Virus record (IMG/VR): IMGVR_UViG_3300046453_000173
Location: 1 to 39,962 of that record
Reading direction: 5' to 3' (one strand)
Source: a virus
Length of the DNA: 39,962 nt
In this document: positions 1 through 39,962 of the stretch, in pieces
Layout of the letters: each line of letters starts with the position of its first letter
Position numbering within the stretch: position 1 is the stretch's first letter
Made by a program: the position numbers and the translations under genes
Notes under the pieces: generated by a model
What the model was told of the DNA's origin: nothing
What the model saw: only the letters and a program-made list of their open reading frames with translations
The model's database searches: none

Positions 1-1086
1 CTATATCACCTTTACGGTGATCCATTCAGCCCCTCTTGTATCACGGTAGAGGTCAGTCATGGCTGCTGTTTTGTGCCCCATGATAGCTTGAGCCACCTCT
101 TTACCGTAAAGGTCAGTATACAGACGAGTTGAAAGGCTTCTGATCTCATGGAGACTTGGCTCAGTACCGGACCAGCTAAGGCCCGTTTTATCCCTAGCTG
201 TACTGAATCCCTTTGATAGTGTTCCCGGCTTAAACCCGCTGCCTTTTGTAGCCCCCCTGGTTGTATGCAGTAAATATTTGCTTACGACACCAGATGCGCG
301 ACACCGAGAAATGACCTCCTCAAGTACCAAACCCTCTTCAGGAATTGACAGGCTCAGAGGCAAAGAGACTCTGGCCCCAGTTTTGATCTGGGTCACCCAC
401 AAAAATCCATCATGGCTATCCTTGAATTTCATCTCTGCTAAGTCTTCCCGCCGCTGGCCGGTCACAAGCGCCAAATCAAACATGTTTTTTACCCAAGGCT
501 CACTGCTTCCAGTCTCTGCCAATATTTGGCGGTACTCGCTAATGATTAACCTGCTGCGTTTAACTTTGTTTGCTGGCGCCTTGGTTGGGGTTACTGGATT
601 CTCTTTCAAGTGGCCAGTAGCGATCGCCTCATTGAAAGCATCGTTAAGGATCTGCCGCATTTTCCCTGCCGTGGCCTTCTTCCCCTGCTCTGTATAGACC
701 TCCATCATTTCTGCTATATCTTTGGTGGTAACACGGGACAGGAGTAGATCGCCCATTCTTTCCTTGATATAGCCAATCTGCAGGCCACGCTGCCGGAGAG
801 TAGCAGTGGCTAATCCACGCTTTTTGAGGATCAAAAAATACTGATCTAGGTGGACACCAAGGGTTAAAACGTCAGCACCTTGCAACCTGTCAGCCAGCCT
901 TACTTTATTCTGCATGTTATATATCATAATGTTAGCTTCAACTGCTTCATTGATGGCTGACGTTTTATCTGTGCCGAGTCCATAGCGCTTTCCATCTCGA
1001 GGATCGCGCCACTGATAATTGCCACCGCTTTCATACAAGTTTGGTGGCAGGTCTTTATGCTTTTTTATTCTCGGTCTTGCAGCCAT
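1..1086 (-). CDS. int: Lambda-type integrase (tyrosine recombinase)
   Basis: This 361-residue protein is a site-specific tyrosine recombinase that inserts and excises the prophage. It resembles lambda Int (356 residues) throughout. The N-terminal arm-site binding segment carries the DLPPNLY and YGLG motifs (about residues 12-38), followed by a core-binding domain and a C-terminal catalytic domain. The catalytic set is complete: R212 in TGQRRED, K235 in QIKTG, H313 and R316 in SLHEIRS, H338 in MGHK and the nucleophile Y347 in DLYRD. The gene overlaps xis by 32 bases, as in lambda. The window begins on its TAG stop codon, so the attachment site, normally just beyond int, is not visible. Confidence 0.97.
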   Translation of the reverse strand: MAARPRIKKHKDLPPNLYESGGNYQWRDPRDGKRYGLGTDKTSAINEAVEANIMIYNMQNKVRLADRLQGADVLTLGVHLDQYFLILKKRGLATATLRQRGLQIGYIKERMGDLLLSRVTTKDIAEMMEVYTEQGKKATAGKMRQILNDAFNEAIATGHLKENPVTPTKAPANKVKRSRLIISEYRQILAETGSSEPWVKNMFDLALVTGQRREDLAEMKFKDSHDGFLWVTQIKTGARVSLPLSLSIPEEGLVLEEVISRCRASGVVSKYLLHTTRGATKGSGFKPGTLSKGFSTARDKTGLSWSGTEPSLHEIRSLSTRLYTDLYGKEVAQAIMGHKTAAMTDLYRDTRGAEWITVKVI

Positions 1087-1318
1087 GTTTTATACGCTCC
1101 ACTAAATTAAATTCGCTGGTGGGCTTGGCTTTCTTAGCCACGTCTTTGGGGTTATGCGGGTTAACATATTTCGCGTTTGGTTCTACCCACCAATTGCGAC
1201 CTATCTTTTCCGGTGGTGGGTATATACGGCCCGTTCTGGCCCACATCCAAAGCGTCCCCTTTTTGTATGGCTGGCTGAATTTACTTTCAGCCCACTCTGT
1301 CAGCGTTATTGATTTCAT
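1055..1318 (-). CDS. xis: Excisionase (Xis), recombination directionality factor
   Basis: This 87-residue basic protein matches the phage excisionase family. It starts with ITLTEWAESKF and has a winged-helix core with WMWARTGRIYPPPEK, followed by GRNWWVEP. Xis bends the attachment-site DNA so that Int excises rather than integrates. I chose the ATG at 1318 because GGAG lies six bases upstream of it. A GTG four codons further upstream (1330) is possible but has a poorer site. Its 3' end overlaps int, which suggests coupled expression. Confidence 0.9.
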   Translation of the reverse strand: MKSITLTEWAESKFSQPYKKGTLWMWARTGRIYPPPEKIGRNWWVEPNAKYVNPHNPKDVAKKAKPTSEFNLVERIKHGCKTENKKA

Positions 1319-1374
1319 GGTTATCTCCACACGTTAAGCCCGCCGCACACGGGCATTAATTCAGTCGTGACATG

Positions 1375-1719
1375 TCACACTGTTAATTTTGTTTCGTGCC
1401 ATCCATAGGTTTGCCAGCACTCAGAATCACCGAGGAAGTAACAGCCCTCCGTATCGCCTGGTAGCTTGTCCTTGCATTTGCCGCAACAGCGCTCACTGAG
1501 CGCCGCCAACTGCTTTTTTAACTCGGCGTTATCCTTCCTGATCAACATGGTGATGTACTCGTCCATGTCATAGGGTTCACGCTGCGGCCGGCGGGCTGCG
1601 CAGTTCTCCCGCAACATATCGATTTCCTGCTGATCGAGCTTAAGCTCGAAAGGAACGACACCCGCTTTTCGTTGCCGCTCGCGTTGTGCCGCTTTACGTT
1701 CAGCATCTGTCTTAGCCAT
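1375..1719 (-). CDS. Phage protein of unknown function with Cys-rich C-terminus
   Basis: This 114-residue protein starts MAKTDAERKAAQRERQRKAG, a basic N-terminus seen in several short phage proteins. A charged helical middle part follows (DMDEYITMLIRKDNAELKKQL). The C-terminus is Cys-rich (CCGKCKD, EGC, ECW) and could bind a metal. The ATG at 1719 has GGAGG six bases upstream and overlaps the preceding gene's stop by eight bases (ATGGCTAA). It is one of the small left-operon genes between xis and the exonuclease. The function is not recognised. Confidence 0.7.
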   Translation of the reverse strand: MAKTDAERKAAQRERQRKAGVVPFELKLDQQEIDMLRENCAARRPQREPYDMDEYITMLIRKDNAELKKQLAALSERCCGKCKDKLPGDTEGCYFLGDSECWQTYGWHETKLTV

Positions 1720-1993
1720 TGCCGCCCTCCGGTGCTGCTGCCAGCATTGCTTTATAGATGAGCGTGACCTTATCCATCCCGGCACCTATGGCCATTAGGC
1801 CTGCAGCCCACTGCTTTGGTGTTGGCTCAGATGGCACCAACTTGTAACCCTGGCTAACAGGTTGAGACGATCGAATCTCCGTGATTTTCCGCCGCAGCGC
1901 TGCTACTTCGTCAGAATTCATAAACACTGAGCCATCTTCGATATCAATGCACCGTTCAAACAGTTCATCGATAGTCCAATTTTCGAAAGTCAT
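1712..1993 (-). CDS. Small phage protein of unknown function
   Basis: This 93-residue acidic protein begins MTFENWTIDELFERC. Its C-terminal half (LVPSEPTPKQWAAGLMAIGAG) resembles a short motif found in many accessory proteins of lambdoid left operons (VP.EPT..W..G). Its start overlaps the preceding gene's stop by four bases (ATGA) and its end overlaps the next start, so it lies in a translationally coupled chain. No catalytic motif or membrane segment is visible. Confidence 0.65.
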   Translation of the reverse strand: MTFENWTIDELFERCIDIEDGSVFMNSDEVAALRRKITEIRSSQPVSQGYKLVPSEPTPKQWAAGLMAIGAGMDKVTLIYKAMLAAAPEGGNG

Positions 1994-2457
1994 GGTTTAT
2001 CTCCCAGCATTGCGGCGCGGCAGGCTTCATCTACACGACATTGGATGCGGGCCAGTAGCTGAATGTCGCCTCCGAGGAAATCACTACGACGATTTACATC
2101 GCACATGACCATCTTCGCAGTGTCGAGTGCTATGGTGTCGAAAAATGGCGTAATTGCTTTTTCATCCGGCACTGCTGGCGCACCTGTAAACTCTGGGTTT
2201 ACAACTGCCGCGGGCTGGGCCGTGTAGAGCCAGTGAACTCCCTTACCAAGTAGAGCGCCTGCCTTTGTCCACGCGACGAGGTAGTCAGAACAGGTTTCGC
2301 TGCCGATATTCATCACCCCCACCGGCTGCGCCTCCCGGGTAGCCAGTAGTTCGCGGGCCGCAAGATACCCATAATTAATCGGTACGCTCATGCCGTAGCC
2401 TTTTTCATGGCTGTCTACAATTTGGCGCAGCTCATCAGTCGTTAGTGTCTGTGTCAT
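1990..2457 (-). CDS. Ea-type phage left-operon protein, unknown function
   Basis: This 155-residue protein has an N-terminal helical segment (LTTDELRQIVDSHEKGYGM) and a middle part, PVGVMNIGSETCSDYLVAWT, like modular accessory proteins of lambdoid left operons (Ea22/Ead-type). The C-terminus holds FLGGDIQLLARIQCRVDEACRAAML. It is joined by four-base ATGA overlaps to its neighbours on both sides. No enzyme motif is visible, so the family statement rests on overall look and position. Confidence 0.65.
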   Translation of the reverse strand: MTQTLTTDELRQIVDSHEKGYGMSVPINYGYLAARELLATREAQPVGVMNIGSETCSDYLVAWTKAGALLGKGVHWLYTAQPAAVVNPEFTGAPAVPDEKAITPFFDTIALDTAKMVMCDVNRRSDFLGGDIQLLARIQCRVDEACRAAMLGDKP

Positions 2458-2633
2458 GGCTTCACCTTCATTTCTTTTTCCATCGCTTCAATGACCTCGG
2501 CAAGGGATTTCTTGAACCAGTTCACAGGCGTCACATAACCATCAAACTTGTGACCTTTCGCGTTAATCTTCGCTACCGTGATATCGCTTGCTGCCTTTAT
2601 GGCTGCTATTGCAACTTGTTCTGAAAATTCCAT
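2454..2633 (-). CDS. Small phage protein (59 residues)
   Basis: The 59-residue frame starts MEFSEQVAIAAIKAASDITV and ends MEKEMKVKP. It fills the gap between two overlapping left-operon genes. Its TGA overlaps the next start (ATGA), and its ATG lies two bases after the upstream gene's TAG. A mainly helical protein with VTPVNWFKKSLAEVIEAM is expected. The exact coupling on both sides is the main evidence that it is real. Function unknown. Confidence 0.65.
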   Translation of the reverse strand: MEFSEQVAIAAIKAASDITVAKINAKGHKFDGYVTPVNWFKKSLAEVIEAMEKEMKVKP

Positions 2634-2635
2634 AG

Positions 2636-3316
2636 CTACTCATCCCCCTCGACTTTGAACCCTGCGGCTCGGATTTGTTCTTTGGCGTGTTCAACACCCT
2701 TCACCCAGGCTTCCAGCTGTTCATCACTGCACCAGTGAGCCATGATGGCTACTGACTCGAAGTCGCAATTTTGCAACTGCACCGGCGTAGCCAGCCGCTT
2801 TTCTGCCTCAATCGCGCGCTGCTCCATTTTTCGGCTGTGGTCTACCCAGTCATCGCGCTCTCGCTCAGTATCTGTCAGGATTCTTTCCAGGTCAGCGATG
2901 CGCTTATCCTTCGCTTCCAGCTCTTCTTTCAGTTCGCGAATGCGTTCGAATGCAGTGGCATTGGCATCTTTCCACAGCTCAGTAATGTTATTCAGCGCTT
3001 GGTCTTTCGCTTCCAGCTCTGCCAGCAGTGCCACTATTTTGGCTTGCTGAACATTCCACGCTAACCCGACGTTTACACACTCTTCGGGGCCTTCCTCTCC
3101 GCAGTGAGGGCAAATAGCGTCATCGTAATCGCCTGTGTCTGCAATCTGGCCGCCGCCGTCTGCCTGCTGACTCGGATAGACCGCGCCACACTCTTGACAC
3201 TCAATGACGAAATAGCCCCCGGTGTTGTTATCAGTGACAAAACCAGCGGCAACAGCTTCACGGGTTTTCTTGTCTGCGGGAATCGTGGCTTTCAGTTCGC
3301 TCAGCTTATTGTCCAT
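2636..3316 (-). CDS. Zinc-ribbon plus coiled-coil phage protein, Ea22-like
   Basis: This 226-residue protein has two CxxC pairs (CQECGAVYP near residue 40 and CPHCGEEGP near residue 70) that would form a zinc ribbon. A long charged coiled coil follows (about 95-170, with ELEAKDQ and ELEAKDKRIADLERIL repeats). The C-terminal part contains WCSDEQLEAWVKGVEHAKEQ. This modular build is typical of Ead/Ea22-type accessory proteins. The ATG at 3316 overlaps the preceding TGA (TGATG). A TTG one codon upstream is less likely. Confidence 0.7.
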   Translation of the reverse strand: MDNKLSELKATIPADKKTREAVAAGFVTDNNTGGYFVIECQECGAVYPSQQADGGGQIADTGDYDDAICPHCGEEGPEECVNVGLAWNVQQAKIVALLAELEAKDQALNNITELWKDANATAFERIRELKEELEAKDKRIADLERILTDTERERDDWVDHSRKMEQRAIEAEKRLATPVQLQNCDFESVAIMAHWCSDEQLEAWVKGVEHAKEQIRAAGFKVEGDE

Positions 3317-3576
3317 CAAATACCCCCCGCGGCTGTTTTCAGCTTCTTCTTCATCACGTCTAATGGTGTTTGGTAATCAGCGCATAGTTCTTCGAAATAC
3401 GGGCCATACTCTGTTGCTGCGTCCAGAAGAGCTGAGGCCTCATCGTTGGTAAGCATCTCAGCATGCAGGTCCGTAAACGCTACAACACAAAGCTTGCCGC
3501 CAAGGATTTCAGTGCCAGCACCACACGCTGGCTCTTTTCCGTCTTCGAACTCAACAACGAACGTGTACCTACTCAT
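3316..3576 (-). CDS. Small phage protein of unknown function
   Basis: This 86-residue acidic protein (MSRYTFVVEFEDGKEPACGAG at the start) appears to have an N-terminal beta-strand part and a C-terminal helical part (DEASALLDAATEYGPYFEELC). It is coupled to the upstream gene by a four-base overlap and to the downstream gene by TGATG. I do not recognise the family, and no motif suggests an activity. Confidence 0.65.
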   Translation of the reverse strand: MSRYTFVVEFEDGKEPACGAGTEILGGKLCVVAFTDLHAEMLTNDEASALLDAATEYGPYFEELCADYQTPLDVMKKKLKTAAGGI

Positions 3577-3779
3577 AGAGCTTTCTCCGCTTCTGGCTCA
3601 TCCCATACCGCGTAAGCGTGCTCTTCAACTTCTACGCTGCCAGTGTTGCTGCACTTGTTGCATGTGATTTTGTCGCCCTCATACAAGCGGAAGCCGCAGC
3701 CTTTTTCTGTCTCAACCTTGTGCGTTTCGTTGTCGCATTTAGGGCATGCGCCAAGCCATGAAATATTAAGAGTTTTCAT
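3573..3779 (-). CDS. Small zinc-ribbon phage protein
   Basis: This 68-residue protein has two metal-binding pairs, CPKC near residue 12 and CNKC near residue 40, separated by about 25 residues. That is the layout of a single zinc ribbon, with an acidic tail. Such small proteins are common in lambdoid left operons and may contact nucleic acid or another protein. It overlaps both neighbours by four bases. The function is not known. Confidence 0.7.
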   Translation of the reverse strand: MKTLNISWLGACPKCDNETHKVETEKGCGFRLYEGDKITCNKCSNTGSVEVEEHAYAVWDEPEAEKAL

Positions 3780-3991
3780 TGCGCTTTCTCCTGGGCTTCA
3801 GCCCACAACGCCTGAATGACCTTTGCCGAACGCCGCTGGCTGCGGGATGGCTTAACGTGCTGCCATACGTGTGGATAGTTGGCGCTGTAAACCTGCCAGC
3901 GCCGGTTGCTGATTCGGAAACAGTCTTCTGGGCCAGGGGCCGACACGCAAAGCAATGCTCTGGCCGCTCTGTTGCTCTTACGCTTAGCCAT
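3776..3991 (-). CDS. Small basic phage protein
   Basis: This 71-residue protein is strongly basic. It begins MAKRKSNRAARALLC and continues FRISNRRWQVYSANYPHVWQHVKPSRSQRRSAKVIQALW. The ATG at 3991 is preceded by a strong AGGAGG six bases upstream. The longer frame starting at 4024 lacks such a site. Its ATGGCTAA start overlaps the end of the frame that continues from the interrupted nuclease-like gene upstream. A nucleic-acid-binding role is plausible from charge only. Confidence 0.65.
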   Translation of the reverse strand: MAKRKSNRAARALLCVSAPGPEDCFRISNRRWQVYSANYPHVWQHVKPSRSQRRSAKVIQALWAEAQEKAQ

Positions 3992-4142
3992 GCTGGACCT
4001 CCTGCGGTTTTGGAAATCCGTCATAAACTTCTGACAGGTGCCCGCGTATCTGCATGCGGCGTAGAGCGCTGTACATGTAATCGCACTCAGCCTGCTTGTT
4101 GGCTTGAAACGGTTTTCGTGAATACCAAACTGTGTTACCTGG
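3984..4142 (-). other. In-frame continuation of the nuclease-like gene beyond the amber codon
   Basis: After the TAG at 4143-4145 the same frame reads on without a stop for 52 codons and ends at a TAA (3984). The reading includes NTVWYSRKPFQANKQAECDY and YMYSALRRMQIRGHLSEVYD. It looks like real protein and has no good start of its own. It ends with the eight-base overlap ATGGCTAA with the next gene, exactly like the junction at 1712-1719. It is best read as the lost C-terminus of a 174-residue protein. Confidence 0.6.
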
Positions 4143-4508
4143 CTAGCCGTGAACCTTATGGACTCTGCCGCCTTTTACGTGAAGCAAGCCCCATCCAGGA
4201 GGCAAATCAGACGCTTCTATAAATCCAGGTTCGGCCATGAAAAACCGCCAGTCACCCATTCCTTGATTTGGCATTCTTCTGAAAGATTTTTTCTTATCAG
4301 CCAGGAAGTCAGCGCGTGAGCACTTAACCTCAATTAGGCATGAGGCGAGACTTCGGAATCCGATCGCGTCCGGTTGCTCTCCGGTAGAAACAGCAGCAAC
4401 AAACCGATCATGGAATGCCACTTTGAATCCGTTATTGCGCAGGAACCGTTCGGCAATCAGACAAAGTTCGCTGTGTGTCAGTGCTGGCTTCAGTTCATTT
4501 GCTGGCAT
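4143..4508 (-). CDS. PD-(D/E)XK nuclease-like phage protein, ended by an in-frame amber
   Basis: The 121-residue product has the outline of a PD-(D/E)XK fold: an N-terminal helix with E20, then D47 in PDAIGF, then E60-V-K62 in LIEVKCSRADFL, followed by WRFFMAEPGFI and DLPPGWGLLHV. Proteins of this type are seen in phages and resemble small repair- or restriction-type nuclease domains. The ATG at 4508 has GGAGG six bases upstream. A second ATG lies one codon earlier. The frame stops at a TAG (4143) but stays open for 52 more codons up to the next gene's start, so the gene is probably truncated here. Confidence 0.65.
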   Translation of the reverse strand: MPANELKPALTHSELCLIAERFLRNNGFKVAFHDRFVAAVSTGEQPDAIGFRSLASCLIEVKCSRADFLADKKKSFRRMPNQGMGDWRFFMAEPGFIEASDLPPGWGLLHVKGGRVHKVHG

Positions 4509-5270
4509 CATGCACCTCCAATTCGCTGCCACCGAAAATACGACGGCGTGCAACTTCGACATATTTCTGTTCTTTCTCGATACCGATGAATCGGCGTCCA
4601 GTCGCTGAGCAAGCAACGCCAGCGGTGCCGCTACCCATCGTGAAATCCAGCACCACATCACCGGGATTGCTGTACGTCTCGATCAGGTAGCGAACCAAGC
4701 CAATAGGCTTTTGCGTTGGGTGAAAATTCCCTTTTTGTTTATCGCTCGAGAAGAACTGAACATCACGGGGGTACCGCTTTGTTGAGTCATATTCAGTGAG
4801 CGTTAAGGCCTTGCCGTATACGTCAGAATTCACCGATTTTCGCTTTGATGTCTTACGCTGGTGACCATCGGTAAGCTGCGGGTTATAGGTGGGCAGGCTA
4901 CGATAAAACACTAGGATGTTTTCATGGGCACGTAGTGGTTGCTTCTTGGCGTTTAAGAACCCAGTAGCGTTGCCTTTTTCCCAAATCCATTCCGTCTTCC
5001 AATGCCGGATATTGCTGTTGACCAGAACAGAGGTATACGGCTGGCACTGAACAGCACGATGGCGGCGTTTGGTTTGGCGATTCGGTGCAAGTGTTCCCAC
5101 ATCAGTTCGAGGTCAAGAGCTGAGTCCCAGGCGCATTGCGTAGTGCCATATGGCACATCAGCGCACACCATATCAACAGAGCCATCAGCGATATGTTTCA
5201 TAGCCTCCATGCAGTCTGCGTGAATGAGCTGAGCGTTTTCACTTGCCGGCATCACTGGGCGCTCTTTCAT
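4495..5270 (-). pseudogene. Beta-class DNA methyltransferase, frameshifted
   Basis: Two overlapping frames together make one N4/N6-type DNA methyltransferase of about 258 residues. The first (5270 leftwards) has motif IV as ADVPYGTTQCAWD and runs to IVLFSA. The second carries QPYTSVLVNSNIRHWKTEWIW, HPTQKP and motif I as LDFTMGSGTAG. This order, catalytic motif before the SAM motif, is the beta class. The frames join if one base is restored near 5041-5046, where GCCAG would become GCCCAG. Without it, the first frame ends at 4953 after a short false tail. Its ATGA start overlap with the upstream gene shows it once belonged to the coupled operon. Sequencing error is the alternative. Confidence 0.85.
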
Positions 5271-5686
5271 TTGGCCTCCCGCAGCTCGGCGGCGAAATGC
5301 TTAGCCCTGGCTTCTACCTGACGATAAATACCGGCCTCTTTCTGGTCGCCATCACCGACTGCCATTGACTGTTGCTCTGAAGCCCATGCCGCCAGCTTCT
5401 CCACTCCCCGCGCTTCGATAGCGGCAAGGGCGGCGTCAGTGGCTGGGGTTGCAACCGTATCGATCAGCTCTTTAGCGAACGAATAAACCATCGAACCGAA
5501 ATCGACTTCAGGATCCATGAAGCGGGAAAAATTTCCGTTGACCGTTTTTACGGCTGGATTCCAGTTGTTCTGCTTGATGAAATCGAGATACCTCTCTCCG
5601 GTAAGCGCGCCATTCATCGCTACGTTCTCGGCGAGTAACCGGTCGTGCGACTCTTTCAATGCTGCATAGCTCAACAATTCGCTCAT
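5267..5686 (-). CDS. Ead/Ea22-like phage protein
   Basis: This 139-residue protein begins MSELLSYAALKESHDRLLAE, a helical segment typical of Ead/Ea22-type proteins. The second half has TPATDAALAAIEARGVEKLA, another hallmark of that loose family. It overlaps the exonuclease gene and the methyltransferase by ATGA on each side. Functions of these proteins are generally unknown. They are encoded in the variable left operon and are usually dispensable for lytic growth. Confidence 0.7.
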   Translation of the reverse strand: MSELLSYAALKESHDRLLAENVAMNGALTGERYLDFIKQNNWNPAVKTVNGNFSRFMDPEVDFGSMVYSFAKELIDTVATPATDAALAAIEARGVEKLAAWASEQQSMAVGDGDQKEAGIYRQVEARAKHFAAELREAK

Positions 5687-6303
5687 GCTGCACCTACCTG
5701 TTTGCTATTCAGCTGATATGCAATGGCCATCTGCTCGGCGTCGTTCATGGCGTCATGCAAGGAGTGATGTTTAACCATCGCGAAGCAGGGCTGGTGGGTT
5801 TTAGGCAGGTAACCTTTGGTGCCCTTGGTCATTGCATCGATATATGTCCGCACGTCGCGTTTACCGCCCCAGTGCCACGGGCATTCAATCCCATACATGC
5901 GATAGGCGTGCTCAAGGATCGAGCCGTCAAAGTCGGTGCCACGGAAAAATACGCGGGCGTTAGGGTGCTGTTTGATCCAGTTTGACAGCAGGCCGAGGCA
6001 TTGGCGCAGTGGCTCGCGGTCGCCGGATAAAGCGTCCTGCGCGTCTTCACCTTGCTGACGCCAGAATGCCTGGGTTTCTGCGCTGACGGTGCGGCCCTTC
6101 ATCAGTTGATCGAACGTGTCGGCCAGGCAGTAAAACGCATTGGCTGAAAAGTCGGCCAACTCTCCATCGCGGGCCACTTGGATGATGCTTTGCTGTGTCT
6201 TGTGAACGTCGTCAATATCGAATGCAAACGCGCCGATAGAGAGGAGCACTGCCGACGGCGTAACGTCGAGGGTTTCGGTATCGATCGTGATAGTGTTGAT
6301 CAT
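5683..6303 (-). CDS. DEDD-type 3'-5' exonuclease
   Basis: This 206-residue protein belongs to the DnaQ-like exonuclease fold, close to the phage exonuclease/Rv2179c-like group. Exo motif I is IDTETLD (D8, E10). Motif II is probably FFRGTDFDGSIL (D124/D126), and motif III is HSLHDAMNDAEQ (H183, D188), the HxxxxD form. It would remove nucleotides from 3' ends of DNA or RNA. The ATG at 6303 overlaps the preceding TAA (TAATG). A GTG-type start five codons earlier is less likely. No separate Red or Erf system is visible nearby. Confidence 0.85.
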   Translation of the reverse strand: MINTITIDTETLDVTPSAVLLSIGAFAFDIDDVHKTQQSIIQVARDGELADFSANAFYCLADTFDQLMKGRTVSAETQAFWRQQGEDAQDALSGDREPLRQCLGLLSNWIKQHPNARVFFRGTDFDGSILEHAYRMYGIECPWHWGGKRDVRTYIDAMTKGTKGYLPKTHQPCFAMVKHHSLHDAMNDAEQMAIAYQLNSKQVGAA

Positions 6304-6833
6304 TACAGCACTCCCCACTCTGTCAGCTCATTGAACCGAGCAATGAACATTGCCCGCGCTTGCACCGGCATAACCGGGTTGATCACGATGTCAGCAGGGA
6401 AAATACCCTCCAGCATTGGCCACACTTGGCCATCGTCGATATCAAGATCCCGGCGCTCGGTTGCCAACATGACCATGTCTGCATACTTCACAGCGATATC
6501 CATCTGCAGAGGAAGGCCGAAGCGCTGGCGGATCACTGCGTCGAGCTGGTCTTCGATGATCTGGTAATCCGGCAGAAGGCGTTTAAGTGGGGCAGGGATG
6601 TCTTTGCAATAGGCTTCGGTGGCATCGTGCATCAGCGCCTCAAAAGCGAACTCTGGCGCCACAATTTGGCTGCACAGCACTGAGTGCTGCGCCACGCTGT
6701 AGAAGTTCGGCAGATGCCCGGCGAAGCGGCACTCATGGGACAGGGCTTGGGCAATATCCTCAATGCAGATGCTTTCGACTGCCGGCGCCGCAAAGTCCAG
6801 GTGACGCCCGGTAAAAGTGGTAATCCAGCTCAT
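6303..6833 (-). CDS. HD-domain phosphohydrolase (YfbR-like)
   Basis: This 176-residue protein is a small HD-superfamily metal hydrolase. Metal ligands visible are H33 and H50 (SHECRF, SVAQHSV), the H69-D70 pair in ALMHDATEAY and D119 in KYADMVM. Phage members resemble 5'-deoxynucleotidases such as YfbR and may adjust nucleotide pools during replication. It is the first clear gene after the long structured stretch of the left operon and is coupled to the exonuclease by TAATG. Confidence 0.85.
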   Translation of the reverse strand: MSWITTFTGRHLDFAAPAVESICIEDIAQALSHECRFAGHLPNFYSVAQHSVLCSQIVAPEFAFEALMHDATEAYCKDIPAPLKRLLPDYQIIEDQLDAVIRQRFGLPLQMDIAVKYADMVMLATERRDLDIDDGQVWPMLEGIFPADIVINPVMPVQARAMFIARFNELTEWGVL

Positions 6834-6965
6834 ACGTTAATTCCCACACGCTGATTTTCGGCAAAGCGAAGCCCTGCCAAATGTTGGCAATTTTCCGCAG
6901 ATAGAAAATCGGGTTTGAAGAAGGGAGGCCAGACGCCCGCATAGCGCTGGCTCCCGGTTAATTAC

Positions 6966-7053
6966 TCACACATCAGGTGGCGCACCGCGCCGGGGCTTTA
7001 TACTGTGTAAAGGGATAAGGGGAACCCAGAACAGTACGCCACCTCATGTGTGA
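6966..7053. repeat. 17-base imperfect inverted repeat
   Basis: The arm at 6966-6982 (core CACACATCAGGTGGCG) pairs with 7037-7053 (core CGCCACCTCATGTGTG) with a single mismatch, leaving about 54 bases between. In the pL transcript it would form a strong hairpin between the terminator at 7052-7090 and the HD phosphohydrolase gene. Confidence 0.7.
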
Positions 7054-7090
7054 AAAAAGTGCGGCTGACACCAACCAGCGAACAGCCGCA
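7052..7090 (-). terminator. Rho-independent terminator in the pL operon
   Basis: On the minus strand TGCGGCTG pairs with CAGCCGCA across a 15-base loop and is followed by ACTTTTTT. It lies about 250 bases upstream of the HD gene, so the left operon beyond it would need antitermination, as at lambda tL1. Confidence 0.75.
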
Positions 7091-7227
7091 AAAGGCTTCT
7101 ACACACAGCAATCTTCGCCGGATATCTGCGCTTGCTTTCGCTGCAGTGCCGCCGGCGCGGCGCATAATGTTGTGTTGGCGGGAGTTGAACCCACGGGCGG
7201 AGAGGTAGCCCGCCTATCACCGGATAC

Positions 7228-7361
7228 CACAACGGAAAGAGCACTGGATGTGACGTCATGGCTCGCATCGCAGCAGCGCCGGCCGTCATCCCGGTACACT
7301 AAGCATCTGCGCATGCCATCAGTGATTACTTTTAGGCCCGGCCAGTACTCTTACCGTTGTG
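7228..7361. repeat. 20-base inverted repeat, also present upstream of the holin
   Basis: The arm CACAACGGAAAGAGCACTGG (7228-7247) and the arm CCAGTACTCTTACCGTTGTG (7342-7361) are inverted copies with two mismatches, 94 bases apart. On the transcribed minus strand the first arm reads with a boxA-like TGCTCTTT. A third copy, nearly identical to the 7228 arm, lies at 16031-16050 in the late leader. Confidence 0.75.
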
Positions 7362-7619
7362 TGCCGTCTCTCCGGCTGTCACCCTTGGCGTTTCATCCAG
7401 TTGCAGGCCTAAGCCATTTACCAGACGGACACCACTCGAACTTTGTGTTGCGGGTTACACCTGTACTACGAGTCGAGTTCTCGCCTTGCAGTTAGCATCT
7501 CATGCAAGGGAAGCTGTTTTTACGGCAGTAGGATTGCCAGCCCTGCAGCTAAGACTAATTGTGTGTGGTGGCTGGTAAACAACGCCCCCGAAGTTCCCAG
7601 CCTTAAGCCACATTGGGCT

Positions 7620-7680
7620 GCTCACTCATGAGTTTCAGGATTCTCCACCGTTCCAGAACTGAGGGAAAGAGCGAGTGAGC
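7620..7680 (-). other. Hairpin with boxA-like sequence
   Basis: GCTCACTC (7620-7627) and GAGTGAGC (7673-7680) are perfect inverted arms. On the minus strand the 5' arm runs into CGCTCTTTCCC, which matches the boxA consensus of lambdoid nut sites. It lies about 640 bases downstream of the pL start. No boxB-type small hairpin could be assigned with confidence. Confidence 0.4.
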
Positions 7681-7697
7681 ATTCCGATGTGCGCCGG

Positions 7698-7796
7698 TTA
7701 CCCGGCGACTGCCACCAAAACGATAAAACCAACAGCCAACCAAAAATCCAGACACAAAACAGTTACTGCCAACCACCATGCGCCTCGTTCACTCAT
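7698..7796 (-). CDS. Candidate 32-residue single-pass membrane protein
   Basis: The frame begins MSERGAWWLAV and is almost entirely hydrophobic to the end (FWLAVGFIVLVAVAG), so one membrane helix is expected. The ATG at 7796 has GAGG five bases upstream, and the gene starts 37 bases after the lipoprotein stop on the same strand. Small membrane peptides such as lambda Kil are known from this operon, but I see no similarity to a named one. Confidence 0.5.
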   Translation of the reverse strand: MSERGAWWLAVTVLCLDFWLAVGFIVLVAVAG

Positions 7797-7833
7797 GATT
7801 GCCTCGATGCGCCTAAGCGCGAGGGTGTTTCAG

Positions 7834-8211
7834 TTATCGAACATCGACATCAGGGATAATTACTGATGGCTTGAAAGTTACCCGGTAAAAATAAGGGCTT
7901 GTCTTAACTCCATCGATCTGCTCAATGAAGAACGTCACGTTGTCGGAAAGACCAAGAAGGTGTTTTTTGAAGGAATTCGGACCAACTTTGCACACGATCC
8001 CCAGTGTGTTGGCGGTGCTACTGTTGTCCTTCGAACACAGCCCCTCAATCGACAGCATGTAATCGCCAGTGATGCCGTTATAGAAAACCACTCTGCGGTT
8101 TACTTCAAAATTGTCAGAAGCGGTACTGAGGTTTTTCGAAACCACGTCGGCATCATTGACGTCACACCCGGCCAGTGCCAGAAGGGAAAGAACCAAGGCG
8201 ATCTTTTTCAT
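7834..8211 (-). CDS. Phage-encoded lipoprotein
   Basis: This 125-residue protein has a lipoprotein signal, MKKIALVLSLLALAGC, with lipobox LAGC and C16 as the modified residue. The mature part (VFYNGITGDYMLSIEGLC, GLSDNVTFFIEQID, YFYRVTFKP) resembles a beta-sandwich lipoprotein common in lambdoid left operons. Annotators often suggest superinfection exclusion for it, but I know of no proof. D17 follows the lipid Cys, which by the Lol rule would favour retention in the inner membrane. AAGGAAAA precedes the ATG. It is the first gene under pL. Confidence 0.85.
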   Translation of the reverse strand: MKKIALVLSLLALAGCDVNDADVVSKNLSTASDNFEVNRRVVFYNGITGDYMLSIEGLCSKDNSSTANTLGIVCKVGPNSFKKHLLGLSDNVTFFIEQIDGVKTSPYFYRVTFKPSVIIPDVDVR

Positions 8212-8320
8212 TAAAATTTTCCTTATCTGTGCGTGAACCTGGTTAGCGAATCATCCCGGTATTCGTACGCCCTGGGCGGCTACTTCGTGGGCGTCCTGCC
8301 TGTTCGCTGTTGATGAATTT

Positions 8321-8349
8321 AATGTAGGATATCTGACATTTTAAGTCAA
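8321..8349 (-). promoter_or_regulatory. pL promoter
   Basis: On the minus strand TTGACT (8349-8344) is followed after 17 bases by TACATT (8326-8321). The OL palindrome 8324-8337 covers the spacer and -10. The -35 hexamer and operator resemble those of the pR promoter at 9871-9900, which supports the assignment. Confidence 0.75.
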
Positions 8350-8372
8350 TAGTGTTTTGTAGGTAATCTTAC
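8324..8372. promoter_or_regulatory. OL operators for CI/Cro
   Basis: Two 14-base palindrome-like sites, GTAGGATATCTGAC (8324-8337) and GTAGGTAATCTTAC (8359-8372), lie 35 bases apart. They match the OR sites next to cI (9836-9849 and 9884-9897), giving a consensus GTAGGATATCCTAC. Confidence 0.75.
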
Positions 8373-8441
8373 ATTTTAAGTTGGGTGAGTGTTATTTACC
8401 TGAGGTGGGTGTATTTTGATTAAAATTTGTTCGGAGGTGGC

Positions 8442-8645
8442 ATGGAAACTAACTGGGAAGACGAGCGGGCGGCTTTTATGGCGGGCGAGATCGGAGAGGC
8501 GGTTATGCAGCTGGTGGTTGATGGTTCAGAGATCAACCAGGACAACATCATTGACTATCTGGAGCTGAAGAGAAAGACGGTGGGCAACACGATTCACAAG
8601 GGAGTGCTGCGGGATGCTGCAGCGTTCGTTAGGCGTGGGAATTAG
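8442..8645 (+). CDS. Small helical phage protein, possibly YmgB/AriR-like
   Basis: This 67-residue acidic protein begins METNWEDERAAF and contains EIGEAVMQLVVDGSEINQ, DNIIDYLELKRKTVGNTIHK and GVLRDAAAF. The helix pattern and the AV..LV.DG...N..NI core recall the YmgB/AriR regulators of Enterobacterales, but this is a weak likeness. The ATG at 8442 has GGAGG four bases upstream. It lies between OL and the cI operon, where phages often carry lysogeny-expressed genes, and is read in the opposite direction to both. Confidence 0.65.
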   Translation: METNWEDERAAFMAGEIGEAVMQLVVDGSEINQDNIIDYLELKRKTVGNTIHKGVLRDAAAFVRRGN

Positions 8646-8650
8646 GACAC

Positions 8651-8672
8651 AAAAAACCGGCGCGATGGCCGG
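8651..8672 (-). terminator. Terminator of the cI operon
   Basis: On the minus strand CCGGC pairs with GCCGG and is followed by six T residues (8656-8651). It begins just past the stop codon of the 135-residue gene, so it probably ends the transcript carrying cI and that gene. Confidence 0.8.
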
Positions 8673-8673
8673 A

Positions 8674-9081
8674 TTACTTCTTGTTTGCGTAATTTAGAAG
8701 TTTCTCTATTTTTTCAAGTGCTTGCTCTGGATTTAAAAGTTGAAAATCGCCATATTCATTTTGCTCGCCGTAGTTTGTCACAGCATCGCGGTATTTTTTC
8801 CAAGAGAGTAATATTGAGTTCTTGAATCTCGCTTGACTGACGTCTATCAGGTTATCGATTTCAGATTCTGAAACTGTAAGTCCATGAGCGCCAGGATAAA
8901 TTCCTTGCTCTATCAGTCGTTTTTGCTCTCGTAACTTAAGGCGTATAGCATCTGAAACAGCATTAAACTCTTTCCTTTTTTCGCCCTTTACGGCAAATCT
9001 ATAGCTCAAGTATCCACTTGCAGGAACTGCAATGAATGATACGATTATTGCAACAAGTGAAAGAACTCGATCAATCGTCAT
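8674..9081 (-). CDS. Membrane-anchored protein in the cI operon (lysogeny gene)
   Basis: This 135-residue protein has one N-terminal membrane helix (about residues 7-29, LSLVAIIVSFIAVPASGYLSY), a basic flank (KGEKRKEF) and a mainly helical cytoplasmic part with VSDAIRLKLREQKRLIEQGI and LLSWKKYRDAV. It lies downstream of cI on the same strand, the position of rex genes in lambda, so it is likely expressed from the prophage. Superinfection exclusion or another conversion trait is plausible by position only. AT-rich codon use differs from the late genes. Confidence 0.7.
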   Translation of the reverse strand: MTIDRVLSLVAIIVSFIAVPASGYLSYRFAVKGEKRKEFNAVSDAIRLKLREQKRLIEQGIYPGAHGLTVSESEIDNLIDVSQARFKNSILLSWKKYRDAVTNYGEQNEYGDFQLLNPEQALEKIEKLLNYANKK

Positions 9082-9092
9082 GGAGCACCGGT

Positions 9093-9188
9093 ATGGAAAA
9101 TGTAAGTTTATTGCCGCTTATTGCGCTGGTCGTGTCATGCACAAATCTTGCGATTATTCTTTTTATGATCTGGAGGTTACGAGATTAA
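9093..9188 (+). CDS. Candidate 31-residue membrane peptide
   Basis: The frame reads MENVSLLPLIALVV, then a hydrophobic run (TNLAIILFMIW) and a basic end (RLRD). This suggests one membrane helix. GGAG lies seven bases before the ATG. It is antisense to the cI operon: its start is 11 bases from the start of the divergent 135-residue gene, and its stop overlaps the last bases of cI. It could be a toxin-like or exclusion peptide, or chance. Confidence 0.35.
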   Translation: MENVSLLPLIALVVSCTNLAIILFMIWRLRD

Positions 9189-9835
9189 CGAATAACATCA
9201 TTAATTTCTTCATCTTCAACATGGCGAGAGGCTTTAAGGATTCCGGCTACATACTCCACTTTCAGCACTGCACTCTGCTGCAATGTTATTGGCCTATGAT
9301 CTTGATTGATACTAGTAAACTGATATCCGCCGTCGCGAGTGTAGTTGAGTACCTTGATCATGTTATGGCCGTCAGTAGTACGTACGAATACTTCATCTCC
9401 TGAATGGACTGAGGTGCCTGGTTCGATGAGCACGAACTCGCCCGACTGGATGCGCGGCCACATGCTATCGCCACGAACACGAAGCCCATAAGCATTAGGG
9501 TCATCGCTATAAATCTTGAGCCAACCGCCTCGGTCCTCGACCATGTCGATCATGCCATCAACTCCTAAAACGGCATCACCAACTACAGGAACGAGCCCTG
9601 GTCGAACCTTGCCTACATATGTGATGTTTTCGTCAATGTCGCCACCTTCAAGAATCCAGTGCGGATTGCAGCTTAGGGCAGCAGCTAGTGCCTGCAGGTT
9701 CTCACCACCAGGTTTATAGTCGCCTGACTCCCAGCCAGTGACGGTGACACGATTGACCCCTACGCGCTTGGCTAAGGTGTCTTGAGTTAGCTTTAACTCT
9801 TTGCGTCTTGATCGAATTCGGTCATTCATTTCCAT
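9185..9835 (-). CDS. cI: CI-like repressor (HTH plus S24 peptidase)
   Basis: This 216-residue protein keeps the prophage silent by binding OL and OR. It has an N-terminal helix-turn-helix (KELKLTQDTLAKRVGVNRVT to about residue 55) and a C-terminal S24 autopeptidase domain with S124 in RGDSMWP and K161 in MIKVL. The ATG at 9835 lies directly beside the OR3-like operator 9836-9849, and a second ATG two codons on is possible. No clear Ala-Gly or Cys-Gly cleavage pair is visible in the linker. The nearest segment is VVGDAVLGVDG. It is divergent from cro. Confidence 0.93.
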   Translation of the reverse strand: MEMNDRIRSRRKELKLTQDTLAKRVGVNRVTVTGWESGDYKPGGENLQALAAALSCNPHWILEGGDIDENITYVGKVRPGLVPVVGDAVLGVDGMIDMVEDRGGWLKIYSDDPNAYGLRVRGDSMWPRIQSGEFVLIEPGTSVHSGDEVFVRTTDGHNMIKVLNYTRDGGYQFTSINQDHRPITLQQSAVLKVEYVAGILKASRHVEDEEINDVIR

Positions 9836-9897
9836 GTAGGCAATCCTACCATTTAGTGATGTAGGATTCCTTGACTCTTTAATGTAAGATATCCTAC
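9836..9897. promoter_or_regulatory. OR operators between cI and cro
   Basis: GTAGGCAATCCTAC (9836-9849, OR3 position) and GTAAGATATCCTAC (9884-9897, OR1 position) are clear 14-base palindromes. A degraded middle site starts at 9861 (GTAGGATTCCTTGAC). Spacings of 25 and 23 bases are like lambda OR. Confidence 0.75.
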
Positions 9898-9900
9898 TAT
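9871..9900 (+). promoter_or_regulatory. pR promoter
   Basis: TTGACT (9871-9876) and TACTAT (9895-9900) are separated by 18 bases. The -10 overlaps the OR1 palindrome, so repressor binding would block it. It reads toward cro. Confidence 0.7.
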
Positions 9901-9934
9901 CCAAGTGTTCCATTCCCTTACCAAAGAGTGAGCC

Positions 9935-10132
9935 ATGAAAAAAGATGATGTTATTTCGTACTTCGATGGGGTGGGCAAAACAGCCAAGGCATTAGGGCTG
10001 TCACATGCCTCCGTATCGGGTTGGGGGGAAATTATTCCCAAGGGTCGAGCATTCGAGATCCAAGTTCTTACTGGTGGTGAACTGAAAGTTGATCTCTCTC
10101 TTTACAAAAAGTCTACCGCGCCAGCGGCTTAA
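9935..10132 (+). CDS. cro: Cro repressor, P22 type
   Basis: This 65-residue protein resembles P22 Cro: KKDDVISYFDG, then AKALGLSHASVSGWGEIIP as the helix-turn-helix, and a C-terminal VLTGGELKVDLSLY. It binds the same operators as CI in the opposite order and favours lytic growth. The ATG follows GAGTGAGCC. It is the first gene transcribed from pR. Confidence 0.92.
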   Translation: MKKDDVISYFDGVGKTAKALGLSHASVSGWGEIIPKGRAFEIQVLTGGELKVDLSLYKKSTAPAA

Positions 10133-10159
10133 CCAAAACCACAGAAGCGGAGAAACCTT

Positions 10160-10693
10160 GTGGATAACAAAGACTTTCCCACCCAGGACGACATCAGCGA
10201 AGCGATACACAAGCTGATCACGTTGTTCCCAGGCAAGTACAGCGCAATGGCACAGCAACTGGACCCGGTGGCCGGCACTGAAAATGCTCTGCGTAACCGC
10301 GTGCGCCAGATATCGGGTCAAGTAGTACCGCTGGGTATGGCAGCCGAAATGGAGTCGATCTCAGGTCGAAGCGATATCACCGAAGCCATGTGTAAGCGGG
10401 CTGGTGGAGTGTTCGTAAAGCTGCCTGAAATTGAGCAGATGGGCAATGAGGAGCTGCTTTACAAATTCAACGAACTCATGGCGGCTATGGGCGTGTTTGC
10501 TAAGGCTCATAACGAATTTACAGCTGATGGGGTACTGGACAACGAAGAGAGTAAAAAGCTGTTGAGTAAGGGTTACAGAGTGCAGTCATTGGTCTCTGAA
10601 ATTTACGCAGTGACAGTACTGATGTTTGGAAAGGGTGACGCCACAGATATGCGGTCTGTGGCGTCGGGCGCATTAACTAAACGTGTGGAGTAA
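10160..10693 (+). CDS. CII-family phage regulator (YmfL/CP76 type)
   Basis: This 177-residue protein falls in the phage CII/CP76 regulator family, which stands in for lambda cII in many enterobacterial prophages. Its start is GTG (10160), with GGAG seven bases upstream. The N-terminal half has YSAMAQQLDPVAGTENALRN, likely part of the DNA-binding domain. The C-terminal half is helical (MGNEELLYKFNELMAAMGVF). It follows cro directly in the pR operon and probably influences the lysis-lysogeny choice. Confidence 0.8.
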   Translation: MDNKDFPTQDDISEAIHKLITLFPGKYSAMAQQLDPVAGTENALRNRVRQISGQVVPLGMAAEMESISGRSDITEAMCKRAGGVFVKLPEIEQMGNEELLYKFNELMAAMGVFAKAHNEFTADGVLDNEESKKLLSKGYRVQSLVSEIYAVTVLMFGKGDATDMRSVASGALTKRVE

Positions 10694-10700
10694 TTAACGC

Positions 10701-10895
10701 ATGAACAGATTAACAGAATCTCGTTTGCGTGGGCAATTTCGTTGCGTGGCTTCAGGCTGCGCCAAACCGTTAGTGCCGTTGCGTTATGTGATGAGAATAC
10801 CGGGCGGCTGGATGCCTGTCACCCACAGCGCTCTGCAGGAAGTTGTGGCCCGATGCAAATATTTGGCGCTTCCGGCGCCGGGAGTGTGCCTATGA
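10701..10895 (+). CDS. Small phage protein of unknown function
   Basis: This 64-residue basic protein (MNRLTESRLRGQFRCVASGC at the start, then GGWMPVTHSALQEVV) follows the CII-like gene after seven bases and has GGAG upstream of its ATG. Its TGA overlaps the next ATG. No family was recognised. Confidence 0.55.
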   Translation: MNRLTESRLRGQFRCVASGCAKPLVPLRYVMRIPGGWMPVTHSALQEVVARCKYLALPAPGVCL

Positions 10896-11137
10896 ATCCT
10901 ATCGAGTTCATCCACAAAAACGTCGTGACGCAGCTTGTTGGCGAAGGTTTCCCCGAGGATGTCGCCAGGGGGGGGGCAGAAGAGGCGGTCGATCTGTATC
11001 GCCGCATGTCTCAGGCCAGCAGGAAAGGGCGCATCTACGACGATTGCCTTACTCAAGCCCGGCAATACTGCCGATTCCACACACCAAAACACCTGAAAGG
11101 GGGATCCAATGGAAAACGAGGTAATCGTGCCGTTTGA
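10892..11137 (+). CDS. Small phage protein of the replication region
   Basis: This 81-residue protein starts MNPIEFIHKNVVTQLVGEGF and has a helical core with EEAVDLYRRMSQASRKGRIYDDC. GGGAG lies seven bases before the ATG, which overlaps the preceding stop (ATGA). The end overlaps the next gene by 29 bases. A run of eight G residues near 10969 is a slip-prone site. The function is unknown. Confidence 0.65.
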   Translation: MNPIEFIHKNVVTQLVGEGFPEDVARGGAEEAVDLYRRMSQASRKGRIYDDCLTQARQYCRFHTPKHLKGGSNGKRGNRAV

Positions 11138-11291
11138 AATGGATTGTCGTGACAGTCACGGCGTAATTGTCCGTGTGATTGGTGTCGATCAGGTCAATCA
11201 GCGTGTCATTTTCCGGCGCCCAGGCTACCCGTATGACTGCGCGTGCCCGCGCAGAGACTTTGGTACCAAATTCAAGAAGGTGCAGGAATGA
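11109..11291 (+). CDS. DUF4222 family protein
   Basis: This 60-residue protein matches the DUF4222 pattern of phage proteins: a DxHG segment (CRDSHGVIVRVIGVD), then VNQRVIFRRPGYPYDCACP and a basic end (FGTKFKKVQE). GGGGG precedes the ATG by five bases. The TGA overlaps the start of the replication gene (ATGA), so it probably belongs to the replication operon. Its role is unknown. Confidence 0.8.
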   Translation: MENEVIVPFEMDCRDSHGVIVRVIGVDQVNQRVIFRRPGYPYDCACPRRDFGTKFKKVQE

Positions 11292-12346
11292 GCGTCTTAA
11301 TGCAGTTACTGGATCGCCCAATAGCGTTTCAGCCTTCTTTTGTTGGGCTGGGTGCTGGCGTAACCGGGGCTGTACTGCTTTCACAGTTGGTGTATTGGCA
11401 AAACCGCATGGATGGTTGGTTCTACAAAACTCAGGCTGAGCTGACGACTGAAACCGGTCTGTCACGCTATGAGCAGGAAGGCGCCCGTAAAAAGTTGGTT
11501 ACCGCTGGCGTACTGGAAGAAGAGCGCAGAGGGGTACCGGCAAAACTCTACTTCCGTGTTAACAAAAACCAGCTGGAAGCCCTGCTGATTCAGTATGCGG
11601 AAAACCAGCAATCCAGTATGCGGAAATCCCGCATTCAAGAATGCGACAAACCAGCAGACAAGAATGCGGAAATTCCGCCGACAAGTCTGCAGGAAACCCC
11701 CGAGCCAGATGGGGGAAATCCCGCATTCATTCATACAGGAGATTACACAGAGAATACTCCAGAGATTACTGCAGAGAAAAAACCTGTACGTCAGCCGGCT
11801 CCGCCAGCCGACCCGCAAGAGGATTCTCTCAAAATCGATTACAAGGCCGTGCAGGAAATCTTCCACACCACGCTGCCTGAACTGCCAGTCGTTTTAAAAA
11901 TCACGGACGAACGCCGCAAGAAACTTCGCAAACTCTGGGCTGACTACGAACTGAACCTCGAAAAGTGGGGTGCTTACCTGCGGTTCATCTCGAAAAAGTG
12001 CCGCTGGATGCTGGAAGACCGCCCAGACACCAACACTGGCAAGACGTGGCGCAAAAAGGACTTCGACTACCTGATCACCGAGAAATGCTATCTCAAGGTC
12101 AAGGAGGAGCGGGCGAATGACATGCCGAAAGTTCAGAAGCTTGATAGCGCTGCCCGTGAGGACGCCTACACCCGCCTGGTATCTCAACGCCGTAAACCAC
12201 AAAACGAGGTGGAAACACTGGCGAGGGAAATGGCCGGATCTTTGGGGCGCATGAGTGATTACGATGCCCGCCGGGCATGGACTGGTATCTGGGCGCAAGC
12301 AGTGGCGAAGGCCAGCGAGAACGACTTAGCGAGGTTGGCACCATGA
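11288..12346 (+). CDS. Replication initiation protein, lambda O analogue
   Basis: This 352-residue protein has an N-terminal winged-helix part (about residues 1-95: LLSQLVYWQNRMDGWFYKTQ, ELTTETGLSRYEQEGARKKL, RRGVPAKLYFRV). A low-complexity linker (about 100-180) and a C-terminal domain with KWGAYLRFISKKCRWML follow. This layout matches phage initiators that bind iterons and recruit the host helicase loader. The iterons lie in the linker-coding part of the gene. The ATG at 11288 overlaps the previous stop. The next gene starts in its last codons (ATGA). Confidence 0.8.
   Translation: MSVLMQLLDRPIAFQPSFVGLGAGVTGAVLLSQLVYWQNRMDGWFYKTQAELTTETGLSRYEQEGARKKLVTAGVLEEERRGVPAKLYFRVNKNQLEALLIQYAENQQSSMRKSRIQECDKPADKNAEIPPTSLQETPEPDGGNPAFIHTGDYTENTPEITAEKKPVRQPAPPADPQEDSLKIDYKAVQEIFHTTLPELPVVLKITDERRKKLRKLWADYELNLEKWGAYLRFISKKCRWMLEDRPDTNTGKTWRKKDFDYLITEKCYLKVKEERANDMPKVQKLDSAAREDAYTRLVSQRRKPQNEVETLAREMAGSLGRMSDYDARRAWTGIWAQAVAKASENDLARLAP
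11591..11735. other. Probable phage replication origin (iterons)
   Basis: At least four related blocks occur within the O-like gene: CAGTATGCGGAAAACC (11591), CAGTATGCGGAAATCCCGC (11614), AAGAATGCGACAAACC (11638) and AAGAATGCGGAAATTCCGC (11660). An inverted copy GGGGGAAATCCCGCATTC starts at 11711. Several are themselves palindromic around AAAT. Lambda ori has the same position inside gene O. Confidence 0.6.
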
Positions 12347-12690
12347 GAAAATTATCGATCCCGGTAGACGTGTTCGAGAGCGAGCGCGTTAACAGCGGCA
12401 TCCGCCGGTTAATTCTGGCTGGCATGCTGAAAGATACCCCTGAAAATCAAATGGGCCGAGTTATTCAGGCAGCCGCTGGCCCTACGTGGATGACGCTACG
12501 CGACCTTGAACGAACCGTCTTCATGATGTTTTTCGTGGCCGACACACAAGCCGCGATTAGCGCCAGGCTGCGCGAAGTTGACCCTAAGGTGCATGGTCTG
12601 GTGAAGGAAAAACGCATGTTGAAGGATCCGGACACCGGCAAGCAGGTTTATTTCTACCGGTTGGTAGCCGCAGAGGAGCAGCCAGCATGA
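12343..12690 (+). CDS. Winged-helix phage protein at the lambda P position
   Basis: This 115-residue protein begins MRKLSIPVDVFESERVNSGI. The C-terminal half looks like a winged helix: FFVADTQAAISARLREVDP as helix-turn-helix, then GLVKEKRMLKDPDTGKQVYF as the wing. It follows the initiator with an ATGA overlap, so it may help replication or regulate the operon. No DnaC-like ATPase motif is present, hence it is not a helicase loader. The exact family is not recognised. Confidence 0.65.
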   Translation: MRKLSIPVDVFESERVNSGIRRLILAGMLKDTPENQMGRVIQAAAGPTWMTLRDLERTVFMMFFVADTQAAISARLREVDPKVHGLVKEKRMLKDPDTGKQVYFYRLVAAEEQPA

Positions 12691-12920
12691 AGTGTGTATC
12701 AGGTATTGAGGTTCTGCCTTTGCTGGCTGTGGCGCACCGGGTGTGGCGCAGGTGGAAGATCCGCAGAATCCGAAGCGATTGGAAGATGTATCAGGATCTG
12801 CGCCGGCTAGCGAAGGTCAACGGGTGGGATCTGGTTCTGCTGGCATTCTCCTTTGAGGGGAATTATCTCACTGTGAAAGCGCAAGCACTCGACGTGCCAG
12901 GGAGGGTGAATGAAATCTGA
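12687..12920 (+). CDS. Small basic phage protein
   Basis: This 77-residue protein is Trp- and Arg-rich in the first half (VWRRWKIRRIRSDWKMYQDL) and ends VKAQALDVPGRVNEI. Overlaps of four bases with the upstream gene and 11 bases with the methyltransferase gene place it in the coupled replication operon. No known domain is visible. Confidence 0.6.
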   Translation: MKCVSGIEVLPLLAVAHRVWRRWKIRRIRSDWKMYQDLRRLAKVNGWDLVLLAFSFEGNYLTVKAQALDVPGRVNEI

Positions 12921-13458
12921 TAACCTTGGCGCGAGCCAAACACCTGCAGAGCACAAAGACCGCTGGCAGACCCCGATCGAGATATTCAGCGCGCTGGATG
13001 TTGAATTTGGGTTTTACCTGGACGCCGCAGCAGACCATAGCAACGCCCTCTGCGCTCGTTACCTGACAGAGCGGGATAATGCCCTGACGGTTGACTGGGA
13101 GAGTTACGGCGGCATCTGGTGCAATCCACCTTACAGCGCACCGGCGCCCTGGGTTGAGAAAGCGGCAGAGCAGTGCCGCGTACAAAATCAGCCGATCGTC
13201 ATGCTGTTGCCGGCAGATATTTCGGTGGGCTGGTTCTCGCTGGCGCTGCAGTCTGTCGATGAGATAAGGCTGATCACCGATGGCCGGCTGTCGTTCATCA
13301 ACGCGGCTACTGGACAGCCAGGGAAAAACGGAAATAACAAGGGCAGCATGTTTCTGATCTGGCGTCCATTCATCAAGCCTCGTTGCCAGTTCACCACCGT
13401 AAGCCGGGCTGAGTTGCTCAGAATTGGAGCTGGAGCACTGCGCGAGGTGGCGGCATGA
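12910..13458 (+). CDS. dam: Phage DNA N6-adenine methyltransferase
   Basis: This 182-residue protein belongs to the phage Dam family (PF05869 type). It has DRWQTPIEIFSALDVEFGF near the N-terminus, LDAAADHSNALC, and the catalytic motif WCNPPYS (N-P-P-Y, near residue 73). Members methylate adenine, typically in GATC, and can protect phage DNA or mimic host marking. It is intact, unlike the second methyltransferase at 4495-5270. GGGAGG precedes the ATG and the end overlaps rusA by four bases. Confidence 0.92.
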   Translation: MKSDNLGASQTPAEHKDRWQTPIEIFSALDVEFGFYLDAAADHSNALCARYLTERDNALTVDWESYGGIWCNPPYSAPAPWVEKAAEQCRVQNQPIVMLLPADISVGWFSLALQSVDEIRLITDGRLSFINAATGQPGKNGNNKGSMFLIWRPFIKPRCQFTTVSRAELLRIGAGALREVAA

Positions 13459-13835
13459 AATTAACGTTGCCATTCCCGCCAAGCGTAAACGGCTACTGGC
13501 GTTCGCCGAACAAAGGATCCTCCCGTGGTCGCACCCTGGTCAGTGAGCGCGGTAGGGCATTTCAGGCAGAAGCTATCGCTCAGGTGATGGAGCAACTGCG
13601 GCGCCGGCCGAAGCCTATCAGCGCGGATATTTCTGTACAGGTGATGTTCTGCCCACCGACTAAAGCCCGCAGGGACTTGGATAATTTCTTCAAGGCACTG
13701 TTTGACGCCATGACGCAGGCGGGCGTGTGGATCGATGATAGCCAAATTAAACACATTGATGCCAAGTGGGGGCCAGTAATCAAGGGTGGCAAGGTAGAAC
13801 TTCGGATCAGCGAGGTAGTGCCATGCGCGGACTGA
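13455..13835 (+). CDS. rusA: RusA Holliday junction resolvase
   Basis: This 126-residue protein is a RusA-type endonuclease that cuts four-way DNA junctions as a dimer. E. coli RusA is 120 residues. The acidic metal-binding set is visible as D74 and D76 in RRDLDNFFKAL and D94/D95 in WIDDSQIKHI. The N-terminus LPFPPSVNGYWR is typical. It sits between the Dam gene and DUF968, a common order in lambdoid replication regions. Confidence 0.93.
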   Translation: MKLTLPFPPSVNGYWRSPNKGSSRGRTLVSERGRAFQAEAIAQVMEQLRRRPKPISADISVQVMFCPPTKARRDLDNFFKALFDAMTQAGVWIDDSQIKHIDAKWGPVIKGGKVELRISEVVPCAD

Positions 13836-14818
13836 TAAAAGGGATCGTTGTCCGTGAGCTAGGGCAAGTCATCCTAAAGCCAGACGAAGAACTGCTGCCG
13901 ATGTTCGGTGATCGTGTGCTGGTGGCTACGGTACCGGCAGAGTTTCGCGATATGCCAACTGGGCCACTGCCGGCGGTACAACAGCAACTGGCCAGCGACC
14001 CGCGCTTCAAGTCGTTCTTCATGCATGAACGTGTTCTTGCCGCCGCTGGTGGCATCAACAGCCTGGAGAGCTGGCTGGGGCGCAGATTTGATTGCCAGTG
14101 GCAGGACGAGGAAGGCTATCACGACAAAAATATGGACACGTTGCGCGTATTTGGCGGCGCTACGCGCCTTTGCTGGCACCATTCCCATGTACACGGTGAT
14201 AAAAGCCTGCCGGAGATGAAGGATCTGGCAGAGCAGAATATTGCCGATTTTGTGGTGTACCGCGCCAGGAACCACTTCATGTTCGACGACAGTCATCAAC
14301 TGACGCTGCCAGAGCTGTGCTGGTGGGCGTGGGTACATGAAGTGATCGACCTGATACCGGAAGACGTGGCGGCGGCGTCCCTTCGCATTAAGCCTCATGC
14401 GGTGACGAGCGGCGTCAAACGTGAGGCCGATATCACGCACACACCGGCAGCGCGGCAGATAGTGGCCGAGATAGCGAAAAAGGCGGCAAAGGTGTTGGTA
14501 ATCGATCCGGAGCCGCCAAAGGCATTATTCAAGATACCGAAGCGTGAGCGCTGGACCAGCGAGAAATTTACCAAGTGGGTGAAGTCGCAGCCATGTGCTT
14601 GCTGCGGGAATCCGTCCGACGACCCCCACCACATCATCGGCCACGGTCAGGGCGGCATGGCCACCAAGGCACACGATTTTTTTACCATCCCGCTTTGCCG
14701 GAAACATCACGATGATTTGCATCGTGACATGTCACGGTGGGAAGAAGAGTACGGCACTCAGGTCGAGGTGTGGTTCAGGTTTATTGACCACTCTTTATCG
14801 ATCGGTGCCATTTCATAA
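13823..14818 (+). CDS. DUF968 protein with HNH-like C-terminus
   Basis: This 331-residue protein matches the DUF968 phage family that often follows rusA. The N-terminal two thirds carry LCWHHSHVHG and LTLPELCWWAWVHEVIDLIP. The C-terminal part (about 255-325) has a zinc/HNH-like module: CACCGNPSDDPHHIIGHGQG, then IPLCRKHHDDLHRD. This suggests a nuclease or DNA-binding role in recombination. The ATG at 13823 overlaps rusA by 13 bases. Confidence 0.85.
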   Translation: MRGLIKGIVVRELGQVILKPDEELLPMFGDRVLVATVPAEFRDMPTGPLPAVQQQLASDPRFKSFFMHERVLAAAGGINSLESWLGRRFDCQWQDEEGYHDKNMDTLRVFGGATRLCWHHSHVHGDKSLPEMKDLAEQNIADFVVYRARNHFMFDDSHQLTLPELCWWAWVHEVIDLIPEDVAAASLRIKPHAVTSGVKREADITHTPAARQIVAEIAKKAAKVLVIDPEPPKALFKIPKRERWTSEKFTKWVKSQPCACCGNPSDDPHHIIGHGQGGMATKAHDFFTIPLCRKHHDDLHRDMSRWEEEYGTQVEVWFRFIDHSLSIGAIS

Positions 14819-14870
14819 GTGTGGAGTGTAGGCGAGCTGGCATGCGGGCCAGACGCCTGGAGATTAAAGC

Positions 14871-15563
14871 ATGATCGTGACCGAACAATACCTGCAGTAC
14901 ATTCGAGAGATCTTCATGATGGCAACATCTGACCTAAGCGGGAAGACGAAAGGGCAGCTACAGGCATTCGCTGAATCAACCCAGGTCAGTACAACGCGCC
15001 TGAAGCGTAAGCGTCGCACCATTGTAGAGCCAGACGGTACCCGGATCATTATTCATAGTAATCCGGTACCGGGTACAGAAACGCGGCCACGCTCTGGCGC
15101 GATTGCTCTGATAGAGCCAGAGACATTTTTAGCGACATCGTGGCGCCGGGCTGTATACCCATTGAATGGACATCAGCGCTCCTGGCTCGCATGGTGCTAT
15201 ACGGGGGATCTGGCCTTTAGCCACCAAGTGGAAATCACCAAGTGGGCCTGGTCAGAATTCAAAGCCGGCATAGAGGGAAAGAAGATTGCCGGGAAAACGA
15301 TAGAGCGGCTGAGGTCGCTCATTTGGCTGGCTGCTCAGGATGTGCGGTCGGAGGCAATAGGCGGGGAGGTGTACCAGTTGCAGGATGTCGCTGCGCTGCT
15401 TCAGGTATCACCCCCAAATTGGTCGAAGAACTACAGCCATTATTGGTCACTGATGCGTGGCATCTTTCGGGGCCTTGATCGTGATGGTCTTCTGTCCCTA
15501 TCGAGATCACGATCACAACAAAAAACGACATTTTCGCAGCAAGGTATTGCAAAAGTTAATTAA
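14871..15563 (+). CDS. Q: Late antitermination protein Q
   Basis: This 230-residue basic protein resembles phage antitermination proteins of the Q family: MATSDLSGKTKGQLQAF near the N-terminus, then LNGHQRSWLAWCYTGDLAF, IAGKTIERLRSLIWLAAQDV and a basic end. Q modifies RNA polymerase at the late promoter so that it reads through the terminator beyond it and transcribes lysis and morphogenesis genes. It is the last early gene, directly before the candidate pR' and terminator. GGAG precedes the ATG. Confidence 0.85.
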   Translation: MIVTEQYLQYIREIFMMATSDLSGKTKGQLQAFAESTQVSTTRLKRKRRTIVEPDGTRIIIHSNPVPGTETRPRSGAIALIEPETFLATSWRRAVYPLNGHQRSWLAWCYTGDLAFSHQVEITKWAWSEFKAGIEGKKIAGKTIERLRSLIWLAAQDVRSEAIGGEVYQLQDVAALLQVSPPNWSKNYSHYWSLMRGIFRGLDRDGLLSLSRSRSQQKTTFSQQGIAKVN

Positions 15564-15575
15564 ATAGGCCATATT
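15547..15575 (+). promoter_or_regulatory. Candidate late promoter pR'
   Basis: TTGCAA (15547-15552) and CATATT (15570-15575) are separated by 17 bases and overlap the end of Q. A terminator follows 53 bases later, the arrangement on which Q acts. No Q-binding site could be identified by eye. Confidence 0.45.
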
Positions 15576-15627
15576 TAGCGTTAATTTGATATCGTGCCAC
15601 AAATGTAATGACCGGCACCAAAATAAA

Positions 15628-15649
15628 AACCTCGCTTCGGCGGGGTTTT
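15628..15649 (+). terminator. Late leader terminator (tR'-like)
   Basis: AACCTCGC, loop TTCG, GCGGGGTT, then TTC. It is a strong UUCG hairpin downstream of Q and upstream of the lysis genes, so late transcription needs antitermination to pass it. Confidence 0.85.
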
Positions 15650-15667
15650 CTCGTTTCTGGAGGTAGG

Positions 15668-15946
15668 ATGTCACCGCAAATTAATGAAGGGCTGGTTTTC
15701 CGTCCTGCCAGCGAGCTGCCGACAGAAGATTTAGATGGCCGTGACGTGATAGTCATCAACCCCTGTGATGGCTGGCACATCGGAGAAATTAGAGTTGATC
15801 GCGACGGTGATGATTTTTACATCGGGATTTACGACTGGCCATGCAATCAGATGTACCCGCACAGTTTTTATGTTGCATGGGCTCTCCTCCCAGACAGTAT
15901 AGAGTTGAGCGATAAATTCGAAGCGGAGAAGCACCTCCGGTTGTAG
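15668..15946 (+). CDS. Small acidic phage protein of unknown function
   Basis: This 92-residue protein starts MSPQINEGLVFRPASELP and has a beta-rich middle (GRDVIVINPCDGWHIGEIRV, DDFYIGIYDWPC). The ATG at 15668 has GGAGG four bases upstream. A longer frame from 15608 would run through the terminator and is unlikely. It lies between the late terminator and the structured leader of the lysis genes. No known domain recognised. Confidence 0.65.
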   Translation: MSPQINEGLVFRPASELPTEDLDGRDVIVINPCDGWHIGEIRVDRDGDDFYIGIYDWPCNQMYPHSFYVAWALLPDSIELSDKFEAEKHLRL

Positions 15947-16030
15947 CATAACAGGTGAGAGCATTCGACTGGGCCGTTGGCCAAGCGCCACCCGAAAGGG
16001 AAAAGAGAGATGATAAGCCGTCTCAGGTCG

Positions 16031-16050
16031 AGTGCTCTTTCCGTTGTGGT
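16031..16050 (+). repeat. Third copy of the 20-base boxA-like element
   Basis: AGTGCTCTTTCCGTTGTGGT is identical over at least 19 bases to the complement of the arm at 7228-7247 and its flank. It is in the sense orientation of late transcription, as the 7228 copy is in the sense orientation of pL transcription. Confidence 0.7.
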
Positions 16051-16181
16051 GAATGCGCAGGCTGATGCGATATGACCTGTACTGGCGCGGGGACGACCCG
16101 CAAAGGTCGCTAGGCGTGATAATGACCAGGCGAAACACCAACCAAGCCGGAGATCAGCACCGGCCACCACACAACATTTTT

Positions 16182-16207
16182 AGCCTCGCCTTAGTGCGGG
16201 GCTTTTT
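16182..16207 (+). terminator. Terminator upstream of the holin gene
   Basis: AGCCTCGC, a six-base loop, GCGGGGCT and TTTT. It lies about 125 bases before the holin start and would block late transcription unless polymerase is Q-modified. Confidence 0.75.
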
Positions 16208-16331
16208 GCATTTCAGCCCCAGCCAACATCCGACACACACCTGGCACACCCCGTATCGCCGACTCGTTTACGGCTGGTGGCTGAACCCTATCCATAACCC
16301 GGTACCGGGACAGACCCCGGAAGGGGGAGGT

Positions 16332-16577
16332 ATGAAAATCATGCCGGAGAAGATCACAACATTCATTTCTTACTGCACCTCTGCAACTTTGGTGTGTGGA
16401 GGCAGCATTTTGCAATGGCTACATGACCTCGATTGGAATCAGGTTGCAGTAGTGGGCGGGTTTGTGATCGGCGCGATCACTGCGCTGATGAATTTCTATT
16501 TCAAGCACAGACAAACCAAAGCCTATGAAAAGGCCCTGCAGGCTGGTTACGTCACACCACCCCCGGCAGAGGATTAA
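16332..16577 (+). CDS. Class II pinholin, phage 21 S-like, dual start
   Basis: This 81-residue protein has two membrane segments: a weakly hydrophobic first one (about 9-28, [15 protein letters not shown]) and a second (about 36-56, [16 protein letters not shown]), then a charged tail with [13 protein letters not shown]. It resembles the phage 21 pinholin. The start MKIM offers two Met codons three residues apart with a Lys between, as in MKSM of S21, where the longer form acts as antiholin. GGGGGAGG lies just before the ATG. It depolarises the inner membrane and releases the SAR endolysin downstream. Confidence 0.88.
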
Positions 16578-16579
16578 CT

Positions 16580-17065
16580 ATGGCGATTAGTGTGTCGTTA
16601 AAGAAAAAGCTCCTCGGTGCGGTTGCTGGTGGCGCTATGGCGATCGCCGCAGTTCTCGTCCCCTCACTGGAAGGCGTAGAGTACAAGCCGTATCGCGATG
16701 TTGTTGGCGTGCTGACTGTTTGCTACGGGCACACAGGGGCGGACATTATCCCTGGCAAAACGTACAGCGAAGCTGAATGCAAGGCGATGCTGAATAAAGA
16801 CCTAATACCATTCGCCCGTTCTGTTGATCGTTCTGTGAAGGTGCCAGCGAGTGAATACCAGAAGGCGGCGCTGATTAGCTTCAGTTACAACGTCGGCGTT
16901 AAAGCTTTCGAATCTTCTACTCTGCTGAAAAAGCTCAACTCCGGTGATAGTTCCGGGGCTTGTGATGAAATGCGCCGCTGGAATAAAGCTGGCGGTAAGG
17001 TCTGGAAGGGCTTGATTAACCGGCGCGAGATAGAGCGCGAAATCTGCAACTGGGGCCAGAAATGA
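16580..17065 (+). CDS. SAR endolysin (GH24 lysozyme, R21-like)
   Basis: This 161-residue muramidase cleaves peptidoglycan. Its N-terminal signal-anchor-release helix (about residues 10-29, rich in Gly and Ala) is followed by the T4-lysozyme-type triad E31, D40 and T46, spaced exactly E-8-D-5-T. Other family features are VCYGHTG, FSYNVG and [12 protein letters not shown]. It closely matches phage 21 R. The SAR helix lets it reach the periplasm by the Sec route and stay tethered until the pinholin depolarises the membrane. It sits between holin and Rz with a four-base overlap with Rz. Confidence 0.95.
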
Positions 17066-17586
17066 ACCGAGTTACCGCAGTCATAGCCGCTGTACTGCTC
17101 CTCATATTCATTGCTTTGGCATGGCTGGCGTTCCACTTCCACGGTAACGCTGTACAGGCTGGTGAGCAGGTTAAACAGCTTCAGAGCGATAACAGCCTGC
17201 AGGCGACCACCATCGCTACCCAGTCGTTTCAGTTCCAGCGAGCCAATGCAATCAGCACCGCAGCAAGCCAGTACGGCATCACTACCGACGCGGCGACTCA
17301 GGGGAAAGAAATTGAATACCGGACAATCCTCAAAAATCAGCCTACGTGCGATTTGGCTGTGCCTGCCGCTATTGCTGGTGGGCTGCTCGACTACACGCAC
17401 AGTCTACGTTCCCGCGCAATGTCAGCCAATACCGGCGACGCTGACGCAACCGGTGCTGGCGCCACTACCTCCGGCATCCTGACATATTGCCAGGCGGTGC
17501 TGTGGATTGATCCGCTGTTGGCGGCGCTCGACAAGGCGAATAACCAACTGTTGGAGATTCGGCGGCTTGATGGGGAGAGGAAATAA
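17062..17586 (+). CDS. Rz: Inner-membrane spanin subunit Rz-like
   Basis: This 174-residue protein has an N-terminal membrane anchor (about 5-25, [20 protein letters not shown]) and a helical periplasmic part rich in Gln ([20 protein letters not shown]), as expected of an i-spanin. It works with Rz1, whose gene lies inside it in another frame, to fuse inner and outer membranes at the end of lysis. It starts in the endolysin stop (ATGA). Confidence 0.88.
17312..17482 (+). CDS. Rz1: Outer-membrane spanin lipoprotein Rz1-like, embedded in Rz
   Basis: In the +1 frame inside Rz lies a 56-residue lipoprotein: [20 protein letters not shown] then LLVGC (C25 is lipidated) and a Pro-rich mature part ([20 protein letters not shown]). 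No ATG is available near the signal. The best start is TTG at 17312, with AGGGG seven bases upstream. The mature 32 residues are typical for Rz1, which pairs with Rz to span the periplasm. Confidence 0.85.
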   Translation: MNTGQSSKISLRAIWLCLPLLLVGCSTTRTVYVPAQCQPIPATLTQPVLAPLPPAS

Positions 17587-17678
17587 TGGGAAGAAAAGCG
17601 CCCACACCACCGCCTTACAAGCCAGGGGGTAAAGTGAAGCGGCCCGCACCGCCTCCAACTCCACCAAAACCAAGATAG
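17586..17678 (+). CDS. Candidate 30-residue Pro/Lys-rich protein
   Basis: The frame starts [15 protein letters not shown] and ends with repeated Pro and basic residues. Its ATG overlaps the Rz TAA (TAATG) and GGAGAGG lies upstream, so it is well placed for coupled translation. One third or more of its residues are Pro. No function is known. It may be a chance frame, but the coupling speaks for it. Confidence 0.5.
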   Translation: MGRKAPTPPPYKPGGKVKRPAPPPTPPKPR

Positions 17679-17716
17679 GCATTACAGGTGGCATTCACTG
17701 AGTACCACCGATAATG

Positions 17717-18580
17717 CTAAAGAATTAGGCGTCGGTAATCACGTCCGCGGAGGCTATTGTATTGGTCGGTCATGCTCTGGTGGCGATGCCCCAGCAGTGT
17801 GCGGGTATCAATGCCTTCTTCCCGGTAGAGACGTTCTGATAGAGATCGCTGCTCACGGAAAGAAGGCGGCCTTCCGATCTTAGGTCGGGGGATTGTTTCG
17901 TCCCTGCACCGCGCAAACCAATAACTCAGGCTCCAGGCATTTACTGGCTTACCGTTGCCTTGCTGCAAAAGCAGGCCGCAAGGTGGGCACATAGCGACAA
18001 CGTCAGCCAGGTTGATATCCAGTGCGTTCAATCGCAGGCTCAGCGGTAGAGCAATCATCTCCCCTGTTTTCTGCTGCTTGATATGCAAATGCCCGTCAAA
18101 AATATGTGTGGAGTGGAATGACACGATATCCCCTCGGCGTTGCGCGGCAACCAGGGCTAAAAGCATCGCGATAACAAAATAGCGGGGGGCCACGCTTTCA
18201 GCTCTGCAAAAAATGGCAGACCATTCGGAAAGCGTCAGCCGGTTTGTTGTTACGGGTGTAAATGGCTCGCGGGTGACAAGGGCTGGATTATAACCGAGTG
18301 GCATCAAGCCATCGCGCTGGGCCTCTTGGAAAAAATCGCAAAGGTTAAGCCGAAAGCGCCTTGCTGCGTGCGGATGTTGTGCCGCGATAAGGTGAATTTT
18401 ATCCGCTATATCTGCCACTGTTATAGCTGATAGCGCGTCATCACCCCAAAAGCACAGAACACGCCGTATCATTCTTGAGTAATCAGACTTGGTTTTTTCA
18501 GTGATATAACCATGATGACAGCGCGCATCGATTAACTTTTCATACCTTTCAGCCCACGCGCGGGTGAGGATGTCATGCAT
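17717..18580 (-). CDS. Accessory tyrosine recombinase with altered active site
   Basis: This 287-residue protein is a second lambda-like tyrosine recombinase. It has R148 in AAQRRGD, K171 in QQKTG, R245 in REQRSLSERLY, H265 in LLGHR and the nucleophile Y274 in TDQYNS. The usual His three residues before the second Arg is R242 here (SFREQR instead of SLHEIR). It lacks the N-terminal arm-binding domain seen in the integrase at 1-1086. I chose the ATG at 18580. A TTG at 18598 would add six residues. It overlaps the regulator gene by eight bases and lies between lysis and packaging genes, against the late transcript. Confidence 0.85.
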   Translation of the reverse strand: MHDILTRAWAERYEKLIDARCHHGYITEKTKSDYSRMIRRVLCFWGDDALSAITVADIADKIHLIAAQHPHAARRFRLNLCDFFQEAQRDGLMPLGYNPALVTREPFTPVTTNRLTLSEWSAIFCRAESVAPRYFVIAMLLALVAAQRRGDIVSFHSTHIFDGHLHIKQQKTGEMIALPLSLRLNALDINLADVVAMCPPCGLLLQQGNGKPVNAWSLSYWFARCRDETIPRPKIGRPPSFREQRSLSERLYREEGIDTRTLLGHRHQSMTDQYNSLRGRDYRRLIL

Positions 18581-19022
18581 CGAAGTATTCTCGATCAACA
18601 GTGATGTATTCGGATTGATCTGGTTCTATAAGCTGGGCATCACTCTCGCTGATAACCTCAGCAACGCGATTCTTTGTCGCTGGGTTGTGAGAATACTTTC
18701 GCATCCACCGCGTTGCCAGCGCCTGGGACTCAGCTTTATAAACATATGCGTGGCGGCGGCCTGATATGATTTCTGCAAGATTAAACTCACCTTGGCTGCC
18801 ACGGACACCATTGTTTGAATATGCAATAAATACCGCGACATCTGTTTTCGCTGGGGTGGGCAACTCCGTTTCAAGTTCTCGGCGAGGGCTATACAATTCC
18901 CCATTAATTACGATGAACCCCCGGTTTATCCACTGAGTAACCTGTGCAGGGGATACGCCAACCTCACGTGCAAATGCAGCTTGGCTGGGATAGTTAGAAG
19001 AAATGTAAGTGTCTAGATTCAT
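18573..19022 (-). CDS. HTH regulator (Cro/YdaS-like) paired with the recombinase
   Basis: This 149-residue protein begins MNLDTYISSNYPSQAAFARE and continues VGVSPAQVTQWINRGFIVI, a helix-turn-helix of the Cro/YdaS type found in many enterobacterial phages. A C-terminal domain without a recognised family follows (FNLAEIISGRRHAYVYKAES). It has no S24 Ser/Lys pair. Its stop overlaps the recombinase start, so they form an operon. Paired palindromes just upstream (19074-19112) are likely autoregulatory operators. Confidence 0.75.
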   Translation of the reverse strand: MNLDTYISSNYPSQAAFAREVGVSPAQVTQWINRGFIVINGELYSPRRELETELPTPAKTDVAVFIAYSNNGVRGSQGEFNLAEIISGRRHAYVYKAESQALATRWMRKYSHNPATKNRVAEVISESDAQLIEPDQSEYITVDREYFDA

Positions 19023-19073
19023 ATAAAAATCTCACCTTTAAAGAAGCGTTAAGTTTTCCTATCAATGATGATA

Positions 19074-19112
19074 TAGTAAAACACTACATGTTGAATGTAT
19101 AGTAAAATGCTA
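19074..19112. promoter_or_regulatory. Paired operator-like palindromes upstream of the HTH regulator
   Basis: TAGTAAAACACTA (19074-19086) and TAGTAAAATGCTA (19100-19112) are related 13-base palindromic sites 26 bases apart in an AT-rich gap. Spacing of 2.5 turns and the position between the divergent regulator and theta-like genes suggest repressor binding. Confidence 0.55.
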
Positions 19113-19192
19113 TATATTTTGACAGTCATCACAGAGCAACTTTCCGAGGCTGCTGCGTGATGATGTATAATCCTCCCCAACAGGAGGATCCC

Positions 19193-19453
19193 ATGACCAA
19201 ATCATTCAACCTTGCCAACCTCTCCAAAGAGGATATGGACAAGACAAACGTAGACCTTGCTGCATCAGGCGTAGCGTACAAAGAGCGCATGAACCAGCCA
19301 GTGATAGCGATGCAGGTAGAGAATGAGCAGCCAGCGCACCTGCGTGAATACTTCCGCGAGCGCGTGGCGCACTACCGAGAGGTGAGCAAAAGGCTGCCAA
19401 CTGGCTCAGCTCCGGTTTATCAGCAAATGGCTGAGGCCAACGGTAAGAAATGA
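19193..19453 (+). CDS. hot: DNA polymerase III theta subunit homologue (HolE/HOT)
   Basis: This 86-residue protein closely follows E. coli theta (HolE, 76 residues): [40 protein letters not shown] and ERVAHYRE align without gaps to the HolE core. Theta stabilises the epsilon proofreading subunit of polymerase III. P1 encodes a similar protein, Hot. The ATG at 19193 has AGGAGG five bases upstream. A TATAAT at 19164-19169 could be part of its promoter. It is followed at once by a terminator and so has its own transcript, divergent from the regulator gene. Confidence 0.92.
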
Positions 19454-19456
19454 CAT

Positions 19457-19478
19457 AACCCGCTACGGCGGGTTTTTT
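19457..19478 (+). terminator. Terminator after the theta-like gene
   Basis: AACCCGC, loop TACG, GCGGGTT and TTTT, starting three bases after the stop codon. Confidence 0.88.
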
Positions 19479-19488
19479 AATTCATGAA

Positions 19489-19524
19489 GCCATCAACCTG
19501 CATCAGCGGGCTGGTGGCTTTTTT
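19489..19524 (+). terminator. Second terminator
   Basis: GCCATCA and TGGTGGC form a seven-pair stem with one G-T pair and a 16-base loop, followed by six T residues. It lies between the theta-like gene and the 70-residue gene, in tandem with the previous terminator. Confidence 0.7.
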
Positions 19525-19555
19525 ATTACCACTACCACCACTAAGAGAAACCACC

Positions 19556-19768
19556 ATGTACACACTTAAAATTGTAACTGCTAACCGAAATGAAATTATC
19601 AACGCTGTTGATTCCATCGAATGGAAGAGGGAGGAAAAGACAATCTATGGAGATGCCAGTACCGGAGATCCATTGAAGCTTACCCTTCTGCCTGGCGATA
19701 CAGCCTATCTGGTAAACCGGGATAACAAGACAGTAGCGACATATACGAACCCGGCAAAAGTAAACTGA
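19556..19768 (+). CDS. Small phage protein of unknown function
   Basis: This 70-residue protein starts MYTLKIVTANRNEIINAVDS and appears to be an all-beta domain (LKLTLLPGDTAYLVNRDNKT). The ATG at 19556 follows AGAG. It lies between the tandem terminators and the HNH gene, one base before the latter. The function is unknown. Confidence 0.65.
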   Translation: MYTLKIVTANRNEIINAVDSIEWKREEKTIYGDASTGDPLKLTLLPGDTAYLVNRDNKTVATYTNPAKVN

Positions 19769-19769
19769 C

Positions 19770-20060
19770 ATGGCTTCTAATTCACCTTGGCACGGCCTTT
19801 ATAACACCAAGCGCTGGTATCGCCTTCGCTACCACCAACTGCAGAAGCAGCCGCTATGTCAGTTTCATCTGCAGCGCAATCAGATAGTGTCAGCAGCAGT
19901 TGTAGATCACATCAAACCTCACAGAGGTGATGAGACTCTTTTCCATGATCCGGAAAATCTACAGTCGCTCTGTAAACGCTGCCATGACTCTATAAAGCAA
20001 CGAATGGAAAATGGCGGAACGGTGACCGAGTTTGACGATGAAGGCAGGGTGATATGGTGA
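19770..20060 (+). CDS. HNH endonuclease (HK97 gp74-like)
   Basis: This 96-residue protein is a phage HNH nuclease. It has metal-binding C30 and H33 in PLCQFH, the D46-H47 pair in VVDHIKPH, N63 in PENLQSL, and C68/C71/H72 in CKRCHD. Such enzymes lie next to the terminase genes in HK97-like phages and work with terminase during cos cleavage. It ends just before the 198-base gap in which cos is expected. Confidence 0.93.
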   Translation: MASNSPWHGLYNTKRWYRLRYHQLQKQPLCQFHLQRNQIVSAAVVDHIKPHRGDETLFHDPENLQSLCKRCHDSIKQRMENGGTVTEFDDEGRVIW

Positions 20061-20258
20061 TTGATAATCATTATCAAAAAATGTAGTTTCAAGGTGCAAT
20101 AATTCAAAGTGAAATCATTTTTAAATGAAATTGAAAACTATTATCAATTGCGCAGGGTGAGGTAGAGGGGGGGGGAGGGAAAAACTCTGAACTCAAAACT
20201 TTAAAGACCGCGCTCCCAGATTTATTTTTAAAAACGTCCAGAAAAAAAGGAAATTGCG
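20061..20258. other. Probable cos region
   Basis: This AT-rich gap between HNH and terminase small subunit is where cos lies in HK97-like phages. It holds the perfect palindrome TTGATAATCATTATCAA (20061-20077), a nine-G run (20167-20175) and GC-rich CGCGCTCCC near 20210. The cut site itself cannot be fixed by eye. No gene was found. Confidence 0.5.
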
Positions 20259-20693
20259 ATGGCTCAGCGAGGCAGAAAATCACTGGCCGCGACTTCGGCT
20301 GTCTCGCTGCCAGCTCTTTCAGAAAGCAGGTTGCAGCCGTCACTGCATTTAAGCGATCCAGAGATTACGGTTTGGATACGACTTGTTAACGACAACCCGG
20401 CTAGTTCGTTCACTGAAACCCACCGAGACATGATGGAAATGTACTGTCGGCATGTAGTACAGGCTCGGTTGATCACCACGCAGCTTGAAGAGTTTGAGTT
20501 GGAGTGGTTATCCAGGGAGGATGGATTAAAGCGTTATGACAGATTGCTAACCATGCGAGAGCGTGAAGTGCGCTCAGCATCCTCCCTTGCCACCCGGCTT
20601 AGGATTACTCGACAGGCAACGACCGATCCTAAAACAGTCGGCCGCGCGCATAATAATTTGCCACGCGAGAAAAAACCTTGGGAAATTGATTAA
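20259..20693 (+). CDS. Terminase small subunit (P27 family)
   Basis: This 144-residue protein resembles the HK97 gp1/P27-type small terminase: MAQRGRKSLA at the start, then DPEITVWIRLVNDN, THRDMMEMYCRHVVQARLIT and a C-terminal RITRQATTDPKTVG. It recognises the cos-region DNA and brings it to the large subunit. AAGGAA precedes the ATG. It is the first gene of the packaging operon. Confidence 0.93.
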   Translation: MAQRGRKSLAATSAVSLPALSESRLQPSLHLSDPEITVWIRLVNDNPASSFTETHRDMMEMYCRHVVQARLITTQLEEFELEWLSREDGLKRYDRLLTMREREVRSASSLATRLRITRQATTDPKTVGRAHNNLPREKKPWEID

Positions 20694-20705
20694 GGCTGTT
20701 CGCTA

Positions 20706-22238
20706 ATGGCTAAAAAAATACTCACCCGCGCAGAAAGAAATATCCGGTGGTGTGAGCAAAACATTCTCATACCGGAAGGAAAGTATGTTGGCCAGCGGCT
20801 GAAGATGGCCGAATTCATGAAGGATGACTTCAAGGCAATATTTGATAACGTGCATGGTACTCGCCGCGCAATCATCAGTAGAGGGCGAAAGAACGCTAAG
20901 ACGGTTGAAACCGCAATGCTGATGCTGATTTATCTGGTGGGCCCAGAGGCTGCGCACAACTCACAGCTATATTCCGCTGCTCGGTCACGCGATCAGGCTG
21001 CCATTCTTTTTAACCTAGCTTCAAAAATGTGCCGCATGAATCCGATGTTGATGCAGTACGTGACTATCAAGGACTCAGCCAAAGAGATTCACTGTCCTGA
21101 GTTAGGGTCTTATTACCGTGCACTGAGTGCTGAAGCCACGACGGCCTACGGTTTCTCTCCACGATTTGTCGCTCACGATGAACTCGGCCAAGTTCGTGGC
21201 CCAAGGGATCCGCTTTATGAAGCCTTGGAAACTGCCACTGCGGCACAGGATAACCCTATATCCGTCATCATCAGTACGCAAGCTCCTGATGCAAGCGATT
21301 TGCTGAGCTTGTTAATTGACGACGGTCTGACCGGTGCTGACCCGAGAACAGTGGTCAGATTGCAGACTGCACCTGAAGATATCGACCCTTTCTCAGTTGA
21401 GGCTATCAGAGCGGCAAACCCCGCTTTTGATGTGTTCATGAATCAGAGAGAAGTGCTGGATATGGCGGCCAGCGCTAAGCGTCTCCCATCCCGTCAAGCT
21501 GAGTATGAAAACCTAGTACTTAACCGGCGGGTGGAGGCGAAAAGTCCGTTTGTCAGTCAGACGGTTTGGCACATGAACAAAGAAGATCCAGATGATTTAA
21601 CCGGTGTAACCGTCTGGGGAGGGCTTGACCTGTCCAGCGTATCTGATTTAACTGCGTTGATACTCACATCTGCCAAAGGCGATGTTCACAGCAAGTTCTG
21701 GCTCCCGGCTGAAGGTCTTGCGGATAAGGCCCGCAATGACCGTGTGCCTTATGACATCTGGGCAAAGCAAGGGTACCTGAATACCACGCCTGGTAAGGCT
21801 ATCGAATATTCCTTTATTGCCCGAGAGCTTCGAAAGCTTTTTGACACCTGCAACGTCAGGGCGATCGCCTTTGACCGATACAACATGCGCTTCCTTCGTC
21901 CTCACTTGATTGATGCTGGCTTCACTGAAGCTGAGCTTGAGCGATTCGTTGAATTTGGACAGGGCTTCGTTTCTATGTCTCCGGCACTACGTGAACTGGA
22001 AACCAAGCTGCTCGGTGCTCAACTGAAACACGGTAATCACCCCATTCTGGAAATGTGTGCCAAAAACGCCACGGTCATTACTGACCCAGCAGGAAACAGG
22101 AAGTTCGTGAAGGGTAAATCCAGCGGCAGGATTGATGGCATGGTCGCACTGGCGATGTCGATCGGGGCACAGAATAGTGATGAGGTTGAGGATCAGGGTG
22201 ACGTCAACGATTTCATTTATAACTTTTTGAGCGTGTAA
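20706..22238 (+). CDS. Terminase large subunit (HK97 gp2-like)
   Basis: This 510-residue protein is the packaging motor ATPase and nuclease. The Walker A-type loop is SRGRKNAKT (about residues 58-66) and the Walker B end is FVAHDE (D158, E159). The RNase H-like nuclease has D308 in GLDLSSVSD, D390 in AFDRYN and D477 in RIDGMVA. Length and motif order match HK97 gp2. It drives DNA into the prohead through the portal encoded next. Confidence 0.97.
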   Translation: MAKKILTRAERNIRWCEQNILIPEGKYVGQRLKMAEFMKDDFKAIFDNVHGTRRAIISRGRKNAKTVETAMLMLIYLVGPEAAHNSQLYSAARSRDQAAILFNLASKMCRMNPMLMQYVTIKDSAKEIHCPELGSYYRALSAEATTAYGFSPRFVAHDELGQVRGPRDPLYEALETATAAQDNPISVIISTQAPDASDLLSLLIDDGLTGADPRTVVRLQTAPEDIDPFSVEAIRAANPAFDVFMNQREVLDMAASAKRLPSRQAEYENLVLNRRVEAKSPFVSQTVWHMNKEDPDDLTGVTVWGGLDLSSVSDLTALILTSAKGDVHSKFWLPAEGLADKARNDRVPYDIWAKQGYLNTTPGKAIEYSFIARELRKLFDTCNVRAIAFDRYNMRFLRPHLIDAGFTEAELERFVEFGQGFVSMSPALRELETKLLGAQLKHGNHPILEMCAKNATVITDPAGNRKFVKGKSSGRIDGMVALAMSIGAQNSDEVEDQGDVNDFIYNFLSV

Positions 22239-22240
22239 AA

Positions 22241-23518
22241 ATGGCAGATACCGATTACAGCATTGACTTGCGGACGCGTTCGCCATTCTGGGCGCGCATG
22301 GCGTCTATCCTGACAGGTGGCAGGCTCGTAACGCCGGATAAGGGATCTCAAATGGCCGGTGTATCGGCTCATGGATCTGTAGGTGAATCAGTCGTAACTG
22401 ACGAGCGAAATATGCAGATCAGTACGGTGTGGGCCTGTATCCGATTAATCTCCACCGTGACTGCGTCATTACCCCTTGATGTGTTTGAAACCGTTAATGA
22501 CCAGCGGCAGAAAGTTGGAAACGATAATTCTCTGGCAAGGCTTCTGCGGTTCCGCCCCAATAACTTTATGACTGCGCTTGAGTTCCGTGAAGCCATGACG
22601 ATGCAGCTTTGTGCATACGGCAATGCTTACGCCCATGTTGAAAAAAACAGCATTGGTGATGTGATTAGCATGGTTCCGCTAATGAGCGCCAACATGGACG
22701 TTCGCCTGAGTGATAACGGTAAAAGCGTCATATATCGATACAAGCGCGACACTGAATACGCCGACTTCAAGCCTAAAGAAATTTTCCATCTTAAAGGGTT
22801 TGGTTTTAATGGCCTGGTGGGGTTATCACCGCTGGCTTTCAGTGCCAAGTCTGCCGGCGTGGCAATCGCGATGGAAGACCATCAGCGCGAGTTCTTTGCT
22901 AACGGAGCTAAGTCCCCACAAATTCTCATGACCGATGGTAAGGTTCTGACCAAAGAACAGCGCGGACAACTGGAGGAAAACTTCAAGGAAATTGCTGGAG
23001 GTCCAGTTAAAAAGCGCCTGTGGATACTGGAGAGTGGTTTCACCACGCAGGCAATAGGCATATCGCCACATGACGCACAAATGTTGGAAGCTCGAAAGTT
23101 TCAGGTCGCTGAACTGGCGCGTTTCTACGGTGTTCCACCTCACCTGGTGGGGGATGTTGAGAAAACAACCTCATGGGGAAGTGGCATCGAACAACAGAAT
23201 CTAGGTTTCCTTCAGTACACACTGAAACCTTACCTGGATCGCTGGGAGTACAGCATTGAGCGCTGGCTGGTAAAAGATGCGGATCAGGGCAAGTTGCACG
23301 CCGAGCACAATTTAGATGGTCTACTGCGCGGTGACTCGGCCAGTCGCGCAGCCTTCATGCAAACAATGGTAAACACCGGCATTCGCACAGTTAACGAAGT
23401 GCGAAGGCTGGACAATCTGCCGCCTCTTCCTGGTGGTGATGTCGCTACGCGGCAATCGCAGAACATACCAATCACTGACCTCGGAACAAACGATAAGCCC
23501 CGCACTGACGGGGCTTAA
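22241..23518 (+). CDS. Portal protein (HK97 gp3 family)
   Basis: This 425-residue protein matches HK97-type portals: STVWACIRLISTVTASLPLD near residue 65, GNAYAHVEKN near 130, VVG-type core VPPHLVGDVEKTTSWGSGIE near 305, and FLQYTLKPYLDRWE. Twelve copies form the DNA entry vertex. It starts three bases after the terminase stop. Confidence 0.97.
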   Translation: MADTDYSIDLRTRSPFWARMASILTGGRLVTPDKGSQMAGVSAHGSVGESVVTDERNMQISTVWACIRLISTVTASLPLDVFETVNDQRQKVGNDNSLARLLRFRPNNFMTALEFREAMTMQLCAYGNAYAHVEKNSIGDVISMVPLMSANMDVRLSDNGKSVIYRYKRDTEYADFKPKEIFHLKGFGFNGLVGLSPLAFSAKSAGVAIAMEDHQREFFANGAKSPQILMTDGKVLTKEQRGQLEENFKEIAGGPVKKRLWILESGFTTQAIGISPHDAQMLEARKFQVAELARFYGVPPHLVGDVEKTTSWGSGIEQQNLGFLQYTLKPYLDRWEYSIERWLVKDADQGKLHAEHNLDGLLRGDSASRAAFMQTMVNTGIRTVNEVRRLDNLPPLPGGDVATRQSQNIPITDLGTNDKPRTDGA

Positions 23519-23523
23519 TTTTT
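23495..23523 (+). terminator. Terminator-like hairpin at the end of the portal gene
   Basis: AAGCCCCG, a six-base loop and CGGGGCTT, followed by AATTTTT. It overlaps the portal stop codon and precedes the protease gene, so it may limit read-through or protect mRNA ends. Confidence 0.6.
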
Positions 23524-23535
23524 ATGGGGGCTTCA

Positions 23536-24204
23536 ATGCCGGACATTCAGAAAACACTGTCCTTTAATCAGGCAGAAATAAAGTTTGCAGGTGATGGCAG
23601 TCAGGGAATTTTTGAAGGTTACGCCTCTGTATTTAACAACACTGACTCTGATGGCGACATCATCCTTCCTGGCGCCTTTAAAAATGCGCTGTCCACACAA
23701 AGCCGCAAGGTGGCGATGTTCTTCAATCACCGCACTTTTGAGGTGCCGGTCGGTAAATGGGATACGCTGGTAGAGGATGCAAAAGGCCTTTACGTCAAAG
23801 GGCAGTTAACACCTGGGTTAAGCGCCTCATCCGATCTCAAAGCAGCAATGCAGCACGGTACCGTGGAGGGTATGTCTGTCGGTTTTTCAGTTACTAAAGA
23901 CGATTACAGTATTGGCACCACCGGTATGATCTTCAAGAACATCTCTTATCTGCGGGAAATCAGTGTTTGCACCTTCCCTGCCAACGAGCTCGCTGGCGTA
24001 TCTGCCATGAAGAGTATCGAAACCATCAAAACCATTCGAGACGCGGAGGCTTTCCTGAGGGATTCAGCAGGGCTTTCGCGTGCAGAAGCACAGGCGTTTC
24101 TTGCTAGTGTTAAGTCCGCAGGTCGGAGCGAGTCCGATAGCGGCGACATTGACGCGCTTGCACAGCGCATAACTACCTTTGCCGCTAACCTGCGGAATGT
24201 TTAA
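23536..24204 (+). CDS. Prohead maturation protease (HK97 gp4 family)
   Basis: This 222-residue serine protease (U35/S78-like) trims the capsid delta domain after assembly. The catalytic set is visible: H65 in FFNHRTFEVPVG, S114 in VEGMSVGF and E141 in YLREISVCTFP. I chose the ATG at 23536 because GGGGG lies five bases before it. An ATG at 23524 would add four residues. It sits between portal and capsid genes, as in HK97. Confidence 0.95.
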   Translation: MPDIQKTLSFNQAEIKFAGDGSQGIFEGYASVFNNTDSDGDIILPGAFKNALSTQSRKVAMFFNHRTFEVPVGKWDTLVEDAKGLYVKGQLTPGLSASSDLKAAMQHGTVEGMSVGFSVTKDDYSIGTTGMIFKNISYLREISVCTFPANELAGVSAMKSIETIKTIRDAEAFLRDSAGLSRAEAQAFLASVKSAGRSESDSGDIDALAQRITTFAANLRNV

Positions 24205-24215
24205 CGGAGTGACAC

Positions 24216-25379
24216 ATGTCTGAATTATCTGTATTGGAAAAAGCGATTGAAGCTTCACAAAAAGAAGTGAAACAACTCATCGACGAACAGCGCAAATCCA
24301 TCAACGAAAATGGCGTTATCAATCAGAAGCTGCAAGAGGATCTGACAAAGGCGCAGGAAGATCTGAAAAATACCGGTACCCGTCTTTTCGATCTGGAACA
24401 GAAGTTGGCCGGTAACTCTCCAGATCAGACTGCGCAGAAGTCTTTCGCTGAGCGCGTATCTGAAGATTTGATCAAAGGCTGGGATGGTTCGCGAACCAAA
24501 GCAAAAGTGACCAGTTTTGATAAGGCGATCGGTTCTGGCTCAGCGTCTGCCGGCGCATTGGTCCAGCCTCAACAGAACCCAGGTATTCTGATGCCCGGAT
24601 TACGTCGGTTGACGGTTCGTGACCTACTGGCACAAGGCCGGATTTCAAGTAATGCGCTGGAGTATGTTCGCGAAAATGTATTCACCAACGCCGCGGCACC
24701 GGTAGCTGAAGGTACTTTGAAACCGGAAAGTAATATTACTTTCACCAAAGAAACGGCGAACGTGAAAACTATCGCCCACTGGATCCAAGCATCCCGCCAG
24801 ATCATGGACGACGCCCCAGCCCTGCAATCGTACATCAACTCCCGCATGATGTACGGCCTGGCGCTGGTGGAAGAAAACCAGATGCTGAACGGTGACGGAA
24901 CTGGCGATAATCTGCAGGGCATTAACGTGGTGGCCAATGACTATGAAACTGCGCTGAACGCTACTGGTGATACCGGTGCTGATATCCTCGCGCATGCAAT
25001 CTACCAGGTGTCACTGAGCGAGTTTGAAGCGGATGGGATCATCCTCAACCCGGCAGACTGGCATCGAATTGCCCTGCTGAAGGACGCCAACGGAAACTAT
25101 ATTTTGGGTGGGCCACAAGCGTTTGCTTCGAAAGTTCTCTGGGGATTACCGGTAGTGTCCACTACCGCGCAGGCTGCTGGCAATTTCACCGTTGGTTCTT
25201 TTGGTTTGGCATCTCAGGTTTGGGATCGCATGGATGCCACCATCGAGATCAGCAACCAGGACCGCGATAACTTCGTGAAAAACATGCTGACCATTCTTTG
25301 CGAAGAACGACTGGCATTAGCGCACTATCGTCCTGCTGCTTTGGTAACAGGTAGCATTATTCCGCCAGTAACTCCGTAA
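24216..25379 (+). CDS. Major capsid protein (HK97 gp5 family)
   Basis: This 387-residue protein has a coiled N-terminal delta domain (about 1-103) and an HK97-fold shell domain. Counting from the ATG, K103 stands at the expected cleavage point (FDK then AIGSG), and the HK97 crosslink residues fall at identical numbers: K169 in TLKPES, N356 in VKNMLT and E363 in LCEERL. Covalent chainmail is therefore expected. Many segments match HK97 gp5 nearly word for word, such as SSNALEYVRE and DRDNFVKNMLTILCEERLAL. Confidence 0.98.
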   Translation: MSELSVLEKAIEASQKEVKQLIDEQRKSINENGVINQKLQEDLTKAQEDLKNTGTRLFDLEQKLAGNSPDQTAQKSFAERVSEDLIKGWDGSRTKAKVTSFDKAIGSGSASAGALVQPQQNPGILMPGLRRLTVRDLLAQGRISSNALEYVRENVFTNAAAPVAEGTLKPESNITFTKETANVKTIAHWIQASRQIMDDAPALQSYINSRMMYGLALVEENQMLNGDGTGDNLQGINVVANDYETALNATGDTGADILAHAIYQVSLSEFEADGIILNPADWHRIALLKDANGNYILGGPQAFASKVLWGLPVVSTTAQAAGNFTVGSFGLASQVWDRMDATIEISNQDRDNFVKNMLTILCEERLALAHYRPAALVTGSIIPPVTP

Positions 25380-25388
25380 CTGTAAGGG

Positions 25389-25408
25389 CGCGGCCAGCAA
25401 TGGCCGCG
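25389..25408 (+). other. Perfect hairpin after the capsid gene
   Basis: CGCGGCCA and TGGCCGCG flank a GCAA tetraloop in the 39-base gap after the capsid stop. There is no T tract, so it may protect the capsid mRNA 3' part or reduce expression of the next gene rather than end transcription. Confidence 0.6.
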
Positions 25409-25418
25409 TTAACTCAAC

Positions 25419-25652
25419 ATGAAAATTAAAGCCCTTCGTATGTTTTCTCATTACACGCTGGGGAATTTTTCGCAAGGTGATGTGAGGGTGGTAGAAGATG
25501 ATGTTGGAAATGCTCTTATCAGTATGCATTTAGCCACTATTGTGGGGGATGAAGAACAGCAGTTTAAGCCAGAAGAAAATAATAAAGGGCAGCCAGAAAA
25601 AAAAGCCGGGGGTAAAAATGGAAATAAGCGAAGAACAACTGGCGCAGATTAA
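25419..25652 (+). CDS. Small head-module protein of unknown function
   Basis: This 77-residue protein starts MKIKALRMFSHYTLGNFSQG, has a beta-rich middle (DVRVVEDDVGNALISMHLAT) and ends in a basic, disordered tail with several Lys, Asn and Gly residues. Genes of this type lie between capsid and connector genes in HK97-like phages. The end overlaps the connector gene by 35 bases. The role is not known. Confidence 0.7.
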   Translation: MKIKALRMFSHYTLGNFSQGDVRVVEDDVGNALISMHLATIVGDEEQQFKPEENNKGQPEKKAGGKNGNKRRTTGAD

Positions 25653-25950
25653 ATTACATCTTCGCGTTGATCACGATGTAGATGATGATTTGATAAAGGC
25701 AAATGCGGCGGCTGCAGTTGATTATGTTGAGCATTATTGCGACGGATCGTTAGTCATCGAAGGTACCCCAATAGTGGAAGATGAAGCACAGCCCAGGGAG
25801 ATCCTTTTCACTGCTGGTATATGGCAGGCCATGCTACTACTCATTGGACATTGGTATGCCAATCGGGAGGGGGTGAATATCGGTAATATCACGTCCGAAG
25901 TACCCCTTGGAGTGGATGCTCTTCTTCTTCGCCACCGGAAGTGGCACTGA
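25618..25950 (+). CDS. Head-tail connector (gp6-like)
   Basis: This 110-residue protein matches the HK97 gp6/DNA-packaging adaptor family: EEQLAQIKLHLRVDHDVDDD, AAAAVDYVEHYC and ILFTAGIWQAMLLLIGHWYA. It would form the ring beneath the portal. The ATG at 25618 has GGGGG five bases upstream and lies inside the end of the previous gene. Confidence 0.88.
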   Translation: MEISEEQLAQIKLHLRVDHDVDDDLIKANAAAAVDYVEHYCDGSLVIEGTPIVEDEAQPREILFTAGIWQAMLLLIGHWYANREGVNIGNITSEVPLGVDALLLRHRKWH

Positions 25951-26105
25951 TGGCCTGTGAAGGATGCCGGCGCCGCCGGGAATGGTTAAAGAACTGGTTG
26001 AGGATAGCCCATGAACGAGCAACAGGTAAGCGCACTGATAGCAGCGCTCCAGGCGGAGACGCAGGCAAAGCAGGAACAGACAGCAGCACTAACCCGCCTG
26101 GCTGA
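25950..26105 (+). CDS. Candidate 51-residue CxxC protein overlapping the next gene
   Basis: The frame starts MACEGCRRRREWLKNWLRIA and has a CxxC pair followed by a very basic helix, then a disordered Gly/Ser/Pro end. The ATG overlaps the connector TGA by one base (TGATG). Similar short Cys-rich frames occur at this spot in other HK97-like phages, as far as I recall. Its last 95 bases overlap the next gene in another frame. Confidence 0.55.
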   Translation: MACEGCRRRREWLKNWLRIAHERATGKRTDSSAPGGDAGKAGTDSSTNPPG

Positions 26106-26220
26106 ATCTAACGAATCGTTGGTCGCAGTCCTGGCCGACGCATTTAGCAGTGATGCGGATACTATCGAAATGACATCCATTAATGACCAGCGCCCTCAGT
26201 ATCTGAGCACCAGGGGGTAA
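26011..26220 (+). CDS. Small helical head-module protein
   Basis: This 69-residue protein starts MNEQQVSALIAALQAETQAK and continues EQTAALTRLAESNESLVAVL. It is a single amphipathic coiled-coil-like helix with a short tail (RPQYLSTRG). GAGG precedes the ATG. It is found between connector genes of HK97-like phages. Its role in assembly is unknown. Confidence 0.75.
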   Translation: MNEQQVSALIAALQAETQAKQEQTAALTRLAESNESLVAVLADAFSSDADTIEMTSINDQRPQYLSTRG

Positions 26221-26222
26221 TC

Positions 26223-26573
26223 ATGCAGGCTGGAAAACTTCGTCACCGAATTTGCCCACAAAAGCGGGTTTCCTCGCAGAATGCGGAAACAGGTGAAGTT
26301 GTAACCGAGTGGATCAATATCGCTTCATCAACTTCTGATGGCTGTATCTGGGGTGAAGTTACCGCAGTCTCAGCGCGTGATTTTGTCGCCGCACAGGCAT
26401 TCCAGAATGCCGTAACGGCCAGGATAAAAATCAGGTTCAGAGATGATATTACTGCAAAATGTCGCATTCTTTTCCGAGGGAAGATTTACAACGTTGAAGG
26501 CGTTCTGCCAGACCCAGATAGCGGGCTGGAGTATTTAACCCTTCCATGCTCAGAGGGTACAAACGATGGCTGA
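26223..26573 (+). CDS. Head closure protein (head-tail joining family)
   Basis: This 116-residue protein fits the phage head-tail joining family (PF05521-like): MQAGKLRHRICPQKRV at the start, then DGCIWGEVTAVSARDFVAAQ, VTARIKIRFRDDI and GKIYNVEGVLPD. It is a small beta-barrel that closes the head and docks the tail. It starts three bases after the previous stop and overlaps the next gene by eight bases. Confidence 0.9.
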   Translation: MQAGKLRHRICPQKRVSSQNAETGEVVTEWINIASSTSDGCIWGEVTAVSARDFVAAQAFQNAVTARIKIRFRDDITAKCRILFRGKIYNVEGVLPDPDSGLEYLTLPCSEGTNDG

Positions 26574-27051
26574 TGGCGTTGAATACACCCTCACTGGCGT
26601 TGATGAGTTGATGGGTAAACTTGCCTCTATCAGCGATGACATGAAGCGCAAAGGAGGGCGTGCGGCCCTGAGAAAGGCTGCCAACGTTATCGCCAACAGG
26701 GCAAAGGCAAATGCTCAGCGACTTGATGACCCAGAAACAGGACGCAGCATCGCGGAAAATATCGCAGTGCGCTGGAATGGCCGCGAGTTTAAGCGCAACG
26801 GAAACCTGGCCTTTCGCATCGGTGTTCTTCATGGCGCAGTGCTGAGAAAGCATCCCGACAAAGCCAAGAATGCCCCAACGCCACACTGGCGCCTACTGGA
26901 GTTCGGTACGGAAAACATGCGGGCTCAACCTTTCATGCGGCCGGCAGCAGAGAACAGCGCGGCTGAGGCGTCCAATACCTTCGTTGAGGAATATGGTAAG
27001 GCCATCGATCGGGCGATAGTCAGAGCGGCTAAGAAGGGGAGCAGAGCATGA
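26566..27051 (+). CDS. HK97 gp10-like tail completion protein
   Basis: This 161-residue protein matches the HK97-gp10 family: GVDELMGKLASISDDMKRKG, AALRKAANVIANRAKANAQR, HWRLLEFGTENMRAQPFMRP and a helical end. Members act at the head-tail joint or tail end during assembly. It is coupled to both neighbours by overlaps. Confidence 0.92.
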   Translation: MADGVEYTLTGVDELMGKLASISDDMKRKGGRAALRKAANVIANRAKANAQRLDDPETGRSIAENIAVRWNGREFKRNGNLAFRIGVLHGAVLRKHPDKAKNAPTPHWRLLEFGTENMRAQPFMRPAAENSAAEASNTFVEEYGKAIDRAIVRAAKKGSRA

Positions 27052-27413
27052 TCGCACCAATTTTTAAAGTCTGTGCTGCCAGCCCGACAGTGACGGCGCT
27101 GATAGGTTCAAACCCTGTGCGGTTATATCCCTTTGGCCTGCAGGATGATGTGGTGGCTTATCCTTATGTTGTCTGGCAGAACATCAGCGGAGAGCCAGAA
27201 AACTATCTGGACAGGCGCCCGGATGCTGACAGTTACACGCTGCAGGTAGATGTGTATGCCGATACTGTCGTATCGGCCACAGAAGTGGCCACGGCGCTAC
27301 GTGATGCCATAGAGCCGCACGCTTACATAACCCGGTGGGGCGGCCAGAGCCGCGACCCAGAAACAAAGCGCTACCGCTATTCATTCGACGTTGATTGGAT
27401 AGTGCTTCGCTAA
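27048..27413 (+). CDS. Tail terminator, DUF3168 family
   Basis: This 121-residue protein matches DUF3168: VRLYPFGLQDDVVAYPYVVW, then GEPENYLDRRPDADSYTLQV and RYRYSFDVDWIVLR. Such proteins cap the tail tube and set its end. It starts in the last codon of the gp10-like gene (ATGA) and is followed by a terminator. Confidence 0.9.
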   Translation: MIAPIFKVCAASPTVTALIGSNPVRLYPFGLQDDVVAYPYVVWQNISGEPENYLDRRPDADSYTLQVDVYADTVVSATEVATALRDAIEPHAYITRWGGQSRDPETKRYRYSFDVDWIVLR

Positions 27414-27432
27414 CCCCCCAACTTTTCAACAT

Positions 27433-27455
27433 ACCGGCCTTGCGCCGGTTTTTTT
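27433..27455 (+). terminator. Terminator before the major tail gene
   Basis: ACCGGC, a five-base loop, GCCGGT and a run of seven T residues. It separates connector genes from the tail tube gene. Confidence 0.85.
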
Positions 27456-27471
27456 ATGACCGGAGATCACT

Positions 27472-27969
27472 ATGTCTGTACTGACACAAGGCACGCAGTT
27501 GTTTGTCCTCGCTAATGGCGTTGTCAGCGAGGTTGAATGTATTACCAACTTTACTCCCGGCGGCAACCCGGCAGATCAGATTGAAGATACCTGCCTATCG
27601 GAGCGTAAAGCGAAGTCCTACAAAAAAGGTCTTCAGACTCCGGGACAGTCGTCCGTAACCCTGAGCGCAGATCCGGCTAACGCTAGCCACCTGATGCTGC
27701 ACAACTTGGCAGAGACTGACGATGAAACACCGCTGACCTGGGCGTTGGGTTGGTCAGATGGGGAGTCTTTGCCGACCGCTGCGGCGCCGGGCGCTCCTGG
27801 TGCAGTCGATGGGTTGTTATTGCCAGATGATCGCACCTGGTATGTTTTCAAAGGCTATGTGTCCGATTTTCCTTTCGACTTCCAACAAAATACCGTTGTG
27901 AGTACCGCCGCAACAATCCAGCGTTCCGGCCCTTCAATTTGGGTACCGAAGGTTCAGTCTGGTAGCTGA
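27472..27969 (+). CDS. Major tail tube protein
   Basis: This 165-residue protein resembles phage tail tube proteins of the lambda V/HK97 type: TQGTQLFVLANGVVSEVECI, GGNPADQIEDTCLSERKAKS, YKKGLQTPGQSSVTLSADPA and VFKGYVSDFPFDF. It polymerises into the flexible tail tube around the tape measure. It lies between the DUF3168 terminator gene and the tail chaperone genes, the standard order. Confidence 0.93.
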   Translation: MSVLTQGTQLFVLANGVVSEVECITNFTPGGNPADQIEDTCLSERKAKSYKKGLQTPGQSSVTLSADPANASHLMLHNLAETDDETPLTWALGWSDGESLPTAAAPGAPGAVDGLLLPDDRTWYVFKGYVSDFPFDFQQNTVVSTAATIQRSGPSIWVPKVQSGS

Positions 27970-27982
27970 CCCATTTATCCGC

Positions 27983-27999
27983 CGGGGCTGCGTGCCCCG
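27983..27999 (+). other. Hairpin after the tail tube gene
   Basis: CGGGGC, loop TGCGT and GCCCCG lie 13 bases after the stop codon. The following bases are GCGTTAAAT, not a T tract, so it may modulate the ratio of tail tube to chaperone. Confidence 0.5.
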
Positions 28000-28026
28000 C
28001 GTTAAATTCTTCCTGATGGTAACAAT

Positions 28027-28407
28027 ATGAAATTAACTTTGGCTTCATTGAAAGAACGTGGCGCCTTCACTGGTCGCCCGGTAGAGAAGGAAATTACATG
28101 GAAGCAGGGCGAGGACGAAATCACCGCTACCGTGTTTGTGCGTCCACTGGGCTACTACACTGCACGCTCAGATATTCTCGCCGTCGGTGGGAAGATCGAT
28201 GGTGTAGCTGGCCGTATCGCTGCGTCTATTTGCGATGAAGATGGGCAACCCGTCTTTACCCCTGCGGACATCACCGGCGAGGCAGACCCAGATCGTGGTG
28301 CCCTGGATGGCGCGCTAACAGTAGCCCTGCTGGTGGCTATCTCAGAGGTTAACAATCTGGGAAAGACGGAGCCATCAGCGCAGACGACGAAGCCTGGTGC
28401 GAGTTAG
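28027..28407 (+). CDS. Tail assembly chaperone, G-like
   Basis: This 126-residue protein is the short product of a tail assembly chaperone pair like lambda G. It begins MKLTLASLKERGAFTG and has TVFVRPLGYYTARSDILAVG and GALDGALTVALLVAISEVNN. A fraction of ribosomes shift by -1 at GGGAAAG (28359-28365), after K113, and make the longer G-T form. It acts on the tape measure protein before the tail tube forms. Confidence 0.88.
   Translation: MKLTLASLKERGAFTGRPVEKEITWKQGEDEITATVFVRPLGYYTARSDILAVGGKIDGVAGRIAASICDEDGQPVFTPADITGEADPDRGALDGALTVALLVAISEVNNLGKTEPSAQTTKPGAS
28359..28365 (+). other. Programmed -1 frameshift site
   Basis: GGGAAAG is positioned as G GGA AAG in the G frame, the same heptamer used by lambda G-T. 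The -1 frame is open from here to 28679 and continues as coherent protein. Confidence 0.88.
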
Positions 28408-28679
28408 TTCTTAATGGCATCGGCGGCAGGACAATCGCAGAGGCCCAGGAGCGACTCAGTCTTTACGAGTTTCGCCTCTGGATGAAGTATCGTAACAAGT
28501 TCGGCAGTCTAAACCCCATGATGAGAACTGAGTGGGGCGCCGCGCTGGTGGCCAGCATGATCGCGAACGTTAACAAAAAAGAAAATGCACCGTCTTTCCA
28601 TGTAGCAGATTTTGCACCGCACATTAAGTTAGAAGAAAACCCCATCAGTCTTGATGAGGCGATGAAGGAGTGGAAATAG
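28365..28679 (+). CDS. Tail assembly chaperone T-part, made by -1 frameshift
   Basis: The -1 frame after the slippery site adds 104 residues to the first 113 of G, giving a 217-residue fusion. It reads DGAISADDEAWCELVLNGIG, then TIAEAQERLSLYEFRLWMKY, LNPMMRTEWGAALVASMIAN and ends DEAMKEWK. The pattern matches T-type domains of lambdoid chaperones. It has no good start of its own, which agrees with production only as a fusion. Confidence 0.88.
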   Translation, partial: DGAISADDEAWCELVLNGIGGRTIAEAQERLSLYEFRLWMKYRNKFGSLNPMMRTEWGAALVASMIANVNKKENAPSFHVADFAPHIKLEENPISLDEAMKEWK

Positions 28680-28759
28680 AATGTTGATGTTTTTTATAGA
28701 TTACAATTTGCAATCTATTTGCTAACATTTGATCACCATTTATACGACTGGGTTAGTAT

Positions 28760-29146
28760 GTGAATAAATTAATTGCGTTAATTATAATTGGTGTTTCTCT
28801 TGCAGGGTGTAAGCCAAGTGAGAAAAAAGCATTAGAGTTATCAGAAAAAGAAATAACCATCAACTTAAAAGACCCTGACAGTGCAAAATTTAGGTTTGTA
28901 CGTTTGGCGAAATTAGAAGATGCAAAAGATAACTCTATGAATTCAATTGTTTGCGGTCAAATAAATTCAAAAAATGGATTTGGTGCTTACACCGGGTTTA
29001 CCAGGTTTATTGTTGCTTTGACTATGACTCCAAAAGGATTTTTTTCTGACTCTGTAACTTACAATGTTGCATTAAGTAAAATATTTGATTCCGATTCTGA
29101 ATCGGAATATTTTGATTATACAAAGCTATGTGGCGAAGATAAATAA
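28760..29146 (+). CDS. AT-rich lipoprotein inserted in the tail operon
   Basis: This 128-residue protein has a lipoprotein signal, NKLIALIIIGVSLAGC, with lipobox LAGC, and a mature part with KDPDSAKFRFVRLAKLED and YTGFTRFIVALTMTPKGFF. The start is GTG (28760). Both the gene and its 80-base upstream gap are clearly richer in A and T than the flanking tail genes. A terminator follows at once. It behaves as a moron, an independently expressed cargo gene, possibly altering the lysogen's surface. The mature part resembles no enzyme I know. Confidence 0.8.
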   Translation: MNKLIALIIIGVSLAGCKPSEKKALELSEKEITINLKDPDSAKFRFVRLAKLEDAKDNSMNSIVCGQINSKNGFGAYTGFTRFIVALTMTPKGFFSDSVTYNVALSKIFDSDSESEYFDYTKLCGEDK

Positions 29147-29165
29147 ACACAAGGCTTAAATCATA

Positions 29166-29189
29166 AACCTCGCTATGGCGGGGTTTTTT
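29166..29189 (+). terminator. Terminator of the lipoprotein gene
   Basis: AACCTCGC, loop TATG, GCGGGGTT and TTTT. It lies between the inserted lipoprotein gene and the tape measure gene. Confidence 0.88.
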
Positions 29190-29205
29190 ATTGCCCGGAG
29201 TATAT

Positions 29206-31731
29206 ATGGCCAGTAAGTCACTTGGAACACTAACTATTGACCTTATAGCCAAAACAGGCGGGTTTGTTTCAGGAATGGATAAAGCTGAAAGAGCTTCTGA
29301 AAAATGGCGGAAGCAGGTTCAAAAAGATGTCGCTGACTCAAGCAAAGCATTAGTAGGAATGGCAAGTGCAGCAGCTGCAGCAGCAACCGCTGTAGGCGTT
29401 GCAGGTTATCAGTTATTAAAGTCAACCTCAGAACAAGTAGCATCAACTGATAAGTGGGCAAAGTCTTTAAACATGTCAACTCAGGAGTTGTTGGCGTGGC
29501 AGTTTGCAGCTGAAAAAGCTGGTTTGTCAGGTGATAACATGGCAGACATTTTTAAAGACTTAGGTGACAAAATAGGTGACGCAGTACTTAATAAATCAGG
29601 TGAAGCAGTTGATGCACTGAATGCACTGGGATTATCAGCTGATAAACTATCAAAGGTTTCACCGGATAAGCAGATGCTAGCTATTGGTGATGCTTTAGGT
29701 AAAATAAGCACAAACTCAGCTAAGATAAATATTCTTGAAAGTATTGGCAATGATCTTTCTAAACTAATTCCGCTGTTTGATAATAACAATGAGAAACTCA
29801 AGCAATTTATTCAGTTGGCAAAAGATTATGGTGTAGCGCCTGATCCCTCATCTATAGATGATTTGATAAAAGTTAATGATCTATTTCAAGATATGGAAGC
29901 CCAAGTTAAAGGGTTAAAAATTGAAATTGCAGCAGGGCTTGCAAAGGTTGATTTATCACCTCTTCAGTCATCCCTTGATAAACTACAGGTCGTATTAACA
30001 GATCCTCAGGTATTACAAGGAATTGTATCACTTGTAGGTGAAGTTGCTGAACTTGCAGGATGGATGATAAAAGCTGCTGCCGCAGCTGGAGACCTTGCTG
30101 TAAAAACTACAACTAAGCATCAGGGATTATTTGGAACATTTAGTGACGATAATATTCCTGCTATGCAGGAAAGAATAAAATTCTTGCAATTCCAGGCGAC
30201 AGGATCTAACGCGACTGAAGAAGATTTGGCTAGTATTAAGTCTCAAATAGAACTTCTAGATAATAAAATATTATCAGCCAAACAAAATGCGGTCCCGCCA
30301 TTAAACCTGCCGACAGGTTCAGCCACTGTAGGTGCCAATCAATTTAAGTTAGGTGCTGGAGAAACTAACGGCAAGGTTAAACCAGATGCAGGCGCGAAAA
30401 AACTTGAGTCAGCCTATAAGGCGACAGAGTTAAGTTACATGCGCCAGATAGCGCTGATAGAAACTACGGGTAAAAAAACTGCTGAAGTCACAGAGGCTGA
30501 AAAGTTACGCTTTGACCTGGCTAGTGGGAAACTTGTTGGTATCAATACTGTGCAGCAAAAGCGACTTATTCAGTTAGCTGATGAGCTGGATAAGCTTCAG
30601 GCGTTAAAAAAAGCCAATGAAGAAAATCTAAAGGTAGCGGCGTTCACAGCAAACCTGAAGTCTTCAAATGATAATGAACGCCAAACTTTGAGTGCTGACA
30701 TTGTTGGCGCGGGAATGGGGGAGAAATCCCGCAGCCGAATGAAAGAATTGCTGGGAATTCAGCAAGACTTCATCACTCAGCAGCAAGACCTGCAGAAACA
30801 ATACCAGTCCGGCGACATTACCAAATCGCTGTATGATAAAGAAACTCAGGCTCTGCAGGATGCACTGAAAGAGCGTCTTGAAATTCAAGAGGATTATTAC
30901 AAGCAGTCAGACGAGCAGCGGGATGATTGGTCCGCTGGTATTTCTGATGCTTTGATAGACTTTGCTGATCAATCTAGCGATTACTATCAGCAGGCAGCTG
31001 ACGCAATGACGTCTGTTCTGGGGGCCGCAACAGACTCTATTTCCGATCACCTTTACGATGTGATCAGTGGTACTGAGTCTATGGGCGATGCCATCAAGGG
31101 GATTTTCTCTGACCTTGGACAGGCAGTAGTAAAAGCCCTGATCGATATGGCTGCTCAGTGGCTCGTTTATCAGGGGGTTCAGCTGCTGATAAATAAAACC
31201 ACTCAGGCATCAGCTATTCCTGCGATGGTGGCTAATGCTCAGGCTACGGCATTGCAGGCGCAGCTTGCCGCGTTTGCATCAACAGCCGCAATTCCAATCG
31301 TAGGACCAGCACTGGCGCCGGCAGCAATGGCCTCTGCCGCCGCCGTCACCATGCCAATGGTTGCTGCAATATCTGCTGCGGGCCTCTCAGGGATGGCTCA
31401 TGATGGTATCGATGCAGTGCCAGAAACCGGTACGTGGCTGCTGCAAAAAGGGGAGCGCGTAACGACGGCAGGTACAAGTGCAAAACTGGATGCAACCCTG
31501 GAGCGAGTTAACCGTGATACGAATGCTGGAGGGAGGGCGCCCTATGCGCCAGTGACCAATTTAACCGTAAACGGCGACCCAGACAAAAGTACGATCAGGG
31601 CTATTGAAGAGGCGGTATCTCGGGGTAATAAGCGTTTATACGGTCAGATGACCTCTGATGTAGCAACAGGAAGAGGGGATATGTCCAAAGCGTTGGGCGC
31701 CGGCTGGCAAACTAAACGGAGGGCTGGTTGA
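29206..31731 (+). CDS. Tail tape measure protein
   Basis: This 841-residue protein sets tail length. Lambda H is 853 residues, so a tail of similar length (roughly 125-135 nm) is expected. Features: MASKSLGTLTIDLIAKTGGF at the start, long coiled-coil and Ala-rich stretches, hydrophobic segments near residues 275-295 and 655-730, and a lambda-H-type C-terminal domain with DDWSAGISDALIDFADQSSD. GGAG lies five bases before the ATG at 29206. The first part (to about 30400) is rich in AAA, ATT and TTA codons, while the remainder has the composition of neighbouring genes. This suggests a mosaic join. Confidence 0.95.
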   Translation: MASKSLGTLTIDLIAKTGGFVSGMDKAERASEKWRKQVQKDVADSSKALVGMASAAAAAATAVGVAGYQLLKSTSEQVASTDKWAKSLNMSTQELLAWQFAAEKAGLSGDNMADIFKDLGDKIGDAVLNKSGEAVDALNALGLSADKLSKVSPDKQMLAIGDALGKISTNSAKINILESIGNDLSKLIPLFDNNNEKLKQFIQLAKDYGVAPDPSSIDDLIKVNDLFQDMEAQVKGLKIEIAAGLAKVDLSPLQSSLDKLQVVLTDPQVLQGIVSLVGEVAELAGWMIKAAAAAGDLAVKTTTKHQGLFGTFSDDNIPAMQERIKFLQFQATGSNATEEDLASIKSQIELLDNKILSAKQNAVPPLNLPTGSATVGANQFKLGAGETNGKVKPDAGAKKLESAYKATELSYMRQIALIETTGKKTAEVTEAEKLRFDLASGKLVGINTVQQKRLIQLADELDKLQALKKANEENLKVAAFTANLKSSNDNERQTLSADIVGAGMGEKSRSRMKELLGIQQDFITQQQDLQKQYQSGDITKSLYDKETQALQDALKERLEIQEDYYKQSDEQRDDWSAGISDALIDFADQSSDYYQQAADAMTSVLGAATDSISDHLYDVISGTESMGDAIKGIFSDLGQAVVKALIDMAAQWLVYQGVQLLINKTTQASAIPAMVANAQATALQAQLAAFASTAAIPIVGPALAPAAMASAAAVTMPMVAAISAAGLSGMAHDGIDAVPETGTWLLQKGERVTTAGTSAKLDATLERVNRDTNAGGRAPYAPVTNLTVNGDPDKSTIRAIEEAVSRGNKRLYGQMTSDVATGRGDMSKALGAGWQTKRRAG

Positions 31732-32201
31732 TGGCGATCACCTCGAATATCGATTATCCACATGACTATCTCCCTTTACCTCTACAGGATGGGTATGGCC
31801 TTAAACCTGTTAGTCCTTTACTCAGAACTCAGATGGTTTCTGGCCGAGCCCGTCAGCGCCGGCGCTATACCTCTACACCGACACAAGCCCCCGTCTCCTG
31901 GCTCATGAATGATGTGCAGGGCCAGACGTTTGAAGCCTGGTATCGTGATGCTATCAGTGACGGTGCGGCTTGGTTCAACATGACATTGCGGACTCCGATA
32001 GGAATAAAGCCCTATATTTGTCGGTTTACGGATATTTATGAAGGCCCGGTGTTGGTCGGCGGTAAATATTGGCAGTACAGCGCGACGCTAGAACTTTGGG
32101 AGCGACCATTACCACCACCTGGGTGGGGTAACTTCCCTGAGTTTCTCGCAGGGCAGAGCATCATCGATCTTGCTCTTAACAGGGAGTGGCCAGAAGCATG
32201 A
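31731..32201 (+). CDS. Minor tail protein
   Basis: This 156-residue protein starts MAITSNIDYPHDYLPLPLQD and contains FEAWYRDAISDGAAWFNMTL, RTPIGIKPYICRFTDIY and YWQYSATLELWERPLPPPGW. This pattern is found in minor tail proteins directly after the tape measure gene in several siphophages. The ATG overlaps the tape measure stop (TGATG). It probably belongs to the tail tip complex. Confidence 0.8.
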   Translation: MAITSNIDYPHDYLPLPLQDGYGLKPVSPLLRTQMVSGRARQRRRYTSTPTQAPVSWLMNDVQGQTFEAWYRDAISDGAAWFNMTLRTPIGIKPYICRFTDIYEGPVLVGGKYWQYSATLELWERPLPPPGWGNFPEFLAGQSIIDLALNREWPEA

Positions 32202-32680
32202 CGGTATTAAATCGGCTTTATGCCTCATCCGGCTCTGAGGTCATTATCGAAACCCTGCAGATCGTTGTCGGCGATGATACGCATTGGTTAACGCGTGGGT
32301 GGGATGATATTACCGCGACGCTGGAAAATGGTGAGCAGGCAACCTTTACCGCCTGCGGTATCGATTTATCTTTACCAGCAAAGAACGCTGACGGTACGCA
32401 GGATCTGAAATTTGCGATCTGCAATATCGATGGCAAGGTATCAAATGCCATCCGCGATGCGCTGGGCAATCAGGACATCGGCACGCTAACTTACCGACAT
32501 TACCTATCGACTGATTTAACGGCGCCTGCCTCGCCGCCATTTACCTTAACAATTAAATCGGGTTACTGGACATCAATAGAGGTTCAGATAACGGCGGGCT
32601 ACATGAATGTGCTTGATACTGCGTGGCCACGCCGGCGATTTACGCTGCCAGATTATCCAGGGCTGCGCTACCTCTCGTAA
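32198..32680 (+). CDS. DUF1833 family tail protein
   Basis: This 160-residue protein matches DUF1833: MTVLNRLYASSGSEVIIETL, WLTRGWDDITATLENGEQ, LPAKNADGTQDLKFAICNID and AWPRRRFTLPDYPGLRYLS. Its position between tape measure and tip genes indicates a tail tip component, analogous to lambda L. It overlaps the preceding gene by four bases. Confidence 0.87.
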   Translation: MTVLNRLYASSGSEVIIETLQIVVGDDTHWLTRGWDDITATLENGEQATFTACGIDLSLPAKNADGTQDLKFAICNIDGKVSNAIRDALGNQDIGTLTYRHYLSTDLTAPASPPFTLTIKSGYWTSIEVQITAGYMNVLDTAWPRRRFTLPDYPGLRYLS

Positions 32681-32690
32681 GGGATATCCC

Positions 32691-33071
32691 ATGTTTGATC
32701 CTGACAAATACCTTTCAGTCACCTGGCTGAAGGGCGGACGTACTTATCCGGAGCTTGACTGTTTCGGCATTGTTAACGAGATCCGTCGCGATATAGGCAT
32801 GCCAGCCTGGCCAGATTTTGCGGGAGTAACGAAGGATAACCACGGGCTTGATCGCGCCGCCAAAGAACTGATGAAAGAGCTAACCAGATGTTGCCCTTCT
32901 GAAGGTTCGGGGATCGTTTGTTATTCAGGAAGCCTGGTTACTCACGTTGCTATCGTTGTCAGTATCAACGGCATACTTCACGCCGCAGAATGCAACCCTA
33001 AAGCGAACGTGACGTTTCTTCCCCTGACGCGCTTTGAGCGGCGTTTTATCAAAGTGGAGTATTACCAGTGA
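32691..33071 (+). CDS. NlpC/P60-like tail tip protein
   Basis: This 126-residue protein resembles a small NlpC/P60-type Cys peptidase. C24 in ELDCFGIVNEIRRD is the likely nucleophile, H85 in LVTHVAIVV the likely His, and H97 in ILHAAECNP may complete the site. Lambda K has a related domain that may cut peptidoglycan stems during entry. GGGAT precedes the ATG. The end overlaps the J-like gene (GTGA). Confidence 0.75.
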   Translation: MFDPDKYLSVTWLKGGRTYPELDCFGIVNEIRRDIGMPAWPDFAGVTKDNHGLDRAAKELMKELTRCCPSEGSGIVCYSGSLVTHVAIVVSINGILHAAECNPKANVTFLPLTRFERRFIKVEYYQ

Positions 33072-36000
33072 TCCGCATTTATCCTTCTCGCATACCTGGT
33101 GAACCACTTGAAACGCATGAACATAAGGCAATGACGTTGCACCAGTGGTTCGTAGATAACGTGGATGGTTATCAGAATGAAATGCGCCATCCGGTTGCAG
33201 TTGAGGTTAACGGCAAGGGTGTTTCCGCTGACGAGTGGCCGCTGTGCTTTATCGAAACCGGCAGTGATGTGCGAATCTACCCTATCCCGTATGGCACAGG
33301 GGCGGAAATTGCCGCTTGGGCTGCTATCTCCGTTGCTATTGCGTCAGCTGCTTACTCATTGGTCATGATGTCGCAGATGAGCAAGGACGGCATGGGTTCG
33401 GCAAGCGGCGGGGATTCATTAGATCTATCACCGGCAAAAGCGAATACCGCTAAACTTGGCGACCCGATAAGAGAGGTGTTGGGAAGGGATCGTGTGTTTC
33501 CTGATTACCTCGTACAGCCCGTAAGCCGCTTCGATGGCAGTAATCCTCAAATTTATCGAACAGAAATGTTTCTCTGTATCGGGGTTGGTAATTTTGCGAT
33601 TAATCAATCCACAATAAAAATTGGCAATACGCCAGCCAGTAGTTTTGGTGAAGATGTCAGCTACACAATTTATCCTCCTGGAGCTGATATTAGTGGGGAC
33701 CAGCGCTCGGAAAACTGGTATGCATCAACGGAGGTGGGCGGCACCACCTCCGGCACCGCAGGGTTGGATCTGGCGTCTACCGGGCCAGACTCAGTGAGCA
33801 TTACTGCAGATGCGATAAGCGTGTCAGGGAATGCGCTTTCAGTTATCGGTGCAAGTACTGATACCGGAGATGCTGTCATTCCTGATTCCTGGGTCATTGG
33901 AACAGACCTTACTATTCTGGCGCCGGATACTTTTACTGTTGCTATTGAGGCGGGAAGAAATGTTATCTACGGAGATTTTTCCGAGTTAAACCCCTCGGTA
34001 GGTTTACCGGTATCCATGACCTGGAATGGAACGCGGATTGATTTATTTATTTCAGTTTACGATCCGGGATCGCCAGCCGTTCCCGGTGTGGGTGGCAATG
34101 CGGCAAGCATAACCGCGTCAGCAGCCCCAACTACCTATGACTTCAGCACTACACCTTTATCATTTACGTTAGCCTGGGCCGGTATCAATTATGTGATATC
34201 GCTGACGGCAAACTATGTGACGATGGGTGGGCTTACAGAAGAAATAGAAGATCAGCTTTCCGGTTCTGGTTTGGAGGTAACTTCCGTAGATACGAGGATC
34301 GTTATCAGGGAGAAGGAAAGTCCATTCAGCGGGAACAGTATAGGTTTTAGCGTGCTGCCGGCAGCGTTATTTGGTAGTTCTCCGGTCGTCGTGGCCGGTA
34401 CTGCGTCAAGCGGTGGAACACCAGCCGTTAGTGAGCATATCGCTATGGCATGGGGGAGCGCCATTGGAGATGCATTCGTGGGCATACCTACTGGTTCACA
34501 GCGTCTCGCATTGGGGCTGACGGGCTACCGGTACCGCATTACCGATATCGATGGGCAGACATTGAGCCTTGAGCGCCTGATCGAAAACGCAGACGGAACG
34601 ACAACCGTTGATAGCGGATGGCCAGGATTCACCGGGCGCACCTTGCTGGATGCTACGGTAACCGGTCTGAACGATGACTATGATTGGATGGGGCCATTCC
34701 TCTGCTGTCCTCAAAATGAGAAAACGACTCAGATCGAACTCAACTTTGTTTATCCGCAGGGTCTTTGTGATGTGGGTAGCAAGGACGGCGCCATTCACTG
34801 GCATGATGTGGCGATGACGCTGCAGTATCGTCTATCAGGATCTGATGACTGGACTAGTGTTCAGATCCAGCATGGCAACAACACGGTGAACGAGGTGGGG
34901 TATACCGAAAGGGTTAGTTTCCCTGTGTTGGGTAACTACGAAGTTAGGGTGAAGCGTGATACCCCTGTGTGGGGAGGTACTACAAGGGACTCGGTACAGT
35001 GGCAGGCGATGCGCGCCAAGTTGGCTGCACGCAAGACCAGCTATCGAGATATCACAACGATCGGCGTAACCATTCGCACCGGTAACCGCCTGGCGGCACA
35101 ATCTGATCGCCGTATCAATATGGTTGCAACGCGGTTATATGATGGTCACACCTCACGAAGTATCAGTGGCGCGTTCTATCACGTGTTGAAGGATTTGGGA
35201 TACACAGATAACCAGATCGACTATGCGGCCATCAACGCCCTTGAAAGCAATTATTGGACGCCTCGTGGGGAAACCTTCGATTGGTCTGCTGGCAGCGATA
35301 ACACCTCTGGTCTCGAGGTATTGCAAAATATCGCTAATGCTGGGATGGGTTATTTTCTTCTAAGCGATGGTCTTGCATCTGCCGGCCGAGAAGGTATCAA
35401 AAATTGGTCAGGGGTGATTAGCCCGCAGGAGCAAACGGAGGAGCTTCAAACTGGCTTTAAGGCGTTGTCTCAAGACGACTATGATGGGGTCGATGTTACG
35501 TACATTAACGCCACCACGTGGGCAGAGGAAACCATTCAATGTCGTTTGAGCGATAACACAACACCCATGAAGGTGGAGGACTATACACTGCGTGGGGCGC
35601 AAGATCCCGATAGGGCGTACCGCATCGGCATGCGCCGGTTGATGAAGTATCGCCATCAAAGGTTAACGCATTCGACGAGCACTGAAATGGATGCTCTTTG
35701 TTACGACTACGGCGATCGTATCGTTCTGACAGATGATATACCGGGCAGCCAAACAATAAGCTGCCTTGTAGTCGATGAACAACACGATGCCAATACGGTA
35801 CGTATCCAAGTTAGCGAACCACTTGACTGGTCATTTGAAAACCCGCGCTGCCTAATGCGATTTCAGGATGGATCTGCATCTGTGCTGCTGGTCCCGACGC
35901 GTATTGATGATTACACATTTTCAGTGGCCAATACGGCCGATGTTCGGATAGATGAATGGATCATGAATGACCCAGCAGTAGAGCCACCCAGGGTTGTTTT

Positions 36001-36145
36001 TTGCTCGTCGAGCCGCGTTGGATATGACGCAATCATGGATGTTATAGAACCCGGTGATGATGGAACATGCCAGGTGAAAGCCCTGCAGTATACCCCGTTG
36101 CTTTATCAATACGACGACGCCAATTACCCCGGCGATATTTCGTAA
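33068..36145 (+). CDS. Tail tip/host specificity protein, J-like
   Basis: This 1025-residue protein is the large central tip protein. It begins at GTG (33068). The N-terminal part has a ubiquitin-like start (IRIYPSRIPGEPLE) and a hydrophobic pair of segments (about 82-104, IAAWAAISVAIASAAYSLVM), as in lambda I and J-type proteins. It continues LGDPIREVLGRDRVFPDYLV. Residues about 200-480 look like inserted beta domains. The C-terminal half has the TipJ pattern (YRDITTIGVTIRTGN, YDYGDRIVLTDDIPG, DGTCQVKALQYTPLLY). It lacks the long fibronectin-rich tail of lambda J, so receptor contact probably falls to the next protein. Confidence 0.87.
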   Translation: MIRIYPSRIPGEPLETHEHKAMTLHQWFVDNVDGYQNEMRHPVAVEVNGKGVSADEWPLCFIETGSDVRIYPIPYGTGAEIAAWAAISVAIASAAYSLVMMSQMSKDGMGSASGGDSLDLSPAKANTAKLGDPIREVLGRDRVFPDYLVQPVSRFDGSNPQIYRTEMFLCIGVGNFAINQSTIKIGNTPASSFGEDVSYTIYPPGADISGDQRSENWYASTEVGGTTSGTAGLDLASTGPDSVSITADAISVSGNALSVIGASTDTGDAVIPDSWVIGTDLTILAPDTFTVAIEAGRNVIYGDFSELNPSVGLPVSMTWNGTRIDLFISVYDPGSPAVPGVGGNAASITASAAPTTYDFSTTPLSFTLAWAGINYVISLTANYVTMGGLTEEIEDQLSGSGLEVTSVDTRIVIREKESPFSGNSIGFSVLPAALFGSSPVVVAGTASSGGTPAVSEHIAMAWGSAIGDAFVGIPTGSQRLALGLTGYRYRITDIDGQTLSLERLIENADGTTTVDSGWPGFTGRTLLDATVTGLNDDYDWMGPFLCCPQNEKTTQIELNFVYPQGLCDVGSKDGAIHWHDVAMTLQYRLSGSDDWTSVQIQHGNNTVNEVGYTERVSFPVLGNYEVRVKRDTPVWGGTTRDSVQWQAMRAKLAARKTSYRDITTIGVTIRTGNRLAAQSDRRINMVATRLYDGHTSRSISGAFYHVLKDLGYTDNQIDYAAINALESNYWTPRGETFDWSAGSDNTSGLEVLQNIANAGMGYFLLSDGLASAGREGIKNWSGVISPQEQTEELQTGFKALSQDDYDGVDVTYINATTWAEETIQCRLSDNTTPMKVEDYTLRGAQDPDRAYRIGMRRLMKYRHQRLTHSTSTEMDALCYDYGDRIVLTDDIPGSQTISCLVVDEQHDANTVRIQVSEPLDWSFENPRCLMRFQDGSASVLLVPTRIDDYTFSVANTADVRIDEWIMNDPAVEPPRVVFCSSSRVGYDAIMDVIEPGDDGTCQVKALQYTPLLYQYDDANYPGDIS

Positions 36146-36163
36146 TTAAATTCCGCAAAAAAT

Positions 36164-36185
36164 AACCCGCTTCGGCGGGTTTTCT
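36164..36185 (+). terminator. Terminator between tip and spike genes
   Basis: AACCCGC, loop TTCG, GCGGGTT and TTCTC, 18 bases after the tip gene stop. Partial termination would lower spike expression relative to the tip. Confidence 0.82.
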
Positions 36186-36201
36186 CATTTATGAGGCCAA
36201 G

Positions 36202-39200
36202 ATGACCACTTACAACACCGGAAACCCGTTGGGCTCTACCGATCCTCGCGACCTATTTGATAATTCGCAAAACTACGATGTAGCGATTAATGGGACAGCG
36301 GAAAAATGGCCCGATCGCTTTGGCAGGGAGCGCTTAACCTGGGATGGCATGCAAGCCAATATCTCTCCTTTGGGAAAAACCTATAGTGAGGAACAAGCAG
36401 CGCTCGCTATTGCATCCGGCGAGATCCCATCCGGCGCTAAATATTACCAATGGGGCGATGCTGATTATTCAGTTGCAGATGAATATATCAACAATGCGGG
36501 AACCCCTCAGGCGACTGGAATATTTATTGCCAATGGTAATGAAGTCCTATCATCACCGAACCTGATCCCCAACAGCGCCGCGTCAGACAGCGATAAGTTG
36601 CCTGATATTTTAAGCGTACCGGGCAGCGCCGGTGTGTGGGGAACGCCATCTGCTGCAATGTCTGCGTTGGGTGCTGCGCATTCAGTATTATGTCCTGCGC
36701 GTCCATCCTCTACGGATCCGACAGTTAACTATTTATTTACTCAAGATATTAGTTTTGTTCCTGGTGGTGGTAATGTAGCTGTTTCAATGTTGTATCGTGG
36801 CAACATTGATCTGGTATTCACGCGTGTAATTCCTGATGCGGCAGGTGGTACTCGTCGCATGCGCGTTGAGGACCTCGGCAATGGTATTTCTCGTCTAACA
36901 ATCACATTTAGCGTATTGGGTGTGGGCCAGGGTAATGCTACAGCAGTCTATTTTGGTTGCCAGCAGCGCGGGACAAGCGCCACTGAGTGTGAAATTGCCA
37001 TGCCGAGAATGGCAGTTTCAGAGAAATATATACATCGTATTGGCGGGGATGTTTCGTTTGCAGACCATCAAAACTTCCTGGGTGTTGTAGCGCCGAATAT
37101 TTTGTATAACGGCTATGCTGATCCGCGTTATCAGCTTCCTCGTCTGCGTGCTGGCGTGGCACCCTTTGTGCCGGTATCCAGCATTACTGATGCGACGGTT
37201 GCTGCGGTACTTACTGAAAAAGGTGCAATTCAATGCCTAGTAGCGCCGCCCGTCAGCGCTAGTTATGTTGACTATCTGGTCGAACCCATTCTTGACGCGA
37301 CAGTATTCAAGGGACAATACGCTGCAGCACAGTTCTATGTTTACGTTAAGCCAGGTGCTGGCGCTACTGCACAGGGAGAAATTAGCAACGCCGCGGTGTT
37401 TTTTATTACCGAAGATGGCTCTTACACGACTGTCAGGCCTGAAGTTATTCAACGGCTATCAGATAACCTTTTCAGAGTTAGAGCGCTGTATCGCTACACC
37501 GACGGGACTCCTCGCCGTATTTCGATGGGTGTTCGTCAACAAAGCACAGTGAGTTCATTTTATATTTTTGGGTTCTCACTCGCTGTTGCCGGTCAGCGTA
37601 TTCGTGAAATTTTAGAGGTCCCTGCTCGCGATCCAGCATTAAACGAGCGTATTGATGGCAACGCGCCAAATATTGCGTTTAACCCATCAGGCGACCCAAC
37701 CCAGCAGCGCCTGGGAGTTTTCACCGGCTCAGGGGTTTGGACCAATATTGCTGACCTGCCAGTAGACGTCCAGCAGATTTCACAGCATGGAGCGCTGGCG
37801 GCTATTCCCGCACTCCGCGTTACATCTGGCTATAAAGATGCAATAGCACAGCTAACGCTATCGGGTGTAAAAGCCGGTGACTATGTGCGTGCTGAATTCT
37901 ATGTTTATGTGAAAGCCGATGCTGGAGTAAACATTTCTGCTGTACTGCCGACCGTAGCAAAGGGATTTTTCTGGTGGAGTTCGTCGTCACTTCAGCAAGT
38001 TGCAGCTTCGATTAAAGAAAAAATCACAGATAATATCTATGTGATGACTGTGCAGTATCAATATTTGAATGATGCCACCCGCGTGTTACTGGGGGTTCGC
38101 AATACATTATCGAATGCTGATTTTTACGTGTTCAATACCTGTGTTGCTACATCAAATAAATCGATCCTGAATGTGAGTAAGGGGCTGGTTCGCGACCCGC
38201 AGTTGCCAGCTTACATTGACAGTAAGCTTGTTGGTCTTGGTGTTTATCCTCCCGTTTTGGCAGTGGATCAGCCGATTGCTAAGGCAGAGAATTTTATTCT
38301 TCTTCCTGATCGGTTATTCATCCCTCCACAATCACCATTATTACTGCAATGTTCACAGATGTTGATGAACTGGACAACGGATATGGGGCAGTTCCTTGAT
38401 TGGTCATTCAGAGGGGAGTCAGCACCTGGACGACCATATAGCTACGAGACGAACAGGACGTTTGAAATCGATCCTGACAAATTGGGTGCGTCGGTTAGTG
38501 TTGGTTTTCATGACCGGCAGAAGCAATCCCAGTGGTCACGTCGTGATGTGACGCTTGTGCGCGGTCCTGCGACGGGGACGGCGTCAAAACGTATATCACT
38601 GATTGGGGACTCTCTCACACACCGCGGCCAGTCTGCGCGTGTTTCAGCGCTATTGCGTGCTGCAGGTTATACGATTACTGAGATCGGGACGATGAATCAG
38701 CAAGAGAGCGGGACGGGAGAGGGGAGGGAAGCGTGGGCTGCAGCGCACTTTGTAGGGCGGCGTGGTGTTCTTGGCACTGACCGTGTTGTTATCAGCTATG
38801 ACAAGCCCAGCAGTACGATAAAAAACCCATTTTTGTTTGAAGCCACTCCCGCGCAGAAAGCAGCGAACCCGCAGATGTGTTTCCTGTCCACCGGCGCGGC
38901 GACTGAGCAGTCATACGCTGACACACAAACCGGAACGTTCTACACGTTCGACTATCGCCGCTATCTCGACCAGCAAGGGTTTGCTGATCCTGATGTGGTG
39001 AGTATCGCGCTTGCATGGAACGACGGGACGTATGCACAGACTCCGGCAGAGTACATCGCGCAGATCCAGTACATGGTCAGCCAAATCAAAGTGGCATGCC
39101 CTAACTGCCTGGTAGCCATTGCGCCGTACTGTCACTCGTATTTAAACCGAGCCAGATGGAACAGTACAACGTCGCAGTATGTCCGCAATGTCATTGGTGC

Positions 39201-39423
39201 GTATCGCGGGCGACAGGGGGAAGGCCTGCATGTTCTCCCGACGTGGGCAGTGATGCCAGCAGACACGGAGTGGAGCAGTGATGGTACTGCGATTGTCACT
39301 GATGCGATGACTGGCTCATTCACAGATACTCGGAATGACGGGATCCACTGGGATGTGCATGGACGGCAGTACAGTGCGTATCAGTGCCTGTACCCGTTCT
39401 ATGCATGGGCGTGTGCACAGTAA
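36202..39423 (+). CDS. Tail spike with C-terminal SGNH esterase
   Basis: This 1073-residue protein starts with a virion-binding domain (MTTYNTGNPLGSTDPRDLFD, then GRERLTWDGMQ). Three related beta domains follow, from about residues 118, 297 and 488, each opening with PNI/PNL and N and containing a YVYVK or similar strand pair. The C-terminal part (about 795-1073) is an SGNH hydrolase: S804 in LIGDSLT, N940 in LAWNDGT, and D1046 and H1049 in NDGIHWDVHG. Such enzymes remove acetyl groups from capsule or O-antigen. The protein likely binds and modifies the host surface polysaccharide. Its codon use changes little along its length. Confidence 0.9.
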   Translation: MTTYNTGNPLGSTDPRDLFDNSQNYDVAINGTAEKWPDRFGRERLTWDGMQANISPLGKTYSEEQAALAIASGEIPSGAKYYQWGDADYSVADEYINNAGTPQATGIFIANGNEVLSSPNLIPNSAASDSDKLPDILSVPGSAGVWGTPSAAMSALGAAHSVLCPARPSSTDPTVNYLFTQDISFVPGGGNVAVSMLYRGNIDLVFTRVIPDAAGGTRRMRVEDLGNGISRLTITFSVLGVGQGNATAVYFGCQQRGTSATECEIAMPRMAVSEKYIHRIGGDVSFADHQNFLGVVAPNILYNGYADPRYQLPRLRAGVAPFVPVSSITDATVAAVLTEKGAIQCLVAPPVSASYVDYLVEPILDATVFKGQYAAAQFYVYVKPGAGATAQGEISNAAVFFITEDGSYTTVRPEVIQRLSDNLFRVRALYRYTDGTPRRISMGVRQQSTVSSFYIFGFSLAVAGQRIREILEVPARDPALNERIDGNAPNIAFNPSGDPTQQRLGVFTGSGVWTNIADLPVDVQQISQHGALAAIPALRVTSGYKDAIAQLTLSGVKAGDYVRAEFYVYVKADAGVNISAVLPTVAKGFFWWSSSSLQQVAASIKEKITDNIYVMTVQYQYLNDATRVLLGVRNTLSNADFYVFNTCVATSNKSILNVSKGLVRDPQLPAYIDSKLVGLGVYPPVLAVDQPIAKAENFILLPDRLFIPPQSPLLLQCSQMLMNWTTDMGQFLDWSFRGESAPGRPYSYETNRTFEIDPDKLGASVSVGFHDRQKQSQWSRRDVTLVRGPATGTASKRISLIGDSLTHRGQSARVSALLRAAGYTITEIGTMNQQESGTGEGREAWAAAHFVGRRGVLGTDRVVISYDKPSSTIKNPFLFEATPAQKAANPQMCFLSTGAATEQSYADTQTGTFYTFDYRRYLDQQGFADPDVVSIALAWNDGTYAQTPAEYIAQIQYMVSQIKVACPNCLVAIAPYCHSYLNRARWNSTTSQYVRNVIGAYRGRQGEGLHVLPTWAVMPADTEWSSDGTAIVTDAMTGSFTDTRNDGIHWDVHGRQYSAYQCLYPFYAWACAQ

Positions 39424-39428
39424 TGCAA

Positions 39429-39448
39429 TGCCGGGACGGACCCCGGCA
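39429..39448 (+). terminator. Strong hairpin after the spike gene
   Basis: TGCCGGG, loop ACGGAC and CCCGGCA, six bases after the stop codon. The T tract is poor (AAACTATCTTTCTTT follows), so efficiency is uncertain. Confidence 0.6.
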
Positions 39449-39463
39449 AAACTATCTTTCTTT

Positions 39464-39487
39464 ACCGATCAGCGGACTATCGGTTTT
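39464..39487 (+). terminator. Weak second terminator-like hairpin
   Basis: ACCGAT and ATCGGT pair across a nine-base loop and are followed by TTTTG. With the stronger hairpin before it, this would insulate the SOS-controlled gene downstream. Confidence 0.45.
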
Positions 39488-39501
39488 GAACTAAATCGGC
39501 C

Positions 39502-39547
39502 TTCACATCGGTTTTTTCTTACGCTTATACTGTATGTGTATACAGTA
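39502..39547 (+). promoter_or_regulatory. LexA-controlled promoter
   Basis: TTCACA (39502-39507) and TATACT (39526-39531) are separated by 18 bases. TACTGTATGTGTATACAGTA (39528-39547) is a near-perfect LexA box (CTG-N10-CAG) that overlaps the -10. The umuD-like gene starts 23 bases downstream. Confidence 0.9.
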
Positions 39548-39569
39548 TTTGATTGTGAGGTAAAACACT

Positions 39570-39962
39570 ATGCCATCAAAATTTGCCAGCCCAGCGGCGG
39601 ACTACGTCGAGAAACGCCTAAGCCTTGATGAGATCTGCATAATGCGGCCGCATGCGACGTATTTCATGCGCGCAGCAGGCCAAGCGATGGCAGTGGGTAT
39701 CCACGATGGAGCTTTGCTCGTTATCGATTCATCCGTAACTCCGGTGCATGGCAGCATCATCATTGTTGACGTCGGCGGTGAGCATGTTCTGCGCCGGCTT
39801 CGGCTGTACCCATATCGGGCGTTGGAATACGTGGACGGATCCGGAATGGAAACCATGCTGGGTAACGAAGACGACGGAGAGGGGGTGCAAGTGTTTGGTG
39901 TTGTGACATGGGCTGCGAACGACATGCGGTCGTGCGAGTTCGATGACGTGCCTGTCATATAA
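39570..39962 (+). CDS. umuD: UmuD'-like protein without a catalytic dyad
   Basis: This 130-residue protein aligns with the processed form of UmuD: FASPAADYVEKRLSLDEI at the start, ATYFMRAAG, DGALLVIDSSVTPVHG, RRLRLYP and VFGVV. UmuD' binds UmuC to make error-prone polymerase V. The N-terminal arm with the cleavage site is absent, so the protein begins a few residues before the UmuD' start. The catalytic Ser (UmuD S60) is A39 in GQAM, and the Lys (K97) is R75 in VLRRLRL, so it cannot self-cleave and would need no RecA. GAGG precedes the ATG. The window ends at its stop, so a following umuC cannot be seen. Confidence 0.92.
   Translation: MPSKFASPAADYVEKRLSLDEICIMRPHATYFMRAAGQAMAVGIHDGALLVIDSSVTPVHGSIIIVDVGGEHVLRRLRLYPYRALEYVDGSGMETMLGNEDDGEGVQVFGVVTWAANDMRSCEFDDVPVI

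Follow-up and report, generated by a model that had tools for sequence, protein, structure and literature searches.

The window analysed here is the complete IMG/VR record IMGVR_UViG_3300046453_000173, a stretch of 39,962 bases in which both ends are gene boundaries and which looks like a trimmed provirus. Its last gene, on the plus strand at 39570-39962, is a humD-type gene encoding a UmuD'-like protein of 130 amino acids without an N-terminal arm, and the stop codon of this gene closes the record. The protein starts MPSKFASPAADYVEKR and aligns with UmuD', the portion of UmuD that remains after cleavage. Since an in-frame stop codon (TAA, 39561-39563, plus strand) lies two codons 5' of the start, the arm cannot be encoded. 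The first-pass annotation of this DNA had described a UmuD-like frame starting about where UmuD' starts, and both the alignment to solved UmuD' and the upstream stop codon bear this out. At the opposite end of the record lies an ORF on the minus strand (1-1086) that was identified from its sequence as integrase-like; in the circular order of relatives the integrase adjoins humD, and the phage pAEv1818 shows the same neighbours. From this relative we infer that the prophage host is probably Aeromonas. Between the tail-fibre gene and humD, a GC hairpin (GCCGGGACGGACCCCGGC, 39430-39447, plus strand) was picked out by eye as a possible terminator and, again by eye, is mostly preserved in the relatives L008-L011; it is absent from the calls of a terminator scan. 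Elsewhere in the window, an imperfect tandem repeat of 23 bases is located at 11588-11725 within ORF 11243-12346.

The gene is a phage humD, a kind of gene already known from HumD of phage P1. The protein scores 137.9 bits with the HumD equivalog model NF051876 of NCBIfam (cut-off 120), covering model positions 3-129 of 129, and 85.8 with the autoproteolytic UmuD model PRK10276, which is below the cut-off of 110; Pfam Peptidase_S24 gives 44.6 bits. The best Foldseek matches of the predicted structure (mean pLDDT 72.8) are UmuD and UmuD' (8gmt, 1umu and 1ay9, E about 1e-8). P1 HumD had been named earlier as a precedent, and the choice was sound, with 52% identity over 97% of the protein and the NF051876 cut-off passed. 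The same gene type is present in N15, phiKO2, HK140 and HK639, often with tail-fibre genes on one side and the integrase or attP on the other. The idea that HumD belongs to the chromosome was rejected, since none of the 369 gammaproteobacterial genomes contained a match above the cut-off; HumD is therefore chiefly a gene of mobile elements. One HumD-level match was found in G002, one of three further genomes that were searched directly. In a tree computed without the tail, a single branch (100/99) separates all armed, dyad-bearing UmuDs from the arm-less proteins, the deep forks among the latter being unresolved.

Upstream of the gene, a mismatch scan revealed a LexA box (TACTGTATGTGTATACAGTA, 39528-39547) with one mismatch to TACTGTATATNNATACAGTA, the chance expectation being a mean of 0.02 matches at three or fewer mismatches. 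The box overlaps the -10 element TATACT of a sigma-70-like promoter (TTCACA-18-TATACT, 39502-39531, plus strand, 10 of 12 matches), confirming the near-perfect LexA box over a -10 region that had been noted before. By itself the promoter is weak evidence, because shuffles yield 0.7 such sites in the region. All 28 Aeromonas-clade loci (18 versions) have the box at the same place; the outer bases were fixed in this search pattern, so that only presence and position are informative. The box is retained in L010 and L011, where the adjacent upstream DNA aligns poorly, and LexA sites are annotated at P1 humD and in phiKO2. A second CTGT-N8-ACAG site, located inside a coding region (5015-5030), is probably a chance occurrence, since about 0.5 are expected randomly in the window.

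The Ser-Lys dyad of UmuD is missing from the window protein. Aligned pairwise with solved UmuD', the protein has A39 (codon GCG, 39684-39686, plus strand) opposite Ser60 and R75 (codon CGC, 39792-39794, plus strand) opposite Lys97; in the multiple alignment Q38 instead of A39 is opposite Ser60. The Ser60 loop lacks one residue, which leaves two possible positions for the gap, and neither brings a Ser under Ser60. Thus, of the two substitutions proposed from the first look at the sequence, the loss of both dyad residues and Arg75 stand, and the residue replacing Ser60 is Ala39 or Gln38 depending on where the gap is placed. A read error at codon 39 or 75, the objection raised at the time, is excluded because L008-L011, with 97-99% protein identity to the window, share these residues despite 48-58 synonymous differences. 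The CI-like repressor of the same phage (9185-9913, minus strand), which has an S24 domain, served as an internal control; it keeps the GDSM and Lys motifs, so that the dyad loss is particular to the UmuD'-like protein.

To place this loss in the family we used a survey of 147 rows, many of them near-identical, with 112 arm-less and 35 armed proteins; the reference UmuD sequence used here matches the chains of the solved structures. Ser and Lys are both present in all 35 armed proteins. The arm-less rows of full size, 106 in number, are divided at the aligned pair into 44 with Ser/Lys, which are P1-like and L017-like copies, 30 with Gln/Arg from the clade of the window, 10 each with Thr/Lys and Thr/Arg, and 12 with other pairs; the alignment of the loop behind these counts may be off by one residue. 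Of 18 HumD representatives sharing less than 80% identity, two have Ser and Lys and nine have neither. The alignments thus indicate that arm loss is family-wide, and that decay of the dyad is gradual and complete in the branch of the window and in several others. Loss of Ser60 in every arm-less protein is ruled out, since Ser and Lys are aligned in the P1-like and L017-like groups. The expectation that the window protein differs from P1 HumD held, as P1 HumD may keep Ser and Lys in the alignment used; to present the double loss as special to the window phage was an overstatement, given the nine representatives without either residue. An arm-less protein offers nothing to cut, so the loss of the dyad may be simple relaxation and not a strategy. 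That the state is settled, as suggested earlier, is borne out by the strong purifying selection.

Between the window and L008-L011, the 48-58 synonymous differences are accompanied by 1-5 nonsynonymous ones. The dN/dS ratios are 0.003-0.015 against the window, 0.01-0.03 among L008-L011 and 0.03-0.1 in the pAEv1818-like sister clade; dS is high, which makes these ratios rough, and their direction is plain. This substitution pattern shows that the humD-type gene of the window is under strong purifying selection. The comparison with L008, with 54 synonymous changes and one nonsynonymous change, is unusual for an accessory phage gene. The arm, the catalytic residues and umuC are all missing, and broken copies occur in other phages, as would be expected if the gene were what is left of a phage umuDC operon in decay; however, the intact ORF, the conserved box and the excess of synonymous differences make such a remnant extremely improbable, and the substitution pattern rules out a pseudogene. 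The copies that appear broken are those in BTP1, APC_JM3.2 and Huey (L040-L042): the BTP1 copy is a two-piece match on a strand without an annotated gene, and the other two end early and lose the tail. The window adds a well-supported, probably Aeromonas, branch to HumD that has lost both catalytic residues and is stably maintained in this state under strong selection.

At their C-terminus the arm-less proteins carry a tail that is, on average, better conserved than the remaining sequence. This tail has the consensus NDxRSxEFDDxPV(I/M) and corresponds in the window protein, by alignment, to residues 117-130 (NDMRSCEFDDVPVI, 39918-39959, plus strand), of which the final nine, from residue 122, are predicted to be disordered. 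In the survey the tail closes 102 of 112 arm-less rows versus none of the 35 armed rows, a fraction that is biased upward because one of the two peptide patterns of the large scan contains the ND of the tail; the tblastn phage list is free of this bias. The exceptions are L021 and L069 with broken ends, L043, then L085, which has the tail plus one residue, and six rows of a mini class, two of which were excluded from the count by hand, though they end in DDDIPIM. Four tail residues, N117, D118, D125 and D126, do not vary among the 18 representatives, and R120, E123, F124 and P128 are each shared by 17 of them. Entropy averages 0.80 bits over the tail as against 1.35 bits over the body, in which the former Ser loop belongs to the most variable stretches. 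Where cellular UmuDs match the HumD model, the match mostly ends at positions 114-120 of 129. What is new here, at the level of sequence comparison, is the conserved tail of the arm-less HumD family, which is absent from the armed UmuDs examined, together with the way in which the dyad has decayed across the family. The first-pass annotation had missed this tail, which sets the arm-less proteins apart from the armed ones. Its conservation points to a function specific to the lineage, of which we found no description in the searchable literature.

The mini class mentioned above is a very diverged lineage of proteins of 105-109 amino acids (PHROG 3469; L027-L031, L047 and L159-L238) that is entirely without the active-site hairpin and keeps the SPAADYVE start. 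In many members a LexA box precedes the gene by about 40 bases. An acidic-x-Pro-hydrophobic tip, such as VSDDDIPIM or TDTDDRPVI, is found in 26 of 34 representatives; this lineage thus keeps the tip although most of the body has changed.

A partner gene for the window protein was searched for next to humD and in the whole window. No UmuC match was found in the 39,962 bases, and no umuC directly follows humD in pAEv1818, where the integrase is next, or in L010. The UmuC search set included the samAB stretch of a Salmonella plasmid (L048), which is outside all counts and trees. Within the HumD family the absence of a umuC operon has one exception, L074 (IMGVR_UViG_3300011710_000026, 2995-4648), where seven bases separate a tailed, arm-less HumD-type gene from the intact umuC directly behind it; the encoded UmuC has 422 amino acids and is 85% identical to that of a Klebsiella phage. 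Read from its sequence, this pair is a pol V operon for which no cleavage of UmuD is required. For the window phage, a host partner is in keeping with reports of Aeromonas strains that carry umuD and umuC (PMC10674900, PMC12196135).

The best reading of the locus, which we consider probable, is that of a LexA-repressed, ready-made UmuD' that borrows the UmuC of the host. In its favour are the full-length match to the HumD model, the LexA box retained throughout the Aeromonas clade, the low dN/dS and the structural matches to UmuD and UmuD'. In the lysogen, host LexA would repress humD, as suggested by the box and the promoter, and SOS induction would immediately give a dimer of the UmuD' type, as expected from homology. 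RecA-assisted self-cleavage does not come into play, since the sequence contains neither arm nor catalytic residues. HumD would then pair with host UmuC, so that pol V could form before any UmuD has been processed; the resulting polymerase would assist translesion replication where the DNA of the phage or the host is damaged. Pol V (UmuD'2C) of E. coli does not assemble until about an hour after SOS induction (PMC11253446), a delay that a ready-made UmuD' would shorten. UmuC as the partner is supported by L074, with its HumD-type gene next to an intact umuC. P1 HumD was reported to be functional and to replace UmuD' in mutagenesis (McLenigan 1999, as cited in PMC7092418), and the annotation of the P1 record states that HumD complements UmuD'. 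By analogy, the window protein might raise mutagenesis through pol V. Against the reading speak the lack of a umuC in the window and directly behind humD in pAEv1818 and L010, and the consideration that a host already making UmuD' would leave the phage with no obvious gain.

The same observations bear on two further explanations. HumD might be a dominant blocker of host pol V that traps UmuC or UmuD in non-productive complexes; the altered active-site loop, a tail foreign to UmuD' and the lack of a UmuC encoded alongside would fit, but P1 HumD is reported to be active in mutagenesis and the L074 operon has an intact umuC, so that we regard a blocker as very unlikely. Somewhat better placed, though still unlikely, is a role in tuning SOS control, in which HumD would bind RecA filaments or heterodimerise with host UmuD and dampen RecA-assisted cleavage or recombination; prophage induction or host recovery would then be tuned and HumD would not be a pol V subunit. 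UmuD has indeed been seen on the RecA filament (8gmt), umuC is usually not adjacent, and in phiKO2 and HK140 a dinI-like gene, encoding a RecA-filament protein, is located near the UmuD'-like gene; the coupling of the HumD type with umuC in L074 and the reported replacement of UmuD' by P1 HumD in mutagenesis speak against such a role. The arrangement in these two phages (L006 and L007) is divergent, with the dinI-like gene adjoining the UmuD'-like gene or one gene away.

A ready-made UmuD' that uses host UmuC leaves the tail to be accounted for, and here the single-stranded DNA-binding protein SSB offers a comparison. The last residues of E. coli SSB, MDFDDDIPF, form a tip on which many repair proteins dock (PMC7913777), and SSB is strongly needed for the processivity of pol V (PMC11253446). 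Both tip and tail are located at the extreme C-terminus, are disordered, in HumD by prediction, and contain an aromatic residue with an acidic pair, a Pro and a hydrophobic end. However, SSB is not homologous to HumD, and in HumD the Pro is one place further in and the last residue is I, M or L instead of Phe; the window protein ends in P-V-I, with Pro at -3, and has no terminal I-P-F. Examples of HumD tails that resemble the SSB tip are MEFDDNPVM (L072) and DDDIPIM (L030). None of the other 743 distinct open-frame C-termini in the DNA of the relatives shows the tail pattern, a comparison in which the pattern was defined post hoc and many frames are non-genes. No SSB-tip mimic in UmuD or HumD was found in the searchable literature.

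Our hypothesis, which we consider likely, is that the tail serves as a docking peptide. The disordered acidic C-terminus would bind a protein of replication or repair, perhaps one that usually binds the SSB tip. Mimicry of the SSB tip itself is possible but rather doubtful, and equally tentative is the combined proposal that, with the arm lost and an SSB-like tip gained, HumD2-UmuC or HumD alone docks on SSB-binding proteins or on pol V itself. If true, docking would bring pol V to SSB-coated gaps or displace host repair factors there, and HumD would be a rewired pol V subunit, beyond an early-made UmuD'. A docking tip could also explain why phages keep their own UmuD' beside that of the host.

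Compared with known systems, the window protein is closest in kind to P1 HumD, which is likewise UmuD'-sized and armless, lacks a cognate umuC, carries the same tail and has its LexA site at a similar distance; P1 HumD has Ser at the Ser60 place and Lys at the Lys97 place in the alignment used, whereas the window protein has neither. The nearest named relative, the UmuD-like gp11 of pAEv1818, is 75% identical and shows the same residue losses, and its gene lies at the same place as in the window, with the tail-fibre gene before it and the integrase after it; the LexA box has one half-site base changed there and the tail-fibre gene of that phage differs from that of the window. With E. coli UmuD' the window protein shares the predicted fold and the N-terminal part. 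Full-length E. coli UmuD has the arm, the Ser-Lys dyad and umuC as operon partner but no tail, and the window protein is the reverse in each of these features.
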